Below, one piece after another: positions 1 to 64,000 of a DNA stretch of 64,000 bases. A program made the position numbers and the translations under genes. The notes beneath the pieces were generated by a model. That model was not told the DNA's origin and did not search any database. It saw only the letters and a program-made list of their open reading frames with translations. Position 1 is the first letter of the stretch. Each line of letters opens with the position of its first letter. Source of the DNA: Clostridia bacterium (GTDB lineage: Bacteria > Bacillota > Clostridia > Christensenellales > Aristaeellaceae); the NCBI GenBank assembly GCA_017404985.1, contig JAFRBK010000016.1, forward strand, positions 1-64,000, in the 5' to 3' direction.

Positions 1-373
1 ATTCGTGATCCCTGACCCATTGAAGCAAATCTTCATATTTCATGCTGCCGTCGGCAACAGAAAGGCCGATATGAACCAGTTCCTCGTCCGTGCATTGAAT
101 ACGTATACCGTTCATTTCAAGAAAAGTCAGCATGATGTATATGCCGATTCGTTTGTTGCCATCGACAAATGCATGATTGGAAATCAGTGCATACCCCAGC
201 CTGGCACCTTTTTCTTCTTTCGATGGATAGAATTCCTGCTCCCCGAATCCTGAGAAAGCGCTTTCCAGCGCCGAGTCCAGCAATCCCTCATCCCGTACGA
301 CGATGCTTCCGCCGGTCGCTTCTGCAAGCAACTGATGCAAAAGCTTCACTTTATCTTTAGAGAATTTGATCAT
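1..373 (-). CDS. doc: Doc-type Fic-fold toxin, partial (runs off the left edge)
   Basis: The minus-strand reading frame from the ATG at 373 to the window edge encodes about 124 residues. It contains the Fic/Doc signature HAFVDGNKR, matching the HxFx(D/N)GNK core. Members of the Doc branch phosphorylate elongation factor Tu and stop translation; they are short, about 125 residues, so only the last few codons should be missing. The start ATG overlaps the stop of the upstream antitoxin gene in an ATGA arrangement, which implies translational coupling and the usual antitoxin-first order. The call as a Doc toxin is firm from the motif and partner. The kinase activity is inferred from the family. 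Confidence 0.9.
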   Translation of the reverse strand, partial: MIKFSKDKVKLLHQLLAEATGGSIVVRDEGLLDSALESAFSGFGEQEFYPSKEEKGARLGYALISNHAFVDGNKRIGIYIMLTFLEMNGIRIQCTDEELVHIGLSVADGSMKYEDLLQWVRDHE

Positions 374-612
374 TTCGCAAGCTCCTCAAAAGCGGCTTTG
401 TGTTCCCGAAGAATTCGTGCCGCAACGAAGTCGATCTTTTCATCTTCTGTCATTTCGATCTGCGGCTCCGTGTCCAGATCGATCACCAGAAGTTTCGGCC
501 TGTTGTTTTTAAAAATAACGATATGGCCTTTCTTTTCAGCCATTTTTGAAACTCTGGAAAAATTTTGGTTTGCTTCTGTAGCGGTGACAATGACACTGGT
601 ATCGATATTCAT
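370..612 (-). CDS. phd: Phd/YefM-type antitoxin of the Doc toxin
   Basis: An 80-residue protein starting MNIDTSVIVTATEANQNF, the typical N-terminal DNA-binding fold of Phd/YefM antitoxins, with an acidic C-terminal half that would bind and neutralise Doc. The start at 612 is preceded by GGAGG at 621-625; a longer in-frame start at 663 lacks a ribosome site and lies in the operator. The stop overlaps the toxin start by 4 bp. Proteins of this family repress their own operon by binding palindromes upstream, and a fitting palindrome lies at 646-671. Confidence 0.88.
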   Translation of the reverse strand: MNIDTSVIVTATEANQNFSRVSKMAEKKGHIVIFKNNRPKLLVIDLDTEPQIEMTEDEKIDFVAARILREHKAAFEELAK

Positions 613-645
613 CCACTCAACCTCCTTCAACGATATATTATAACA

Positions 646-671
646 ATTATAGGTAAAAATCAACCTATAAT
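646..671. promoter_or_regulatory. Palindromic operator upstream of phd-doc
   Basis: A perfect inverted repeat ATTATAGGT / ACCTATAAT with 8 nt between the arms lies 34 bp upstream of the phd start. A TATAAT-like -10 box for the minus strand is just downstream of it. Position and symmetry fit the autoregulatory operator of a Phd-type antitoxin. Binding is inferred. Confidence 0.55.
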
Positions 672-703
672 ATTATGCAATCTGGAAACTTCACCGGAGT
701 AAC

Positions 704-728
704 GGAAAAAAGCGGGGTGAAGCCCCGC
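704..728 (-). terminator. Intrinsic terminator, minus strand
   Basis: On the minus strand GCGGGG-CTTCA-CCCCGC (712-728) is followed by a run of T (705-711). It insulates the phd-doc promoter from transcription arriving from the right. No minus-strand gene is obvious just upstream, so it may mark a vanished gene. The whole 613-969 stretch holds no gene, only this hairpin, the operator, a REP-like hairpin and a promoter. Confidence 0.6.
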
Positions 729-761
729 CTGATTTCGAAAATGACCTTCATGGACCGCTGG

Positions 762-798
762 CCGAAACGGAGGGACGGTCTTTTTCGTTTCGGTTTTT
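762..798 (+). repeat. REP-like hairpin, left copy, also terminator-like
   Basis: CCGAAACG (762-769) and CGTTTCGG (786-793) pair around a loop that begins GAGGGACG and ends in T residues, and the stem is followed by TTTTT. The same loop motif GAGGGACG recurs in the hairpin at 1824-1858 on the other side of the Rpn-like gene. The pair looks like a small dispersed repeat family rather than two unrelated terminators. Confidence 0.5.
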
Positions 799-891
799 CG
801 AAACTTGCAGGCACAGTCCACCCGCACCTCATCCCGTCTCCCGTTTCTGCTCGCTTTCATAAGTTTTCGGTTTCGCAAATCGCCGCAGACA

Positions 892-920
892 TTGAAAGAA
901 CACGTGTTTTGTGCTATTAT
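892..920 (+). promoter_or_regulatory. Sigma-A type promoter for the Rpn-like gene
   Basis: TTGAAA (892-897) and TATTAT (915-920) are separated by exactly 17 bp. The predicted start of transcription is about 45 bp upstream of the coding start at 970. Confidence 0.65.
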
Positions 921-969
921 AGTAATGGTGAAATAGAAGTTTTTCACTGGAAAAGGAGGGCGATTAAGG

Positions 970-1821
970 ATGGAAGAAATAGCGGCAGTCCGTCTGAGCC
1001 CGCTTCATGCTGTTGTGTTTGCGTGTATCTTTCAGGACCGGAAGAAGGCCGGGCCGGCTATGCTGGAGTTCCTGAATGCCATATTGGTGGAAGTCGGCGA
1101 GGAGCCGATTGCCGAAATCATTGACATGAAGAGCGAGTATTCTCTTCTAGGGGAAAGCGCCGGACTGAAATACGGACGGCTGGATGTCAGAGTCAAAGGT
1201 GAATCAGGCCGTTTGTTCAACATCGAAGTGCAGATAGACAAGGACTACATGAACGAGCGTGGCAGTTTTTATGGCTACCGGATGGCTGCTGAAGAATTTG
1301 AAGCAGGAATGACGTACAATGGGATACCGCCGGTTCGCGTCATCACCATTGACGATTTCCATGTGCGTGAAGGCAGCGAGCGTGTTGTGGAACGGGTGAG
1401 ATTGCTGTATGAGGATAATCCTGAAGAGGCGACTCCGGCTTTCAAGATGTATCACATTCAGCTGCCGGAATTCAGAAAGAAGTACAAATCGTTTGAATCT
1501 GTGAAGGGAGAACCCTTCCTGACCTGGCTTTATCTACTGGATGAAGCCTACAAGAATGAGGAGGAAATGAAGATGCTGGCGCAGATGTCTGTTGGAATGA
1601 AGAATTTCGCGGAACAGTATGGCATTGCGATCAATGATCCTATGCTGATCCGAAGGTACCGCATGTATCAGGATTCAAAAAGAGATGAGGCGACGAGAAT
1701 TGCTGTCGCTGAGCAGAAAGCACATCTTGATGATGCTAAGAGAATGAAAGCAAAAAAGTATCCGATTGCCGACATAGCAGAAATAACCGGTCTCTCCGTA
1801 GCGGAGATTGACGCTCTGTAA
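970..1821 (+). CDS. Rpn-family PD-(D/E)XK nuclease / transposase-like protein
   Basis: A 283-residue protein of the Rpn/PF12784 type (recombination-promoting nuclease, formerly 'putative transposase'). The N-terminal half carries the nuclease core: a conserved RLDVRV strand followed by FNIEVQ, which supply the D and E-x-Q metal-binding residues, and the Y-rich segment typical of the family. The C-terminal part is charged and ends with a short helix-turn region (YPIADIAEITGLSVAEI), resembling a resolvase-like HTH tail seen in these proteins. AAGGAGGG at 953-960 sets the start. Family members cut DNA and promote RecA-independent exchange; a defence role has also been proposed. The gene stands alone between two REP-like hairpins. 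Confidence 0.85.
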   Translation: MEEIAAVRLSPLHAVVFACIFQDRKKAGPAMLEFLNAILVEVGEEPIAEIIDMKSEYSLLGESAGLKYGRLDVRVKGESGRLFNIEVQIDKDYMNERGSFYGYRMAAEEFEAGMTYNGIPPVRVITIDDFHVREGSERVVERVRLLYEDNPEEATPAFKMYHIQLPEFRKKYKSFESVKGEPFLTWLYLLDEAYKNEEEMKMLAQMSVGMKNFAEQYGIAINDPMLIRRYRMYQDSKRDEATRIAVAEQKAHLDDAKRMKAKKYPIADIAEITGLSVAEIDAL

Positions 1822-1823
1822 TG

Positions 1824-1858
1824 AACGGAACAGAGGGACGACCCTTTTGTTCCGTTTT
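1824..1858 (+). terminator. Terminator / REP-like hairpin, right copy
   Basis: AACGGAACA (1824-1832) and TGTTCCGTT (1848-1856) form a 9-bp stem around a loop starting GAGGGACG, followed by more T. It lies directly after the Rpn-like stop codon at 1819-1821 and can end its transcript. The loop matches that of the hairpin at 762-798. Confidence 0.7.
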
Positions 1859-1975
1859 TGTCGTTTTTGTTTCCCTTCTGGAGAGGACAGTTCACAGGAC
1901 ATAGGCGGGTCGGTATGGCATCATGTTTCCTCGCAGTCGGCCGTTTCTGATGATTGGTCAGTTTTGAACTGCAGC

Positions 1976-2321
1976 TTATACCGTAATCTGGCAACCGGTA
2001 GTGATGGAATTAAAACCGTTGATTTCCGCACAGGTCAGGTGCTCACCGCATTGCTTCGGCTGCCGGGGTAAAGGGTGTTGCAGTCCGTCAGGAAAGGCAT
2101 TCCACCCAGCTTGCGGATGACATCAGCCACGGCATGCACATAATTGGGGCGCAGATATGCGCAGTTTCCCAATTCACCGAAATGCATCTTAATCGCGGTA
2201 AATTTTCCCTTAAAATCAATGTTTTCGATACCTGCCGCCCGAATCAGCTTCTGAAGCTTCGCGCACTGGCTGACGCCGATTCTGGTCCTGAAATCTGTAA
2301 AAAAACATCTGCCTTTTCCAT
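1976..2321 (-). pseudogene. DUF362 / Fe-S centre protein, degraded 5' fragment
   Basis: The protein trace FFTDFRTRIGVS ... KMHFGELGNCAYLRPNYV ... FLTDCNTLYPGSRSNAV is the conserved N-terminus of DUF362 'Fe-S centre' proteins, normally about 370 residues. The natural start, ATG at 2321 with GAGGTGGG upstream, is one frame away: a run of seven A at 2299-2305 needs one more base. A second one-base deletion near 2040 (GTGAGC where GTGGAGC is expected) breaks the frame, after which EHL..AEINGFNSITTGCQI restores the family match in the shifted frame. Homology ends near 1976. With two frameshifts and loss of most of the protein, this is a remnant. Confidence 0.8.
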
Positions 2322-2369
2322 AAACCCACCTCGTTTCCCCTTTTAGCACATTTGGAATTTCTTGTCAAT

Positions 2370-2819
2370 TCACCCCAGCAGTTTCCCTTCCTCTTCCCCT
2401 TTTTCCCAGAAGAACTCGCTGTATTCATCTGTATCCAGGATCCTGAGCAGCTCCTTCATGTTCCAGATCGCATGCATTTTCTCGAACTGCTCTCTCGTGG
2501 TCCAGAAAACCCGTCCCTCCGGGGAGGAGCGCAGTTCGCCTGAAAACTGATTGGTTTTATACAGCAATACAAGATACCGGGAGCCGTCATCGTTGAACCA
2601 GTCCTTAAACCCGCATGGAATCGGGTGCTCGATGGTCAGCCCCGTTTCCTCCTTCATCTCCCGGGTCACGGCAGCCAGCATGGATTCCCCGTCCTCAACA
2701 TGCCCGCCGGGAAAGATGATGCCCTTTTCTCCGCGCCATTCACGTTCCTGCACCAGGATTTTATCCCCGTCGTAAATCAGGCAGAGATTGGTTAATTCAA
2801 TCCGCTTCGCTCTGTGCAT
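2370..2819 (-). CDS. NUDIX hydrolase (MutT-like)
   Basis: A 149-residue protein with a complete Nudix box, GGHVEDGE followed seven residues later by REMKEETGL, which binds Mg2+ and hydrolyses nucleoside diphosphates linked to another group. Size and layout fit 8-oxo-dGTP diphosphatase-like or related housecleaning enzymes; the exact substrate cannot be read from the sequence. A possible minus-strand promoter lies at 2894-2922 (TGGACG, 17 bp, TATAAT). The gene is divergent from the serine hydrolase at 2986. The C-terminus is strongly acidic and ends EEEGKLLG. Confidence 0.85.
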   Translation of the reverse strand: MHRAKRIELTNLCLIYDGDKILVQEREWRGEKGIIFPGGHVEDGESMLAAVTREMKEETGLTIEHPIPCGFKDWFNDDGSRYLVLLYKTNQFSGELRSSPEGRVFWTTREQFEKMHAIWNMKELLRILDTDEYSEFFWEKGEEEGKLLG

Positions 2820-2929
2820 ACCTGCATACCCCTTGTTTGCTTCATTCCGGCCCGGCCGCTGCTGCAGGAATCTTCGTTTCCATGCATGCCGGTATTATAC
2901 CAGACCTGCCGGACCGCGTCCATCCGGCA

Positions 2930-2958
2930 TTGGCATTTCCGCCCTTCCATGGTATATT
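2930..2958 (+). promoter_or_regulatory. Promoter of the serine hydrolase gene
   Basis: TTGGCA (2930-2935) and TATATT (2953-2958) are spaced by 17 bp, about 28 bp before the start codon at 2986. Confidence 0.6.
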
Positions 2959-2985
2959 GTCTGTGCAGTCACAAGGAGGGAGGAT

Positions 2986-4095
2986 ATGGATATGGGTAAG
3001 AATATAGATATGGATAAGAATATGAATATGGATAAGAAAACGGCCATGGAAAACGTGGCCCGCACGGCATATGAAAAAGGCGCCTTCAACGGCACGTGGC
3101 TCTATGCCGAAAACGGCGTCATCGTTTCGAAGGGCGCGGTGGGGTTTCGGGATGCGGAGGACAAACTGCCCATGCGCGAGGACAGTGTTTTTGAGCTGGC
3201 TTCCATCACCAAGCAGTTTACGGCCGCGGCGGTCATGCTGCTGGTCCGGAGCGGGCGCCTGCGTCTGGAGGACGAGGTCACGAAATTCTACCCGCAGCTC
3301 CCCTATCCGGGCGTAACCATCCGCCACCTGCTGACCCACACCGGCGGCGTGCCCAATACCTATGACGATAATCTGATCTGCAGGATCTATCAGGAGGAAA
3401 AGCGGATCCCGAAAAGCGATATCGTGATTCGTTTCCTGTCGGAAAGCGGCGGGGAACCGCGTTTTGCCCCCGGGGAAAAGTTTGAGTACTCCAACGGCGG
3501 ATATAACCTGCTGGCGGAGATCGTGGCCAAAGCCGCCGGCATGCCTTTTGAGGAATACCTGCGGAAGAATGTGTTCGAGCCCGCCGGCATGTTCAGGACC
3601 GGGATCTGCCATGTTGGCTCGGAGGGCTTCCCCCACAACAACTTTGTCCGCAACATGGTGCTGAAGGACGGCCGCTACATCCTGGTGGCCGATTCGGAAG
3701 ACCGGGATGTGTTCGCCTTTGACGGCCTGAACGGCGACGACTATGTCTATACGGATATCTTCGACATGTTTTTCTGGGACAGGGCACTGCGGGAAGAAAC
3801 GGTGCTCACCCGGCAGGAGCAGCAGCTGATGTACACTCCCGGCCGGCTCACCAATGGCGAAACCGCAGGCGTCCACGATGATGTCATCGGCTACGGCTTC
3901 GGCTGGGAAATCAAAAAGGATCCTTCCCTCGGCCTCATCGTCAGCCACAGCGGCGGCATGCCGGGTCTGTCCACCTGGTTCGAACGTTTCGTGGACGCAA
4001 ACCGCATGCTGATATACCTCAACTGCCGCGAATCCCAAAACCAGCAGGCCTCCGACACCTTCTGGCAAGCCATGCGCTCCGCCGCCATGTCCTGA
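2986..4095 (+). CDS. Beta-lactamase-fold serine hydrolase (class C / PBP4*-like)
   Basis: A 369-residue protein with the serine beta-lactamase-like signatures: SITK (nucleophile Ser and general-base Lys), the EYSN tyrosine motif, and VSHSGG in the place of KTG. Such proteins act as D-amino-acid peptidases, esterases or PBP-like enzymes. No signal peptide or membrane segment is visible, so it is probably cytoplasmic. The start at 2986 follows AAGGAGGG (2973-2980). The first 20 or so codons are an 18-bp tandem repeat encoding GKNIDM / DKNMNM / DKKTAM, giving several in-frame ATG codons; the catalytic domain begins only after it. An upstream in-frame start at 2788 lies beyond the promoter and is unlikely. 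Confidence 0.88.
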   Translation: MDMGKNIDMDKNMNMDKKTAMENVARTAYEKGAFNGTWLYAENGVIVSKGAVGFRDAEDKLPMREDSVFELASITKQFTAAAVMLLVRSGRLRLEDEVTKFYPQLPYPGVTIRHLLTHTGGVPNTYDDNLICRIYQEEKRIPKSDIVIRFLSESGGEPRFAPGEKFEYSNGGYNLLAEIVAKAAGMPFEEYLRKNVFEPAGMFRTGICHVGSEGFPHNNFVRNMVLKDGRYILVADSEDRDVFAFDGLNGDDYVYTDIFDMFFWDRALREETVLTRQEQQLMYTPGRLTNGETAGVHDDVIGYGFGWEIKKDPSLGLIVSHSGGMPGLSTWFERFVDANRMLIYLNCRESQNQQASDTFWQAMRSAAMS

Positions 4096-4143
4096 CCTCT
4101 CAGCTCTAAACTCTAAACTCCAAACTCTTCACTCTCCACTCTA
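4096..4143. repeat. Low-complexity CTCTAAACT-type spacer
   Basis: The 48 bp between the convergent hydrolase and iron-operon ends is made of short imperfect tandem units related to CTCTAAA and CTCCACT. No clear hairpin terminator is present here. Confidence 0.5.
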
Positions 4144-4812
4144 TCAAAATAGCTCTCCACCCTCCATCTTAAATATCCTGTCCGCATATTTCACCGCGTC
4201 ATTTTCATGGGTGACAATCATCACACCCTTCTTTTCCTCATGGGCATAGGAAGCCAAAGCAGATAAAACCCTTTCAGTATTTTCGTCATCCAGGTCCCCG
4301 GTGGGTTCGTCAGCAAACAATACCTCCGGCTCCTGCACCAGCGCCCGGATAATGGCCATTCGCCGCAATTCCCCTCCGGAAAGCTCCTTCGGGAACGCGT
4401 TTTCCAGTTGCCCGATCTCAAACATCTCCATCCACCGGCGGGCCTTTTCCGCCGGCGCTTTCCGTCCGTACAGCCTTTCCGGAAGCAGGATGTTTTCCAT
4501 CACGGTCAGCGTATCCACCGCGCTTCTGGCCTGGGGAACGACGCCGATCCGCTCGTTCCGCAGGCGGGAAAGCGCCGCGTCCTTCAGGCGGTACAGGTCG
4601 GTGTCCCCCAGCCAGACGCTGCCCTCCGTCGGCTGCAGAATGCCGGAAAGCATATTCAGCAGCGTGGTTTTCCCGGATCCGCTCCTCCCCATGAGCACCG
4701 TCACGGTTTCCGGATGGATTTCCAGGCTCAGCGGAGAAACGGCATAGAAGTAGTTGGCGCTCCCTGTTTTGCGAAAAAAGGTTTTGCTGATGTTGTCAGC
4801 CCGAAGCAGCAT
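4144..4812 (-). CDS. ABC transporter ATP-binding protein, second module of the iron operon
   Basis: A 222-residue nucleotide-binding subunit of the MacB/LolD type: Walker A GRSGSGKTT, signature LSGGELRR, Walker B VLFADEPTGDLD. The ATG at 4812 sits one base after the permease stop and has GGGAGGG before it. A longer frame from 4899 would overlap the permease by 86 bp and is not needed. It is the last gene of the nine-gene operon and should power the permease encoded at 4814-6016. MacB-type ATPases drive mechanotransmission rather than classical import, so the substrate and direction are open. Confidence 0.88.
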   Translation of the reverse strand: MLLRADNISKTFFRKTGSANYFYAVSPLSLEIHPETVTVLMGRSGSGKTTLLNMLSGILQPTEGSVWLGDTDLYRLKDAALSRLRNERIGVVPQARSAVDTLTVMENILLPERLYGRKAPAEKARRWMEMFEIGQLENAFPKELSGGELRRMAIIRALVQEPEVLFADEPTGDLDDENTERVLSALASYAHEEKKGVMIVTHENDAVKYADRIFKMEGGELF

Positions 4813-4813
4813 G

Positions 4814-6016
4814 TCAGTTTCCCTCCCTGAGCGCGGTTCCCGGCTGAACCCTGCTGAGCCGCCGGGCCGCAAAGGCGCTGGCGAGGGCGGAAACCGCAAT
4901 GGATAAAAGAACGGTCCCCGCCGCCAGCAGCAGAATGGTGCCGATGCCGGGGAATAAATACGGAAGCCCCAGGCTGCTCTCGATCAGGGCGGAAAAAGAG
5001 AATACGCCGATCGCGGCCAGGCCTGTTCCGGCAATGCCTCCGCCAAGCCCGCACATGGCGGATTCCAGCAGCGCCATCCTGCCCAGCATGCCCCTGGATG
5101 CGCCGATGAGGCGGAGCACGGCAAATTCACGGGTCCGTTCCCGGACAACCAGCGTGTAGGCCAGCAGAAGAATGATGAAGGCCAGGATCCAGATCACAAC
5201 GGTCATGGCGGACACTGTCCGGCTGACCCCGGCCAGGCTGTCCGAAACGCCGGTAATCATGGAGCGGGTTCGGACGGCGGTCACCTTGCGGAGTTTCCCG
5301 GTCAGGGCCGTGTTCACCGTATCGATATCATACCCGTCCTTCACTTTGATATACACCGCGGATATAACGGAGTCGTCCCCGCTGGCAATTTTGTGGCTCA
5401 CGCCTTTGGCCTCCGCGGCCGCCAGCAGGGTGTCCATCGTATGCATATTGCAGTAGACGGCAATGTCCAGCCCGGTCCCGGTGGGCTCCAGCTGCGCCAC
5501 CACCTTGCAGCGCTGTTCGTAGATCCGGATGATCTCGCCGATTCCGGCTTCCACCCTGCAGCCGACGACCACGTCCATGTCCCCCATGTCCCCGGTCAGG
5601 CTCCGGGCAATCCAGGGCTGGACGGTAAAGTCTTTGGCCGGGTCAATGCCGATCACCTGGATTTTGATGGAGCAGCAGTCCGCCTTCAGGGAAGCCAGAA
5701 AGGTCTGCGGCGCAGCCTTCTCTACCCCGGGCACTTCCAGGGCTTTGTCCGCCACGGCAGCGTCCATATAAAAGGCACCGGTGGTTCCCTGCAGGAACAT
5801 GTTCTGGAAGCTGACCTTGCTCTGGGCTTCGGAAGGCACCAGAATGATGTCGGCCCCCAGCCGGGCTTCCAGGCTCTGAAGCCCGGTGCGCAGGGACAGG
5901 ATCACCACCGATCCTCCGAAGACCGCCAGCGCCAGAAAAGCGGTCAGCAAAACCAGGGCGGCGGTCCTTCCCGGTTTCCGGGCCAGATTTTTCAAAGACA
6001 AGGGAAGGATTTTCAT
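4814..6016 (-). CDS. FtsX/MacB-type ABC permease, second module of the iron operon
   Basis: A 400-residue membrane protein with one N-terminal membrane helix (about 17-40), a large extracytoplasmic domain (about 45-265) and three C-terminal helices, the usual MacB topology. The cytoplasmic loop RERTREFAVLRLIGASRGML is the coupling segment typical of FtsX-like permeases. It is followed immediately by its ATPase and preceded by 7 bp after the DUF4418 gene. This second permease-ATPase pair is an addition to the core P19 gene set known from Campylobacter. Substrate unknown; iron handling or export of a chelator or reductant are possible. Confidence 0.85.
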   Translation of the reverse strand: MKILPLSLKNLARKPGRTAALVLLTAFLALAVFGGSVVILSLRTGLQSLEARLGADIILVPSEAQSKVSFQNMFLQGTTGAFYMDAAVADKALEVPGVEKAAPQTFLASLKADCCSIKIQVIGIDPAKDFTVQPWIARSLTGDMGDMDVVVGCRVEAGIGEIIRIYEQRCKVVAQLEPTGTGLDIAVYCNMHTMDTLLAAAEAKGVSHKIASGDDSVISAVYIKVKDGYDIDTVNTALTGKLRKVTAVRTRSMITGVSDSLAGVSRTVSAMTVVIWILAFIILLLAYTLVVRERTREFAVLRLIGASRGMLGRMALLESAMCGLGGGIAGTGLAAIGVFSFSALIESSLGLPYLFPGIGTILLLAAGTVLLSIAVSALASAFAARRLSRVQPGTALREGN

Positions 6017-6023
6017 GATGGGT

Positions 6024-6425
6024 TCACGCTCTTTCCTTCTTTTCCCGGAAGCACATCACGGCCCCGCACAGCGCGGCCAGCCCGGCAGCGGCGAAAAGAA
6101 TGGTCATGGCGGGCTGCATCACGGCCCGGCAGTGCATGCTGCTCATTTTGCACAGGGAAATCAGGGTTCCGGGCGTCAGGATGCCCAGAATGCTGCTCAG
6201 GCACATGGCCAGATACAGCCCCAACCGGGCTCCCCGCAGCAGCACCGCCAGCATGGCGAGCACCGAGAGCAGCATGCCCAGTCCCAGCAGCGCGCGGCTC
6301 GCCCAGTGGCAGGCCCCGACCGTGCCGTCCTCATGGACCCAGGGCCCGAGGAATGAAACGCTTCCGACCGAGATCACCAGGGCCAGGGCAAAAACGGCGT
6401 ACCCGGGAATAATCTGCTTTTTCAT
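6024..6425 (-). CDS. DUF4418 family membrane protein
   Basis: A 133-residue protein with four predicted membrane helices and the cysteine and methionine pattern LCKMSSMHC between helices 2 and 3, as in DUF4418. The family has no established activity but recurs next to ABC permeases. It sits inside the iron operon between the first ATPase (11 bp upstream) and the second permease (7 bp downstream). The Cys and Met residues would be exposed near the membrane surface and could bind metal or take part in thiol chemistry; that is inference. Confidence 0.75.
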   Translation of the reverse strand: MKKQIIPGYAVFALALVISVGSVSFLGPWVHEDGTVGACHWASRALLGLGMLLSVLAMLAVLLRGARLGLYLAMCLSSILGILTPGTLISLCKMSSMHCRAVMQPAMTILFAAAGLAALCGAVMCFREKKERA

Positions 6426-6436
6426 GGCGGTATCCT

Positions 6437-7111
6437 TTACTTTCCGAAGTTCTCGTTAATGACTTCCCGTGCGATGCGGCCGTGCTCCAGCACGATGGTC
6501 CGCTGGGCCGCCTCCGCCACTTCCGGGTCGTGCGTGACCACGATCAGCGTGGTACCTTCCCGGTGCAACTGGGCAAACAGGTCCAGGACGATGTTTTCAT
6601 TGGCTTCGTCCAGGTTGCCGGTCGGCTCGTCCGCCAGGATCAGCTCCGGATGGTTGATCAGCGCCCTGGCCACGCATACCCGCTGCTGTTCGCCGCCGGA
6701 AAGCTGGCTGGGCAGGTGCTTCGCCCTCTCCCGCAGCCCGACGCGCTCCAGCGCTTCCAGCGCCTCCTGTTCATCCGGCATGGAGTGGTAGTATTGGCTG
6801 ACCATTACGTTCTCCACGGCGGTCAGGTAATTCACCATGTGGAACTGCTGGAAGATCAGGCCGATCTTGTCCCGCCGGATATCCGTCAGGTTTTTGCTGC
6901 TTTCCTTGCTGATGTCCACGCCGTCCAGCAGCACTTCTCCCTTGGTGGGCTTGTCCATGCAGCCGATGATGTTCATCATCGTGCTTTTCCCGCTGCCGGA
7001 AGGGCCCATGATCGCGACCCATTCCCCCTGGTCCACATGCAGGCTCACATTGTCCAGCGCCTTCAGTTCCCCGTATATTTTGGAAACATTTTTCAGTTCA
7101 AGCAGGCTCAT
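6437..7111 (-). CDS. ABC transporter ATP-binding protein, core P19 module
   Basis: A 224-residue MacB-type ATPase: Walker A GPSGSGKST at about residues 36-44, signature LSGGEQQR, Walker B LILADEPTGNLD, and a switch histidine in VVTHD. It is directly downstream (2 bp) of the FMN-domain permease and corresponds to the single ATPase of the Campylobacter p19 gene cluster (Cj1663). It probably serves the two permeases at 7114-9879. Confidence 0.9.
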   Translation of the reverse strand: MSLLELKNVSKIYGELKALDNVSLHVDQGEWVAIMGPSGSGKSTMMNIIGCMDKPTKGEVLLDGVDISKESSKNLTDIRRDKIGLIFQQFHMVNYLTAVENVMVSQYYHSMPDEQEALEALERVGLRERAKHLPSQLSGGEQQRVCVARALINHPELILADEPTGNLDEANENIVLDLFAQLHREGTTLIVVTHDPEVAEAAQRTIVLEHGRIAREVINENFGK

Positions 7112-7113
7112 GG

Positions 7114-8574
7114 TTATTCTCCTTTCAGGACGATCGCGGGATCGATCGCCACAGCGCGTTTGATGGGAAGCAGGCAGCTCAGCGCGGCAATCAGCATGGA
7201 TATGATCATGGTGATGGGCAGCAGCAGCGGCTGGAACGTGATGGAGGAACCGAACACGTTCACGCTGACGACCTGGGCGAAGACGAAGCCCAGGATCCCG
7301 CCCAGGATTCCGCCCAGCAGGCCGAGAAACAACCCTTCTCCCAGGAACTCCGCGCGGATGGAGCCGTCGGACGCGCCGAGGGCCTTGCGCAGGCCGATCT
7401 CCCTGCGGCGCTCAGAAACGACCGCCATCATGGTCGTTGAAACGCAGATCATGGTCAGCAGAAGCACCACCAGCGTCACCAGGAAAACCAGCGCGGTCAG
7501 CTTTTCCAGCACCGAGGCTTCCGAGCGGGTCACGCGCTTCACCAGGCGGGCCTGGACGGTGTCGTGTTCGTCGGAAATGGCGGCCGCGTATGCCTCCAGC
7601 TGTTCCGCGGACGCGGAAACGCTCAGCTCCACCACGTCCAGCTGTTCGGACCCGGTCAGCGTCTTCATGTCGTCCAGGGACAGAAAGACGTAGTCCTCCT
7701 CTTCGCCGCCCGTCGTCAGAATGCCCGTGACCGTAAAGTTCAGGGTTTGCGGCCGGGCGGCCTTTTCCGTTTTCCGGGCGGTGTTCACCGCCTGCACCAC
7801 CGCTTCCGAGGTAACGGTTGCGCCCGAAAGCGCATCCACGTCCTCCCCCAGCGCCAGCGGCAGCGTTTTCCCGATGAACTGTTTCAGGAAATTGTCATCC
7901 TCCGCGGCCCGCCCGCCGTATTCCGGCGTCTGGGTGCCGGCGTCGATTTCAAGGGAGGCAATGGCGGCCTGGCCGTCCAGTTTGACGGTCACATAAACGG
8001 TCCCGCCGCCGAAGCCTTCCGCGCTTCCGGCCAGTTCGGCGTTCGGAGTCCGGCTTTCTTCCGGGCTGGCCTGCTCCCCGGAATCGGTGGGCTGATAGGT
8101 CAGCTCCATCGTGGATCCGGTTTTCACGCCGATGTTGTCCGCGATATTCTTCCCCACCAGCACCTCCCGGGTGTTCTCCGGATAGGCTCCCTCAATGCTG
8201 AAATACGGGCTGGTTTTGGGCACCTGGGAAAAATCGGTTCCGGCCGCGGTAAAGGACTGCTGCCGGGAGGTCATGTCCAGCCGGACATACCGGTAGGGCG
8301 TCGCCCCGATCAGCTCGTCCTGCGGAATGGTCTCCAGCACCCCCGCCAGCTGGTCCCTGTTCAGCGCCGCCCCTTCTTTGGGCAGGAGCAGCATATTGGC
8401 CCCGTAGGAACGGAACTGGGCGCCCATCTGCCGGGGCACGTCCACATAAATGGTCACCAGCCCGGCCAGAATCGTGGCCCCGATCCCGATCGACAAAAGC
8501 GCGATCATCATCCGCGAGCGCCTGCGCAGGAGGGACGCGGTAATCATGCGCAGGAACATTCTTCTCTTTGTCAT
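7114..8574 (-). CDS. FtsX-like ABC permease with an inserted FMN-binding domain
   Basis: A 486-residue permease with one N-terminal helix (about 20-42), a large outside domain and three C-terminal helices ending SVNVFG...IAALSCLLPIKRAVAIDPA, typical of MacB/FtsX. Inside the outside domain, about residues 187-265, is a FMN_bind domain (PF04205 type): it opens GFGGGTVYVTV, continues with TPEYGG and FLKQFIGK, and closes DALSGATVTSEAVVQAVN. SGAT (250-253) is the motif whose Thr carries covalent FMN in RnfG and NqrC, attached by ApbE. A redox flavin built into the ABC permease suggests reduction of ferric iron or transfer of electrons as part of uptake. No ApbE gene is in the window. Domain call is firm; the function is inference. 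Confidence 0.85.
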   Translation of the reverse strand: MTKRRMFLRMITASLLRRRSRMMIALLSIGIGATILAGLVTIYVDVPRQMGAQFRSYGANMLLLPKEGAALNRDQLAGVLETIPQDELIGATPYRYVRLDMTSRQQSFTAAGTDFSQVPKTSPYFSIEGAYPENTREVLVGKNIADNIGVKTGSTMELTYQPTDSGEQASPEESRTPNAELAGSAEGFGGGTVYVTVKLDGQAAIASLEIDAGTQTPEYGGRAAEDDNFLKQFIGKTLPLALGEDVDALSGATVTSEAVVQAVNTARKTEKAARPQTLNFTVTGILTTGGEEEDYVFLSLDDMKTLTGSEQLDVVELSVSASAEQLEAYAAAISDEHDTVQARLVKRVTRSEASVLEKLTALVFLVTLVVLLLTMICVSTTMMAVVSERRREIGLRKALGASDGSIRAEFLGEGLFLGLLGGILGGILGFVFAQVVSVNVFGSSITFQPLLLPITMIISMLIAALSCLLPIKRAVAIDPAIVLKGE

Positions 8575-8586
8575 AGCTTTCCTTTC

Positions 8587-9879
8587 TCAGCCTCCGTGCA
8601 GGACTTCCGCGGGCCGCAGGCGCAGCACCATGCGGATGGCGGGAAGGCTGCCCGCAATGGTCACCAGGGCGATCAGGCCGGCCACGATCGGCGCGACCTT
8701 CGGATCCATGTCAATGGAGGACCCGAAGACGCTCTGGCCGATGAGCTGCGCGAAGCCGAAGCCCAGCAGGTATCCCGCGGCAAATCCCAGCAGCGCCGTG
8801 ATCAGGATTTCGGTCATCACCACGCCCGTGATGGAGCGGTCTTTGGCGCCGATGGCCTTCAAAAGGCCGATCTCCTTGCTGCGTTCCATGACGGAGGCGG
8901 TCACCAGGTTGGAGATGCCCAGCGCCGACCCCACCAGGCTCAGCGCGGTGATCAGGATCATCAGCAGCTTCGTTTTGTCCAGGATGGTGCCCTCGCTTTC
9001 CGCCACTTTCCGGACGGCGGAAGCCACCGACCCGGTAATCACTTCCTGGATCTGGTAGCAAATGGCGGAAACATAGGCCGTGCAGTACCATGTCTCATAG
9101 TCGCGGCTGCTGAGCGCGGCGGGGTTTTTCGCCGCCCGGCGCGCCAGCTCATTGTCCGGCGTGGTCAGCGCGGATACCTCGATGGAAGCCACTTTGTTTT
9201 CCCGGTCCGTAAGCGCCTGCACCAGGTCCAGCGTGGCATAGATCTGTTCGTCCTCGTCCCCGCCGGCGTCAAAGATGCCGGCAATCGTCACGTCCTTTTC
9301 CCCGTGGCTTGCCTTCAGATGGATCACGTCTCCGGCATGCCAGCCCTGCCGCTGCGCCAGCAGCGCCCCGGCTATGACCTCGCCGGAGGCATTTTCGTCC
9401 TTTTCATCCAGCCAGCGGCCTTCCGTGATGTCCCACCAAGAACGCATGCCGACAATGCCGGCATCCAGGCTTTCCCCGGTTGGCAGGTCCAGATGGTGGT
9501 TGAACCAGGAGCCGGTCATGCCGGCCGTTCCGCCGTCCGGAAGCGTGACCTGGGTATCCAGAAAGGGCGTAAAGTCTACGATGTTGAACGCCCAGAAAAT
9601 CGTTTTCAGCTTCCCCAGTTCATCCTCCCGCAGGTAGGCCGTGTTCAGCTCCGCGCCCTCGCCCACGTCATAGATGTCGGAAAGCAGGGAGGAATCCTTC
9701 GGCTTGACGACGATGTTGGCCCCGTAGTTTTTCAGTTCCTTGTTGACTTTTTCTTCCACGCCCAGCACCACGTTCAGCATGCCCGTGGCCAGGGAGGCGC
9801 CCAGGGCAATGGTCAGGGCGATCAGCAGCATTTTTCCCTTCTGGTGAAAGAGCACGCCGCGTATCATTCGAAAAAGCAT
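8587..9879 (-). CDS. FtsX-like ABC permease, core P19 module
   Basis: A 430-residue MacB-type permease: N-terminal helix at about 17-38, outside domain to about 300, then three helices; coupling loop MERSKEIGLLKAIGAKD. The segment WYCTAYVSAICYQIQEVI with two Cys is distinctive of the P19-cluster permease (Campylobacter Cj1661-like). The start at 9879 has GGAG upstream; an extension to 10050 would run into the DUF2318 gene. It lies 24 bp after DUF2318 and 13 bp before the FMN-domain permease, and the two probably form a heterodimer with the ATPase at 6437. Confidence 0.86.
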   Translation of the reverse strand: MLFRMIRGVLFHQKGKMLLIALTIALGASLATGMLNVVLGVEEKVNKELKNYGANIVVKPKDSSLLSDIYDVGEGAELNTAYLREDELGKLKTIFWAFNIVDFTPFLDTQVTLPDGGTAGMTGSWFNHHLDLPTGESLDAGIVGMRSWWDITEGRWLDEKDENASGEVIAGALLAQRQGWHAGDVIHLKASHGEKDVTIAGIFDAGGDEDEQIYATLDLVQALTDRENKVASIEVSALTTPDNELARRAAKNPAALSSRDYETWYCTAYVSAICYQIQEVITGSVASAVRKVAESEGTILDKTKLLMILITALSLVGSALGISNLVTASVMERSKEIGLLKAIGAKDRSITGVVMTEILITALLGFAAGYLLGFGFAQLIGQSVFGSSIDMDPKVAPIVAGLIALVTIAGSLPAIRMVLRLRPAEVLHGG

Positions 9880-9902
9880 GGTCCCGTCTCCTTTGGCATG
9901 TT

Positions 9903-11198
9903 TTATCTGAATTCCTTCTCGCCGGCCTTCAGGTCTTCCAGCCTGAACACGAGATTGCCGTCTTTGACTTCGTACGCCAGGGGGATCGGATTGCATCCGC
10001 CCTTGAATCCGATCGTGTTGATGTTCATCACTACGTCGCAGCGTTTGCACACAATCTGCCCGTTCCGCTCAAAGTATCCCGCGTTTCCGCATACTTCACA
10101 GGCATCCAGCCCCACGCCGTAACTGGCGGAATTGGGTTTTTTCACCACGATCCAGCGCACGTCGATATTCTTGTCGGTCCGGTATTCGAAGCGGTGCAGA
10201 TGCCCGTCGTTCACCGCTTCGGCCGGCACCAGAATCACGCCGGCATCCTGGTCCACGGTGTAGTTTTCGGGCGCGGACAGCTCCACCTGTTTGGTATCGT
10301 TGGTTTTGACGACGGTCAGAATCACGGTAAACAGCACGATGCAGGCCAGGGTTCCCGCCGCGATTCTCCGCCACCGCCGGTTCCGCGCCTTCAGTTTGCG
10401 CAGCTGGGCGGGATTGTCATACTTCTCCCGGAGGATCGTTCCCTGCCGGAAGAAAAACACAGCCAGCAAAGCGGCCAGGACGGCGGAAACCCACAGGAAC
10501 AGCATGGAATAGTCGGCGGTGAACATCATCCAGTTTCCGATCCACCCGTATGCTTCATCGCTGTATTTCACCGGCCAGCCCAGCCATTTGGCCCGGTTCA
10601 CCCAGGGCACAAAGAAGCGGCCGAAGCAGTAGGCGGCGAAAACCCACAGCTGCAGATTCAGGATGGAAGGAACCCAGGCATACGGTTTTATTTCCAGCGC
10701 GCAGTGCGAAAGCAGGCGCGAATAAATCAAAAGCAGGATCAGCGCGCCGAGCCATCCGGCCATGCGCACAAGATAATAGGAGGAGAAATATCCCTGCCCC
10801 ATGGTATTGAAGCTGAAAGGGTGCAGAAGCACCCCGGGCAGCGAATAGAAAATCAGAACGGCAGACAGAAGCGAGCCGGCAATGCTCAGAAAAACAGGAC
10901 CCGGACGGGATGCCTGTTCCTCCTTTCTGCCGCAGCAGAAGGTCAGGATCAGGAACAATACCGTCAGTGCCATCACAACTACATAGATATAATGGTTCCA
11001 GTGGCTGGAAATAATCAGCTTGGTATTGTATTTCACAATGGCAAGGGCCACGGAAGCAAGGACGCCGGCGCAAAGCCCGGCCCCGTGGATCACGCGCCCC
11101 TTATGCCCGGCGGTGCGGGAAAGCATGGCATGCATCAGGGTGGTATAGGTTACGGGAAGGAAAAGGTCCTGGATCACCATCCAAAGATACTTGAACAC
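9903..11198 (-). CDS. DUF2318 membrane protein with C-terminal Cys-rich domain
   Basis: A 431-residue protein. About eight hydrophobic helices fill the first 240 residues, one more helix follows near 275-300, and the remainder faces outside. The C-terminal domain is DUF2318, with CEVCGNAGYF, CKRCDVVMN, TIGFKGGCNPIP, five Cys likely to bind a metal or Fe-S centre. It is the counterpart of Cj1660 in the Campylobacter p19 cluster and is found with FTR1 and P19 in many bacteria, where it is thought to take part in electron or iron transfer at the outer face of the membrane. Here it sits between P19 and the permeases, in the classical order. Confidence 0.87.
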   Translation of the reverse strand: MFKYLWMVIQDLFLPVTYTTLMHAMLSRTAGHKGRVIHGAGLCAGVLASVALAIVKYNTKLIISSHWNHYIYVVVMALTVLFLILTFCCGRKEEQASRPGPVFLSIAGSLLSAVLIFYSLPGVLLHPFSFNTMGQGYFSSYYLVRMAGWLGALILLLIYSRLLSHCALEIKPYAWVPSILNLQLWVFAAYCFGRFFVPWVNRAKWLGWPVKYSDEAYGWIGNWMMFTADYSMLFLWVSAVLAALLAVFFFRQGTILREKYDNPAQLRKLKARNRRWRRIAAGTLACIVLFTVILTVVKTNDTKQVELSAPENYTVDQDAGVILVPAEAVNDGHLHRFEYRTDKNIDVRWIVVKKPNSASYGVGLDACEVCGNAGYFERNGQIVCKRCDVVMNINTIGFKGGCNPIPLAYEVKDGNLVFRLEDLKAGEKEFR

Positions 11199-11300
11199 GG
11201 CAAGGCCTCCGCAAACTCATCAACATGTTAAATGCCGGCGCGCCACCCCCCGCGGACAGCGCGCCAGCATAATAAAGATCCCTTGTTCAGGTCTGTACGA

Positions 11301-11852
11301 TTACCACTCTTTGACGAACTTCCAGCCGGTCCAGGTGGCGGTCAGGGGCTCGGTCCAGAAGCCTTCCTTCGCTTCGACGCCGGTCTCCGCGTCCACGTGG
11401 AGCAGGTAGCCGTTCTCTGCCGGGCTCTTGATGTACAGGGTGATGGTGTATTCGCCTTCGGCCAGCGGAATGTTGTTTCCGTAGTGCGGGCCGTCGGAAG
11501 CCGCCATGGGCATCATGGAACCGGAGTAGACTTCTTTGCCTTCCTTGTCCTTGATCACGAAATCAATGCTCAGATAGGGCACCCAGCCGTCCACCGGGAA
11601 ACCGTAGGGGTTCTCTTTGGCGGTCAGGTCTACTTCGATATGCAGGTCAGAGCCTTCCTTGGGGGTCGCGTTCTCGGCGGGAGCCATATCCACGGGCTGG
11701 AAATACACCATGGCCATGGTCATGAAACCGACGTCCTGTTCTCCTTCGACACCCAGTTCATATTCATCGAAACCGGCTTCTTCCGCCAGGGATACGGCGG
11801 AAACAGCAAAGAGCATCATCGCGGCCAGCAGCAGGGCAACCATCTTTTTCAT
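11301..11852 (-). CDS. P19/Tp34-type iron-binding protein, secreted
   Basis: A 183-residue protein with a signal peptide (MKKMVALLLAAMMLFAVSAV, cleavage near SLA-EE) and a P19/Tp34 domain (PF10634). Metal-site segments are visible: MTMAMVYF, DGPHYGNN and YLLHVD, giving the Met and His ligands known for Campylobacter P19, which binds Cu and Fe and is needed for growth at low iron. There is no lipobox Cys, so attachment to the cell is not explained. The start at 11852 follows GGAGG; the upstream ATG at 11870 overlaps the FTR1 stop. The iron role is well supported by the family and neighbours. Confidence 0.9.
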   Translation of the reverse strand: MKKMVALLLAAMMLFAVSAVSLAEEAGFDEYELGVEGEQDVGFMTMAMVYFQPVDMAPAENATPKEGSDLHIEVDLTAKENPYGFPVDGWVPYLSIDFVIKDKEGKEVYSGSMMPMAASDGPHYGNNIPLAEGEYTITLYIKSPAENGYLLHVDAETGVEAKEGFWTEPLTATWTGWKFVKEW

Positions 11853-11866
11853 GTCAGGGTTCCTCC

Positions 11867-13741
11867 TCATTTCTTAGGTTCTTTGGATTCCTTTGGGTCT
11901 TTGGGTTCCTCGGGGTCCTTGGGTTCTTTTTCCTCTTGGGGTCCGTTTTGTATATCCGTCGCGGTAGACGCGGGGCATACCGCGGGGGTATCGGGATTTG
12001 CAAGCTGTGCCTTCAGGGCGTTGATCTTTCCCCGATAGTGGGCCATCATGAAGGTCACCAGCAGGATAATGGCCAGAATCAGCTGGGGCACCAGCGTCTC
12101 CAGCCAGGGATAGATGCCGAAGATCTGGATCACGTCGTTTTCCGGAATGCCGGGCACGCGAAGCGTCAGGTCAAACACGTTCCCTTCTGCCAGCTCCTTG
12201 ATTCCGCTGCCCAGGAAGCTGACGCACATCACAGCCATCAGAATGGAGGTGGCGGTAAAGAAGACTTTGATCGGCAGTTTGATCGACAGTTTCGTGATCG
12301 CCAGGTAGACGAACACCAGCACGACGCAGCCGACGCCGAAGCCGGCCCAGACCATCCCGGGGTTGCCTTCGCTGAGCATCGGCTGATAGAACAGCACCAC
12401 CTCCGCGCCTTCCCGGAATACGCTCAGGAATGCCGTAAAGGCGAGGGCAAAGGAGCTTCCCTGTTCCACCGAGGACTGGACCTTTCCGTCGATAAACCGG
12501 GTCCAGCTGGCAGCTTCCGCCTTGGAGATCATCCAGTTGCTGACATAGAACAGCACGCATACGGCGATCAGCGCGGTGATGCCCTCGATGATCTCCTGCG
12601 CCAGGCCGGCCCCGACGAAGGCCTGCTTGGCCCAGGAAAGGACCGCGGCGGCCGCGAAGCTGGCGGCGACGCCGGCAGCCGCGCCGATATAGACGTTCTT
12701 CACGCTGCGGCTGTTTCCGCTCTTCACCAGGTAAGCGATGATGGCGGCGATCACGAGGATCGCTTCCAGGCCTTCCCGGACAATGATGCCGAAGGCCCCC
12801 AGGAAGGTCAGCAGCTTCGGGTCGCTCTGCTTTTCTTCCGCTGCTTCCCCGGCTGCGGCGGCTTCAGTGCCGGTCCCGGCTTCGGCCGCCTTTGCCTCCG
12901 CGTTCTTGGTGTCGATCACTTTGGCGTATTTCAGGATGTTGTTTTTGGCCTTGTCCGTCGTGGTGCGGTATTTGTTTTTCTGGTATTTCTCCTCACCGGA
13001 GGCCACCAGGCTCCGCAGGTCGGAAAAGCTCTTTTCCGCGGACTGCCTTTCTTTAATGGAAAGCTCCGTGTAGATCGCGTGGCTCAGGCCGGATTCTTCG
13101 TATACCGAATAGTAGGCGGTATTCAGGTTGTCCGTGGCGGCGCCGAAGTCCTTGTCCAGGTAGGCCATGTACGCCGTGTCCAGCAGTTCCTTGACCAGCG
13201 TCGCCGCTTCGTACCAGCTCGCGTACTTCGCTGCGGCATTGGGATCGGCGGAGTATTCCGGATACGGATCCGTGGCGGTGCGCTCGCCTCGCTTGTAGTA
13301 TTTGGTTTCGCTCTGCGTGCCGCCCTGCATGGCCGCCAGCTTGTTCCCGTCCTCCCGGATCATGGCTTTCAGCTTGGCCAGCGCGCTGCGGACGGAGATT
13401 CGGGTTTCGGTGGTTTCGTTCTCTTTTTTGACGGCGGCCTTGCAGGCGGAAAACTGCATCTCCACCGCGTTCTTGCGGTTCCCGCTGATATAGCTCATGG
13501 TCTGCCGTTCAAATCCCGTGGTCTCGTACACCCGGAAATACGCGTTGCTGACATGGTTGTAAGCCGTGTCGGGATCCCCGTCCAGATAGGCCTCAAAAGC
13601 GGCGTCCAGAAACTTGTCGATCTCGTCCGCCGCATCCGCCCAGCGGGTGGAAGCCGCATCTTCGCCAAAGCATCCCAGGGGAAATGTTAACAGCACAATC
13701 ACCAGAGCGCATACCACTCTGAGGAGAGCCTTCTTTTGCAT
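11867..13741 (-). CDS. FTR1/EfeU-type iron permease with extracytoplasmic N-domain
   Basis: A 624-residue protein. After a signal sequence comes a helical outside domain (to about 325), then seven membrane helices with both REXXE iron-transport motifs, VREGLEAILV and FREGAEVVLF, the hallmark of FTR1 iron permeases. The C-terminus is a charged Lys/Glu/Pro tail (KEPKDPEEPKDPKESKEPKK). It is the first gene of the operon; P19 follows 14 bp later. FTR1 with P19 makes a high-affinity iron importer (FetMP/P19 systems). The start at 13741 has GGAGG ten bases upstream; a start at 13762 is possible but has no ribosome site. Confidence 0.92.
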   Translation of the reverse strand: MQKKALLRVVCALVIVLLTFPLGCFGEDAASTRWADAADEIDKFLDAAFEAYLDGDPDTAYNHVSNAYFRVYETTGFERQTMSYISGNRKNAVEMQFSACKAAVKKENETTETRISVRSALAKLKAMIREDGNKLAAMQGGTQSETKYYKRGERTATDPYPEYSADPNAAAKYASWYEAATLVKELLDTAYMAYLDKDFGAATDNLNTAYYSVYEESGLSHAIYTELSIKERQSAEKSFSDLRSLVASGEEKYQKNKYRTTTDKAKNNILKYAKVIDTKNAEAKAAEAGTGTEAAAAGEAAEEKQSDPKLLTFLGAFGIIVREGLEAILVIAAIIAYLVKSGNSRSVKNVYIGAAAGVAASFAAAAVLSWAKQAFVGAGLAQEIIEGITALIAVCVLFYVSNWMISKAEAASWTRFIDGKVQSSVEQGSSFALAFTAFLSVFREGAEVVLFYQPMLSEGNPGMVWAGFGVGCVVLVFVYLAITKLSIKLPIKVFFTATSILMAVMCVSFLGSGIKELAEGNVFDLTLRVPGIPENDVIQIFGIYPWLETLVPQLILAIILLVTFMMAHYRGKINALKAQLANPDTPAVCPASTATDIQNGPQEEKEPKDPEEPKDPKESKEPKK

Positions 13742-13772
13742 GCCCTTTCTTCCTCCGTTCATGCCATCAAAC

Positions 13773-13820
13773 GTTAGCTCCTGCTAACTTGGGTGTCGGC
13801 TGACGTTAGCAGTTTCTAAC
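13773..13820. promoter_or_regulatory. Two palindromic operators before the iron operon
   Basis: Site 1 is GTTAGC-TCCT-GCTAAC (13773-13788), a perfect 6-4-6 palindrome. Site 2 is GTTAGC-AGTT-TCTAAC (13805-13820), one mismatch, 32 bp away or three helical turns. A TAGAAT -10 box for the minus strand lies at 13830-13835, so both sites fall at or just after the likely transcription start, a position that suits a repressor. The half site TTAG is reminiscent of DtxR-type boxes. The regulator is not known. Confidence 0.6.
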
Positions 13821-13940
13821 TCAGTGGAAATTCTATCACACATTTCAGAATAGCGTTATCCTGTTATTGACTTCTTGAAACGAAACAATTGTCTGATATC
13901 GACCTTTTCATTTTTTTGTAGTGAAATAATAGAAAAATGG

Positions 13941-13983
13941 GTTAGACTGTGCTAATATATCTTTCGGATTAGATCCAGCTAAC
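13941..13983. promoter_or_regulatory. Two more copies of the palindrome before the AraC-type gene
   Basis: GTTAGA-CTGT-GCTAAT (13941-13956) and ATTAGA-TCCA-GCTAAC (13968-13983) share the 6-4-6 form of the sites at 13773-13820. They end about 30 bp upstream of the regulator gene at 14015. Four copies across one divergent region point to joint control of the iron operon and the AraC/ABC operon by a single factor. Confidence 0.55.
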
Positions 13984-14014
13984 CAATATTGTTCAGCCGG
14001 CAGGAGGAAATCCG

Positions 14015-14431
14015 ATGAAATCCGAAATCGAAAAGGATCCGTTTCAGACAGCCGCACCGCGTGAAGCCAGGAGGAAGAGAACCGGAGGGGAAAACCTTGC
14101 ACAGGAGGCTTCCGAGTATATTGAAGCCCACTTCAGGGAAAAATTCTCCCTGCAGAAAATGGCGGACAGCCTCTATATCAATGGAAGCTATCTGCTGAGG
14201 GCCTTTAAAAAGTATAAAGGCTATACGCCCCTGGTATACCACAACCATATCCGCTGCGAACGGGCCAAAGAACTGCTGGCCCGTACCGATGAGGAAATAT
14301 CGGAGATCGGCGAGGCGGTGGGCTTCGTTTCCTCCGCCCACTTTTCCCACGTGTTTAAAAAAACCGAGGACTGTACGCCAACAGAGTACAGAATCTCCCA
14401 CCGCGTTTACCGGGAAGAGGAAAAGGCCTGA
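14015..14431 (+). CDS. AraC-family regulator, DNA-binding domain only
   Basis: A 138-residue protein that is essentially one AraC double helix-turn-helix (about residues 28-130): LQKMADSLYINGSYLLRAFKKYKGYTP for the first HTH region and ISEIGEAVGFVSSAHFSHVFKK for the second. There is no sensor domain, so any signal must come from another protein or from a metal. AGGAGG precedes the start. It is divergent from the FTR1 iron operon and 70 bp upstream of an ABC ATPase gene, and probably controls one or both. The RNA start was not identified. Confidence 0.85.
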   Translation: MKSEIEKDPFQTAAPREARRKRTGGENLAQEASEYIEAHFREKFSLQKMADSLYINGSYLLRAFKKYKGYTPLVYHNHIRCERAKELLARTDEEISEIGEAVGFVSSAHFSHVFKKTEDCTPTEYRISHRVYREEEKA

Positions 14432-14501
14432 CCGGCGGCCCGAAGAAACAATATAGATGAAACAGCGTATAAGAAGCAGAAGATAAAGGAGAAAAAGCAG
14501 T

Positions 14502-15203
14502 ATGGCCATTGTGGAATTCAGGGATGTATCAAGAGTCTACCGGAACGGCGACCATGAGCAGCGGGCGCTGGACCATGTGAACCTGAGCCTGGAGGAAGGC
14601 CGGTTCATCGTCGTGCTGGGCCCCAGCGGCGCCGGCAAAAGCACGCTGCTGAACCTGCTCGGCGGCCTGGACAGCCCCACGGAAGGCACCATCGTCGTCA
14701 ACGGGAAAGATATTTCCACCCTCACGCCCAACGAGCTGGCAGAATACCGCGCGGCCTCCGTGGGCTTCGTATTCCAGAGCTATAACCTGATTCCGACCCT
14801 CACCGTCATCGAAAATGTGGCGCTGGTAAAGGAAATTGCGCCGAACCCGCTCTCCAGCCACGATATGCTGAAGGCGGTCGGCCTGGAGGACCATATCCAC
14901 CAGTTCCCGTCGGAGCTGTCCGGCGGCGAGCAGCAGCGCGTTTCCATCGCCCGGGCCCTGGCCAAGAACCCGCACATTCTTCTGTGCGACGAGCCCACCG
15001 GTGCGCTGGACTCGGAAACCGGCGTCATCGTGCTGAAGCTGCTGCTTTCCATGGCCCGGGATATGGGAAAGACCATCATCATCGTGACCCACAACCAGAA
15101 CATTGCCAAAATGGCGGACGTGGTCATCCGGGTGAAAAACGGAAAAATCAAAAGCTGCGAAGAGCAGGCTGCGCCCCTGTCCGTGGAAGAGGTTGACTGG
15201 TAA
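14502..15203 (+). CDS. ABC transporter ATP-binding protein (MacB-type)
   Basis: A 233-residue ATPase: Walker A GPSGAGKST, Q-loop FVFQSYNLIP, signature LSGGEQQR, Walker B LLCDEPTGALD. Its partner is the permease that follows at 15237. The pair lies in the same direction as the AraC-type gene and probably forms an operon with it. Substrate unknown. MacB-type exporters move peptides, lipids or antibiotics. Confidence 0.88.
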   Translation: MAIVEFRDVSRVYRNGDHEQRALDHVNLSLEEGRFIVVLGPSGAGKSTLLNLLGGLDSPTEGTIVVNGKDISTLTPNELAEYRAASVGFVFQSYNLIPTLTVIENVALVKEIAPNPLSSHDMLKAVGLEDHIHQFPSELSGGEQQRVSIARALAKNPHILLCDEPTGALDSETGVIVLKLLLSMARDMGKTIIIVTHNQNIAKMADVVIRVKNGKIKSCEEQAAPLSVEEVDW

Positions 15204-15236
15204 CGCAGGCCACACGGCGGCCTGCCCCCCCTTTGG

Positions 15237-17582
15237 ATGGCTTTGGCAGTTTTTGCAGGAAAGAGGTTGGGAGTTTTGTTCAGAAGCATATTATTCAGGA
15301 AGCTTTTCAGAACGCTGTGGAAATACAAAGCCCAGTTCATCTCCATGGTGATCATGGTGGCGCTGGGAATCGGCGTTTTTCTCGGATTCAATGTGGAATG
15401 GTACTCGCTGGAAGTAAATACAAAGGAGATCTACGACGCCACCGGTTTTGCGGATTACCGGATCTATAACGACAAAGGATTCAGCCCCGTGGACCTGGAA
15501 GCAGTGAAGGGAATCAGCGGGGTGGACGATGCCACCCGTTTCCTGTCGCTGAATGTCTCGGTCCGGGACAATACGGACACACTGGCACTGACCGTCAGCG
15601 AAAACATGGATGTTTCGGGCATTCTGGTCATGGAAGGCGAACCGTACAGCCCGGAGGATCCGGACGGTTTCTGGCTTTCGGATTCCTATGCCGCTGCCAA
15701 CGAGATCTCCGTCGGGGATCCGCTGTCCCTGGTTTATCAGGCCATCACGGTCAACGGCACGGTGAAAGGCCTGGTCAAGTCCAGCGAATACCTGATCTGC
15801 CTGCCGGATTCGAACCAGATGATGCCGGACTACTCCTCCTACGGATTTGTGTATATCTCCCCGGCCATGCTGGACAACGCCGTCCCCGCCCTGTATAAGG
15901 CGCTGATCGGCTCCCTGTACCATCAGATCAACGTCAAATCTTCCCTGGACAAGCCCGCCTTCGTGGAAGCGGTGGACAAGGCCCTGGGCAGCACCCGCCT
16001 GATCCTTTCAAAGGCCGAAACGGTTTCCTGGGCGGAAGCCCAGGGAGAAGTGGAGGAAGGAAAGGCCATGGCCTCCATCCTGCCGGTGCTTTTCCTGGCC
16101 ATCGCGATCCTGACGATGGTCACCACCATGCACCGGATCTGCGCCAGTGAAAAAACGCAGATCGGCACCTTCAAGGCACTGGGCTTCAAGGACCGGCGGA
16201 TTCTTGCCCATTACGCCGCCTACGCGCTGATTATCGGCCTGCTGGGCACCGTGCTGGGCATCGGCATCGGATACGGCCTCGGCTGGTTCATCATGAATCC
16301 GGACGGAGCCATGGCGACCTATATCGACATGCCTTCCTGGACGCTGCACGCTCCGGTCTTTACCTGGGTCGTCATCGCCGGCATCATCGCTTTCCTGACG
16401 CTGATCGGGTTTCTGTCGGTCCGGAAAATGCTCCAGGGAACGGCGGCGGACGCGCTGCGCCCCTATTCCCCGAAGCGTATGAAACACCTGCGCTTTGAGG
16501 AGACAAAGCGGTTCAAGCGCCTGGGCTTCGGCACCAAATGGAACATGCGGGACTGCGTCCGGCATAAGGCCAGGAGCCTGATGACGCTCTTCGGCATCAT
16601 CGGCTGCATGGTCCTGCTGGTCGGCGGCCTCGGCATGAAGGATACCATGGATGCGTTCCTGGATGTGTTTTATGAGAAGGCGATCAACTATACCACCCGC
16701 GTCAACCTGAATGAGGAAAACATGACCCTGGCGGAAGGCAAAGCCCTGGCGGAGTCCCTGGACGGGGACTGGGCTTCTTCCCGGGCGGTCCAGATCGGGG
16801 ACAAGGGGTATGCGCTGGAAATCTATTCCGTCACTCATGACAAAGTCCGCTTTGCGGATACAGACATGAAGATCGTCCCGCTGTCGGACGACGGAGCTTA
16901 TATCTGCTCCCGGATCGCCAGGGATTATCATCTGAAAGCCGGAGACGAGCTTTCCTTCTCCCCCTATGACAGCAATGATCACTATACGGTCCCTGTGGCC
17001 GGCGTGCTGGATTCCATGACGGAAGGAATCTTCATGACAGATGCCCTGACGGACCGGATCGGTATTCCCTATAAGGTTTCCTCCATCTTCACGGACCGGG
17101 AGGCGATCCCGGACAATCCGAATATTCTGAACAGGCAGAGCAAACAGTCGATCATGGATTCCTTTGATGTGTTTATGGACCTGATGAACAAGATGATCTG
17201 GCTGCTCGTGATTGCGGCGGTGATCCTGGGCATCGTCGTGCTGTATAACCTGGGCGTCATGAGCTACACGGAACGGTACCGCGAAATGGCCACGCTGAAG
17301 GTGGTCGGCTTCAGGGATTCAAAAATCGGCCGACTGCTGATCAGCCAGAACCTGTGGCTCACTGTGCTGGGAATCCTGGTCGGCATCCCGGCGGGGATCG
17401 GCGTGCTCCAGTATCTGCTGACCGCGCTGGCCTCCGAGTATGAGCTGAAACTGGTGCTCGGGCTTCCGACCTGGCTGGTCAGCATCCTGCTGACCTTCGG
17501 CGTTTCCCTCATCGTCGGTCTGATGGTGGCCCGCAAGAACCGCCATATTGACATGGTAGCAGCGCTGAAGACCGCGGAATAA
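15237..17582 (+). CDS. Large FtsX-like ABC permease with two FtsX units
   Basis: A 781-residue permease with an N-terminal helix (about 35-55), an outside domain, three helices near 280-400, a second outside domain and a second set of three helices near 650-770, so two FtsX units in one chain. Coupling loops CASEKTQIGTFKALGFKD and YTERYREMATLKVVGF are present in both halves. The ATG at 15237 has no good ribosome site; a TTG at 15276, after AGAGGTTGGGAG, would give a protein starting at LFRSILFRK, closer to relatives that begin at this helix. A hairpin GCAGGCC/GGCCTGC (15205-15225) separates it from the ATPase gene. Confidence 0.85.
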   Translation: MALAVFAGKRLGVLFRSILFRKLFRTLWKYKAQFISMVIMVALGIGVFLGFNVEWYSLEVNTKEIYDATGFADYRIYNDKGFSPVDLEAVKGISGVDDATRFLSLNVSVRDNTDTLALTVSENMDVSGILVMEGEPYSPEDPDGFWLSDSYAAANEISVGDPLSLVYQAITVNGTVKGLVKSSEYLICLPDSNQMMPDYSSYGFVYISPAMLDNAVPALYKALIGSLYHQINVKSSLDKPAFVEAVDKALGSTRLILSKAETVSWAEAQGEVEEGKAMASILPVLFLAIAILTMVTTMHRICASEKTQIGTFKALGFKDRRILAHYAAYALIIGLLGTVLGIGIGYGLGWFIMNPDGAMATYIDMPSWTLHAPVFTWVVIAGIIAFLTLIGFLSVRKMLQGTAADALRPYSPKRMKHLRFEETKRFKRLGFGTKWNMRDCVRHKARSLMTLFGIIGCMVLLVGGLGMKDTMDAFLDVFYEKAINYTTRVNLNEENMTLAEGKALAESLDGDWASSRAVQIGDKGYALEIYSVTHDKVRFADTDMKIVPLSDDGAYICSRIARDYHLKAGDELSFSPYDSNDHYTVPVAGVLDSMTEGIFMTDALTDRIGIPYKVSSIFTDREAIPDNPNILNRQSKQSIMDSFDVFMDLMNKMIWLLVIAAVILGIVVLYNLGVMSYTERYREMATLKVVGFRDSKIGRLLISQNLWLTVLGILVGIPAGIGVLQYLLTALASEYELKLVLGLPTWLVSILLTFGVSLIVGLMVARKNRHIDMVAALKTAE

Positions 17583-17623
17583 AAACCGCAGAAGAAATTC
17601 CGCGAAAGATAATCCCCTGGAGG

Positions 17624-17653
17624 AAAAAACGGCAGGCCGTTCTGGCCTGCCGT
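17624..17653 (-). terminator. Terminator of the molybdopterin genes
   Basis: ACGGCAGGCC / GGCCTGCCGT (17629-17653) forms a 10-bp stem; on the minus strand it is followed by six T. It lies between the convergent ABC permease and MogA-MoaE genes. Confidence 0.85.
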
Positions 17654-17661
17654 CCTGATTT

Positions 17662-18570
17662 TCAGCAGAGTTCCCGTTCTGTCAGGCATTCGTTTTTCAG
17701 CCGTTTCAGCAGCGCCTGCAGCGCCTCCACAGCATGCGGGCGGGTGTCCGCGCCGATGAGGACGAGCATGATATCGTCCCCGACCCGGAGCCGCCCTTCG
17801 TTGACCCAGGCACGGACGTAAACCACGCCCTCCATGGTCTGCGCCTCCGCCACAGCGGCCTGCATCTTTTCCCGGTCGCAGGAAAGCTCCATGCCGGTCA
17901 CCGGCGCCGCCGCCAGGTTCCCCTCGCGGACCAGGCTGCGCGCGGTGCTTCGCACCGTCCCGTTATGGATCAGATACATGCCTGCCTTGTCTGCGTCCGG
18001 ATGCATTTTTGCTTCCCTGAGCCAGGCGTCGACGGACGGCGTTTTCTTCACCGGTGCCGCCGTTTCCTGCGCGGCGCATTCGGCGGAACCGCCGGACTGC
18101 AGGATTTCCACCCCGTGGCGGAGGGGCCCTAGCACCGCCGCCAGATTTTCGCAGCAGCCTTTTCGGCTGCCCGGCAGGTTGACGATCAGGGTGCGCCCCC
18201 GAATCCCGGCCGTTCCCCGGGACAGGCAGGCGCGGGGCGTGATTTTCATGCTTTCCGCCCGCATGATTTCCGGAATGCCGGGGCAGAGCCGTTCCGCCAC
18301 GGCCAGGGTTGCTTCGGGCGTAATGTCTCGTGGGGAAAACCCGGTTCCGCCCGCGGTCAGCACCAGCGCGGCCTGCCGTCGGTCCGCGCAGTCCGTCAGT
18401 TCGCGGCTGATCATGTCCTGATCATCCGGCACGATGGCGGTATGGATCACCTGCCATCCCTGCTCCCGCAGCATGGCGCACAGCGCGGGCCCGCTGGTAT
18501 CCTCCCGCTCGCCGCGGAATCCCCTGTCGCTCACCGTGATCACGGCGGCAGTATAGGCAATATCGCTCAT
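17662..18570 (-). CDS. MogA/MoaB-MoaE-like fusion, molybdopterin biosynthesis
   Basis: A 302-residue protein with two domains. Residues 1-160 are a MogA/MoaB molybdopterin adenylyltransferase domain with LTAGGTGFSPRDITPEA, the substrate-binding TxGGTG signature. Residues about 190-302 resemble MoaE, the large subunit of molybdopterin synthase: NGTVRSTAR, VTGMEL, NEGRLRVGDDIMLVL, AVEALQALLKRLKN. The first catalytic Lys (LK) is present, but the WKRE motif that holds the second is replaced by LTERE. The MoaE part may thus be altered in activity. It overlaps nothing and lies 3 bp after MoaC in the same direction. Confidence 0.75.
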   Translation of the reverse strand: MSDIAYTAAVITVSDRGFRGEREDTSGPALCAMLREQGWQVIHTAIVPDDQDMISRELTDCADRRQAALVLTAGGTGFSPRDITPEATLAVAERLCPGIPEIMRAESMKITPRACLSRGTAGIRGRTLIVNLPGSRKGCCENLAAVLGPLRHGVEILQSGGSAECAAQETAAPVKKTPSVDAWLREAKMHPDADKAGMYLIHNGTVRSTARSLVREGNLAAAPVTGMELSCDREKMQAAVAEAQTMEGVVYVRAWVNEGRLRVGDDIMLVLIGADTRPHAVEALQALLKRLKNECLTERELC

Positions 18571-18573
18571 GGT

Positions 18574-19059
18574 TTATACCTCCCTGTGAAAGTCTCCGTG
18601 GGTGCCGCCCGTTTTGCTCATCAGGCGGATCCCGTCGATCACCATATCCCGCTGGACGGCCTTGCACATGTCGTACACGGTCAGGGCAGCCCCGGTAACC
18701 GCCGTCAGCGCTTCCATTTCCACGCCGGTTTTCCCGTCGCAACGGGCGGTCGCCTCAATTTCAACGGAAAGGCGGCTTTCGTCCAGCCACAGCTTCAGGT
18801 CCACGCCGCTGAGCGGCACCGGATGGCACAGGGGAATCCAGTCCGGCGTATGCTTCGCCGCCATGATCCCGGCAATCTGCGCCACGGTCAGCACGTCGCC
18901 TTTCTTCACGCCGCCCGACCGGATCAGCGCGAAGGTTTCCCGGTTAATCAGCACGCGGCCGGCGGCAACAGCCGTGCGGCGGGTGGGTTCCTTCTCTCCC
19001 ACGTCCACCATGCAGGCGCGCCCTTCTCCGTTAAAATGGGTAAAATCACGGTCCGGCAT
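18574..19059 (-). CDS. moaC: Cyclic pyranopterin monophosphate synthase MoaC
   Basis: A 161-residue protein that matches MoaC across its length: MVDVGEKEPTRRTAVA, AGIMAAKHTPDWIPLCHPVPL, GVEMEALTAVTGAALTVYDMCKA, with the catalytic Lys in the KHT and the DMCKA segments. MoaC acts with MoaA to make cyclic pyranopterin monophosphate, the first molybdopterin precursor. The start at 19059 has GGAG upstream. moaA, moeA and a molybdate transporter are not in the window. The upstream ABC exporter ends 16 bp earlier. Confidence 0.95.
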   Translation of the reverse strand: MPDRDFTHFNGEGRACMVDVGEKEPTRRTAVAAGRVLINRETFALIRSGGVKKGDVLTVAQIAGIMAAKHTPDWIPLCHPVPLSGVDLKLWLDESRLSVEIEATARCDGKTGVEMEALTAVTGAALTVYDMCKAVQRDMVIDGIRLMSKTGGTHGDFHREV

Positions 19060-19075
19060 CTGCAGGTCTCCTCTC

Positions 19076-20821
19076 TTATGCGATTCCGCCGGTGGCGGCG
19101 CTCTGGATCCGGTCCATGCGGGCATAGCTGCCTCCGAGGGCCACCAGCTCCGCGTGCGTCCCTTCCTCAGTCACCCGGCCTTCCTCGATCACCAGGATCT
19201 TGTCCGCGTTGCGGATCGTGGACAGACGGTGGGCAATGGCAATGATGGTGCGGCTTCCCGCGATGCCGGCGATGGCCTTCTGAATCTGCTGCTCCGTTTC
19301 CACGTCCACCGAGGCTGTGGCCTCGTCCAGAATAATAATCGGGGATTTCCGCAGCACGGCGCGGGCAATGGCGACCCGCTGTTTCTGCCCGCCGGAAAGG
19401 CGCAGCCCCCGCTCCCCAACCTGGGTGTCATAGCCGTCCGGCATCGCCAGAATATCTTCATGGATGTTGGCCGCCATCGCCGCCTCGCGGATTTCCTCCA
19501 TGGAGGCATCGGGCACAGCGTATCCGATATTTTCCGCCACGGTGCCGTTAAACAGGAAGGTATCCTGCAGCACCGGCGAGATATTCCGCCGGAGGCTTTC
19601 CAGGGTTACGTCGCTGATGTCGTGCCCGTCGATCATGATCCGGCCGGAGGTCGGTTCGTAGAACCGGGAAATCAGCTGGGTCAGCGTGGTTTTGCCGACG
19701 CCTGTGGGGCCCACCAGCGCCAGCATCATCCCCGGCCTGCAGTGGAAGGACACATCCCGCAGCACGGGGATTTCATTGTCATAGGAAAAGCTCACATGGT
19801 CAAAGGCGATATCCCCCTGCACGTTTTCCAGCGGAACCGCCTGGGGCTTGTCCTGAATCTCGCAGGGCGTGTCCAGCACGGCCAGCACCCGCTCCGCCCC
19901 GGCCATGGACTGCTGCATGTTCTCCAGAAGGTTGGCCAGCCCGGTCACAGGCCCGTAGAACAGGCTCATGTACAGCAGAAAGGCCACGATGTCCTCCACC
20001 TGCAACCCTTCCCGGTATGCCAGGTATCCGCCGAATCCGACCACCAGCACGGTTCCCAGCGAGGAGATAAACTCCACCGAGGGATGGAAGATCGCACTGA
20101 TCTTCAGCGCCTGCAGCATCGCGCGGATATGCTCGAAGTTGCGCTCATCCACCTTGCCGGTCTCATATTCCTCCCGTCCGAAGGACTGGATCTCATGGAT
20201 GCCGGAAAGGTTGTCCTGCAGCTTGCCGTTCAGTTCGCCCATCTTCTTCTGGGAAATGCGGAAGTACGGCCGCACCTTCGTGGAGAAAATCACTCCGGAC
20301 ACCAGAATCAGCGGGATCGGCGCGCAGGTGATCAGTGCCAGCTTCGGGTTGATCGTCAGCAGCACAATCAGCACTCCGAAAAAGGTCACCAGGTTCGTGA
20401 TGGTCTCCGGAATCATGTGGGCATACAGCAGCTCAAAATCCCGGGTATCGTTCACCACCCGGCTCATCAGGTCGCCGGTCTGCTTATCGTGGAAATAGCC
20501 CAGGTGCATTCTCTCCAGCTTGTCATAGGTCCTGGTGCGCAAATCCCCCACCAGGTACCAGGCGGCTTTGTGCGCCAGATAGTTGCTCAGGAAACGGAAC
20601 AGGATCCTGAGCAGGTACAGGGCCACCAGCACCGCCGTCAGGGCGCCGATCTGCCGGAGCCCTTCCTCGTTGACGCCCCGCTGCACAATGCCGGTCATGG
20701 CGGACAGGGCCTTCGGCGCCGCCAGGTTCACAGCCGTCAGGGCCAGGGTTGCCAGAATGGCCACCGCATACAGCGTTTTATACCGGATCGCTTCACGGCT
20801 CAGCCGCCAGAGCATTTTCAT
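19076..20821 (-). CDS. ABC exporter, fused membrane and ATPase domains
   Basis: A 581-residue half-transporter. Six membrane helices fill residues 1-310; the ATPase domain follows (about 335-575) with Walker A GPTGVGKTT, signature LSGGQKQR, Walker B IIILDEATASVD and the H-loop AHRLST. It resembles bacterial multidrug or lipid exporters such as BmrA and MsbA and would work as a homodimer. Its promoter at 20864-20894 carries a perfect MerR-type palindrome in a 19-bp spacer, so it is most likely induced by the MerR regulator encoded next door. A role in clearing a toxic electrophile or its adduct is inferred. Confidence 0.9.
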   Translation of the reverse strand: MKMLWRLSREAIRYKTLYAVAILATLALTAVNLAAPKALSAMTGIVQRGVNEEGLRQIGALTAVLVALYLLRILFRFLSNYLAHKAAWYLVGDLRTRTYDKLERMHLGYFHDKQTGDLMSRVVNDTRDFELLYAHMIPETITNLVTFFGVLIVLLTINPKLALITCAPIPLILVSGVIFSTKVRPYFRISQKKMGELNGKLQDNLSGIHEIQSFGREEYETGKVDERNFEHIRAMLQALKISAIFHPSVEFISSLGTVLVVGFGGYLAYREGLQVEDIVAFLLYMSLFYGPVTGLANLLENMQQSMAGAERVLAVLDTPCEIQDKPQAVPLENVQGDIAFDHVSFSYDNEIPVLRDVSFHCRPGMMLALVGPTGVGKTTLTQLISRFYEPTSGRIMIDGHDISDVTLESLRRNISPVLQDTFLFNGTVAENIGYAVPDASMEEIREAAMAANIHEDILAMPDGYDTQVGERGLRLSGGQKQRVAIARAVLRKSPIIILDEATASVDVETEQQIQKAIAGIAGSRTIIAIAHRLSTIRNADKILVIEEGRVTEEGTHAELVALGGSYARMDRIQSAATGGIA

Positions 20822-20863
20822 CCCATATCCTCCTGTCTGCCGTCCCGGGGTGTTGATGAGATG

Positions 20864-20894
20864 ATCTTAGCCCTTAGAGTTTCCTCTAAGTCAA
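20864..20894 (-). promoter_or_regulatory. MerR-type promoter of the ABC exporter
   Basis: On the minus strand TTGACT (20889-20894) and TAAGAT (20864-20869) are 19 bp apart, the over-long spacing that MerR activators correct. The spacer holds the palindrome CTTAGAG-N4-CTCTAAG (20873-20890). It is nearly the same as the promoter at 21305-21335. Confidence 0.8.
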
Positions 20895-20903
20895 TACACT
20901 TCC

Positions 20904-21287
20904 TTATTTTTCTTTTTGACCTGCCCGGTAGTCCGCCAGCTTTCCGGAATAAAAGTTCAGTTTACAGGTCACCTTATCCAGATGCTTCTGCATCTCCGCC
21001 ATGCGCGCCAGCACCAGTTCCCGGTGGGAGCGCAGCAGCTCCACCCGCTCTTCCAGGGTGCTGTCCCCTTTCTGGGCCAGCTCCACAAACCGGGCGATCT
21101 CCTGAATGGACATCCCGGTGTTCTTCAGGCAGCAGATCAGCCCCAGCCGTTCCAGGTCCTCGTCCGTATACTGGCGGAACCCGCCCTGGCTGCGCTCCAC
21201 GCCGGGAATCAGCCCTTCCTTTTCGTAGTAGCGCAGCGTATGCGCGGTCAGCCCTGTTTTTCTGCTGACATCCTGAATCGAATACAT
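20904..21287 (-). CDS. MerR-family regulator, AdhR/NmlR-like
   Basis: A 127-residue MerR protein: HTH at 1-40 (MYSIQDVSRKTGLTAHTLRYYEKEGLI), wing, and a dimerisation helix of about residues 75-118. Cys52-Cys53 precede LKNTGMSI; Cys at this place is the aldehyde or electrophile sensor of AdhR in Bacillus and NmlR in other bacteria. Start 21287 is chosen because longer frames would include the promoter. Two nearly identical promoters with 19-bp spacers flank the gene, one for the ABC exporter and one for the alcohol dehydrogenase, so these are its likely targets. Its own promoter is at 21337-21365. Confidence 0.88.
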   Translation of the reverse strand: MYSIQDVSRKTGLTAHTLRYYEKEGLIPGVERSQGGFRQYTDEDLERLGLICCLKNTGMSIQEIARFVELAQKGDSTLEERVELLRSHRELVLARMAEMQKHLDKVTCKLNFYSGKLADYRAGQKEK

Positions 21288-21304
21288 CTTTTTCCCTCCG
21301 ACTA

Positions 21305-21335
21305 TTGACTTAGAGTAAACTTCAAGGAATAAAAT
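21305..21335 (+). promoter_or_regulatory. MerR-type promoter of the alcohol dehydrogenase gene
   Basis: TTGACT (21305-21310) and TAAAAT (21330-21335) are 19 bp apart, with CTTAGAG-TAAA-CTTCAAG in the spacer. It shares the string TTGACTTAGAG and the following AAACT with the exporter promoter. Transcription would run right, giving a leader of about 210 nt before the gene at 21552. Confidence 0.75.
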
Positions 21336-21336
21336 C

Positions 21337-21365
21337 ATTCTATCCCATTTGCTTTTGCCTGTCAA
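21337..21365 (-). promoter_or_regulatory. Sigma-A promoter of the MerR gene
   Basis: On the minus strand TTGACA (21360-21365) and TAGAAT (21337-21342) are 17 bp apart. The transcript passes through the MerR operator at 21305-21335, so autoregulation is likely. Confidence 0.7.
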
Positions 21366-21420
21366 TTGTCCGGCAGGGACTGAATCCTCCGTCCGGCGGA
21401 AATCAGGTGCCCCCGAAAGG

Positions 21421-21540
21421 AATCAACCACTTCGGAGGGGAATAATACGCTTCGGGAAGGGATCAATCCCTTCGGAAAAGGATGAACCACTTCAGAAAAG
21501 GATGAACCACTTCAGAAAAGGATGAACCACTTCAGAAAGG
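21421..21540 (+). repeat. Six 20-bp tandem repeats in the alcohol dehydrogenase leader
   Basis: Six units of exactly 20 bp fill 21421-21540. The last three are almost identical (GATGAACCACTTCAGAAAAG); the first three are degenerate copies. Each unit ends in an AAAGG-like ribosome-site sequence, and the last supplies the ribosome site of the gene at 21552. The gradient from diverged to identical units suggests recent slippage at the right end. Confidence 0.85.
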
Positions 21541-21551
21541 AAGGAAAAAAC

Positions 21552-22727
21552 ATGGAGAATTTTACGTTTTACTCTCCCACATATTTTGTCTTCGGCCGGG
21601 ATACGGAAAACCAGGCCGGCAGCCTGGTCAAACGCTTCGGCGGCAGCCGGGTGCTGATTCATTACGGCGGCGGCAGTGCCGTGCGCTCCGGGCTCATTGA
21701 CCGCGTCTCGTCCTCCCTGAGGGCGGAATGCCTGGATTTCTTCTGCCTCGGCGGCGTCAAGCCGAATCCCCGCAGCGGCCTGGTCTATGAGGGAATCGAG
21801 CTGTGCCGGAGGGAAAAGGTGGATTTCATCCTGGCGGTCGGCGGCGGCAGCGTGATCGATTCTTCGAAGGCCATCGCCGCCGGCACGGTCTACGAAGGCG
21901 ATTTCTGGGATTTTTACAGCGGCAAACGGATTGAGCAGGCCCTTCCGGTGGGAACAGTGCTGACCATTTCCGCCGCCGGCAGCGAAGGCAGCCCGGACAG
22001 CGTGATCACCAAAGAGGACGGCATGTTCAAGCGCGGTGCCAGCGGCGACGCGATCCGCCCCAGGTTCTCGATTCTGAACCCGACCCTGACCCAGACCCTT
22101 CCCCCGTACCAGACTGCCGCGGGCATCACAGACATTATGGCGCATCTGTATGAGCGCTATCTGACCAACACTAAAGAGGTGGAGGTCACCGACCGGATGA
22201 TCGAAGCCCTGCTCCTGACCATGATTCACGAAGGCCCCCGGGCCGTCGCCGATTCCGGCAACTATGACGCCCGGGCCAATATCATGTGGGCCGGCATGAT
22301 GGCGCACAATAATTCCTGCGGCGTGGGCAGAAGCCAGGACTGGAACAGCCACAATATCGAGCATGAGCTCTCCGCCCTGTATGACTGCGCCCACGGCGCC
22401 GGGCTGGCCGTGACCATGCCCGCGGTCTTCACCTATGTCATGAAGCATGATGTGATGCGTTTTGCCCAGGCGGCCGTCCGGATCTGGGGCTGCCAGATGG
22501 ACTTTGCCAATCCGGAAGCCACTGCCCGGGAAGGCATTGAGAGGTTCCGCTCCTTCCTGTGCTCCATCGGCATGCCGCGCAACTTCGCGGAGCTGGGCGC
22601 GAAGGAGGAGGATATCCCCGCCCTGGTCAACGCGCTGTGCCGCGGGGACGGCCGGCAGGGAACCATCTCCGGCTTTGTAACCCTGGATGAGGAAGACTGC
22701 GCGAAGATTTACCGGTTAATGGTATAA
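21552..22727 (+). CDS. Iron-containing alcohol dehydrogenase (BDH/YqdH-like)
   Basis: A 391-residue NAD(P)-dependent dehydrogenase of the iron type. The GGGS nucleotide motif appears as VGGGSVIDSSKAIAAG; the metal ligands lie in GITDIMAHLYE (Asp, His) and in NIEHELSALYDCAHGAG (two His). This branch reduces butanal and other aldehydes. AAGGAAGG before 21552 sets the start. The MerR-type promoter upstream implies induction by aldehydes or other electrophiles, consistent with detoxification. The 3' end overlaps the convergent TcdA gene by 19 bp. Confidence 0.92.
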   Translation: MENFTFYSPTYFVFGRDTENQAGSLVKRFGGSRVLIHYGGGSAVRSGLIDRVSSSLRAECLDFFCLGGVKPNPRSGLVYEGIELCRREKVDFILAVGGGSVIDSSKAIAAGTVYEGDFWDFYSGKRIEQALPVGTVLTISAAGSEGSPDSVITKEDGMFKRGASGDAIRPRFSILNPTLTQTLPPYQTAAGITDIMAHLYERYLTNTKEVEVTDRMIEALLLTMIHEGPRAVADSGNYDARANIMWAGMMAHNNSCGVGRSQDWNSHNIEHELSALYDCAHGAGLAVTMPAVFTYVMKHDVMRFAQAAVRIWGCQMDFANPEATAREGIERFRSFLCSIGMPRNFAELGAKEEDIPALVNALCRGDGRQGTISGFVTLDEEDCAKIYRLMV

Positions 22728-23449
22728 GGCGCGGCCAGGTCCCGGATCACCTCTCCGGCCAGAATCAGGCCGGCGGCCGCCGGAACGAAGGCGGTGGAGC
22801 CGGGAACGTCCCGGCGCCCCGGGTTTTCTTCCCGGCAGGCGGCCTCCGCGTCCTCCGGCGGGCGGACGGGCAGCTCCGTGGAATAAACCACTTTCAGCCC
22901 GCGGATTCCCCGCTTCCTGCATTCGCTGCGGATCACCCGGGCCAGGGGGCATACAGAAGTATTTTCAATATCCGCCACGCGGAACGCTGTCGGATCCAGC
23001 TTATTGCCGGCGCCCATCGCGCAGATGATCGGGGTGCCGGCTTTTTTGCATGCTTCAATCAGCGCCAGCTTCGCCGTCACGGTATCCACCGCGTCAATCA
23101 CATAATCGTATTGCGTGAAATCAAACCGGTCCCGGGTCTCCGGCAGGAAAAATATCCTCCATACGGTAACCCGGCAGTCCGGGTTGATGTCATGGATCCG
23201 TTCCTCCGCCGCGTCCGCCTTGTACTGCCCGATGGTTTTCCGGGTCGCGTGCAACTGCCGGTTCAGGTTGGTCGGGCTTACCCGGTCATGGTCCACCAGG
23301 TCCAGCGCCCCGATGCCGGAGCGCGCCAGCGCTTCCACCGCATATCCGCCGACCCCGCCGATCCCGAAAACCGCCACCCGGCATTGCGCCAGGTGTTCCA
23401 TCGCTTCCGGGCCCAGCAGCATCTCTGTTCTGGAAAACTGGTTCAGCAT
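22709..23449 (-). CDS. tcdA: tRNA threonylcarbamoyladenosine dehydratase TcdA
   Basis: A 246-residue E1/ThiF-fold enzyme with the nucleotide motif GIGGVGGYAVEALARSG, the catalytic region DHDRVSPTNLNRQ and DAVDTVTAKLALI. TcdA (CsdL) uses ATP to cyclise t6A at position 37 of tRNAs to ct6A. Length and motifs match the TcdA group of the ThiF family rather than ThiF or MoeB. A region of 438 bp without genes follows upstream of its start. Confidence 0.9.
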   Translation of the reverse strand: MLNQFSRTEMLLGPEAMEHLAQCRVAVFGIGGVGGYAVEALARSGIGALDLVDHDRVSPTNLNRQLHATRKTIGQYKADAAEERIHDINPDCRVTVWRIFFLPETRDRFDFTQYDYVIDAVDTVTAKLALIEACKKAGTPIICAMGAGNKLDPTAFRVADIENTSVCPLARVIRSECRKRGIRGLKVVYSTELPVRPPEDAEAACREENPGRRDVPGSTAFVPAAAGLILAGEVIRDLAAPYTINR

Positions 23450-23499
23450 GGATTTCCCTCCCCCGCCTCAGCCGCCGTCCATCGTTCCCCGCAGCCCGG

Positions 23500-23612
23500 G
23501 CCGTTCCGCCCGGCAAGCTTTCCATCATTTCTCGCCGCCTTGGGCATTTCGCCCGGCAAGGCTGTCCATCATTTCTTACCGCACTGGAACATTTCACCCG
23601 GCAAAGCTGTCC
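23500..23612. repeat. Three imperfect 43-45 bp tandem repeats
   Basis: Copies of CCCGGCAAgCTTTCCATCATTT-like units start near 23509, 23552 and 23597 (capitals show the shared letters). They lie 60-160 bp upstream of tcdA in the gene-free stretch 23450-23887. I see no hairpin terminator or coding potential here; the rest of the stretch up to the Rrf2 promoter at 23831 holds nothing I can name. Confidence 0.6.
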
Positions 23613-23830
23613 TGTCCATTCATCAGCAATCCTATTCTGTCCACTTCCATTATACAGCACCCTGAACCGCCGGGCAACGCGTTTCCGTCCGTTCTCCCGT
23701 TTCCCCGTTCCCGCCCGTTTCCTCCAGCTGCCGGCAGTGTCCTTCCCGCTGTTCACTTTTCACAGGAACCTTCCCCAATGGTTCATCCCCACAACATTTT
23801 TCAGCTTCCTCGCCGCTGCTCTTTTCCCGG

Positions 23831-23864
23831 TTGACTTGCCTATTCAACGCATAGTAAAATAGGC
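23831..23864 (+). promoter_or_regulatory. Promoter and operator of the Rrf2 gene
   Basis: TTGACT (23831-23836) and TAAAAT (23855-23860) are 18 bp apart. The arms GCCTATT (23838-23844) and AATAGGC (23858-23864) form a palindrome over the spacer and -10 box, fitting autorepression by the encoded Rrf2 protein. Confidence 0.65.
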
Positions 23865-23887
23865 GTTGCTGGAAAGGGTGATGATGT

Positions 23888-24286
23888 ATGATATCGACTA
23901 AGGGAAGGTATGCGCTGCGGGTGATGATTGACCTGGCGGAACATTCTGACGGAAAAACCATCCCGCTGAAGGAGATTGCTGAGCGCCAGGCGATTTCCAA
24001 GAAGTATCTGGAGATCATCGTCAAGGATCTGGTCAACGGAAAAATGGTCATCGGTGTCAGCGGGAAAGGCGGTGGATACCGGCTGGCCCGGAAGCCGGAG
24101 GAATACTCCGTCGGCGAGATTGTTGAGCTGATGGAGGGCAGCCTGGCCACCGTCGCCTGCCTGGCGGACGGCGCCGTTCCCTGCCCGCGGGCGGACCTGT
24201 GTGAAACCCTGCCCCTGTGGCGGGAATACGATCAGCTGGTTCATGATTTTTTGTTCGGAAAGAAGCTCAGCGACCTGGTTCCGTAA
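23888..24286 (+). CDS. Rrf2-family regulator, IscR-like with three Cys
   Basis: A 132-residue winged-helix regulator: MISTKGRYALRVMIDLAEH, ISKKYLEIIVKDLVNG for the recognition helix and the wing GKGGGYRLAR. The C-terminal part has Cys-N7-Cys-N5-Cys (VACLADGAVPCPRADLC), like the ligands that hold a [2Fe-2S] cluster in IscR and RsrR. It therefore probably senses Fe-S status, redox or NO. The gene stands alone, upstream of the T-box gene; its targets are unknown apart from its own promoter palindrome. isc/suf genes are not in the window. Confidence 0.88.
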   Translation: MISTKGRYALRVMIDLAEHSDGKTIPLKEIAERQAISKKYLEIIVKDLVNGKMVIGVSGKGGGYRLARKPEEYSVGEIVELMEGSLATVACLADGAVPCPRADLCETLPLWREYDQLVHDFLFGKKLSDLVP

Positions 24287-24346
24287 TTTTTCCGTTTTTT
24301 TCCTGTTCTGCAGATGTGTTTTTCCCTTCTGCGGTGAAAAACAATC

Positions 24347-24375
24347 TTGACATTCGAAAAAACCCGTGTTACAAT
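24347..24375 (+). promoter_or_regulatory. Promoter of the T-box transcript
   Basis: TTGACA (24347-24352) and TACAAT (24370-24375) are 17 bp apart, close to consensus. Transcription should begin near 24382, at the 5' edge of the T-box element. Confidence 0.8.
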
Positions 24376-24381
24376 CCATGC

Positions 24382-24646
24382 AATTTCATAAACGGCTGTG
24401 ATGAAGGCGGAACAGCGGGAGGTCCCACAGAGAGCCGGGATTGGTGGAAACCGGCGGGCTGAAGCTTCATCCCATCGCTTCTGAGCCGGAGATCCGAAAG
24501 GCAACGGTGCTGAGTAGATGTCTCCCGTGATTGCTGCGTGAATGCATAGGGCTTGTCAGAGCCTGAAGGGGTGTGCAGGGCACACAATTTGAGTGGTACC
24601 GCGAGTCATGACGACCCGTCTCAAAGCGAGGCGGGCCGTTTTTTTG
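24382..24646 (+). promoter_or_regulatory. T-box riboswitch before the acyl-CoA synthetase gene
   Basis: All T-box parts can be seen. Stem I has the distal AGAGAG bulge (24430-24435) and the GGTG loop (24443-24446). Stem III is GTGTGC-AGG-GCACAC near 24571-24586. The T-box sequence GAGTGGTACCGCG is at 24591-24603. The competing terminator follows. UGGU in the T-box bulge would pair with a tRNA ending in ACCA, so the discriminator base is A. The specifier codon could not be fixed by hand: GCU (Ala) follows the usual GAA at 24461-24463, and UUC (Phe) is one base further on. Uncharged tRNA should prevent termination and turn the gene on. Confidence 0.92.
24615..24645 (+). terminator. Regulated terminator of the T-box
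   Basis: CCCGTCTC (24615-24622) and GAGGCGGG (24628-24635) make an 8-bp stem followed by seven T (24639-24645), just before the ribosome site of the gene at 24667. Confidence 0.9.
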
Positions 24647-24666
24647 TGAAAGAAAGGAGCGAACCA

Positions 24667-26949
24667 ATGAATACGCAAACCGATCTCAGCCAGCTGAAAG
24701 CCGTTGCCTCCCGTATCCGGGAAATGCGGGAAATCATGGGCTGGACCGCAGAGGAAATGGCCGAAAAAACGGACGTGTCCCTCGAAGAGTACGAACAGTA
24801 TGAAGCCGGCAGGGCGGATATGCCGTTCACCTTTATCTATAAATCCGCCCAGGCCTTCAACATGGAGCTGACCGAGCTGCTGGAAGGCCATAACGCCTTC
24901 CTGTCCTCCTATACGGTCACCCGCCGCGGCAAGGGCGAATCCACCGCCCGGGAGGAAGGCATCGCCATCTCCAACCTAGCGCCCAAGTTCAAGGATAAAA
25001 TCGCGGAGCCCTACTGGGTCCGGTATGAATACTCCGAAGCCCAGCAGTCGGAGCCGATCCACCTGACCACCCATCAGGGCCAGGAATTCGACATCGTGCT
25101 GCAGGGCAGCCTGAAGGTGCAGGTCGGCGACCACACCGAAGTCCTGCACGAGGGCGACAGCATCTACTACAACTCTTCCCTTCCCCACGGCATGATCGCG
25201 GTGGACGGCCATGACTGCGTGTTCTGCGCCGTCGTGCTTCCCGGCGACAAGGCCCGCCGAGAGGAAGAAGCGCCCGCCTATGTCTGGTCGGACCTGCCCA
25301 AGGACCGGGCCGATGAGCCGTTGGTGGCATCCAAATTCATCGACGCGGTGGAGGATGACCAGGGCCGGCTGACCGCGATTCACTTCCCGAACGCGGAAAC
25401 CTTCAATTTCGGCTTCGATATCGTGGATGAAATCGCGCGGAAATATCCGGACAAGCTGGCCATGCTCTATGTGGACCGCAATCACCAGGAGCGCCGTTTC
25501 ACCTTCAAGGATATCAAGGACGCCTCCAACCAGTGCGCCAATTATTTCACTTCCCTGGGCATCCGGCGCGGGGACCGGGTCATGCTCGTGCTGAAACGCC
25601 ATTACCAGTTCTGGTTCTCCATGGTCGCGCTGCACAAGCTGGGGGCCATCGCCATTCCCGCCACCAACCAACTGAAGGAGCACGACTTTGAATACCGCTT
25701 CAACGCCGCCGGCGTCAGCGCGCTGATCTGCACGGCCGACGGGGATACAGCGGAGATCGCCGAGCGCGCCGCGGCCAAATGCCCCAGCGTCAAAACCCTG
25801 ATCATGGTCAACGGCGTCCGGGAAGGCTGGCATGACTTCAATGCGGAATACCCGCTCTTTACCCGCCGCTATCACCGCGCGCCGGACGCTTCCTGCGGCA
25901 ATGACGTTGCCCTCATGTTCTTCACCTCCGGCACCACCGGCAACCCCAAAATGGCGGCCCACAAGCACACCTACGCGCTGGGCCACTATGTGACCGCCAA
26001 ATACTGGCACTGCTGCGAGCGGGACGGCCTGCACCTGACCATCTCCGATACCGGCTGGGGCAAATCCCTCTGGGGCAAGCTCTACGGCCAGTGGCTCTGC
26101 GAAGGCGCCGTCTTCGTCTATGACTTCGACAAGTTCGACGCGGCGGACATCCTGCCGATGTTCAGGGAGTACAACATCACCACCTTCTGCGCCCCGCCGA
26201 CCATGCTGCGGATGTTCATCAAGGTGGACCTGGAGAACTATGACCTGTCCTCCATCCACCATATGACCACCGCCGGCGAAGCCCTGAATCCGGAAGTCTT
26301 CCGCCAGTTCGAAAAGGCTACGGGCCTGTCCATCATGGAAGGCTTCGGCCAGACGGAAACCACGCTGACCATCGGCAACCTGTACGGCACCGTGCCGAAA
26401 ATCGGCTCCATGGGTAAAGCCAGCCCCCAGTACGATGTGGATATCGTGGACCCGGACGGCAATCCCGTTCCCAACGGCGAAGTCGGCGAAATCGTGATCC
26501 ATACGGACAAGGAAACGCCCTGCGGCCTCTTCCGCGAATACTACCTGGACGGGGAAAAGACCTCGGAAGCCTGGCACGACGGCCTCTACCACACCGGGGA
26601 CACGGCCTGGCGGGATGAGGACGGCTATTTCTGGTATGTCAGCCGGATCGACGATGTCATCAAGTCCTCCGGATACCGGATCGGGCCCTTCGAGATCGAA
26701 AGCGTCATTATGGAGCTTCCCTATGTGCTGGAATGCGGCGTTTCCGCCGAGCCGGACGAGGTTCGCGGCCAGATCGTGAAGGCCTCCATCGTCCTCACCA
26801 AGGGGACCGAAGGTACGGAGGAGCTGAAAAAGGAAATTCAGCAGTATGTCAAATCCCATACCGCGCCCTATAAGTATCCCCGGAAGATCGTCTTCCGCGA
26901 TGAGCTTCCCAAAACCATTTCCGGCAAAATTCAGCGGAATCTGCTCTGA
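24667..26949 (+). CDS. HTH-cupin-acyl-CoA synthetase (AMP-forming)
   Basis: A 760-residue protein with three parts: an XRE-type helix-turn-helix (about 10-68), a cupin sensor domain (about 110-200; HQGQEFDIVLQGSLKVQVG and the PHGM segment) and an acyl-CoA synthetase domain (about 235-760). The adenylation motifs are FFTSGTTGNPK, the EGFGQTE motif, YHTGD and the C-terminal catalytic Lys in PKTISGKIQRN. It would make acyl-AMP and then acyl-CoA from a carboxylic acid; the HTH-cupin part may bind the same ligand. AAAGGAG precedes 24667. Control by a T-box means it is made when an amino acid is short, suggesting that the acid is a precursor of that amino acid, for example a branched-chain or aryl acid. 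Confidence 0.87.
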   Translation: MNTQTDLSQLKAVASRIREMREIMGWTAEEMAEKTDVSLEEYEQYEAGRADMPFTFIYKSAQAFNMELTELLEGHNAFLSSYTVTRRGKGESTAREEGIAISNLAPKFKDKIAEPYWVRYEYSEAQQSEPIHLTTHQGQEFDIVLQGSLKVQVGDHTEVLHEGDSIYYNSSLPHGMIAVDGHDCVFCAVVLPGDKARREEEAPAYVWSDLPKDRADEPLVASKFIDAVEDDQGRLTAIHFPNAETFNFGFDIVDEIARKYPDKLAMLYVDRNHQERRFTFKDIKDASNQCANYFTSLGIRRGDRVMLVLKRHYQFWFSMVALHKLGAIAIPATNQLKEHDFEYRFNAAGVSALICTADGDTAEIAERAAAKCPSVKTLIMVNGVREGWHDFNAEYPLFTRRYHRAPDASCGNDVALMFFTSGTTGNPKMAAHKHTYALGHYVTAKYWHCCERDGLHLTISDTGWGKSLWGKLYGQWLCEGAVFVYDFDKFDAADILPMFREYNITTFCAPPTMLRMFIKVDLENYDLSSIHHMTTAGEALNPEVFRQFEKATGLSIMEGFGQTETTLTIGNLYGTVPKIGSMGKASPQYDVDIVDPDGNPVPNGEVGEIVIHTDKETPCGLFREYYLDGEKTSEAWHDGLYHTGDTAWRDEDGYFWYVSRIDDVIKSSGYRIGPFEIESVIMELPYVLECGVSAEPDEVRGQIVKASIVLTKGTEGTEELKKEIQQYVKSHTAPYKYPRKIVFRDELPKTISGKIQRNLL

Positions 26950-26971
26950 TTGGACCGAAAACAAATTCCCT

Positions 26972-27018
26972 ATGGCACGAACCCCCTTTATCCTGTATAA
27001 TGCAAGGTAAAGGGGGTT
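26972..27018 (+). promoter_or_regulatory. Promoter and overlapping inverted repeat of the rhamnose operon
   Basis: TATAAT lies at 26996-27001 with ATGGCA 18 bp upstream. An 11-bp inverted repeat, AACCCCCTTTA (26980-26990) and TAAAGGGGGTT (27008-27018), embraces the -10 box, and its right arm is the ribosome site of rhaB. It may be an operator or an RNA hairpin that hides the ribosome site. Confidence 0.6.
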
Positions 27019-27024
27019 TTCATC

Positions 27025-28293
27025 ATGCAATACTGCCTCGCGATTGACATCGGCGCCTCCTCCGGCCGGCACATTGTCGGATGGATGGAGGGCGGCGAAA
27101 TACGAACCCGGGAAGTCTACCGTTTTCCCAACGGCGTCACGGAAACCGGCGGCCATCTGACCTGGGATGTCGCCGCGCTGGAATCCCATGTCCGCACCGG
27201 AATTGATGCGGCCCTGAAGGAATACCCGCGGATTCAGAGCCTGTCCGTGGATACCTGGGGCGTGGATTATGTCCTGATGAAAGGGGATGAACCGGTTCTT
27301 CCCTGCTATGCGTACCGGGACGGCCGCACCGAAGCGTCCATCCCGGTGGTGCACGAAAAGATCCCGTTCTCCCGGCTCTACCGGCACACCGGCATCCAGT
27401 TCGAGCCCTTCAACACGATTTACCAGCTGGCGGCTGATCAGCTCGCCGGCCGGCTGGACGGGGTCACAGACTTCCTCCTGATGCCGGAATACCTGATGTA
27501 CCGGCTTTGCGGCGCCAAAAGCCATGAATACACCAACGCCACCACCGGCGGCATGGTCAGCGCGGAAACCGGGGAATACGATCCGGAAATCATTCAGGCC
27601 CTCGGTCTGCCGGAACATCTTTTCCGGCCGCTGCAGCAGCCCGGGACCGTGCTCGGGGAATATAAGGGCATTCAGGTCATGCTCTGCGCGACCCATGATA
27701 CCGGCAGCGCTGTGGAGGGCATTCCCATGGAGGGAAACGAGCCCTATATTTCCTCCGGCACCTGGTCGCTGCTGGGCGTGAAGACGGAAAAGCCCATCAC
27801 TGATGAAGCCAGCGAACAGGCCAATTGGTCCAATGAGGGCGGCGTCGGGTACAACCGCTACCAGAAAAATATCATGGGCATGTGGATCGTCAACAACCTG
27901 CGGAAGGAGCTCTGCCCCGATGCGGACTGGGGCACGATCCTCGCCGGGGCGGAAGCCAGCGGCTTTGAAGAAACGGTGGATGCCAACGCCCCGTGCTTCC
28001 TGGCGCCGAAGAGCATGAAGGAAGCCTTTGACCGGGTGCTGGAATCAAAACCCCAACAGCCGGCCGACTATTTCCGCTGCGCCTACCGGAGCCTTGCGCT
28101 GAGCTACCGGGACGCGCTTCAGGAGCTGCAGCGCAATACCGGCAGGCGCTTTCACCGGCTGTATATCGTCGGCGGCGGCGCGAAGAATGCCTTCCTGAAC
28201 GGCCTGACCGAACAAACCGCCGGCATTCAGGTCACCGCATTGCCGATTGAGGCCACCGCCCTCGGCAATCTGAAAATACAACTGTCCCATTGA
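27025..28293 (+). CDS. rhaB: Rhamnulokinase RhaB
   Basis: A 422-residue FGGY-type sugar kinase that phosphorylates L-rhamnulose at C1. DIGASSGR at the N-terminus is the phosphate-1 motif, VDTWGVDY and HDTGSAV are typical of rhamnulokinases, and the adenosine motif VGGGAKNAF lies near the end. It is shorter than the E. coli enzyme (489) but both ends are intact. It is the first gene of rhaB-rhaA-rhaD; 20 bp separate it from rhaA. No rhamnose transporter or regulator is in the window. Confidence 0.95.
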   Translation: MQYCLAIDIGASSGRHIVGWMEGGEIRTREVYRFPNGVTETGGHLTWDVAALESHVRTGIDAALKEYPRIQSLSVDTWGVDYVLMKGDEPVLPCYAYRDGRTEASIPVVHEKIPFSRLYRHTGIQFEPFNTIYQLAADQLAGRLDGVTDFLLMPEYLMYRLCGAKSHEYTNATTGGMVSAETGEYDPEIIQALGLPEHLFRPLQQPGTVLGEYKGIQVMLCATHDTGSAVEGIPMEGNEPYISSGTWSLLGVKTEKPITDEASEQANWSNEGGVGYNRYQKNIMGMWIVNNLRKELCPDADWGTILAGAEASGFEETVDANAPCFLAPKSMKEAFDRVLESKPQQPADYFRCAYRSLALSYRDALQELQRNTGRRFHRLYIVGGGAKNAFLNGLTEQTAGIQVTALPIEATALGNLKIQLSH

Positions 28294-28313
28294 ATGAATA
28301 AAGGAGTGGAAAA

Positions 28314-29570
28314 ATGAGTTACGAAGAAGCAAAAAAACGGTATGCAGCCCTGGGAATCGACGCGGATGCGGCCATCCGGACCCTGAAGGAGGTTCCCGTC
28401 TCCCTCCACTGCTGGCAGGGGGATGACGTCCGCGGGTTTGACACGGATCCTTCCAAGCCCCTGACCGGGGGCATCCAGACCACCGGCAATTATCCCGGCC
28501 GGGCCCGCAATCCGGAGGAGCTGATGGCGGACCTGGACGAGGTCATCCGCCTGGTTCCCGGCACGCCGAAGATGAACCTGCACGCCAGCTATGCCATCTT
28601 TGAAAACGGCGAATGGGCGGACCGGGACAAGCTGGAGCCGAAGCATTTTCAAAAATGGGTGGAATTTTGCAAGAAGCGCGGCCTGGGCTGCGATTTCAAC
28701 CCCACCTTCTTCTCCCATCCGAAGTGCGATCCCCTGACCCTGTCCTCCCCGGATGAAGCAACCCGGAAATTCTGGATTGACCACGGCAAAGCCTGCATCC
28801 GGATCAGCACGTACCTGGCGGAGGAGCTGGGCCAGCCCTGCGTTATGAATATCTGGACCGGCGACGGCTTCAAGGATATTCCCGGCGACCGGATGGGGCC
28901 CCGGGTCCGCTATCGGGAATCCATCGACGCGATCCTCTCCGAGCCCTATGATTTCAAAAAGGTGAAGCCCTGCATCGAAAGCAAGGTGTTCGGCATCGGC
29001 GTGGAAGCCTATACGGTGGGCAGCGCGGAATTCGCCCTCTCCTACGCCGCCATGAACATGGACAAGTGCATCCCGCTGATGGACAACGGCCATTACCATC
29101 CGACGGAAGTGGTCTCCGACAAGATTCCTGCCCTGTTGGCCTTCTTCCCGGAGATCGCGCTGCACGTAACCCGGCCGATCCGCTGGGACAGCGACCATGT
29201 GGTGCTCTTCGACGACGAGACGAAGGAAATCGCCCGGGAAATCGTCCGCTGCGGCGGGCTCAGGGGCCGGGTCAATCTTGCCCTGGATTATTTCGACGCG
29301 AGCATCAACCGGATCGCGGCCTGGGCCGTCGGCTTCCGGAATTTCCAGAAGGCCCTGCTCTTCGCCCTGCTCCAGCCCGCGGATGAGCTGAAAGCCCTCC
29401 AGGACGAAAGCCGTTTCACGGACCTGCTGGTCGCCCAGGAAGAGCTGAAGACCCTGCCCTTCGGGGAGGTTTGGGATGAATACTGCCGCTTCTGCGGAAA
29501 GCCGCTGGACGGCGAATGGTATCCTCAGGTGAAAGAATACGAACAGAAAGTGTTGGTGAACCGCAAATGA
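28314..29570 (+). CDS. rhaA: L-rhamnose isomerase RhaA
   Basis: A 418-residue enzyme that converts L-rhamnose to L-rhamnulose. Metal-site segments include ESKVFGIGVEAYTVGS, PLMDNGHYHPTE and RWDSDHVV, as in the RhaA family, and the length matches. AAAGGAG precedes the start. Its TGA overlaps the rhaD ATG in an ATGA junction. Confidence 0.97.
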   Translation: MSYEEAKKRYAALGIDADAAIRTLKEVPVSLHCWQGDDVRGFDTDPSKPLTGGIQTTGNYPGRARNPEELMADLDEVIRLVPGTPKMNLHASYAIFENGEWADRDKLEPKHFQKWVEFCKKRGLGCDFNPTFFSHPKCDPLTLSSPDEATRKFWIDHGKACIRISTYLAEELGQPCVMNIWTGDGFKDIPGDRMGPRVRYRESIDAILSEPYDFKKVKPCIESKVFGIGVEAYTVGSAEFALSYAAMNMDKCIPLMDNGHYHPTEVVSDKIPALLAFFPEIALHVTRPIRWDSDHVVLFDDETKEIAREIVRCGGLRGRVNLALDYFDASINRIAAWAVGFRNFQKALLFALLQPADELKALQDESRFTDLLVAQEELKTLPFGEVWDEYCRFCGKPLDGEWYPQVKEYEQKVLVNRK

Positions 29571-30379
29571 AAAGCATTCTGGAAGCCCCGTTTATGGTGG
29601 AAATGATCCGCACCCTGACCAACATGTACGGCCATGGCTGGGACGAGCGGAACGGCGGCAACGTCTCCCTGATGCTGGATGAAGCCGAAGTGAAGGAATA
29701 CCCGGACCTGAATGCCGTCATCCGCACAATTCCGACCGGGTTCACCGCCCCGGAGCTGGAAGGCAGGCTCTTCCTGGTCACCGGCACCGGCAAGTATTTC
29801 AAAAACGTGCAGTATGCCCCGGACGTCAACCTGGGCATCGTGCGCCTGAAGGACCAGGGCCGCCAGGCGGACCTTTTGTGGGGATTTACCGACGGCGGCC
29901 AGTTCACCAGCGAATTCCCGGCGCATATGATGAGCCATGTGGCCCGGCTGAAGGTCAACCCGGAGAATCGGGTCATCATGCACTGCCATCCCGCCAACCT
30001 GCTGGCCATGACCTATGTCCATGACCTGGACGAGCGGGCCTTCACCCGCACCCTGTGGCAGATGTGCACCGAGTGCATCGTCGTCTTCCCCGAAGGCGTC
30101 AATGTGCTGCCCTGGATGCTCTGCGGCACCAATGAAATCGGCGAGGCGACGGCAGAAAAAATGCTGACCGCCAGACTGGTGGTCTGGGGCCAGCACGGAA
30201 TCTACGGCGCGGGCAAGGATCTGGACGAAACCTTCGGCCTGATCGAAACTGCGGAAAAGGGCGCGGAAATCTATATGAAAATTGCCCATCTTCCCCGCCT
30301 CAACACCATCACTGACGAGCAGATGCATCTGCTGGAAGGCCGTTTCGGCATCAAGGCCCGGGAGGGGTATTTAGACTGA
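29567..30379 (+). CDS. rhaD: Rhamnulose-1-phosphate aldolase RhaD
   Basis: A 270-residue class II aldolase that splits L-rhamnulose 1-phosphate to dihydroxyacetone phosphate and L-lactaldehyde. The zinc ligands lie in HCHPAN and in WGQHGIYG; RNGGNVS near the N-terminus binds phosphate. The start at 29567 overlaps the rhaA stop by 4 bp, implying translational coupling. The 3' end overlaps the convergent GIY-YIG gene by 9 bp. The lactaldehyde product needs a reductase or dehydrogenase, none of which is in this operon. Confidence 0.96.
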   Translation: MKSILEAPFMVEMIRTLTNMYGHGWDERNGGNVSLMLDEAEVKEYPDLNAVIRTIPTGFTAPELEGRLFLVTGTGKYFKNVQYAPDVNLGIVRLKDQGRQADLLWGFTDGGQFTSEFPAHMMSHVARLKVNPENRVIMHCHPANLLAMTYVHDLDERAFTRTLWQMCTECIVVFPEGVNVLPWMLCGTNEIGEATAEKMLTARLVVWGQHGIYGAGKDLDETFGLIETAEKGAEIYMKIAHLPRLNTITDEQMHLLEGRFGIKAREGYLD

Positions 30380-30685
30380 ATCAACGCCGGAACCCGAATC
30401 TGGGACAGAACCTGAATCCGGGCCGGCTTCAGCGTCCGGGCGGATCAGCTTTTCCTTTTCCGCCCGGCTCATTCGTTTGATATGCCATTCCCGGCTGAGC
30501 GCATCATGCCGGTCCTCAAAAAATTCCTGATAAACCATTTCAACCGGGAGCCGGGGACGCGTATACTTCGCGCCCCGGCCCCGGTTATGTGTTTTCAGCC
30601 TGGCTTCCGGATCCGTCGTCCACCCGCAGTACAAGCTGCCGTCCGCGCATCGAAGCAGATACACACAGTTCCTTTTTTCCGCCAT
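30371..30685 (-). CDS. GIY-YIG domain endonuclease-like protein
   Basis: A 104-residue protein with a GIY-YIG fold: the VYLLRC strand and the YCGWT strand replace GIY and YIG, and R, H and E residues of the family follow (ARLKTHNRGRGAKYTR, EWHIKRMSR). These small UPF0213-type proteins are common in bacteria and have no settled function. The last 20 residues are a Gly/Ser/Pro/Asp repeat. It is 5 bp downstream of a small-protein gene and likely cotranscribed with it. Confidence 0.85.
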   Translation of the reverse strand: MAEKRNCVYLLRCADGSLYCGWTTDPEARLKTHNRGRGAKYTRPRLPVEMVYQEFFEDRHDALSREWHIKRMSRAEKEKLIRPDAEAGPDSGSVPDSGSGVDSV

Positions 30686-30690
30686 CGTCC

Positions 30691-30888
30691 TTACCGCAGC
30701 TTCAGCTTCTCTGCCTTTTTCTCCTGGTCAGCCTTCTCCGGCCTTCCGGCAGCCGCAACGGTTTCCAGTTCATCCAGATTCAGTTCCCGGACAGTATAGC
30801 GCGCATGCACCCCATGGATCACCTGCTCCAGTGCTCTATTTCCTTCAAACCGCTGAAAATCAAACAGCTTTCCTAACATCTTCTCCAT
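30691..30888 (-). CDS. Small protein, family member A (ELNLDELE-VAAAG)
   Basis: A 65-residue protein of unknown function, paralogous to the one at 38057-38245. Shared features: LFDFQRFE near the N-terminus, VI.GVHARY in the middle, then RELNLDELETVAAAG. The last motif resembles the ELSLDELxxVxGG cleavage site of double-glycine leader peptides, with AG in place of GG. What follows it is a short, highly charged tail (RPEKADQEKK...). No C39 peptidase transporter is in the window. The ATG has AAAGGAG upstream. It could be a leader-type secreted peptide or a small regulatory protein. Confidence 0.7.
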   Translation of the reverse strand: MEKMLGKLFDFQRFEGNRALEQVIHGVHARYTVRELNLDELETVAAAGRPEKADQEKKAEKLKLR

Positions 30889-30985
30889 CGTCCCAAGCTC
30901 CTTTCATGTCGTCATGCACTTATTGATACGCACAATGCGTCCATAATGGCAGCGGAAAGAAAAAAGAATTTTTCCTGCACAGCTC

Positions 30986-31015
30986 TTGTTCCCGAAAGGG
31001 GCGGAATGATACAAT
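30986..31015 (+). promoter_or_regulatory. Promoter of pheA
   Basis: TTGTTC (30986-30991) and TACAAT (31010-31015) are 18 bp apart, about 33 bp before the start codon at 31048. No T-box or attenuator is evident in the short leader. Confidence 0.55.
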
Positions 31016-31047
31016 ATGCCGTACAAACACATGAGGATGTGACACAG

Positions 31048-32190
31048 ATGGACCTTCAGGAACTGCGGGAGCAAATCAACGAAATCGACCGGGAGCTGGT
31101 GGACCTGTACCTGCGGCGGATGGATACTGCGCGGGCCATCGGAGCTTGGAAACGGGAAAATGGAAAACAGGTCTACGATCCTGCCAGGGAGCGCCAGCTT
31201 CTGGACCGGGTGGCGGAACAGGCGGGAGAGGAAAACGAGACCGGCGTGCGCGCGCTGTTCAGCTTCCTGATGTCCCAGAGCCGGACCCGGCAGCTGCTGG
31301 ACGAAAAGCAACAGAGCGCTGTCGGGGAAACGATCCGGCAGTCCCTGGCACGAACCCCGCAGCTGTTCCCCGAAAAGGCCGCTGTCGCCTGCCAGGGTAC
31401 GGATGGCGCTTATTCCCAGCAGGCCTGCGAACGCATCTTCCGCCATCCGGAGATCACCTATTTTAAAACCTTCTCCGATGTATTTGAAGCCATTGAAAGC
31501 AGCCGCTGCCGATACGGCATCCTTCCGATAGAAAACAGCCTGGCCGGCTCCGTCAACAGCGTCTATGACCTGATGGCGCAGCATCGGTTTCATATTGTGC
31601 GGTCCGCCCGGATCAAGATCGACCATACGCTGCTGGCCCTTCCGGGTACCCGGGAAGAGGACATCCGGGAAGTCTGGTCCCACGAGCAGGCCATCCACCA
31701 GTGTTCCAACTACCTTTCACGGCACCAGGAATGGCAGGTAAATGCATGCACCAATACAGCTGCCGCGGCCCGTATGGTGGCGGAAAGCGGGCGGAAAGAC
31801 GTCGCTGCCATTTCCTCCGTTCACTGCGCAGACCTCTACGGGCTGAAATGCGTGGATGCCGGTATCCAGAACAACAGTAACAACCATACCCGCTTCATCT
31901 GTATTTCCCGGGATGCGGAAATCTATCCCGGCGCGGATCGGACGTCTCTGATGCTGTCCCTGCCCAACCGCCCGGGCGAGCTGTACCGGATTCTGGGGCT
32001 GTTCAACGCGCAGGGCATCAACCTGACCAAACTGGAAAGCCGCCCCATGCCGGGGCGGGATTTCGAGTTTATGTTCTGTTTTGACCTGGAATCGTCCGTA
32101 TATTCCCCGTCTTTTTACCGCCTGATGGATACGCTGGAAGTCAGTGTGGAGGAATTTACCTGGCTGGGAAGCTATACCGAACTGGCATAA
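31048..32190 (+). CDS. pheA: Chorismate mutase / prephenate dehydratase (P-protein)
   Basis: A 380-residue bifunctional enzyme for phenylalanine synthesis. Residues 1-90 are an AroQ chorismate mutase (LREQINEIDRELVDLYLRR), about 108-285 are prephenate dehydratase with the catalytic TRF motif in NNHTRFICIS, and about 298-375 form an ACT domain with ESRPMPGRDFEF for feedback by Phe. It turns chorismate into prephenate and then phenylpyruvate. The start at 31048 is chosen because the mutase domain begins there and GAGG lies upstream. It stands alone in its direction, convergent with the transglutaminase-like gene. Confidence 0.95.
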   Translation: MDLQELREQINEIDRELVDLYLRRMDTARAIGAWKRENGKQVYDPARERQLLDRVAEQAGEENETGVRALFSFLMSQSRTRQLLDEKQQSAVGETIRQSLARTPQLFPEKAAVACQGTDGAYSQQACERIFRHPEITYFKTFSDVFEAIESSRCRYGILPIENSLAGSVNSVYDLMAQHRFHIVRSARIKIDHTLLALPGTREEDIREVWSHEQAIHQCSNYLSRHQEWQVNACTNTAAAARMVAESGRKDVAAISSVHCADLYGLKCVDAGIQNNSNNHTRFICISRDAEIYPGADRTSLMLSLPNRPGELYRILGLFNAQGINLTKLESRPMPGRDFEFMFCFDLESSVYSPSFYRLMDTLEVSVEEFTWLGSYTELA

Positions 32191-32203
32191 ATACAGAAAG
32201 CTT

Positions 32204-33679
32204 TTACTTTGGCTCGTAGACAGCGAAAACCGTCTGGGTGTCCTGGGGCGGATACAGGCTCCAGTCATAGAGCTTCTGGTTGTTCCACAGCTGCTGCTGG
32301 ATCCGGTCCCAGTTCGCGCAGATGCCGGCGTCATCCACCAGAATGCTCACGCTGTATTTCCCCTTCGCCTGCGCCGCCCGCAGCGAATCCGCGATATACT
32401 TCGCCGGGTCGGACTTTCCGGCCTGGACATAAATGCCCTCCCGGTAGGAATAGTTGTCCTGCAGGCTGTCACAGGACGGAACGGTAAACCCGGGCTGGGA
32501 TTTCTGCCTGTGGTCCGATCCGTTGGCAAGCCGGTCCGGAATATTGAACCAGTTGCCGGGACGGTTTCCACCCTGCTTCCAGGGATAGCCCAGGTCGTCC
32601 CAGGTCACGTCGCACTGGTACCAGCGGCTGTTGACCCGGATAATATTCCATTCATGCGTGTTGGAAACCACTTCCAGGCAGTTCACGCCCATGGACCGCA
32701 TCAGCAGGGACATAGCCTTGCCGTATCCGGAGCACTGGGAGCGGCCGTAGTACAGGCACGCATCGGCATAGGCGGTGCTGTCGTCCCCGGCTGCCAGGTA
32801 TTCGCAGTTGTCCACCATCCAGTCATGGGCCGCCCGTTCTTTTTCAAAGTCTCCCGCCGGGTTCGGCAGGCCTGCTTTCAGCCGGTCGATCACCTGATGA
32901 ATGCTGGCGCAGGTCGACTGGTAGGCGGCCAGGTCAATCCGATATTCCGGATCGTATTCCGTGATTTGGTCACCGCCCCACATTGTGCCGCCACCGTTGA
33001 AGTGGAACAATTCCGGGCAGTCTGAATATAGGACGAAGAAAACCCTGTCAATCTCCGACCGGGAACAGGGAGAAATGGAAATTTTCTTTTCGCAGCGGGC
33101 AATGCCGTTATACAGCTGTTCAAAAACCTGTTTTTCGTTGGAGGTCAGCTGCTGGTAGTAATACCGAAGTTCCGGCCCGTACCATTCGTTGTTCTCGAGC
33201 AAGGAAACCGGTGCAGGAGTCGGCGTCGGTGTCGGTGTCGGGGTCGGCTTTGGCGTTGGAGATGGTGTCGGAGTCACCGGTCTTGGTGTCGGAGTCGTCG
33301 GCACGGGAGTCACCGCCGGAGGCGCAGACGTTGCCGGCGCTGTTGAAATCACAGTGCCTCCCGGCAGGCCGGTTCCGCCGGGCTTTTTCCCGGTAGCCAG
33401 TACAATTCCTCCCACCAGCAGGATGACTGCTGCCGCAATCACAAGAATACGTCTGGCGGGGAAGCCAGTCGAGGCTGTCTCCGAACGCCCGTTTGTTTTC
33501 TTTTCCTGTTTCCGTTCCGGCTTTTGGGCCGGGGCAGGTTCAGGGCCCCAGTCATCACCGCTTTGCGATGATACGCCCAGAGGGCCATAATATGGGTCAG
33601 CTGCCTTTTTTTCCTTCCCCGGACTCGCGGAGTCATCCCAGTCGTCGATCGGAAGGTTATCGTCATGTTTTTTTGCCAT
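32204..33679 (-). CDS. Membrane-anchored transglutaminase-like protein
   Basis: A 491-residue protein: an acidic cytoplasmic segment (1-80), one membrane helix (RILVIAAAVILLVGGIVLA), a linker rich in Thr-Pro, and an outside transglutaminase-like domain. The catalytic triad can be seen as Cys in SQCSGYGKAM, His in NTHEWNII and Asp in CDVTWDD. Relatives are cysteine proteases or peptidoglycan-linked enzymes; the substrate is unknown. AAGGAG sets the start at 33679. Promoter at 33725-33752. It belongs to a run of envelope proteins (33-41 kb). Confidence 0.85.
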   Translation of the reverse strand: MAKKHDDNLPIDDWDDSASPGKEKKAADPYYGPLGVSSQSGDDWGPEPAPAQKPERKQEKKTNGRSETASTGFPARRILVIAAAVILLVGGIVLATGKKPGGTGLPGGTVISTAPATSAPPAVTPVPTTPTPRPVTPTPSPTPKPTPTPTPTPTPAPVSLLENNEWYGPELRYYYQQLTSNEKQVFEQLYNGIARCEKKISISPCSRSEIDRVFFVLYSDCPELFHFNGGGTMWGGDQITEYDPEYRIDLAAYQSTCASIHQVIDRLKAGLPNPAGDFEKERAAHDWMVDNCEYLAAGDDSTAYADACLYYGRSQCSGYGKAMSLLMRSMGVNCLEVVSNTHEWNIIRVNSRWYQCDVTWDDLGYPWKQGGNRPGNWFNIPDRLANGSDHRQKSQPGFTVPSCDSLQDNYSYREGIYVQAGKSDPAKYIADSLRAAQAKGKYSVSILVDDAGICANWDRIQQQLWNNQKLYDWSLYPPQDTQTVFAVYEPK

Positions 33680-33724
33680 TTTCATTCTCCTTGCCCCAAG
33701 GGTTGTACATGCAATGCTGGCATT

Positions 33725-33752
33725 ATTATACATGCATCTGCCGAAAAATCAA
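33725..33752 (-). promoter_or_regulatory. Promoter of the transglutaminase-like gene
   Basis: Minus strand TTGATT (33747-33752) and TATAAT (33725-33730), 16 bp apart, about 45 bp before the start at 33679. Confidence 0.6.
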
Positions 33753-33755
33753 AGG

Positions 33756-33805
33756 AAAAGGGGCTGCCTCTTTTTTGTCTTTTCAGATCATTTTGAGGCA
33801 GCCCC
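33756..33805 (-). terminator. Terminator of the secreted repeat protein gene
   Basis: GGGGCTGCCTC (33760-33770) and GAGGCAGCCCC (33795-33805) form an 11-bp stem followed by TTTT on the minus strand, 50 bp after the stop at 33856. Confidence 0.8.
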
Positions 33806-33855
33806 TGTTGGTTATGGTGCAGAATGCTTCCCGGGGATATTATTCCATTTCCTGA

Positions 33856-35145
33856 TTATTCAGCTTCCTGATTTTCATCTAAATCCTCTTCAGGCATTTC
33901 GCCCTCTGTCTTATCCTGGGCATTCCGCTCAATCTCTTCCAGAGCATCCTGCTCTTCCAGCTCGTCATCCAGGTTCCATTCATCGGGATTCGTAGAATAA
34001 GTGACGTTGGTATCTTCACGGACATATAATCCGTTAGCAGTCTGGTAATACTTGTTTCCCTGCTCATCTTCATATTGGCCGCTGCCGGTGCGGTGGATTC
34101 TGACGGAAGAGCCATGCTTCGGATAGACCGTAAAGGGCTGGGAAGCTGCTTTCTCCGACTCGTCCTCCACTTCCAGGTCATCGTCATAATTCCAGTAATC
34201 CGGATCCGCGGAATAGGTGGTATCATTGTTTTCGCGGTAGTACAGACCCTTCGGAGTCTGGGTGTAATCATTACCGTTCACATCCGTATAGTGGCCGTTC
34301 GACACGCGCCAGATCACAACAGAAGCGCCTTTCTTGGGATAGACGGTAAAGGGCTGGGAGGCAGCAGCTTCGGATTGCTGCTGCACCTGCTGGTTCGCGT
34401 TCGTGCCGGTTCCCCTGTCTCCGGAAGAAGATGTTCCGGAATTGCGGCCATTGCCGGTACCGGGATTTGCGGTTCTGCCGGCCTGAGCATTCGGGGAAAG
34501 GTACTGGCTGGTTGTATAGGCAACGCCGTTATTGAACTGAATCTGATACCAGCCGGTATCGCCCCCATTCAGTGTCACCGCACCGTTCACCATGACCGCG
34601 TTTCCGCTGCTGAGATAGCCGGCTTTTTCACTTTCATAGGTCCAGCCTTTTCGAACCACCAGAACGTCCGAGGTGCAGTAATAGAGCTGGTTGATCGGGC
34701 GAAGGCCGAAAGCGGTACCTGCAAAGGGATCGTCACCCTGGATGGCGGCCTTGGTTCCCTTTTTCAGGATCTGAATGGATCCGATGGCCTTCATCAGGGT
34801 CTCCTGGTCGTCTTCACTGACCGCGCATCCCTTCACGCAGAACACTTCATCCCGGGTGGAAATAATCGCCTGATAGACAGCACCGTACTGCGTGTCGGCG
34901 ACGGATACGGCCGGAAGCTGTTCCCCGTTGCTCTGGTGGGAAATGGTTATGATGTTGGTTCCGTCGCCTACGGCGAACCAACAGTTGGCATCATACACCT
35001 CGTGCCAGGACTCCGAAGGCATCTGGATGGACAGAATCCCGTCCGGGGACAAAACCATCTGGCCGGCTGCCGGCGCTTCCGCAAAGGCAGTTACACCGAA
35101 GGCCATCATGGCGAAGGTTAACAGCAGGGCAATCAGTTTCTTCAT
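33856..35145 (-). CDS. Secreted SH3-like protein with duplicated C-terminal module
   Basis: A 429-residue secreted protein. Signal peptide MKKLIALLLTFAMMAFGVTAFA; a domain of about 110 residues of unknown fold; an SH3-like segment (VLVVRKGWTYESEKAGYLSSG ... WYQIQFNNGVAYTTSQYL); a Gly/Asn/Ser/Gln linker; then two copies of a 70-residue module that begins AASQPFTVYPK and contains YYRENNDTTYSADPDYWNYDD or YVREDTNVTYSTNPDEWNLDD. The tail is acidic. AAGGAGACG precedes 35145. Function unknown; the SH3-like part suggests binding to the cell wall. Divergent from the glycerophosphodiesterase. Confidence 0.8.
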   Translation of the reverse strand: MKKLIALLLTFAMMAFGVTAFAEAPAAGQMVLSPDGILSIQMPSESWHEVYDANCWFAVGDGTNIITISHQSNGEQLPAVSVADTQYGAVYQAIISTRDEVFCVKGCAVSEDDQETLMKAIGSIQILKKGTKAAIQGDDPFAGTAFGLRPINQLYYCTSDVLVVRKGWTYESEKAGYLSSGNAVMVNGAVTLNGGDTGWYQIQFNNGVAYTTSQYLSPNAQAGRTANPGTGNGRNSGTSSSGDRGTGTNANQQVQQQSEAAASQPFTVYPKKGASVVIWRVSNGHYTDVNGNDYTQTPKGLYYRENNDTTYSADPDYWNYDDDLEVEDESEKAASQPFTVYPKHGSSVRIHRTGSGQYEDEQGNKYYQTANGLYVREDTNVTYSTNPDEWNLDDELEEQDALEEIERNAQDKTEGEMPEEDLDENQEAE

Positions 35146-35378
35146 TGTTTGTCGTCTCCTTATTTGATTGATCAGCCTTCCGCCTGGAAGGGCTGTCTGA
35201 AGCATCCTTCTCTTTTTGATACGTTGCCATGACACCGCATGGCAGCTGCCAGCACAGAAAAAAGCAAAAATTTCGAATTTTTTTTTGTGTGACTTTTCCG
35301 TGCACTGCACAACAGCCTGCCTTTCTGTCCGCCGGCAGGAGCATCCCGGAAATGCCGGTCACGCGGCGGGCCGTTTTC

Positions 35379-35387
35379 TGGTATAAT
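35379..35387 (+). promoter_or_regulatory. Extended -10 promoter of the glycerophosphodiesterase gene
   Basis: TGGTATAAT is an extended -10 box; no good -35 box lies upstream. It is 56 bp before the start codon at 35443. Confidence 0.5.
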
Positions 35388-35442
35388 GGACCGGCAGGGC
35401 GGAAAGGCCCGCATAGCCTGGACGATTCGGAGGAAAACACAT

Positions 35443-36321
35443 ATGCTGAAAGTGCAAAGAATCACGTGCTGCCTGCTGGTGATTCTCCTGGCGTTTGGCG
35501 CCGGCGCGGCTGCGGAGGATGCAGCGGCAGCCGTCAGAAGCATCAACCACCGGGGATACAACAGCATCGCCCCGGAAAATACCCTGCCGGCCTACCGCCT
35601 CTCCAAAGAAAAAGGATTTGAATATGTAGAAACGGATATTTCCTTCACCAGGGACGGCATTCCGGTTCTGCTGCACGACAGCAGCATCAACCGGACAGCC
35701 CGAAACGCGGACGGAAGCGAAATCGCCGAGACGGTTGAGATCGGGTCCATCACCTATGAGGAAGCGCTGGCTTACGATTTCGGCATCTGGAAGGGCGAAG
35801 AATACGGGGGTACGAAGATCCCCACCTTTGATGAATTCCTGCAGTGCTGCATCGAGCTTGGCCTGCACCCCTATCTCGAGCTCAAGGAAAACGGCGACTA
35901 CACAGAAAACCAGATTCAGGCGCTGGTCAGCCTCGTTGAAGGAAAAGGATTGCGCGGACAGGTCACCTGGATCTCCTTCCAGCCCAACTATCTTGAATGG
36001 GTCCGGGACCGGGACCCGGAGGCGCGGCTGGGGCTGCTGGTGATGGTCTGGTTCACGGAAGACGGGTTTGACGGCCTGGTCCGGAAAGCCGCCGCCCTCC
36101 GGACCGGAAAAAATGACGTTTTCATGGATGCAAGCTATTGGACGATGCATCTGCTTCCGGACGGGATGAAACAGTGCGTCTCCGTATGCAGGAAAGCCTC
36201 CATGCCGCTGGAGGTCTGGACAGTGAACGACGAAAACGCCCTCCGGTCGCTGGATCCGTATATTTCCGGCGTTACTTCCGATACGCTGCAGTATGCATCC
36301 TTCAGACAGGAAAAGCCCTGA
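35443..36321 (+). CDS. Secreted glycerophosphodiester phosphodiesterase
   Basis: A 292-residue GDPD-type enzyme that releases glycerol 3-phosphate and an alcohol from glycerophosphodiesters. Catalytic motifs: NHRGYNSIAPENTLPAY (His, Arg, Glu, Asn), VETDISFTRDGIPVLLHD (metal-binding Glu and Asp, general-acid His), ELKENG and VNDENAL. An N-terminal signal peptide (CCLLVILLAFGAGAAA) places it outside the membrane. CGGAGG precedes 35443; the frame begins earlier but in the promoter. It lies alone, convergent with a secreted SH3 protein gene. Confidence 0.92.
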   Translation: MLKVQRITCCLLVILLAFGAGAAAEDAAAAVRSINHRGYNSIAPENTLPAYRLSKEKGFEYVETDISFTRDGIPVLLHDSSINRTARNADGSEIAETVEIGSITYEEALAYDFGIWKGEEYGGTKIPTFDEFLQCCIELGLHPYLELKENGDYTENQIQALVSLVEGKGLRGQVTWISFQPNYLEWVRDRDPEARLGLLVMVWFTEDGFDGLVRKAAALRTGKNDVFMDASYWTMHLLPDGMKQCVSVCRKASMPLEVWTVNDENALRSLDPYISGVTSDTLQYASFRQEKP

Positions 36322-36356
36322 TCCTGCGCTCCGGGAAAAACGTCAAAAAAGCGCAG

Positions 36357-36387
36357 AAAAACCCGGGCAGGTAGGAATCTGCCCGGG
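36357..36387 (-). terminator. Terminator of the low-complexity SH3 protein gene
   Basis: CCCGGGCAG / CTGCCCGGG (36362-36387) forms a 9-bp stem followed by TTTTT on the minus strand, 15 bp after the stop at 36402. It also lies at the end of the convergent glycerophosphodiesterase gene. Confidence 0.85.
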
Positions 36388-36401
36388 AAAGGGAGGAGGA
36401 A

Positions 36402-37343
36402 TTAAGCGTCTGCGGCTTCAGTTGTTTCCGTGGTCCCGGCAGAATCCGCTGTCTCAGCAGCCTCCGTTGTATCAGCTGCTTCCGCGGCTTCAGCGGCAGC
36501 CTGGACGTCGCCTTCCAGGAACTTCACCATCATATAACCGGTCTTGTCGCCGATGCGAACCTTGACCCATTCGTCGCCGACTTCCAGAATATCCACCTGC
36601 GTTCCGTTTTTGAACGTTCCCATCACTTTGGATTTCTGGTCGGGATGCGCCCGCATTTTTAATCCGGACCGGTTGCCGGTCTGAACGGTAACAGGCTGAG
36701 GCGGCTCCTGGCCTTCCTGCTGCTCCGGATTCTGGCCGTCTTCACCCTGGGCCGGTGCTTCGCCGTCCGGCAGGGCCGGCGGCTGGCCGTTTTCATCCTG
36801 CTTCGGTTCGGTTACGCCCTCCGGCAGTTCGGGAGGCTGGCCGTTTTCACCCTGGGCCGGCGCTTCGCCGTCCGGCAGGGCCGGCGGCTGGCCGTTTTCA
36901 TCCTGTTTCGGCTCGGTCACGCCGTCCGGCAGCGCGGGACGCTGGCCATTCCGGTTCTGCTGCGGGGCAGTCCCGTTTTGGCGGGAATTCTGGCTTCCGC
37001 TGCCGTTCTGCTGCACCGTTGCGCCGCTGACGCCGTCAGGCTGGTTCGCAGGCTGCTGATTCGCGGGCTGCTGGCCGTTCGCAGGCTGCTGGCCGTTCGC
37101 AGGCTGCTGGTTCTCAGGCTGCTGGCCATTCGCCTGGCCCTGGTTCTGGTTCCGGTCCCGTCCGCCCGGCATCCCCTGGGGCTGCCGCCCGTTCCGGTTT
37201 GCCTGGGTCTGGACCATGCCGGTTGTCTGGGTTCCCGCAGTGCCCGCCTGGGCGGCGGTTCCTGTTCCTTCCTCCGCTGCAGCAATTCCTAAGAGCAGGC
37301 AGAGGCACAGGCCGATGGCTGCAATTTTTTTCAAGCTTTTCAT
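36402..37343 (-). CDS. Secreted low-complexity protein with SH3 domain and a DGVSGAT motif
   Basis: A 313-residue secreted protein. Signal peptide (IAAIGLCLCLLLGIAAA), then about 170 residues of Asn/Gln/Pro/Gly repeats: several ANGQQP units and two copies of a unit with ENGQPPALPDGEAPAQGE. An SH3 domain follows (about 205-270: SGLKMRAHPDQKSKVMGTF ... GYMMVKFL), then an Ala/Glu/Thr tail. Residues 103-109, DGVSGAT, match the short motif that ApbE flavinylates on Thr. The start at 37343 is preferred; 37355 is possible. Function unknown; probably a wall-associated spacer or adhesin. Own transcription unit, ending in a strong terminator. Confidence 0.75.
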   Translation of the reverse strand: MKSLKKIAAIGLCLCLLLGIAAAEEGTGTAAQAGTAGTQTTGMVQTQANRNGRQPQGMPGGRDRNQNQGQANGQQPENQQPANGQQPANGQQPANQQPANQPDGVSGATVQQNGSGSQNSRQNGTAPQQNRNGQRPALPDGVTEPKQDENGQPPALPDGEAPAQGENGQPPELPEGVTEPKQDENGQPPALPDGEAPAQGEDGQNPEQQEGQEPPQPVTVQTGNRSGLKMRAHPDQKSKVMGTFKNGTQVDILEVGDEWVKVRIGDKTGYMMVKFLEGDVQAAAEAAEAADTTEAAETADSAGTTETTEAADA

Positions 37344-37524
37344 GGTAAGTTCCATCCTTTCTTTTCCGTTCCTTTTCTGAGGATCCGGAATGATATTTTT
37401 CAGTCGGTTCCGGAAGCCGGTTCCGTCTGTTCGTGCAAAGCATATCAGGCAAACCTTGAAAAAACCTTAAAGAAAAGAAAAAATTCAAAACAGAAAAAAA
37501 GGCATGCCATCCCCGGCAAAACCG

Positions 37525-37560
37525 ACAGCAAAAAAGCCGCCCCATACCGGGACGGCGGTT
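37525..37560 (-). terminator. Terminator after the ECF sigma factor gene
   Basis: CCGCC (37537-37541) and GGCGG (37554-37558), extended by CCC/GGG inside, are followed on the minus strand by six T (37530-37535). It is 18 bp after the sigma factor stop. Confidence 0.7.
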
Positions 37561-37577
37561 TCTCAGCCTGTTCTGTT

Positions 37578-38054
37578 TTATACATGCATGCCCTTGCGCA
37601 GCCTCACCAGCGCGCTCTGATGGCGAAGTTTGACCGCGCCGTAGCTGAGGCCCATGATCTCGGCAATCTCGGTCAGGGGTTTGCCGTCATAATACCGCAG
37701 CACGATAATCGCCCGCATCTCCTCCGGGAGCGCCTGCAGGGCACTGGCCAGCTCGCCGAGAGTTTCGTTCTGAAGCACGCCCTCGTCCACTTCCGAGTCG
37801 TCGGAGAGGTTCTCGTCCAGTTCCTCGGACGGCTTGCTGCGCCGGAAATAATCGATCACGGTATTTCTGGTGATCGTAAATACCCAGGTGTTCAGGGACG
37901 CTTTGCTCTCGTCAAAATCCCCCAGCTTGCGCTGAATCTTTTCGAACACATCCTCACAAAGGTCCTCCGCATCCGCAAAGCTGCGGATCCGGGCCCGGAT
38001 GTAGCCCATCACCTTTTTTCTGTACTCCAGATAAATCTGCTCCAAGTCCGGCAT
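37578..38054 (-). CDS. ECF-type RNA polymerase sigma factor
   Basis: A 158-residue sigma-70 family factor with region 2 (about 10-75: GYIRARIRSFADAEDLCEDVFEKI, then TWVFTITRNTVIDYFRR for -10 recognition) and region 4 (about 100-155: LPEEMRAIIVLRYYDGKPLTEIAEIMGLSYGAVKLRHQSAL, the HTH for the -35 box). No anti-sigma factor with the usual membrane form is adjacent. It is 2 bp downstream of the small-protein gene at 38057 and probably shares a transcript with it and the PAP2 gene. Targets unknown; the nearby secreted SH3 proteins are possible. Confidence 0.92.
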   Translation of the reverse strand: MPDLEQIYLEYRKKVMGYIRARIRSFADAEDLCEDVFEKIQRKLGDFDESKASLNTWVFTITRNTVIDYFRRSKPSEELDENLSDDSEVDEGVLQNETLGELASALQALPEEMRAIIVLRYYDGKPLTEIAEIMGLSYGAVKLRHQSALVRLRKGMHV

Positions 38055-38056
38055 CG

Positions 38057-38245
38057 TTATTTCCTCTCCTGATTTTTCTTGTCCGGGGAGTATTCGAGCG
38101 GCCCCGCGGCGGCAACGTATTCCAGTTCGTCCAGGTTCAGTTCCCTCATGCTGTACCTGGCATGCACGGAATCGATAACTTTCTGCAGCTCCGGCTGCTG
38201 TTCAAATCTCTGATAATCAAAGAGGCTTTTCAAAAGCTTGTCCAA
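38057..38245 (-). CDS. Small protein, family member B (ELNLDELE-VAAAG)
   Basis: A 62-residue protein with a TTG start (AGGAG nine bases upstream), paralogous to that at 30691-30888: LFDYQRFE, KVIDSVHARYSMRELNLDELEYVAAAG, then a short charged tail PLEYSPDKKNQERK. About 60% of the residues before the tail are the same in the two copies. The VAAAG end looks like a double-glycine type leader site. The gene sits between PAP2 (24 bp) and the ECF sigma factor (2 bp), so a role linked to the sigma factor is also possible. Function unknown. Confidence 0.7.
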   Translation of the reverse strand: MDKLLKSLFDYQRFEQQPELQKVIDSVHARYSMRELNLDELEYVAAAGPLEYSPDKKNQERK

Positions 38246-38269
38246 ATCGGATTCTCCTCTCCCCGCGCG

Positions 38270-39229
38270 TCAGGATGCGCGCGCGCCGCTTTTTTTCTCT
38301 TTCATCTTCATGACACACCATGGATAAACGCCGACCACAAAGAACGCCAGCAGGAACATCCCGACCAGGTTTCCGACATTGACGCCGATCCAGCCGGCCA
38401 GCAGCTTCCTGATTCCGAGATAGATGCCCGCCGCAGGCACCAGGCCGATTACACAGCGAATCACCTTTTCCCGGACCGTGCCGGAAGCATCAAATCGGAT
38501 CCGCTTTCTTTCCCACAGGCTGCCCGCCAGGAAGCCCAGCACAGTTCCGGCAGCCATATAAGCATCCTTCTTCATCGCCTGGGGATCCACAATCAGCGTT
38601 CCATCGGCACCATAGTCCATAGGATAGGACTTGAATTCGATCACCAGGATACAGGCAATGACAAAGATGAAACCGGCTGCTGTCCAGATATCCTGGCGCT
38701 TCTCATTCCCCGCCAGATGCTTGATCAGCCAGGTATTGAAGACAATCACCAGGAAGGCAACCGCGATGCCCACCAGCACGTCCTGCGGCGTATGCACTCC
38801 CAGATAATTGCGGGAGAATGCCACCAGCGCCACCAAAAGGAACATGGCCAGCGAGAGCCATTTCCGCTTCTTCCACTGCCGGATCCCGACGGCGCCGAAC
38901 ACGGCGGCGCTGTTCGTCGCATGGATGGAGGGGAAAGAGTATCCTGTCGCGTCGCTCAGCGCGGCTTCCCACGGCCGGATTTCGCTGTTGCGAACCCAGG
39001 GGCGGTAGACGCAGGCTACCAGCTTCAGAATATTGTTGATGAAGGTGGCAATGCCGATATTCAGCATGTACCAGTATCCATCCTCCCGGCGGGACGTCCA
39101 GAAAACCACAATCGGAATCAGCATCGGCAGCGTGGACCCGAGAACGCTGACAATCTGCATAACAGGAGCCAGCCACTGCCCGCCGGCCTCCCGGAATTCC
39201 TGAAGTGACAAGAGAAAACTGAGATCCAT
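38270..39229 (-). CDS. PAP2-superfamily membrane phosphatase
   Basis: A 319-residue membrane protein. The three PAP2 motifs are KLVACVYRP (K-x6-RP), FPSIHATNS (PSxH) and SRNYLGVHTPQDVL (SR-x5-H-x3-D), all with the catalytic residues. Members remove phosphate from undecaprenyl pyrophosphate or phosphatidic acid. About nine helices are likely; the C-terminal 130 residues are additional to the core domain. Promoter at 39280-39308. It leads a probable operon with the small protein and the ECF sigma factor. Confidence 0.9.
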   Translation of the reverse strand: MDLSFLLSLQEFREAGGQWLAPVMQIVSVLGSTLPMLIPIVVFWTSRREDGYWYMLNIGIATFINNILKLVACVYRPWVRNSEIRPWEAALSDATGYSFPSIHATNSAAVFGAVGIRQWKKRKWLSLAMFLLVALVAFSRNYLGVHTPQDVLVGIAVAFLVIVFNTWLIKHLAGNEKRQDIWTAAGFIFVIACILVIEFKSYPMDYGADGTLIVDPQAMKKDAYMAAGTVLGFLAGSLWERKRIRFDASGTVREKVIRCVIGLVPAAGIYLGIRKLLAGWIGVNVGNLVGMFLLAFFVVGVYPWCVMKMKEKKSGARAS

Positions 39230-39279
39230 GTGGTTCCTCCCCGATTCCGGTTTTGCCCTTCCGACACGATTACCGGTTT

Positions 39280-39308
39280 ATTATATACCAGAACACTTTC
39301 CGAAACAA
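39280..39308 (-). promoter_or_regulatory. Promoter of the PAP2 gene
   Basis: Minus strand TTGTTT (39303-39308) and TATAAT (39280-39285), 17 bp apart, about 50 bp before the start codon at 39229. Confidence 0.7.
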
Positions 39309-39434
39309 TGCCGGATTTTGTGAAAAAACGGTCGCATTCCGGCAGGCATCTGTGGTATACTGAATGGCAGAGAGAGGCCCGGGATTGCCGGGCCGGAAGA
39401 AAATCCATATCGACCTGAACGGGAGGAACAAATT

Positions 39435-40913
39435 ATGTCTGAAAATGCTGTTCCCGCGGGAACCCGGCGCAAAATCGCCTTTGTCGGCTCCGAATGCTAT
39501 CCTTTTGTTAAAACCGGCGGACTGGGAGACGTCATGTACGCCCTGCCCCGCGCCCTGATCCGGAACAACTGCGAAGTTCGGGTCATCCTGCCCCTGTACA
39601 ACTGTATGCCGATGAAGTACAAGGAAAAGCTGGAATGGAAAGGCTCCTTTATGATGGACCTGACGATGGAGGGAAGGACTTTCTTCGTCGGCATCATGGA
39701 AACCGAAATGGACGGCGTCATTTATGACTTCATTGACAACAAGGAATTTTTCGACTGGGGCAATCCCTATACCGGGCTGTGGGAGGATATTCCCAAGTAC
39801 TGCTACTTCTCCAAGGCATCCCTGGCGGTGCTGAATTATCTGGAATGGATTCCGGATGTGATCCACTGCCACGACTGGCAGGCTTCCCTGGTGCCAATGT
39901 ATCTGAAAACCCGCTTTAACGTCACACCCGTCGGCAAGGCGAAATCCGTGCTCACCATCCACAACCTCCGGTTCCAGGGCATTTGCAGCATTCCCCACCT
40001 GAAGTACTGGTCCGGCCTGCCGGACTACCTGTTCAACTACCCGGTGCTGAAGATCAACGAACAGGAATGCAACATGTTCAAGGGCGGCCTGGCCTTTGCC
40101 GACTGGATTACCACGGTCAGCGCCACCTATGCCGAGGAAATCCAGACTCCGTCCTACGGGGAAGGGCTGGACAGCCACCTGCGCTACCATCAGCCAAAGC
40201 TGAGCGGCATCGTCAACGGCATCGACACAGACATCTGGAACAGCGATACGGACACCCTGCTGGAAGCGCCCTATAACGCAGAAAATTTCCTGGAGCGGAA
40301 GCCTGCTGACAAACAGAACCTGCAGTCCGAAATGCAGCTGGACCAGGTCGCCGGGAGGTTTGTGCTGGGGCTGGTTTCCCGCCTGACCGACCAGAAAGGC
40401 CTGGACCTGATCGACGCCATCTTCCCCGACCTGATGGACGGCAATACCCAGGTGGTGGTGCTTGGCACCGGCGACCCGCGGTATGAAAACGCCTTCCGGT
40501 ACTATGAACAGAAATATCGGGGCTTTGTCAGCGCCAATATCACTTACAACGAAGGCATCGCCCATAAGATCTACGCGGGCGCGGACGCCTTCCTGGTGCC
40601 CAGCCTGTTCGAGCCCTGCGGCCTGACCCAGCTGATTGCCATGCGCTACGGCACAGTGCCCATCGTGCGGGAAACCGGCGGACTGAAGGATACCGTACAA
40701 CCCTATAACGCGGAACTGAACGACGGCAACGGCTTCACCTTTGACAAATACCTGCCCGCAAAGCTGCTGGAAGCAGTGAACAACGCCAGAAACCTGTTCT
40801 TCGGCGACCGGTGGCACTGGGACGAAATGGTCCGCCGGAACATGCAGAAGGATGTTTCCTGGGAAAAATCCGCCGCCCAGTACACAGAGCTGTATGAAAG
40901 CCTGTGCAAATAA
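39435..40913 (+). CDS. glgA: Glycogen synthase GlgA
   Basis: A 492-residue GT5 enzyme that adds glucose from ADP-glucose to glycogen. KTGGLGD (about 31-37) binds ADP-glucose; HCHDWQ and the C-terminal FEPCGLTQLIAMRYGTVPIVRETGG segment are typical of GlgA. GGGAGG precedes the start, and an extended -10 box (TGGTATACT) lies near 39352-39360. It is monocistronic with a strong terminator; glgC, glgB and glgP are not nearby. Confidence 0.95.
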   Translation: MSENAVPAGTRRKIAFVGSECYPFVKTGGLGDVMYALPRALIRNNCEVRVILPLYNCMPMKYKEKLEWKGSFMMDLTMEGRTFFVGIMETEMDGVIYDFIDNKEFFDWGNPYTGLWEDIPKYCYFSKASLAVLNYLEWIPDVIHCHDWQASLVPMYLKTRFNVTPVGKAKSVLTIHNLRFQGICSIPHLKYWSGLPDYLFNYPVLKINEQECNMFKGGLAFADWITTVSATYAEEIQTPSYGEGLDSHLRYHQPKLSGIVNGIDTDIWNSDTDTLLEAPYNAENFLERKPADKQNLQSEMQLDQVAGRFVLGLVSRLTDQKGLDLIDAIFPDLMDGNTQVVVLGTGDPRYENAFRYYEQKYRGFVSANITYNEGIAHKIYAGADAFLVPSLFEPCGLTQLIAMRYGTVPIVRETGGLKDTVQPYNAELNDGNGFTFDKYLPAKLLEAVNNARNLFFGDRWHWDEMVRRNMQKDVSWEKSAAQYTELYESLCK

Positions 40914-40933
40914 AAAGCAAAAACCTGAAAAAA

Positions 40934-40968
40934 GAAGGGGCTGCATCAGTGCAGTCCCTTTCTTTTTT
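40934..40968. terminator. Bidirectional terminator between glgA and the SH3 gene
   Basis: GGGGCTGCA and TGCAGTCCC form a stem with T-rich tracts on both sides (TCTTTTTT to the right, TTCTTTTTT on the minus strand to the left), serving both convergent genes. Confidence 0.85.
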
Positions 40969-41002
40969 CCTCCGGAAGTGTCTGCTTCCGGAAATATCCA
41001 TT

Positions 41003-41491
41003 TTATTTCGTGCTGACCAGATACTGGCTGCCCATGTATCCAACCTTGCCGTTTACCCTCACCTTGGTCCAGACGCTGCCTCTTTTCAGCACAGTGACCT
41101 TGGTGCCGACCCGGTAGGACCCGAGGATCGTACTCCAGGAATTCGGCTCCTCCCGCAGGTTCAGCGTGGTTCCGGACGGGGTCCACACATACATGGTTCC
41201 GCTTCCGCCGCTGTTTCCGCTACTGCCATACAGATACACCGTCATCATGTATCCGGTTTTTCCGGAAACCCGAACCTTGCACCAGGTATCGCCCTTGCTC
41301 AGCACATTCACCTTCGTGCCCACCGGGTACGCGTCAATTACCCGTGCCTTCGTGGAAGGGCTGGACCGCAGGCGAACCAGATAACCGGTCCTGATATACT
41401 TGGTCTCCGCCAGGGCGGAAACCGCGCCCAGTACCAGAATCAGGCACAACAAAGCAGCTGTCAGACGCCGAATTGCCACAGTACGATTCAT
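41003..41491 (-). CDS. Secreted protein with two bacterial SH3 domains
   Basis: A 162-residue secreted protein. Signal peptide (LTAALLCLILVLGAVSALA), then two SH3b domains of about 60 residues: LVRLRSSPSTKARVIDAYPVG ... GKTGYMM and LNLREEPNSWSTILGSYRVG ... GKVGYMG, joined by a Gly/Ser linker. SH3b domains bind peptidoglycan. There is no catalytic domain. AGGAAAGGA precedes 41491; the longer frame starts in the leader. Confidence 0.87.
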   Translation of the reverse strand: MNRTVAIRRLTAALLCLILVLGAVSALAETKYIRTGYLVRLRSSPSTKARVIDAYPVGTKVNVLSKGDTWCKVRVSGKTGYMMTVYLYGSSGNSGGSGTMYVWTPSGTTLNLREEPNSWSTILGSYRVGTKVTVLKRGSVWTKVRVNGKVGYMGSQYLVSTK

Positions 41492-41691
41492 AAAGCAAAC
41501 ATCCTTTCCTGCCAGTTCATTGAATGCAAACAGCATATCTCACCCGGATCATCGGCTTCAATCTGTTTGTTTACAACTTTACAAATTGACTATAGTAAAA
41601 GGTTTCCGGGTTGTCAATCGGGATACATTACGTTTTTTTGACGAAAATATTAAGTTTTTCGTACAATAGTATCCTCCCATCCCAAATGCCG

Positions 41692-42240
41692 TCACAGGAA
41701 AACCGGGTGGCGCATGAATTCCTTGCCTTCCAGGTTTTTCCAGAGGAAATTCCCATTCTCATAAACCATATAGCCTCTTGCGCTGTTTTCCTTCGGAATG
41801 GATACTGATCCCGGATTCAGGCAGAGGATCCCGCCCTGTTCCGTGCATTCCGGAACATGGGTATGGCCGAAAAGCAGGATATCCCCTGGAGACAGGGGCG
41901 GCAGCGCGCCTTTATGGTACACATGGCCGTGCGTCGCAAAAACCATGGCTTTTCCCAGGTCCAGCAGGGCATAATCCGCCAGGATCGGAAAATCCAGCAC
42001 CATCTGGTCGACCTCACAGTCACAGTTGCCGCGCACGCAAAGAAGACGCCCTTTCACTCCGTTCAGCATGCCGATCACCGCTTTCGGACGGTACTCCTCC
42101 GGCAGGTCATTTCTCGGCCCGTGGTACAAAAGATCCCCAAGAAGCAGCAACCGGTCCGCCCGCTCCGCTTCAAACCGCTGAAGCATCCGCTCACAGCAGG
42201 AGGCGCTGCCATGAATATCCGAAGCAATCATCCATTTCAT
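41692..42240 (-). CDS. YfcE-like metallophosphoesterase
   Basis: A 182-residue calcineurin-type phosphodiesterase. Metal ligands: SDIHG, LGDLLYHGP, RGNCDCEVD, ATHGH and GHTHVP, the complete set of the YfcE/MJ0936 group. Known members hydrolyse phosphodiesters in vitro; no physiological substrate is known. GGGAGAG precedes the ATG at 42240. It is divergent from the MATE-fusion gene across about 200 bp with no clear regulatory site. Confidence 0.9.
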   Translation of the reverse strand: MKWMIASDIHGSASCCERMLQRFEAERADRLLLLGDLLYHGPRNDLPEEYRPKAVIGMLNGVKGRLLCVRGNCDCEVDQMVLDFPILADYALLDLGKAMVFATHGHVYHKGALPPLSPGDILLFGHTHVPECTEQGGILCLNPGSVSIPKENSARGYMVYENGNFLWKNLEGKEFMRHPVFL

Positions 42241-42442
42241 GAGTTTCTCTCCCATTCCCGTGTTTTTCCGGCCGCCGGCGCCGGTTTTCCCTCCTATTGT
42301 GCTATGATTTTTTCCAAAGCGCAACAGCTTTTTCCCCGATCCGGAGAAAAGCCATGACAAGCCGGGAACATCGTGATATATTATTGGCAGCGGGGCATCA
42401 ACCGGAAACCCGGGCAAAGCCGCCCCCGGAAGGAATAGGGCC

Positions 42443-44179
42443 GTGATCCGAAAACTTGTCCGCTCCATGCTGACCGCCCAGATTCTGTCAGCATTAACCG
42501 TCTCCCTCTGCCTTTTGATTGACAATGTCATGATTTCCCGTTATCTCGGCACAACAGCAATCGCCGCCTATGGCTATGCCAATCCGATTCTGCTGATTAT
42601 CGGGGCGCTGGGCAGCATGTTGGCTGCCGGGATTCAGATGGCCTGCAGCAAATCCCTCGGCCGCGGCCTGCAGGAGGAGACGAACGCCGGGTATTCCTCC
42701 GCCATAGCGGTCACGCTCTGCCTTTCCCTTTTCTTTCTGGCGGTTGTGCTGGTATTCCGGGGTCCCATTGCCAGCCTGATGGGCGCAGGCTCTGCCGATC
42801 CCGCCCTCCACGGCATGACCAAAGACTACCTGGCCGGCTTCGTCATCGGCGCGCCCGGGTCCATGGGTGCCCTGGTGCTGATTCCTTTCCTGCAGATTGC
42901 CGGACAGAGCAACCTGCTGATCGCGGCGGTGCTCGGAATGACCATCACCGATATTGCCCTGGACCTGATCAATGTCAAAGTCCTGAAATGGGGCATGTTC
43001 GGCATGGGTCTCGCTTCCTCCCTCAGCTACTATGTCGCGATGCTGTTCGCAGCCTTCTATTTCCTTTCCTCCAGATGCATCTTCCGCTTTTCGCTGAAGC
43101 AGGTGACCCGGCGGAAGGTCACCGAGCTCTTCACCTCCGGCCTTCCCACCGTGTTCAACATGGCGTCCTCCGTGGTCATGGTCTTTGCCCTGAACCAGAT
43201 CCTGCGCGGCGTTGGGGGCACAGCCGCTGTTGCCGCCTTCACCGTGGTCACCTCCATCGGCAATTCCGTCAACTGCATCACCACCGGAATCGGAGGGGTA
43301 TCCATTACCCTGTCCGGCGTTTTCTTCAACGAAGAGGACCGAAGCGCCATCCGGGAAGTGTTCTCCCTCCTCTGCCGCTATTCCGTCATTCTCGGCCTGG
43401 CGGCGGGCATTCTTCTGCTGTTTGCAGCGCCCCTCATGGTCAGTGTTTTCATCCGGAAGGACCTTCCGGAGCGGGAAATGGCGATCCTCGGCCTGCGCCT
43501 GTTCGGCGCCGGCCTGATTCCCTGCTGCCTCAACAACACGCTGAAAAACCTGTACCAGGCAACCGGCCGCATCCGGCTGACTGAGATGATCTCCATTTTC
43601 GAATGCGCGGTCTTCCCGGTGCTTTCAGCGTTTCTGATGTCCCTCCTGCTGGGAACCACCGGCGTCTGGTTCTATTTTGTCATGGGTGAGCTGCTGGCCC
43701 TGACCGCCATCGGCCTGTATATTTACCATCGGACGAAAACCCCGCCATGGCACGGCGACACCGCACTGCTGCTCTCTCCGGACTTCGGCGTCCGGAAGGA
43801 GCATCTGCTGGAGCTGCGCTTTTTCTCCCTGGAGGATATCCCCCCGGCGGTCCGGCAGATCGAAAGCTTCTGTGCCTCCCATCAGCTGGACCCCAAAACC
43901 ACGAACCATATCGCCCTGTGTGTGGAGGAAATGACCTCCAATGTCATTCAGCACGGCTTCTCCTTTGACGGCAAACCCCATCATCTGTCCGTCCGGCTGC
44001 TGCACAAAGGGGACAAATGGGTCCTTCGTTTCCGGGATGACTGCACCGCTTTCGATCCCGTCAACTACGTGCCGGCGGACCGGGAATCTGCCATCGGCCT
44101 GCGTATCGTAATGGCTATGGCGAAGGAGGTCCGCTATACCAGTTCCCTGAACCTGAACAACCTGATTATTACATTCTGA
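42443..44179 (+). CDS. MATE transporter fused to an RsbW-like HATPase domain
   Basis: A 578-residue protein. Residues 1-430 are a MATE/NorM-type transporter with twelve helices. The last 140 residues are a HATPase_c domain of the anti-sigma-factor (RsbW/SpoIIAB) type: N-box CVEEMTSNVIQHGF at about 490-505, G1-like RFRDDCTAFDP and G2-like GLRIVMAMAK. Such domains bind ATP and act as serine kinases or bind partner proteins. The fusion suggests that transport is coupled to a partner-switching signal. The gene stands alone; no sigma or STAS antagonist is next to it. The GTG/ATG region before 42443 has GGAAGG as the ribosome site. Confidence 0.87.
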   Translation: MIRKLVRSMLTAQILSALTVSLCLLIDNVMISRYLGTTAIAAYGYANPILLIIGALGSMLAAGIQMACSKSLGRGLQEETNAGYSSAIAVTLCLSLFFLAVVLVFRGPIASLMGAGSADPALHGMTKDYLAGFVIGAPGSMGALVLIPFLQIAGQSNLLIAAVLGMTITDIALDLINVKVLKWGMFGMGLASSLSYYVAMLFAAFYFLSSRCIFRFSLKQVTRRKVTELFTSGLPTVFNMASSVVMVFALNQILRGVGGTAAVAAFTVVTSIGNSVNCITTGIGGVSITLSGVFFNEEDRSAIREVFSLLCRYSVILGLAAGILLLFAAPLMVSVFIRKDLPEREMAILGLRLFGAGLIPCCLNNTLKNLYQATGRIRLTEMISIFECAVFPVLSAFLMSLLLGTTGVWFYFVMGELLALTAIGLYIYHRTKTPPWHGDTALLLSPDFGVRKEHLLELRFFSLEDIPPAVRQIESFCASHQLDPKTTNHIALCVEEMTSNVIQHGFSFDGKPHHLSVRLLHKGDKWVLRFRDDCTAFDPVNYVPADRESAIGLRIVMAMAKEVRYTSSLNLNNLIITF

Positions 44180-44229
44180 CCGGAACCGGAGACGGCCGGA
44201 CAGGCACCATCTGACGGAGGCTGCAAGGT

Positions 44230-44718
44230 ATGAGAGTTTCTTTCGACCTGGATGAGGTACTCTTTGTGGATCCCAAAAGGTTCGAGACGGAAAAACCGCC
44301 CCGTTTTCCCATGAGCCTCCTTTTTCCGGAACGGCTCAGGAAAGGAACGGTGGACCTGGTCCATCAGCTCCAGAAGGAAGGCTTCGAGGTCTGGGTCTAT
44401 ACTTCTTCCTTCCGCAGCGAATCCTATATCAAATCCCTGTTCCGGAACTACGGGGTCCGCTTTGACGACATCGTCAACGGATTCCGTCATCAGGCGGAAG
44501 TCCAGCGAAACCGGCGGCAGACCCTGCCCACCAAAGTTCCCAGCCATTACCATATTTCCCTGCACGTGGACGACGAGGACGCGGTCATCCGGAACGGCAG
44601 GGAATTCGGGTTCAAGGTTATGCGGGTATATGAGCCGGATGAGCACTGGGCCGACAAAATCCTGGAGGAAGCCCGGCGGATCCGCGCCCGGGAGGAAGCC
44701 GAAAGCCGGAAGGCATAG
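44230..44718 (+). CDS. HAD-like hydrolase domain protein
   Basis: A 162-residue protein with the HAD motif I FDLDEV, a motif II-like YTSS, and HVDDEDAVIRNG for motif IV. It is a short, capless form. The substrate cannot be predicted. GGAGG lies before 44230; the gene follows the MATE fusion by 50 bp and precedes a small hypothetical gene by 48 bp, so the three may form one transcript. Confidence 0.7.
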   Translation: MRVSFDLDEVLFVDPKRFETEKPPRFPMSLLFPERLRKGTVDLVHQLQKEGFEVWVYTSSFRSESYIKSLFRNYGVRFDDIVNGFRHQAEVQRNRRQTLPTKVPSHYHISLHVDDEDAVIRNGREFGFKVMRVYEPDEHWADKILEEARRIRAREEAESRKA

Positions 44719-44766
44719 CCATCAATACGATCGAAAAAACCACCATCCTGACAGGGAGGAACCACC

Positions 44767-45072
44767 ATGGAAAAGGATCAACTGGAAAACCGGATGCGCT
44801 TCGCGGAACATGTGCTGGAACGTCAGGGAGCCGTTCCGCTGGACATCAACCAAAAAAACCGGGAACTGCTGGGCCAGCGGGTAACCTACCGGCTGGGCGG
44901 CGTTTACTACCGGATTGACCATGCAGAAATCGAAGGAAAGACTTTTATCATCCTCAGTGCCACGGAAAGTAAGGAATACGCCGGCATCGGCCTGATGGAT
45001 GATATTCAGGCCATCAGTGCCGATGCCGGCGATGAAACGATCCGGCGGAAGCTCCTGGAAGCCATGGCTTGA
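44767..45072 (+). CDS. Hypothetical protein, 101 residues
   Basis: I do not recognise this protein. It has no signal peptide, no membrane segment and no known motif. The middle (RVTYRLGGVYYRIDHAEIEGKTFIILSATES) reads like a small beta-rich domain and the two ends like helices. GGGAGG precedes 44767. It follows the HAD-like gene in the same direction and ends 1 bp from the convergent GNAT-AKR gene. Confidence 0.65.
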   Translation: MEKDQLENRMRFAEHVLERQGAVPLDINQKNRELLGQRVTYRLGGVYYRIDHAEIEGKTFIILSATESKEYAGIGLMDDIQAISADAGDETIRRKLLEAMA

Positions 45073-45073
45073 T

Positions 45074-46567
45074 TCAGTCTTCTTCCAGGTAACGGACCTC
45101 TTCCGAAGACAGCGGATGGGCCGCCGCGCGGATATTCATCCGCATCCGTTCGGGGGAAGCTGTGCTTACGACGGCAAAAAGGTTCATCGGGCTGGAAAAA
45201 ACATACCGCATGGCAATCTCACTGACGGAAAGGTGTTTTTCCTCCGCCAGTTTCTCCGCCCGCTTCAGGCGCCGCATGTTTTCTTCATACAGATAGCCCT
45301 TCTGTGCATAGATATCCAGCACCCGGCGTGCTGTCTCATAATCGCCGGCCCTGAACCGGCCGCTGAAAAAGCCCCGCCCCAGGGAGGAATAGGCAACCAC
45401 CGGCATCCGGCTGGCGGCATACCATTCCCGGGCTTCCCTATTTTCAGGCCCGGAGACTGTTACGCAATCCCCGCCGTACGGGTCCGCCATCTGCCGGGTC
45501 AGGCCGTAGTTCGGGCTGGATACGGAAAAGCCCTGCAGGCCGTGGGAAGCGGCGTAGCGGTTGGCTTCTTCAATCTGCCGGTGCGTCCAGTTTGAAACGC
45601 CGAATACGGTGATTTTTCCTGCCTCCCGGAATTCGTTCAGCGTGTCGATGATTTCCTCCGCCGGCGTATTCGGATCATGCCGGTGCATCAGGTAAATATC
45701 AATATGGTCCGTCCGCAGCGCATCCAGGCTCTGGCTCAGTTGCTCCGTGATCACCTGCCGGTTCACCAGCACCTTGCCGTTCCGGACGTCGCCGCACTTG
45801 CTGAGCACAGTCACCCGGTCCCGGTTTTTTCGGGATTCCATCCATTTTCCCAGGGCGTTTTCCGCCCTTCCGTAGCTGCGGGCGCTGTCAAACGTGTTGA
45901 TTCCGCTTGCCAGCACGCTGTCCAGCAAGTCGGGCGCAGCGCCCTCATCGGTTGAAACCGGCGGGCTCGCCGTTCCGAAAAAGATGCGGGACACCGGCTG
46001 GTCCAGCCCCGGTATGCTGCCCATGCGGATAGGCGTATCCTTGCCGTCTTCTCCCTTTGTGGAAGAAAAAATGTACCGGCATACCGGCCGCCTTTCCCCC
46101 TGATAATCCCCGATTCCTTCATATTCCAGGTGAAAACCGCTCTTTTCCATGACCTTCCGCGACGCGGCATTTTCCTGCACACAGATTCCGCTGATCTGCC
46201 GGATTCCCAGCCGGCCCATGACTGCCGGCAGAAAGGCTGCAACCGCCTCCGTGGCATATCCCCTGCCGGTATAGCGGCTTCCGATATGATAGCCGATTTC
46301 CCATGTGCCTTCACCGATCAGGGCTGCCTGAACATGGCCGATCACTGTTCCGTCCTTCAGCAGCACGGGATAGACCAGCGGCCCTTCTTCACTCTCGTAC
46401 CGTGACATCAGAAAGCCAATCGTTTCCAGCGCTTCCGCTTCCGTTTCAAACACTTCGTCGGGAACAAAACGGCGATTATCCTCGTCCAGGGAATTCTCAT
46501 GGACTGCCCGCGCCATCTCCGGCGTAAACCCGGTAATCACCAGCCGGTCTGTTTCCAGTCGTAACAA
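45074..46567 (-). CDS. GNAT acetyltransferase fused to an aldo/keto reductase
   Basis: A 497-residue protein. Residues 1-170 are a RimJ-like GNAT N-acetyltransferase: YTGRGYATEAVAAF for acetyl-CoA binding and ENAASRKVMEKSGF. Residues 185-497 are an aldo/keto reductase with the full catalytic tetrad: Asp and Tyr in FDSARSYG, Lys in LSKCGD, His in LMHRHD. No frameshift or stop separates the two, and the linker is short. Both domains look intact. A joint substrate, for instance an amino sugar or amino aldehyde, is possible, but none can be named. Confidence 0.88.
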   Translation of the reverse strand: MLRLETDRLVITGFTPEMARAVHENSLDEDNRRFVPDEVFETEAEALETIGFLMSRYESEEGPLVYPVLLKDGTVIGHVQAALIGEGTWEIGYHIGSRYTGRGYATEAVAAFLPAVMGRLGIRQISGICVQENAASRKVMEKSGFHLEYEGIGDYQGERRPVCRYIFSSTKGEDGKDTPIRMGSIPGLDQPVSRIFFGTASPPVSTDEGAAPDLLDSVLASGINTFDSARSYGRAENALGKWMESRKNRDRVTVLSKCGDVRNGKVLVNRQVITEQLSQSLDALRTDHIDIYLMHRHDPNTPAEEIIDTLNEFREAGKITVFGVSNWTHRQIEEANRYAASHGLQGFSVSSPNYGLTRQMADPYGGDCVTVSGPENREAREWYAASRMPVVAYSSLGRGFFSGRFRAGDYETARRVLDIYAQKGYLYEENMRRLKRAEKLAEEKHLSVSEIAMRYVFSSPMNLFAVVSTASPERMRMNIRAAAHPLSSEEVRYLEED

Positions 46568-46663
46568 AGGTTTTCTCTCCTTTCGCAGCCCCTTGCGCCT
46601 GTCGTTGCGGGCCGGTTTTTGTATTTCTTCCCATGCTGCTTTCCCGCCCTGACGCTGTTCCTG

Positions 46664-47407
46664 TTATGGCGTCCGGTTTCCTTCGGCCCGGTTCCGGTAA
46701 AACCGCAGAAGCACCAGGCCTTCCGCCAGGATCACCGTCGGTAGCAGAAAATCTGTCGCGCCAACGGAGACGGCAGATCCCCCGGCAGAAAGCTCACAGC
46801 AGACATCCACGATGCTGTGCAGAAGGACCGGCAGGGCCAGCGTGCCCGAAAGCAGATAGAGGCCGCAAAGGCAAAGGCCGGCCCCGAAAGCACTGTATAC
46901 CTGCATGACGGTCACCGCCACAGGCTGGTTTCCCCAGTTGGCCAGATGGCAGGCGGCAAACACGCCCGACGAGATCAGGGCGGCAGCCAGGCCCGCGTTT
47001 CGTCTTCCGGACAAGGTGCTTTTCAGTTTGTTGAAAACAATTCCCCTGAAAACCACTTCTTCGCAGATCCCGGGAGCCGTTCCCGCAAGAAAAGCCATCA
47101 GGATGCCGCGAAGGTCGCTGACAATAGCGGTCGCTTTCAGAAGGGTTCTCCCGGCATCGGCCAGAAAAGGCAGACCCGGTACCAGAAGGCAGAACAGGAA
47201 GCGCCGCATGCCCTTTCCTTTTTCCCTTTCCCGGATTGTCTGCCTGAAAAGGATCCACAGGATCAGCGCCGTCAGAAGGATCACGACCGCCTTGGCGAGG
47301 CGTTCCGTTTCCGGCGGAAAGCCCAGCTGCCGGAACAGCCATGCCGCTGCTCCCAGCACCGCCAGATAGGCGGCGGGAACAAGGACCGTTTCAGGCCCCC
47401 TGGACAT
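46664..47407 (-). CDS. CPBP-family intramembrane protease
   Basis: A 247-residue membrane protein of the CAAX protease/bacteriocin-processing (CPBP, Abi) family. Motif 1 is EEVVFRG (Glu-Glu-x3-Arg), motif 2 is FAACHL, and a third His lies in LLHSIVD; all are in or near predicted helices. Members cleave prenylated or signal-like peptides, and some give self-immunity to bacteriocins. The start at 47407 overlaps the ATP-grasp gene by 17 bp, so the two are translationally coupled. A TTG at 47434 is an alternative start. Confidence 0.87.
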   Translation of the reverse strand: MSRGPETVLVPAAYLAVLGAAAWLFRQLGFPPETERLAKAVVILLTALILWILFRQTIREREKGKGMRRFLFCLLVPGLPFLADAGRTLLKATAIVSDLRGILMAFLAGTAPGICEEVVFRGIVFNKLKSTLSGRRNAGLAAALISSGVFAACHLANWGNQPVAVTVMQVYSAFGAGLCLCGLYLLSGTLALPVLLHSIVDVCCELSAGGSAVSVGATDFLLPTVILAEGLVLLRFYRNRAEGNRTP

Positions 47408-48575
47408 ATTCAATGAAAGCCTGCGCCTCCTCAAACGTCTCCAGCCGGGCTGTATACATGTACCGCCCCATCTGCGGCCAGTTCATCGGCGGCATTTCTT
47501 CCTGCATCATCATCCGGCTGCCGTATCGGGCCATAATTTCTTCATGCGTCCGGGCATAGGTATGCCCGTCTTTCCGGCTGGCATACACACAGTAGAAATG
47601 CTCACCCGATTCCGGTATCTTCCGGGCGTCAAAGGCAACCATGTCGGCATAGATCTGATAAACGTCCGTGGAATGGGCAAAGTCCATCATGTCCGGCGTA
47701 TAGCCGCCCGCGGGGCGCATGTTCACTTCCAGCGCCACAAAATCCCCGATCTCTCCAAGACCCTGGCGGGCTTTCGTCAGTCTGAAGAATTCCAGGTGGA
47801 CAAACCGGCGGTCCACGCCGAACGCCTTCACTGTTTTCCGGCCCAGCTCCCGCAGTTTTTCCGGCACTTCCGGACAGGTATAGTACATCAGGTCCAGATC
47901 TTTGTTCACGATATCCATCACCGGCGGCCAGACTGTCATACTCTCAAACAGCGGCTCGCACCGGGAATCGAGAATCGCGTCATAGGAGCAGATCTCTCCC
48001 TGGATAAACTCTTCCATCACATAGGGAACCGCCGGCAGGCAGTTATAGAACGCATCCAGGTCCGCATCATTTTCCAGCTTCCAGGTATGCGTCGCGCCGA
48101 CGCCTACATCCGGCTTGACAATGACAGGGTATCCCACCTGGCCGATAAAGGCTTTTCCGGCTTCACGGCCGGAAACAACATGCTGCCGGGCCGTCGGAAT
48201 CCCGGTTTCCAGATACAGCTTCTTCATCAGGCTCTTTTCCTTGATGAAGCTGATCCGGTCCGACCGGATCCCGGTCGTGATATTGAAATCCGTCCGCAGC
48301 CGGGCATCCTGCTCCAGCCAGTATTCGTTCATGGATTCGACCCAGTCGATCTTCCCGTACTTGAAGGCAAAAAAGGCCACTGCCCTGTATACCTGGTCGT
48401 AATCTTCCAGGCTGTCCACCCGGTAGTATTCCGTCAGTGCCGCTTTCAGCGGTTCCTCCAGGCCGTCATACGGCGCGTCGCCGATGCCCAGCACATTGAT
48501 CCCGTTCCGGTGCAGCCGGTCGCAGAACTGCCAGTAGGTATGGGGAAAATGCGGGGAGATAAAAACAAAGTTCAT
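47391..48575 (-). CDS. ATP-grasp carboxylate-amine ligase-like protein
   Basis: A 394-residue ATP-grasp protein: N-terminal pre-ATP-grasp domain (to about 105), ATP-binding lid with KPDVGVGATHTWKL, and the Mg2+ site EVNMRPAGG. Members join a carboxylate to an amine or thiol using ATP. The product is unknown. The start at 48575 has AAAGGA upstream. It is 14 bp downstream of an esterase gene and overlaps a CPBP protease gene: an esterase, ligase and protease together could make and release a small peptide-like molecule, which is inference. Confidence 0.82.
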   Translation of the reverse strand: MNFVFISPHFPHTYWQFCDRLHRNGINVLGIGDAPYDGLEEPLKAALTEYYRVDSLEDYDQVYRAVAFFAFKYGKIDWVESMNEYWLEQDARLRTDFNITTGIRSDRISFIKEKSLMKKLYLETGIPTARQHVVSGREAGKAFIGQVGYPVIVKPDVGVGATHTWKLENDADLDAFYNCLPAVPYVMEEFIQGEICSYDAILDSRCEPLFESMTVWPPVMDIVNKDLDLMYYTCPEVPEKLRELGRKTVKAFGVDRRFVHLEFFRLTKARQGLGEIGDFVALEVNMRPAGGYTPDMMDFAHSTDVYQIYADMVAFDARKIPESGEHFYCVYASRKDGHTYARTHEEIMARYGSRMMMQEEMPPMNWPQMGRYMYTARLETFEEAQAFIEYVQGA

Positions 48576-48589
48576 GAAAATCAAATCCT

Positions 48590-49327
48590 TTACTCATTGA
48601 TCATATACGGCAGGAAATACCGCATCTGTTTAAACCACCAGGGCCAGTCATGGTTCACGTCAAAGCCCCAGAAATCGCACCAGGCATGAATTCCCTTTTC
48701 CCGGAAGATCCGCTCCAGGTTTTTCAGCGTCCGGACGCCGTCCTCCTCCCAGGCTCCCTGGCCGCAGCACAGAATCATCTTCCGTTCATTGTACAGCCTG
48801 ATCCAGGGATGGTCCGCCGGCATATTCGGCAGAAAACGTTCCGGGGAATTGTCGTACAATGTCGGATTCATCCAGCCGTCAAAGAAATAATCCGCGTCAT
48901 AAACGCCGGACAGGGCAATGACGCCCCTGAAGAGGTCCGGCCGACGCAAAAAAGTGATCACCGCATGGTCCGCACCCATGGAAAAACCCGTCACGGCCGG
49001 CGTCTGCGGGTTATATGAGCGGATCAGCGGGATCACTTCTTCTGTAATATAGCGGAAATACTGTTCCTGCCGCGCGGCGCGGAATTCATTGTCCCCTCCC
49101 TTGGGGGACCAGCTCTCCCTGTCCACCGTATCCACGACGAACAGCTGGATTTTGTTTTCTTCGATATAATCCGCCAGGTGGTGGATCATGCCGAAATCTT
49201 CATAGTTGTGGCACATGGAATCTTGTGTCGGAAATGAAAGAAACGGGGTTCCGCCCCGGCCGTAAATCATCATATGCATTTCCCGGTCCAGGTGTTTGCT
49301 GTAATGCGCTGTTTCTTCCCTGTTCAT
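48590..49327 (-). CDS. Alpha/beta-hydrolase esterase (esterase D / enterochelin esterase type)
   Basis: A 245-residue alpha/beta hydrolase without a signal peptide. The nucleophile elbow is GFSMGAD, and an acid and a His (FWGFDVNHDW) lie near the C-terminus. It belongs to the PF00756 (esterase, putative) group, which includes S-formylglutathione hydrolase, siderophore esterases and feruloyl esterases. AAGGGA precedes the ATG at 49327. It heads the esterase, ATP-grasp and CPBP operon. Confidence 0.85.
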   Translation of the reverse strand: MNREETAHYSKHLDREMHMMIYGRGGTPFLSFPTQDSMCHNYEDFGMIHHLADYIEENKIQLFVVDTVDRESWSPKGGDNEFRAARQEQYFRYITEEVIPLIRSYNPQTPAVTGFSMGADHAVITFLRRPDLFRGVIALSGVYDADYFFDGWMNPTLYDNSPERFLPNMPADHPWIRLYNERKMILCCGQGAWEEDGVRTLKNLERIFREKGIHAWCDFWGFDVNHDWPWWFKQMRYFLPYMINE

Positions 49328-49412
49328 AGTGTCCCTTTCAGTCTTCTGCCGGATCCGTTCCGCCTGCAGTGAAGACACTGCTTATTATGTCATATGTCCG
49401 GCTCCCGGTCAA

Positions 49413-49859
49413 TCAGATCACGTACAAATCCCATTCTCCCGAAAGATGGTTCCTGCATTCCTGTACGAATTCTGAAAGCGTCTTCTCTTCAGCAAAGCGG
49501 ATCAGCGAACGGTTCATCTTTTTCCATAAGCAGGCATCCACTGCGTCGCGCAGCCCGCGACCGTCCGTCTCTCCGGACGCATACTGTTCCTCCAGAATGC
49601 TGTTATCCAGCGCGTTCAGGATATCCGCGATACTGATCCGGTCCGCCGGGCGGGACAGCGTATACCCTCCCCGCAAACCTTTCTGCGCACGGATCAGGCC
49701 AGCCTGTTTCAGATGCGTCAGAATCTGTTCCAGGTATTTCTGGGATATATCCTGCCGTTCCGCAATCTCCGGCCCGGATACAGCGATTCCGTTCTCCGAA
49801 TACAGGGCAATATCCGTTAACGCCAGCATGCCGTATTCAACTCTTGTGGATACCTTCAT
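49413..49859 (-). CDS. Rrf2-family regulator, CymR-like, in the amino acid ABC operon
   Basis: A 148-residue Rrf2 protein: MKVSTRVEYGMLALTDIALY, ISQKYLEQILTHLKQAGLI as the recognition helix, and wing KGLRGGYTLSR. A single Cys (DACLWKKM) sits in the C-terminal part, so the three-Cys cluster site of IscR is absent. CymR, the Rrf2 regulator of cysteine metabolism in Bacillus, is of this type. It is the last gene of the ABC operon and most likely represses the promoter at 53146-53179. GGGGGGT precedes 49859. Confidence 0.85.
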   Translation of the reverse strand: MKVSTRVEYGMLALTDIALYSENGIAVSGPEIAERQDISQKYLEQILTHLKQAGLIRAQKGLRGGYTLSRPADRISIADILNALDNSILEEQYASGETDGRGLRDAVDACLWKKMNRSLIRFAEEKTLSEFVQECRNHLSGEWDLYVI

Positions 49860-49935
49860 AAAACTACCCCCCGTTATTCTCAGGTCCGCAGGAACAGGCG
49901 GCCGCATCCGGCCGCCTGTTCCATTCTTTCCTTGT

Positions 49936-50784
49936 TTACTTCGCCTGTCCGCCGCCTTCGAGTACCAGGCTTTCCTCATAATCCAGGCCGTAGGTATCCA
50001 CCAGCGTCGCTTCATAATCCGCATGGAAGAACTTTTCTTCCGCCAGGGCGATGATCTCCTCGTTGATCCAGGCCAGCAGGGTCTCATTTCCCTTGCTGAC
50101 CGCGGGCGCAATCGTGTCCTGGCTGCCCAGGGAAGGAATGCCGACCTCATAGCCCTCGTTCTCCAGCGCGAAGGCGATCACTTCCGTGTTGTCATTGGCC
50201 CAGGCAACCGCGCTCCCGTTTTCCAGGGCGGTCTTGGCGTTGGCATAGGTATCGTACTTCTGCAGTTGGATCTCCGGATTGTTCTTGATCAGGTAGTCTT
50301 CCGCCGTAGTGCCGGAAATGACGATCACCTGATCCTCCGCGCCGATCTCGGAGAGATCCCGGATCACGCGGCTTTTGGGGGAAACGACGCCCAGCGCCAC
50401 ATTCATATAGGGCAGCGCGAAATCAACTTTCTCGGCACGTTCCGCCGTCACTGTGAAGTTCGCCAGGATGATATCCACCTTGCCGGTTTCAAGGTATTCC
50501 ACCCGGTTCGCGGCTTCCGTGGAAACGAAATTGACCTCAACGCCCAGGTCCTTGCCGATCCGCCGGGCAAAGTAGACGTCATAGCCCTGGTATTCACCGT
50601 TCTCGTCCACATAGCCGAAGGGGTTTTTATCGGAGAAAACACCGATATTGATCTTTCCGCTCTCTTTGATCTCGTCCAGGGTGCGGTATACTTTTCCGCC
50701 CTCCGCGCCTGCGGATGCCAGGGAAGCCAGTGCCAGTACCAGAAGGACCAGAATCGCAGTAACTTTAATGGTAGCCTTTTTCAT
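49936..50784 (-). CDS. Amino acid ABC transporter substrate-binding protein (cystine-like)
   Basis: A 282-residue periplasmic-type solute-binding protein of the PF00497 group. Core: INIGVFSDKNPFGYVDENGEYQGYDVYFARRIGKDLG, then VEYLETGKVDIILANFTVTAERAEKVDFALPY. The signature RIGKDLGVEVNFV and VSTEAANRVEYL is close to cystine binders (TcyA/TcyJ). The signal sequence ends ASAGAEGG and has no lipobox Cys, unusual for a single-membrane Firmicute. It follows the ATPase gene by 44 bp and precedes Rrf2 by 76 bp. Confidence 0.85.
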   Translation of the reverse strand: MKKATIKVTAILVLLVLALASLASAGAEGGKVYRTLDEIKESGKINIGVFSDKNPFGYVDENGEYQGYDVYFARRIGKDLGVEVNFVSTEAANRVEYLETGKVDIILANFTVTAERAEKVDFALPYMNVALGVVSPKSRVIRDLSEIGAEDQVIVISGTTAEDYLIKNNPEIQLQKYDTYANAKTALENGSAVAWANDNTEVIAFALENEGYEVGIPSLGSQDTIAPAVSKGNETLLAWINEEIIALAEEKFFHADYEATLVDTYGLDYEESLVLEGGGQAK

Positions 50785-50828
50785 AATTCATTCTCCTTTT
50801 CGGGCCGGCGGCCCGTCGTTTTATTGTT

Positions 50829-51590
50829 TCAATCATCGGACTTCCGTGTCCGGGTGTATTCAAAGGATTGCAGGAAACGTTTTGCCAGTTCTGTCTTCGG
50901 GGATTCAAAAAATTCCTCCGGATCCGTATCGTCCTGGATCCTGCCGTCATCCAGCAGGATGATCCGATCGGCGACCGCCCTGGCGAACGGCATCTCGTGT
51001 GTCACAATCAGCATCGTCCGCTTGTTTTCCGCCAGCTGCAGGATGACTTCCAGCACTTCCCGGACCATCTCCGGATCCAGGGCCGCAGTCACCTCGTCAA
51101 ACAGCAGGATTTCCGGATGCATGCATAACGCTCTGACGATCGCAACCCGCTGCTTCTGGCCGCCGGAAAGCTGCCTCGGCAGGCTGTCCGCCTTGTCCGC
51201 AAGGCCGACGCGGGTCAGCAATGCCATTGCTTCAGCCTGAACCTCCTCTTTTGCTCTCTTCTGGGCCTTCATCGGCGCCAGCAGGATATTGTTCATCACC
51301 GTCAGGTGAGGAAACAGCTCGTAGCTCTGGAAGACCATCCCGATTTTCTGCCGGATCTGCGGCAGGTTCTTTGCTCCCGCGGTGATTTTCTGTCCGCGAA
51401 GCCGGATCTCTCCGCCCTGGATATCTTCCAGAGCGTTAATACATCGCAGGAGTGTGCTCTTTCCGCTGCCACTCGGCCCGACAATGACGATGACCTCTCC
51501 TTCATGAACCTGGAGGCTGACATCCTTCAGAACGGTCTGGCCGTCGTATTCCTTTGTCAGGTGCTCGATCGTCAGTACCGGTTCCGCCAT
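50829..51590 (-). CDS. Amino acid ABC transporter ATP-binding protein
   Basis: A 253-residue ATPase of the polar amino acid family (GlnQ/TcyC type): Walker A GPSGSGKST, Q-loop MVFQSYELFPHLT, signature LSGGQKQR, Walker B ILLFDEVTAALD (Val instead of the usual Pro), H-loop VTHEM. The ATG at 51590 is 4 bp downstream of the second permease's stop and has GGGGGTG upstream. Confidence 0.9.
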   Translation of the reverse strand: MAEPVLTIEHLTKEYDGQTVLKDVSLQVHEGEVIVIVGPSGSGKSTLLRCINALEDIQGGEIRLRGQKITAGAKNLPQIRQKIGMVFQSYELFPHLTVMNNILLAPMKAQKRAKEEVQAEAMALLTRVGLADKADSLPRQLSGGQKQRVAIVRALCMHPEILLFDEVTAALDPEMVREVLEVILQLAENKRTMLIVTHEMPFARAVADRIILLDDGRIQDDTDPEEFFESPKTELAKRFLQSFEYTRTRKSDD

Positions 51591-51594
51591 GGTT

Positions 51595-52269
51595 TCACCC
51601 CCATCGTTTTTCAAGATGTTTTGCCAGCAGGCTCACCGGCCAGCAGAGCAGGAAATAAAGCAGGAATACAGTCAGATAAACCCCGAAGGCAGCGTTCGGG
51701 CTGGCCTTTCGGTTTGCCTCGATGATCTGCTGGGCAACTTTCAGAATCTCCACCACGCCGACCATCAGCACAAGGCTCGTTGTTTTGATCATCCTCGTAA
51801 TCAGGTTGATGGACTGCGGAATCAGCCGCCTGACGGCCTGGGGCAGAATCACATACCGGTTTACCTGCGCCGGCGTCATGCCCAGTGCCATCGCGCTCTC
51901 GTACTGGATCTTCGGCACGCTTGTTACCGCTCCGCGGACCAGATCGCTCATTTCCGCCGTTCCCCACAGGGAAAAGACGATCACGGAGGACAATTCCCCG
52001 GAAAGATTCCAGCCGAAAGCCTTCGACGTTCCGAAGAATACCAGGAAAAGCAGAACCATCTGCGGCATGATATGGATGAACTCGAGGTAGCACCGCATCA
52101 CGCCCCGAAGAACCCGGTTCTTCCTGCTCACAAGCATGCCCAGGAGCAGCCCGAGCACCATGCTGATCGCAATGGAAACCAGGCTGATCTTCAGCGCCGT
52201 CCACATGCCGCCCATCAGGCGGGCGAAGTTCTTTCCCTTGAACAGCACTTCAACCCCCAAACTCTGCAT
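51595..52269 (-). CDS. Amino acid ABC transporter permease, second subunit
   Basis: A 224-residue permease of the HisM/TcyB type, with five helices and the coupling EAA-like loop ESAMALGMTPAQVNRYVILPQAVRR. AAAGGAGGG precedes the ATG at 52269, which overlaps the upstream permease gene by 20 bp. Together with the permease at 52250 it forms a heterodimeric pore. Confidence 0.88.
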   Translation of the reverse strand: MQSLGVEVLFKGKNFARLMGGMWTALKISLVSIAISMVLGLLLGMLVSRKNRVLRGVMRCYLEFIHIMPQMVLLFLVFFGTSKAFGWNLSGELSSVIVFSLWGTAEMSDLVRGAVTSVPKIQYESAMALGMTPAQVNRYVILPQAVRRLIPQSINLITRMIKTTSLVLMVGVVEILKVAQQIIEANRKASPNAAFGVYLTVFLLYFLLCWPVSLLAKHLEKRWG

Positions 52270-52909
52270 GCCGGGCCCTCCTTTCAAGCAGGCTTCCCAA
52301 CAATGAGACTGGGAGCAGGATTACCAGGTAAAAGGCAACCAGCAAGGCCAGGCACTCCGTCGTGTTGTAATACAGGCCGATCTGGTCCTTCGCCGTAAAC
52401 ATCAGATCCATCAGGCTGATTGCGGAGAATACGCTCGTTTCCTTCAGCAGGAAGATCACATTCGCCATGATGCCCGGAATACTGATTGCGAACGCCTGCG
52501 GCAGGATGACATACCGGAAGGCCTGCAAACCCGTCAGCCCCAGGCTTACCGCGCTTTCATGCTGGATCTTTCCGACCGCTTCCAGGCCGCTGCGGAATGC
52601 TTCCGCCATGTAGCTTCCGCCGAGAAAGGCCAGGCCAGCGATGCCGCAGGCTTCCGCGCTCGTCCGGATTCCGATCTTCGGCAGACCGTAGTAGATGAAG
52701 AACAGCTGGATCAACAGCGGCGTATTCCGGCTCAGTTCGATATAAGCCGAAACCACTGACCGAAGCACGGGGATTTTCAGCTGCCGGACCGCGCTGCAGA
52801 GCAGGCCGACAAGAACAGCAAACAGAATGCCGAGCAATCCGATGCGAACCGTCAGCAGCGCCGCCTTTTCGTAAAGCGGCAGCACTTTCTGAATATAACT
52901 CCAGTTCAT
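52250..52909 (-). CDS. Amino acid ABC transporter permease, first subunit
   Basis: A 219-residue permease, HisQ type, with five helices, the periplasmic SRNTPLLIQLFFIYYGLP segment and the EAA loop ESAVSLGLTGLQAFRYVILPQAF. It is the first structural gene of the operon, after the leader peptide and attenuator. GGAAAGGAAG precedes the start. Confidence 0.88.
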   Translation of the reverse strand: MNWSYIQKVLPLYEKAALLTVRIGLLGILFAVLVGLLCSAVRQLKIPVLRSVVSAYIELSRNTPLLIQLFFIYYGLPKIGIRTSAEACGIAGLAFLGGSYMAEAFRSGLEAVGKIQHESAVSLGLTGLQAFRYVILPQAFAISIPGIMANVIFLLKETSVFSAISLMDLMFTAKDQIGLYYNTTECLALLVAFYLVILLPVSLLGSLLERRARHAEFGG

Positions 52910-52935
52910 GCAGCTGACTTCCTTTCCGGGTCAGG

Positions 52936-52965
52936 AAAATAAAAACCGGGGCTTTACGCTCCCGG
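52936..52965 (-). terminator. Attenuator before the amino acid ABC operon
   Basis: On the minus strand CCGGG-A-GC, loop GTAAA, GC-CCCGG (52946-52965) is followed by TTTTTATTTT (52936-52945), a good intrinsic terminator 27 bp before the first permease gene. A second hairpin, CACAGC/GCTGTG (about 52986-53003), lies between it and the leader stop codon. Together they could make a translation-dependent attenuator. Confidence 0.65.
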
Positions 52966-53006
52966 GCATCTGGCGGCCGGCCGTCACAGCATCACCGCTG
53001 TGCGGC

Positions 53007-53111
53007 TCAAAGGTGCGCGGCAGATGAGCCGGAACCCTTCGCCATGGAACATGCCCGGGAGATCAGCATTCGACAACACATAGAACCTGCCATGGCAGCC
53101 TTCCTGAACAT
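53007..53111 (-). CDS. Short leader peptide with Cys-Cys, upstream of the amino acid ABC operon
   Basis: A 34-codon reading frame on the minus strand, too short for a usual gene, with AAAGGAG ideally placed before its ATG at 53111. The peptide reads MFRKAAMAGSMCCRMLIS and then RACSMAKGSGSSAAHL. Tandem Cys codons (12-13) and a third (21) would stall ribosomes when Cys-tRNA is low. It lies between the promoter and a terminator, in front of a transporter that fits cystine. No such peptide is known to me; the attenuation role is inference. Confidence 0.5.
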   Translation of the reverse strand: MFRKAAMAGSMCCRMLISRACSMAKGSGSSAAHL

Positions 53112-53145
53112 GCTCCGCACTCCTTTCCCTTGGTTGATGGATCGG

Positions 53146-53179
53146 AGTATATCATCATTGACCTACTATGTCAATAGGT
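53146..53179 (-). promoter_or_regulatory. Promoter and Rrf2-type operator of the amino acid ABC operon
   Basis: Minus strand TTGACA (53169-53174) and TATACT (53146-53151) are 17 bp apart. Two interleaved palindromes cover the -35 box: ACCTA-N9-TAGGT (53161-53179) and TTGAC-N7-GTCAA (53158-53174). The ACCTA/TAGGT form is seen at operators of Rrf2 proteins. A repressor bound here would block RNA polymerase. The rest of 52910-53240 holds the leader peptide, hairpins and attenuator. Confidence 0.7.
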
Positions 53180-53240
53180 ATTTAATGTTTTTTGCCTGTT
53201 TTTCTGAGATGCAACCGACTGGCCTTCTCCGGTGCAGAAA

Positions 53241-53525
53241 TCATATGATGCCCCTGCTCCACAGATACCCCAGGATCCCCGCCTGCAGCACCAGCAGCAG
53301 CGGAAAGAATACTCTGAAATACCAGTGTTTGGTCTTATGGCGGAACACAAACATTCCCAGCGTTCCGCCGAGCGCACCGAACAGGATTGCCGAAAGGAAA
53401 AGCACCTTTTCCGGCACCCTCCACTGCTTCTTCTGGGCACGCTGCTTGTCATAGCCCATCAAAAAGAAAGAAATGAGATTCATCACCACCAGTGCGCATA
53501 TAACAATGATTGTAGACGTCTTCAT
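53241..53525 (-). CDS. DUF1294 small membrane protein
   Basis: A 94-residue protein with three helices and the DUF1294 signature: LMGYDKQRAQKKQWRVPEKVLFLSAILFGALGGTLGMFVFRHKTKHWYF. The family has no known function. AGGAGGAGC lies before the start. It is transcribed toward the amino acid ABC promoter. Confidence 0.9.
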   Translation of the reverse strand: MKTSTIIVICALVVMNLISFFLMGYDKQRAQKKQWRVPEKVLFLSAILFGALGGTLGMFVFRHKTKHWYFRVFFPLLLVLQAGILGYLWSRGII

Positions 53526-53584
53526 CCTGTTCGCTCCTCCTGTTTTGTCTTAACCCAGCGGCAAAGAATCCGGAACTTCGGCCA

Positions 53585-54997
53585 TCACCGCCTCAGGTCC
53601 GGATTGCTGTGATAGTATGCTTCCTTATCCTGATACATTCGCTCGTCTGCTTTCTTCAGGGCATCCCTGATCTCCCTGGAATCCTGGATCACACAGCATC
53701 CTGCCGCGAAACTGACCTTCGGGAAACTGGAAGCCAGCCGTTTGATTTCCTCACATTTCTGATTGAGTTCTTCTTCCTCCCGGCCGAGGGTCAGAATCAT
53801 AAACCCATCGCCACCCGCCCGGTAAATCTCATCCCCGGCAAACACCTGCCTCAGAACAGCGGCCCCGTTCTTCAGCATACTGTCCCCTTCTTCGTGGCCG
53901 TACTGGTCATTGACCCTCTTCAATCCGTTCAGATCCGCGAAGACAACACCCAGCCGGTCAATCCTGTCCCTGCCTTCCCGGAGCTCGTCAATCCGGTTGT
54001 TCATTTCGTTCCGGTTCATAATGCCGGTCAGCATATCCATCGTGCTGAGTTCCCTCAGGCGGGACAGCAGGATGTAGTTGGCAATCTCGGAGGCGATGAA
54101 ATAGGTGCTCAGCTCAAGCGTTTCCTTAATCCGCAGGGTGTTGACCGTATCAAAATTGGTCGCCCAGATATAGCCGATCAGCTCCTCCCCGGACTTGAGC
54201 GGGAAAACAACGAGGCTCTGAACCTGGGATCTCAGCAGGGACTGATACCAGGCCGGGTTCCTTTCCCGGATATATTCCATATCCGCCTGGTCCTTCACAA
54301 TCAGGCAGTTGCTTCCGCCGATGGTGTCCAGCCATGACAGGGCCACATCATAGAAATCCGGCATCATATCTTTTCTCAGCTGGTCCAGATCTTCCGAAGA
54401 TTCGAGCGCCTCGCTGAGAATCCGGCAGGTTTTTTGCCTGGTATCCATCAGCAGGACCACACAGTTCTTGGCTTTGCACAGATCCCGAAGATCCAGGATC
54501 ACACTGTTCATTGTCTGCTCAAAATCGGATTCATCCTTTACGCCGCGCAGTTTGATACAGGTACTGAGAACATCCTGGGCAGTGTCCTGAGAAAGGCTGG
54601 CCATCTTTTCGGTTTCAGCCTGATGGGTCACCACCTGGGTATAGGTACAGTAATGAATATTCCCTTCGTGCCCGACAGGGAGCATATAGATATCAAACCA
54701 GAAGTCAAAGCGTTCCGGGTGGACATAGGTATGCATGGGTTTTTTCCGGACCGCGCAGTTATAGCAGAACAGCTCAAAATTCAGATCCTTCGGGATATAC
54801 TGTTCATAAAGGCTGTTCGGCTCAAAACGGGCCGCCTTCAGCTGCGGAACATCCGGGGATGGGTTTTCAATGGAATCAATATATGCCTTGTTCCCGGTCA
54901 CAATCCGGATTTCCCCGCAGGAACCATCTTCCTTTTCCTCCACCGACATGATGCAGGTCATCGCTTCAATCTGGTCCGCAAATTGCTTCAGGTCCAT
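53585..54997 (-). CDS. GAF-GGDEF-type protein with altered GGDGF site
   Basis: A 470-residue soluble protein. An N-terminal region (1-130) of PAS-like size, a GAF-like domain (about 145-310) and a GGDEF domain (about 315-465) with DMLTGIMNRNEM, FADLNGLKRVND and the active-site loop RAGGDGF. GGDEF is GGDGF here; the missing Glu is needed for catalysis in diguanylate cyclases, so the protein may bind GTP or c-di-GMP instead of making it. The start at 54997 has AAAGGTGGGG upstream. Confidence 0.87.
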   Translation of the reverse strand: MDLKQFADQIEAMTCIMSVEEKEDGSCGEIRIVTGNKAYIDSIENPSPDVPQLKAARFEPNSLYEQYIPKDLNFELFCYNCAVRKKPMHTYVHPERFDFWFDIYMLPVGHEGNIHYCTYTQVVTHQAETEKMASLSQDTAQDVLSTCIKLRGVKDESDFEQTMNSVILDLRDLCKAKNCVVLLMDTRQKTCRILSEALESSEDLDQLRKDMMPDFYDVALSWLDTIGGSNCLIVKDQADMEYIRERNPAWYQSLLRSQVQSLVVFPLKSGEELIGYIWATNFDTVNTLRIKETLELSTYFIASEIANYILLSRLRELSTMDMLTGIMNRNEMNNRIDELREGRDRIDRLGVVFADLNGLKRVNDQYGHEEGDSMLKNGAAVLRQVFAGDEIYRAGGDGFMILTLGREEEELNQKCEEIKRLASSFPKVSFAAGCCVIQDSREIRDALKKADERMYQDKEAYYHSNPDLRR

Positions 54998-55077
54998 CGT
55001 ACCCCACCTTTGTTGATTCCTTGCCACTTATCCTGTATATCATACCATATCCGGACGGAAGAAAAAAAGATGCCCAA

Positions 55078-56007
55078 TCATATTTCCCCAACCGCCAGCA
55101 GATTGTCTTTTCCCATACCGCACACATATGGATTGGAATCATACTGATAGCAGAAATCAAGAAAATCTTTCTTCTGCTTCGGATCCTTCATGATCTTTGT
55201 CAGGATTTCACGGGGAATTGTTCTCCCATAGGCGCCGGGACCCGAGAGATGAATGTTCTTCACACCATATCCGGACAGGGTTTTCTCCAGTTCATCCGGC
55301 ATAAACGTGTAGGTAATGCACCAGGGTGTTCCGCCCTGTTCATACTGGGCAATCTCTTCTTCTCCGCCCATCAGGCCATCCGCCAGCAGCTTTTCAGCGT
55401 TTTTTCTGTTAAAAGCAAATCCGCTGATCATCTGCTCCCTGTTGGCAACACACCATTGCACAAAGGGATCGTCAGCATTTTCATCCAGGAAAAACTGATT
55501 CTTCTGGATCGGATTTGCCAGATACGGCAACGAACCCAGCCTGCTGGACACACTGATCATGATACGTTTCTTGGCAATCCGCACCAGTTCGCCAATCACT
55601 TTGTTCTGATTGGGATACGTATAAGAAATCGGCGCATCAAATGATATAACAAGATCGAATTCCTTGTCCCGGTACGCACTCAGGTCTTCCAACGCGCCTT
55701 TGACAAAAGTAATCCTGTCGAGAACACCTTCCTGTTCCGCCGTCTCACGTGCTTTATCAATCATTGGCTGAGAAATATCAAAATGGGTCACATGGCAGCC
55801 CTGTTTTGCCAGAAGGATCGAGAACCGTCCGCTCCCGGCGCCGCCATCAAACACCGTATCAATCCCGTCCAGATATTCCAGCAGTTTTCGCTGAATATGG
55901 TCCTTCTGAATAATATCGTCCATATACGTCGCTTCCCTGCGGCTTTCCAGTTCACCCTTATCTGGAAGGTTCCACTGCCGTTCTGATATCTTCCGGCTGT
56001 AATCCAT
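55078..56007 (-). CDS. SAM-dependent methyltransferase, class I
   Basis: A 309-residue methyltransferase with the Rossmann motif VFDGGAGSGRFSILLAKQGCHVTHFDIS and motif IV-like LVISFDAPISY. The C-terminal 100 residues are an added domain. The substrate is unknown. The gene is monocistronic as far as can be seen; the flavin reductase-like gene lies 90 bp upstream in the same direction. Confidence 0.85.
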   Translation of the reverse strand: MDYSRKISERQWNLPDKGELESRREATYMDDIIQKDHIQRKLLEYLDGIDTVFDGGAGSGRFSILLAKQGCHVTHFDISQPMIDKARETAEQEGVLDRITFVKGALEDLSAYRDKEFDLVISFDAPISYTYPNQNKVIGELVRIAKKRIMISVSSRLGSLPYLANPIQKNQFFLDENADDPFVQWCVANREQMISGFAFNRKNAEKLLADGLMGGEEEIAQYEQGGTPWCITYTFMPDELEKTLSGYGVKNIHLSGPGAYGRTIPREILTKIMKDPKQKKDFLDFCYQYDSNPYVCGMGKDNLLAVGEI

Positions 56008-56096
56008 ATTCCTATTTCCCCCTATTTCATACCCATATCCGTTCTGTCAGTCTATCACTGCCGTAAGTCGGTGAAATAAACATTCCTTTCCTGGTG

Positions 56097-56756
56097 TCAA
56101 TATTCTCCCATATCAATCTTCTTCACGATTACGCCTGCGTAATCATGGTTCGTTTTCTCAATGTGTTCCGGGTTCAGCTGGTAATGGATATTATACAGAA
56201 GCCCCTTATCGCCGGTCCGGTCTGCCAGATATGCCTCATCGATGTGGGCCCCGACCACTTCCAGGCAGATCATTACATGATCGTCTCCCGGAACGATTTC
56301 TTTTTCCCAGACATATCTGCATTCCAGATTCATGAAACATTCCCGAACCATCGGAGCATTCACCCAGCCGGCCGGTTCTGCCGTCAGCCCGGCTGCACTG
56401 ATTTCATCTGTTTCCGCCTCATTGTGCCTGATTGTGGACATGCAGGCATCGTAGCAGTCTGCAGAAAAGAAGTTGATCACAGCCTCCTGCTTTTCTTTCA
56501 GCGTGCTGTATAGATGGCCGCCTTTATTCACGCTTCCGAGAATGGCATAATATCCCTTTCCATGATTTGCACTGGTAAAAACGGACCAGGACTGCATGCA
56601 GGCGTTTGTCAGTCCGTTTGCTTTATAGGTCGTTACCAGAAACATCGGAGACGGTACGGTTATCACAAACTCTTTCCAGCAAAACCCCCAGTCTCTCGAA
56701 ACATCAGCATAATTGCCCTTCATGGCTTCCGGCATTTCACGATAAGAATACTTCAT
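56097..56756 (-). CDS. Flavin reductase-like FMN-binding protein
   Basis: A 219-residue protein of the flavin reductase-like group (FMN-binding split barrel), with the N-terminal segment FVITVPSPMFLVTTYKANGLTNACMQSWSVFTSANHGKGYYAILGSV (quoted in part) and NIHYQLNPEHIEKTNHDYAG at the end. Members bind FMN or reduce flavins with NAD(P)H. The S66-type peptidase gene lies 31 bp upstream. Confidence 0.8.
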   Translation of the reverse strand: MKYSYREMPEAMKGNYADVSRDWGFCWKEFVITVPSPMFLVTTYKANGLTNACMQSWSVFTSANHGKGYYAILGSVNKGGHLYSTLKEKQEAVINFFSADCYDACMSTIRHNEAETDEISAAGLTAEPAGWVNAPMVRECFMNLECRYVWEKEIVPGDDHVMICLEVVGAHIDEAYLADRTGDKGLLYNIHYQLNPEHIEKTNHDYAGVIVKKIDMGEY

Positions 56757-56787
56757 TCTCCGACACCTCTTCGCTTTATTCTTCCTT

Positions 56788-57816
56788 TCATTCAGTGAAT
56801 CTTATGATCTGCCTTTCCGCATCCACAGCGGCATCAACTCCAAAGGGGATAATGCAGCGCGGCATCGCATGCCCGATATTCAGGTTGAACACAATCGGAA
56901 GCTCCGGCCGGTTAATCACTTCGACCAGCAGCTGTTTGTACTCTTCGGCATAGGTTTCATCCATCGGTTTCCCGGCCAGCACACCGGAAACCACATCAAA
57001 CACACCGGTACCCTTCAGGAATTCCAGCGCCTTGCGGTACAGCGCCGGCGTCGGCTTTTCCTCGCTGGATTCCAGCAGCAGAATGCGTCCCTTCCAGTCC
57101 TCCCTTTCCGGGAACAAATGATACTTCCGGCACAGCACCGGCATGTCTGCATACCGGCCGCCATCGAAGAAATCATACAGCGAATCAATGCACCCTCCGA
57201 GGATCTTTCCCGAAAAGGCCGGGGAACCCTGCAGCAGCTCAAAACCCTGATTGGGATGGGCAGGAGTTGTCGTCCCGACCTGATCCGGTGAAAACTGTTT
57301 CCTTTCTTCGTACCAGACGTCGCTGGGAGTGACCTCCCGGATTGTTCCGGTCGTGACCAATTCTTCAAAGTATTTCCGGGTATAGGGGAGCATGTCCGGG
57401 CCCAGGTCGCAGACATCGCAAAGGAACGCCTGGCCGTAAAATGTTTTGAGCCCGACTTTATGGAGCATCAGATGATTGACGGTGGTATCCGAAAAGCCCA
57501 GAAAGACTTTGTCTGTCACCGCTTCCGCCAGTTCGTTATGGTCGAAGAGATACGGCAGCAGCCGGTAAGTGTCATCCCCGCCGATCGCACACAGGATCAT
57601 GTCAATCTCCGGATCCCGGAACGCCTCCAGCAGGTCTTCCGCCCGCTTTTCCGGATGGTCCCGGACATATTCCAGCCCCTTCAGCGCATGGGGCATGAAC
57701 TTTACGTTCAGGCCGTATTCTTTCAGCCTGCGCAGGCCGATTTCCACTTCATACCGGACGGACTCCTCCCCTGTAATCCCGCTGGACAGGCTTACAATTG
57801 CAACATTCCTGATCAT
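56788..57816 (-). CDS. S66-family LD-carboxypeptidase / MccF-like protein
   Basis: A 342-residue S66-type peptidase. The nucleophile turn is ILCAIGGDDTYRLLPYLF; the family has Ser where Thr stands here (IGGDDS). The Glu and His of the triad are in the usual C-terminal part (LLESSEEKP and NIGHAMPR). LdcA trims peptidoglycan tetrapeptides, MccF inactivates microcin C. The start at 57816 follows GGAGGGG. Thr as nucleophile may be tolerated or may mark an altered function. Confidence 0.8.
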   Translation of the reverse strand: MIRNVAIVSLSSGITGEESVRYEVEIGLRRLKEYGLNVKFMPHALKGLEYVRDHPEKRAEDLLEAFRDPEIDMILCAIGGDDTYRLLPYLFDHNELAEAVTDKVFLGFSDTTVNHLMLHKVGLKTFYGQAFLCDVCDLGPDMLPYTRKYFEELVTTGTIREVTPSDVWYEERKQFSPDQVGTTTPAHPNQGFELLQGSPAFSGKILGGCIDSLYDFFDGGRYADMPVLCRKYHLFPEREDWKGRILLLESSEEKPTPALYRKALEFLKGTGVFDVVSGVLAGKPMDETYAEEYKQLLVEVINRPELPIVFNLNIGHAMPRCIIPFGVDAAVDAERQIIRFTE

Positions 57817-57887
57817 TTTCCCCTCCATATTCTTCGCGGCAGGGAGATTTCACCATTCCCCTGCCATCCGTTTTCCAAATCAAGAGC

Positions 57888-57917
57888 AAAAACCGCTTAC
57901 CCGTCAGAGATAAGCGG
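57888..57917 (-). terminator. Terminator of the zinc-ribbon gene
   Basis: CCGCTTA (57893-57899) and TAAGCGG (57911-57917) form a stem followed by TTTTT on the minus strand, about 100 bp after the stop at 58021. Confidence 0.75.
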
Positions 57918-58020
57918 CCGGATGACGAATACCATTCCTTCGTGCTGTCATCATATTTGGTTTCTTCCGGATTTTTCACAATCAATAACCCTGCCGGATA
58001 TCGTCCGTGTCAAACATGAG

Positions 58021-58752
58021 TTATCTTCTGTGCCCGCCAGGACCGCCATGGCCCGGCCCATGGCCTGCAGGGCCGTGAGATCCTCCAGGCCCATGCCCTG
58101 AAAGACCGTGCCCGAAAGACCCGAGGGGATTATGCTGCGGCGGTGATTTGCGAATCACCTTTCTCGGTTCCAGAGAGGGAGGGCTCAGACGCGGACGGAA
58201 ATTCCGCTGATAGACAGGCGGATTCGGCCGGTAGCTGATTTGAAACAGCCGTTCCAGCAGCGATGGCTTCTTGTAACGGCGATAGGATCTGATCCTGTTG
58301 GATACCGTCAGCGCTCCGATCACGGCTGCTGCCCCTGCAAGCAGATTGCCGGCAGAGTCGAATACAGAATTCGTTGCCTTTGATGTCAGATCCACATACT
58401 GATCCTGCTGATTGGTCACAGATACCTGAACCCCATATTCGGTAAACAGCTGCGCAACGGTTTTCGCCTCATTGGCATTCAGCCTTTCGCCAACGACAAC
58501 CGGCGCCATATTGACCAGGGCCGTCGATTCCGCATCCGTATATCCGAACACGTCTTCCAGAAGGTCGCCCGTCATGGTTTTGCTGCATGAACCGCAGGAG
58601 ACCAGAACCAGATTGTATTCATCTGTCAGGTTCGCTGTTGAGACCGCCTTATTCAGAAGGGATATGGAAGCCGTTGTTTCCGTCAGCGCCTGCCCGCAGT
58701 ACGGGCAAAAATTCCCGCCATTCACTTCAGCCCCGCAGTTTTTACAATACAT
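58021..58752 (-). CDS. Zinc-ribbon protein with bL12-like domain and His/Gly tail
   Basis: A 243-residue protein. The N-terminus is a zinc ribbon (CKNCGAEVNGGNFCPYCG). Residues about 45-115 resemble the ribosomal protein L7/L12 C-terminal fold (YNLVLVSCGSCSKTMTGDLLEDVFGYTDAES..., VNMAPVVVGERLNANEAKTV), with Cys residues added. One membrane-like helix (NLLAGAAAVIGALTVS) follows, then a basic region and a tail of 35 residues rich in His and Gly (SFGHGLSGHGPGG...). Such tails bind metals. Starting at 58752 gives a proper ribosome-site spacing to GAGGAGG. No function can be assigned. Confidence 0.75.
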   Translation of the reverse strand: MYCKNCGAEVNGGNFCPYCGQALTETTASISLLNKAVSTANLTDEYNLVLVSCGSCSKTMTGDLLEDVFGYTDAESTALVNMAPVVVGERLNANEAKTVAQLFTEYGVQVSVTNQQDQYVDLTSKATNSVFDSAGNLLAGAAAVIGALTVSNRIRSYRRYKKPSLLERLFQISYRPNPPVYQRNFRPRLSPPSLEPRKVIRKSPPQHNPLGSFGHGLSGHGPGGSHGPAGHGPGHGGPGGHRR

Positions 58753-58869
58753 CCTCATTCCTCCTCTCAGGATCATGATACTCCTATCTGTATTTTCGGA
58801 TTCACCACGCGTTCATTGTACCATGGCGGAGCCTATACCGTCCAGATGAACTTTTACGGAAATTGCCTG

Positions 58870-58898
58870 TTGCCATCCCGGCGCGGGCGGCATATCAT
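58870..58898 (+). promoter_or_regulatory. Promoter of the secreted esterase gene
   Basis: TTGCCA (58870-58875) and TATCAT (58893-58898), 17 bp apart, about 38 bp before the start codon at 58937. Confidence 0.6.
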
Positions 58899-58936
58899 AA
58901 TAGCTGTCCTGATCATTGTCTGTGAGGAGGGTTCTT

Positions 58937-59851
58937 ATGCTGAAACTGTTTATCATCCTGGCGCTGCTCGTATGCCTGCTCTGCTGTTCCGCCGCCGCTC
59001 TTGCCGAATCCGCTTCCCCGCTTCCGGAGCTGCCGGACAAGCTGCCCCCTGAATACAAAAAAATCCTGAAAGAGGGCGGAACCGTCCGGAGAATCGAGTA
59101 TCCCTCGAAGGATTATTACGGTGATCAGAAAAAAATCATGAAGCCCGCGCTGGTTTACCTGCCCGCCGGTTATTCGGAAGACCGGCAGTATGACCTGCTG
59201 GTGCTCTGCCATGGCATCGGCGGAACCGAAATGGAATGGGGATTTCTGAGCCCCGACTGCCCCGGCAAATGCGCCGTGGACAACCTGATTGCCAACGGGG
59301 AAATCAAGCCGCTGATCATTGTCATGCCCAACGGCCGCTCCACCGAGAACTACGGCAATACAGACTGGAGCAACATGCAGGCCTTCTATTCTTTCGGCCA
59401 GGAAATCCGTAACGACCTGCTGCCATGGATGGACGCCCATTACGCCACCTACGGCGCCGGCCTGAATGACCTGAGCGCCTCCCGGGATCACCGGTACATG
59501 GCCGGCCTGTCCATGGGCGGTATGCAAACCATCAATATCGGCATGTGCGAATGCATGGACCTGTTCTCCGCTTTCGGCGCTTTCTCCGCCGCGCCCACCA
59601 GCTATACGGCATCCAGGGTCGCTGCGGAAATCAAAAAGTTTGAACAGTATCCCATCCGTTTCTTCTATAACATCTGCGGTACGGAAGACGGCATTGCCTA
59701 TAACTCCGCTTCCGCTGCAGCCAAAGACCTGCTGAAGTATACCGATCAGCTGACGGAAGCCAACTGGCACTGGCAGGAATGCCCCGGAGACCATAACTTT
59801 GACATCTGGTATCTCGGCCTGTTCAATTTCCTTCGCATCCTGGGAAACTGA
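58937..59851 (+). CDS. Secreted esterase, feruloyl-esterase-like (CE1 type)
   Basis: A 304-residue alpha/beta hydrolase with a signal peptide (LFIILALLVCLLCCSAAALA). The nucleophile elbow is GLSMGGMQT; HGIGGTEMEW forms the oxyanion region and PGDHNFDIW supplies the catalytic His. The group (PF00756, CE1) includes feruloyl and acetyl-xylan esterases, fitting a plant-fibre habitat. GAGGAGGG precedes 58937. It is convergent with the P-type ATPase gene, 10 bp away. Confidence 0.85.
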   Translation: MLKLFIILALLVCLLCCSAAALAESASPLPELPDKLPPEYKKILKEGGTVRRIEYPSKDYYGDQKKIMKPALVYLPAGYSEDRQYDLLVLCHGIGGTEMEWGFLSPDCPGKCAVDNLIANGEIKPLIIVMPNGRSTENYGNTDWSNMQAFYSFGQEIRNDLLPWMDAHYATYGAGLNDLSASRDHRYMAGLSMGGMQTINIGMCECMDLFSAFGAFSAAPTSYTASRVAAEIKKFEQYPIRFFYNICGTEDGIAYNSASAAAKDLLKYTDQLTEANWHWQECPGDHNFDIWYLGLFNFLRILGN

Positions 59852-59861
59852 AAGCTGATGC

Positions 59862-62513
<2,652 letters not shown>

Positions 62514-62568
62514 ATCGTTTTCCCCCTGTTTCCAATCAGCAAAATCAGCAAACTTCTGAACCAATCGT

Positions 62569-64000
<1,432 letters not shown>

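Follow-up and report, generated by a model that had tools for sequence, protein, structure and literature searches.

Does an ABC permease in an iron-uptake operon carry a flavin domain of its own, and if so, what might a flavin do on such a transporter? The question arises from one gene in a 64,000-nucleotide stretch of DNA (hereafter the window; positions 1 to 64,000 of contig JAFRBK010000016.1, assembly GCA_017404985.1). The original prediction, made from the sequence without database searches, described the gene product as a MacB-type permease with a full FMN-binding domain at residues 187–265, encoded within a P19/FTR1/DUF2318 operon.

A flavin domain in a Fet-type operon

The gene, perm2F (7114..8574, minus strand), encodes a FetC-like permease of 486 residues. 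A profile search of the reading frame bears out the embedded domain: residues 190–266 match FMN_bind (PF04205) with 45.2 bits (E = 1.5e-11; cut-off 22), and residues 365–479 match the FtsX C-terminal permease domain (PF02687) with 79.1 bits. In a six-frame search of the genome the domain scores 49.1 bits and is one of four FMN_bind matches. Based on the profile searches and alignment, the domain proper covers about residues 187–268 (7771..8016, minus strand). No NCBIfam model exceeds its cut-off for perm2F.

The nearest solved chain to the domain is 8P2B (phmmer E = 7.8e-5), followed by RnfG (E = 0.031). 8P2B is domain 1 of CbFMN4, from a multi-flavinylated protein, in which FMN is bound covalently to Thr67, Tyr11 stacks and Thr37 contacts flavin N5 (PMC10339131). 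In the sequence alignment these three residues pair with Thr253, Phe188 and Thr216 of perm2F, respectively. Thr253 (codon 7816..7818, minus strand) lies within the motif LSGATVTS (residues 249–256) and is the predicted site of the FMN phosphoester. Covalent flavinylation of perm2F is highly probable. The domain and acceptor motif are the same as those of RnfG/NqrC and the multi-flavinylated proteins (PMC10339131), but those are electron-pump subunits or secreted strings of domains, whereas perm2F is an ABC permease. The genome also contains one gene for the flavin transferase ApbE (PF02424, 291.9 bits), the search for which had been proposed along with the domain; it is located elsewhere in the genome. 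Within the genus, 40 of 45 genomes have an ApbE match, and the N-terminus of ApbE resembles a signal peptide by eye. Among the 19 genus genomes with a fused permease, one (G709, 73% complete) gave no ApbE match.

The predicted setting was likewise confirmed. The genes all lie on the minus strand, none more than about 100 bases from the next, beginning with an FTR1/FetM-like iron permease (11867..13762; 631 residues; PF03239, 89.3 bits) with two REXXE motifs, REGLE and REGAE, identified by eye. Next come a P19/FetP-like iron-binding protein (11301..11870; 189 residues; PF10634, 159.4 bits) and a FetA-like membrane protein with an FtrD-like (DUF2318) domain (9903..11198; PF10080, 103.2 bits), whose CxxC-x13-CxxC-x14-C pattern, read by eye, fits the published motif of the C. 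jejuni protein (PMC6083913). The FetB-like permease perm1 (8587..9879, with a likely ATG start at 9879; PF02687, 76.4 bits, and PF12704, 52.8 bits, scored on 8587–9885) has no FMN domain and precedes perm2F, which is followed by a FetD-like ATP-binding subunit (6437..7111; 224 residues; PF00005, 126.2 bits). The last three genes encode a DUF4418 protein (6024..6425; PF14387, 54.3 bits), a third FtsX/MacB permease, perm3 (4814..6016; PF02687, 57.1 bits; PF12704, 38.8 bits), and a second ATP-binding subunit, ATPase2 (4144..4812, with a likely ATG start at 4812; PF00005, 112.4 bits on 4144–4899). perm3 and ATPase2 belong to a second ABC module.

Judged by its six genes in Fet order, the operon is a Fet-type (FetMP-FetABCD) iron-uptake system. 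The FetMP-FetABCDEF system of C. jejuni shares these six genes and their order (PMC6083913, PMC10783030). There, two separate thioredoxins, FetE and FetF, complete the set, whereas in the window the flavin domain resides in the second permease and the DUF4418/ABC module comes after. This module (4144–6425) also flanks the operons of two class-mates, L026 and L027, both with a separate FMN gene. The module was not detected near the unfused operons L177–L179 of the same family.

Position, distribution and origin of the insert

A PDB sequence search with perm2F returned MacB (3.9e-20), LolF (3.5e-16) and LolE (1.5e-15), and YtrF is also homologous. What upholds the label 'MacB-type' is the FtsX domain, these PDB matches and an alignment with LolC; MacB_PCD is absent from perm2F at E 0.001 in the profile search, which detects it in perm1 and perm3. 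LolC-like permeases are not, to our knowledge, defined by MacB_PCD.

The inserted segment comprises about 110 residues (about 163–273; 7756..8088, minus strand), as delimited by the alignment with 16 unfused homologues and by hhalign with LolC, and falls in a short variable stretch of the permease. In the 16 six-gene P19 operons from other genomes, the second permease spans 373 to 402 residues between stops, has no FMN domain and is about 85–115 residues shorter than perm2F. With hhalign (97.2–98.7%), perm2F residues 139–160 pair with E. coli LolC 145–166 and residues 274–284 with LolC 178–188. The 113 perm2F residues between these blocks face LolC 167–177, a loop that is the least certain part of the alignment. 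LolC recruits LolA through its Hook, residues 167–179, without which trafficking fails (PMC10865981), and the alignment thus suggests that the insert sits at the Hook position. LolCDE and MacB share permease homology with perm2F, but Lol moves lipoproteins, and no redox domain was found in the Lol/MacB papers and sequences examined.

An insert at a partner-recruiting hairpin would also be expected if the domain served for docking or sensing, for instance as a redox switch gating the ATPase, with flavinylation secondary. We regard this as very unlikely. The flavin-site residues are invariant, beyond what a mere surface would call for: among 99 aligned fused proteins, of which about ten are duplicates, Gln215, Thr216, Gly220, Asp247 and Gly251 occur in every row and Thr253 in all 98 ungapped rows (it is gapped in one), and residue 188 is Phe in 68 rows and Trp in 31. 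Furthermore, the genes whose place the domain takes contain, as far as Pfam shows, FMN_bind alone (L022, L147).

The acceptor motif is retained almost throughout the fused group. The 112 loci that we collected, in which genome and named records overlapped, reduce to 97 distinct proteins over their last 200 residues, 93 fused and four unfused, and the GA[TS] acceptor motif ([S/T]GA[S/T]) is kept in 92 of the 93 fused ones, several of them with TGAT variants. In the exception, L099, an in-frame deletion starts within the SGAT motif and runs to where the insert ends (L099:7900–7920), which represents either a real loss or an assembly collapse in the metagenome record. In ten pairs of perm2F with a relative, with some dS values near saturation, dN/dS of the FMN domain (0.10–0.41) is similar to that of the surrounding extracytoplasmic domain (0.10–0.38), higher than that of the membrane part (0.03–0.14) and lower than that of the linkers in nine of the ten pairs.

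The source genome is a draft of 52 contigs, 85% complete, in which a chimeric assembly or a chance similarity could have produced the fusion. The recurrence of fused frames in 18 other genus genomes, in all 80 named loci (the best of 579) and in 109 family genomes rules out such an origin and leaves it a negligible probability. Within the genus, P19 was matched in 24 of 45 genomes. Twenty of these fell among the 37 genomes screened for the fusion, and 19 of the 20 (19 of the 37) have the fused permease, one of them matched in two pieces; in the twentieth the contig stops inside permease 1. The remaining four P19 genomes (G733, G734, G737 and G739) are all fused. The other 21 of the 45 genomes, including three of the 13 best assemblies, lack a P19 match, and the Fet/P19 system is thus dispensable.

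At the family level, 113 of 300 genomes, in 14 of 50 genera, match the permease, down to 59% identity; by coverage and frame length 109 are fused and four unfused. Each of the three genera with unfused members in this search also holds fused ones, so both kinds of operon have probably moved between relatives. An order-wide sample gave seven matches in 347 genomes, of which six are fused, all from Aristaeellaceae, and one is unfused. Insert-bearing frames were present at 80 of 80 loci from named GTDB relatives, shortened in L099; these loci are the most window-like of 579 and give no measure of how frequent the fusion is. Where their titles state a site, it is a compartment of the ruminant gut. 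P19 itself was found in 17 of 398 genomes of a phylum-wide sample and in four of 291 of a class-wide sample, the source genome included in both. The distant comparison set drawn on here, which is additional to the 112 loci above, has 18 loci, 16 with all six genes and two (L025 and L029) without; one of the 16 other P19 genomes of the phylum sample (G039) was only partly retrieved.

In a permease tree of 47 fused and 17 unfused rows, computed without the columns of the insert, a single branch with support 98/98 separates the fused permeases from the rest. The corresponding branch has support 100/100 in a tree of 31 fused and 13 unfused rows, again without insert columns, that includes the four unfused family members. 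Both supersede an earlier tree in which these columns were kept. Thus, one insertion event suffices to account for the fused permeases, with the long unfused branches in the larger tree as a caution.

The source of the inserted domain is a separate matter. Leaving fused proteins aside, BLAST pairs every one of 105 fused domains (duplicates included) best with a multi-FMN protein, in a comparison set of 42 multi-FMN, nine separate and seven RnfD-G domains sorted by length and locus. This test is confounded by kinship, the multi-FMN rows coming from close relatives and the separate ones from other families. When four separate genes from the same family were added, the separate FMN genes of P19 operons formed a group of their own (100/99) with the fused domain outside it. 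An AU test on 92 columns did not reject a single clade of fused and separate domains (p = 0.46). Overall, these comparisons neither support nor reject the idea that the inserted domain was taken from the operon's own separate FMN gene.

The separate FMN gene and known Fet systems

The first six Fet genes are in constant order in 33 species, and the product of the seventh varies by phylum: most Proteobacteria have a thioredoxin, and Actinobacteria, Firmicutes, Spirochaetes and Synergistetes have an FMN-binding protein (Liu 2018, PMC6083913). An FMN-binding gene is also present in 260 P19 clusters (Meheust 2021, PMC8238504). In the window, the gene that follows the ATPase gene, in place of a thioredoxin or FMN-binding seventh gene, encodes the DUF4418 protein. 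We counted this neighborhood in the 76 of 93 distinct fused operons whose sequence includes the ATPase gene and continues for 700 bases or more past it. None of the 76 has a separate FMN_bind gene within 1.5 kb of the ATPase gene, and in 65 of them a DUF4418 gene adjoins it. The unfused permeases nearest to these, four from the same family (two of them nearly identical) and one from the same order, present the opposite picture: at all five loci (four of four distinct) a separate FMN gene lies directly 3' of the ATPase gene. The insert and the separate gene are thus mutually exclusive in these sets, and the pattern looks like that expected of a functional replacement. The absence of the separate gene is the best argument for the proposed function of the inserted domain.

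Farther away the association loosens. Later versions of a home-made FMN profile (the first, built from four domains, found two) detect a separate FMN_bind gene in eight of the 16 distant unfused operons; in seven it immediately follows the ATPase gene, and in one it lies 395 bases further on. The other eight show no FMN_bind gene beside the ATPase gene, and flavin is therefore not universal in the Fet system.

Systems already described contain most of these elements. In B. breve, bfeUO-sifABCDE encodes a permease of the FTR1 family, a pair of FtsX permeases and an ATPase, together with SifE, which is membrane-associated and has an FMN-binding domain (PMC5449479). The Meheust clusters, like the window, combine P19/FTR1 with FMN_bind (PMC8238504). 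The difference is that in SifE and the unfused operons the FMN_bind domain is a gene of its own, whereas the operon in the window has it embedded in the permease and lacks the separate gene. We found no description of an FMN domain embedded in a FetC-like permease in the literature searched, supplements being outside that search, and none appears in the available text of PMC8238504, PMC11334425, PMC5449479, PMC6083913 or PMC10783030. The words 'ABC', 'FtsX' and 'permease' are absent from the main text of PMC8238504, as are 'FMN' and 'flavin' from that of the 2023 C. jejuni paper (Richardson-Sanchez 2023, PMC10783030). It is possible that the fusion has been listed before without comment. The original prediction of a new kind of mechanism was overstated, flavin being already known in the P19 system, but the embedding in a FetC-like permease does appear undescribed in the literature searched. 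What is known, then, is the Fet system, the FMN domain and their association; what is new is the physical arrangement within a permease. If the reading set out below is true, flavinylated electron transfer extends to an ABC permease; the system itself is not new.

Proposed electron transfer and candidate regulation

Our preferred reading, which we hold with about as much belief as doubt, is that this is a Fet-type operon in which the separate FMN protein has been replaced by the domain of perm2F, whose ApbE-attached FMN would pass electrons to the iron on P19. It draws on the domain and its motif, the alignment position, a tree compatible with one origin, the absence of the separate gene, and the ApbE and RNF genes in the genome. 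On the outer side of the membrane, ApbE would link FMN to Thr253. This flavin would take electrons from the membrane side, either from the Cys domain of FetA, from RNF with its RnfG-type FMN or from multi-FMN proteins, and would pass them to P19-held iron, letting the iron through FTR1. FetBCD would then be no substrate conduit; rather, it would be a MacB/Lol-like machine that moves the redox domain with ATP. Of these steps, flavinylation is likely, the direction of electron flow and iron as the acceptor are what we infer, and ATP-driven movement of the flavin is speculative, by analogy with MacB and Lol.

Published work on C. jejuni bears on this reading from both sides. Deletion of fetA, fetB, fetC, fetD or both thioredoxins impairs growth in an iron-dependent manner, and FetE and FetF are redundant (PMC10783030). 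The authors propose that FetE/FetF relay reducing power, likely from FetBCD, through FetA, and call the function and substrate of the FetBCD module unclear (PMC10783030). A thioredoxin, a separate flavin protein and a flavin built into FetC thus occur in three branches, which fits a redox partner working on the ABC complex. The flavins of SaFMN3 have a potential of –184 mV (PMC10339131), low enough for many ferric complexes, so that reduction of ferric iron appears plausible. Against reduction, the C. jejuni protein FetE is similar to thiol-disulfide oxidases, and in cell extracts oxidation was promoted by FetEF (PMC10783030). Also counting against the preferred reading are L099, which lacks the acceptor, G709, which has no ApbE match, the absence of flavin from part of the Fet systems, and the dispensability of the system as a whole.

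A stronger version assigns FetBCD itself the role of an ATP-driven electron shuttle. The flavin would swing between a membrane donor and P19 with ATP gating the transfer, and in other Fet systems the Hook position would serve as docking site for the stand-alone thioredoxin or FMN protein. We consider this version unlikely.

More generally, a fusion at the position where a homologue recruits its partner suggests where the Fet redox partner acts, and suggests that the ABC transporter itself is the place of electron transfer in iron uptake. perm2F offers a single testable protein for that partner.

Electrons could also flow the other way, the flavin taking them from Fe2+ on P19 and coupling the oxidation to passage through FTR1. 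Multicopper oxidases couple iron oxidation to passage through yeast Ftr1 in this manner, and FTR1-family permeases are often paired with oxidation. Such a role is distinctly unlikely here, however, in that a related FMN protein at –184 mV would be a poor acceptor from Fe2+ unless P19 strongly shifts the iron couple, and the ruminant gut compartments in the titles of relatives make an anaerobic life likely.

Alternatively, the flavin might make no contact with iron and instead keep the cysteines of FetA/DUF2318 or of another partner reduced, substituting for FetE/FetF. A flavin of the RnfG type would then have to pass electrons straight to thiols, for which we know of no precedent. The CxxC-x13-CxxC-x14-C pattern of the FetA-like protein in the window is consistent with such a substitution, as is the seventh-gene slot that thioredoxins and FMN-binding proteins share across phyla (PMC6083913). 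On balance we rate it as fairly unlikely.

As for the donors that the preferred reading, reduction of P19-held iron, would need, the source genome offers several candidates. RnfD and RnfG are encoded in one frame of 525 residues on C40 (L036:6882–8459), with PF03116 at residues 8–303 and PF04205 at 429–513, and frames of 467–560 residues with a C-terminal FMN domain occur at the loci of six relatives. The genome also encodes RnfC, two Rnf-Nqr membrane proteins and an RnfB-like Fe-S protein. A 900-residue FAD_binding_2 protein with two FMN_bind stretches is likewise found on C40 (L166:1797–4499), and in relatives long proteins show as many as five matches to the FMN domain, some of them weak. 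RNF and the FAD_binding_2/multi-FMN proteins are possible donors, tied to the permease only by the shared domain type.

Upstream of the operon are four TTAG-N6-CTAA palindromes (13774..13982, starting at 13774, 13806, 13942 and 13969). They are the only copies in the window (0.24 expected), and the whole genome has eight sites. This sequence resembles a DtxR-type site, a reading that found no support: at the four sites elsewhere in the genome, inspection by eye showed no neighbouring gene recognisable as an iron gene. A Fur box upstream of FTR1 was also rejected, with 11 of 19 matches in the window compared with a mean of 11.2 in shuffled sequence. At least one palindrome is present in 69 of 80 fused upstream regions (the window and duplicates included) versus two of 17 unfused ones, and the same loci, duplicates included, contain 157 copies in about 30 kb of upstream sequence versus 31 in the remaining 1.22 Mb. 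The palindromes are thus a possible operator. Divergent from the operon is a gene for an AraC-type HTH protein (14015..14431, plus strand; 138 residues; PF12833, 74.1 bits), a homologue of which adjoins 56 of 76 fused loci with room for it (duplicates included). This protein is a candidate local regulator that may read the palindromes.
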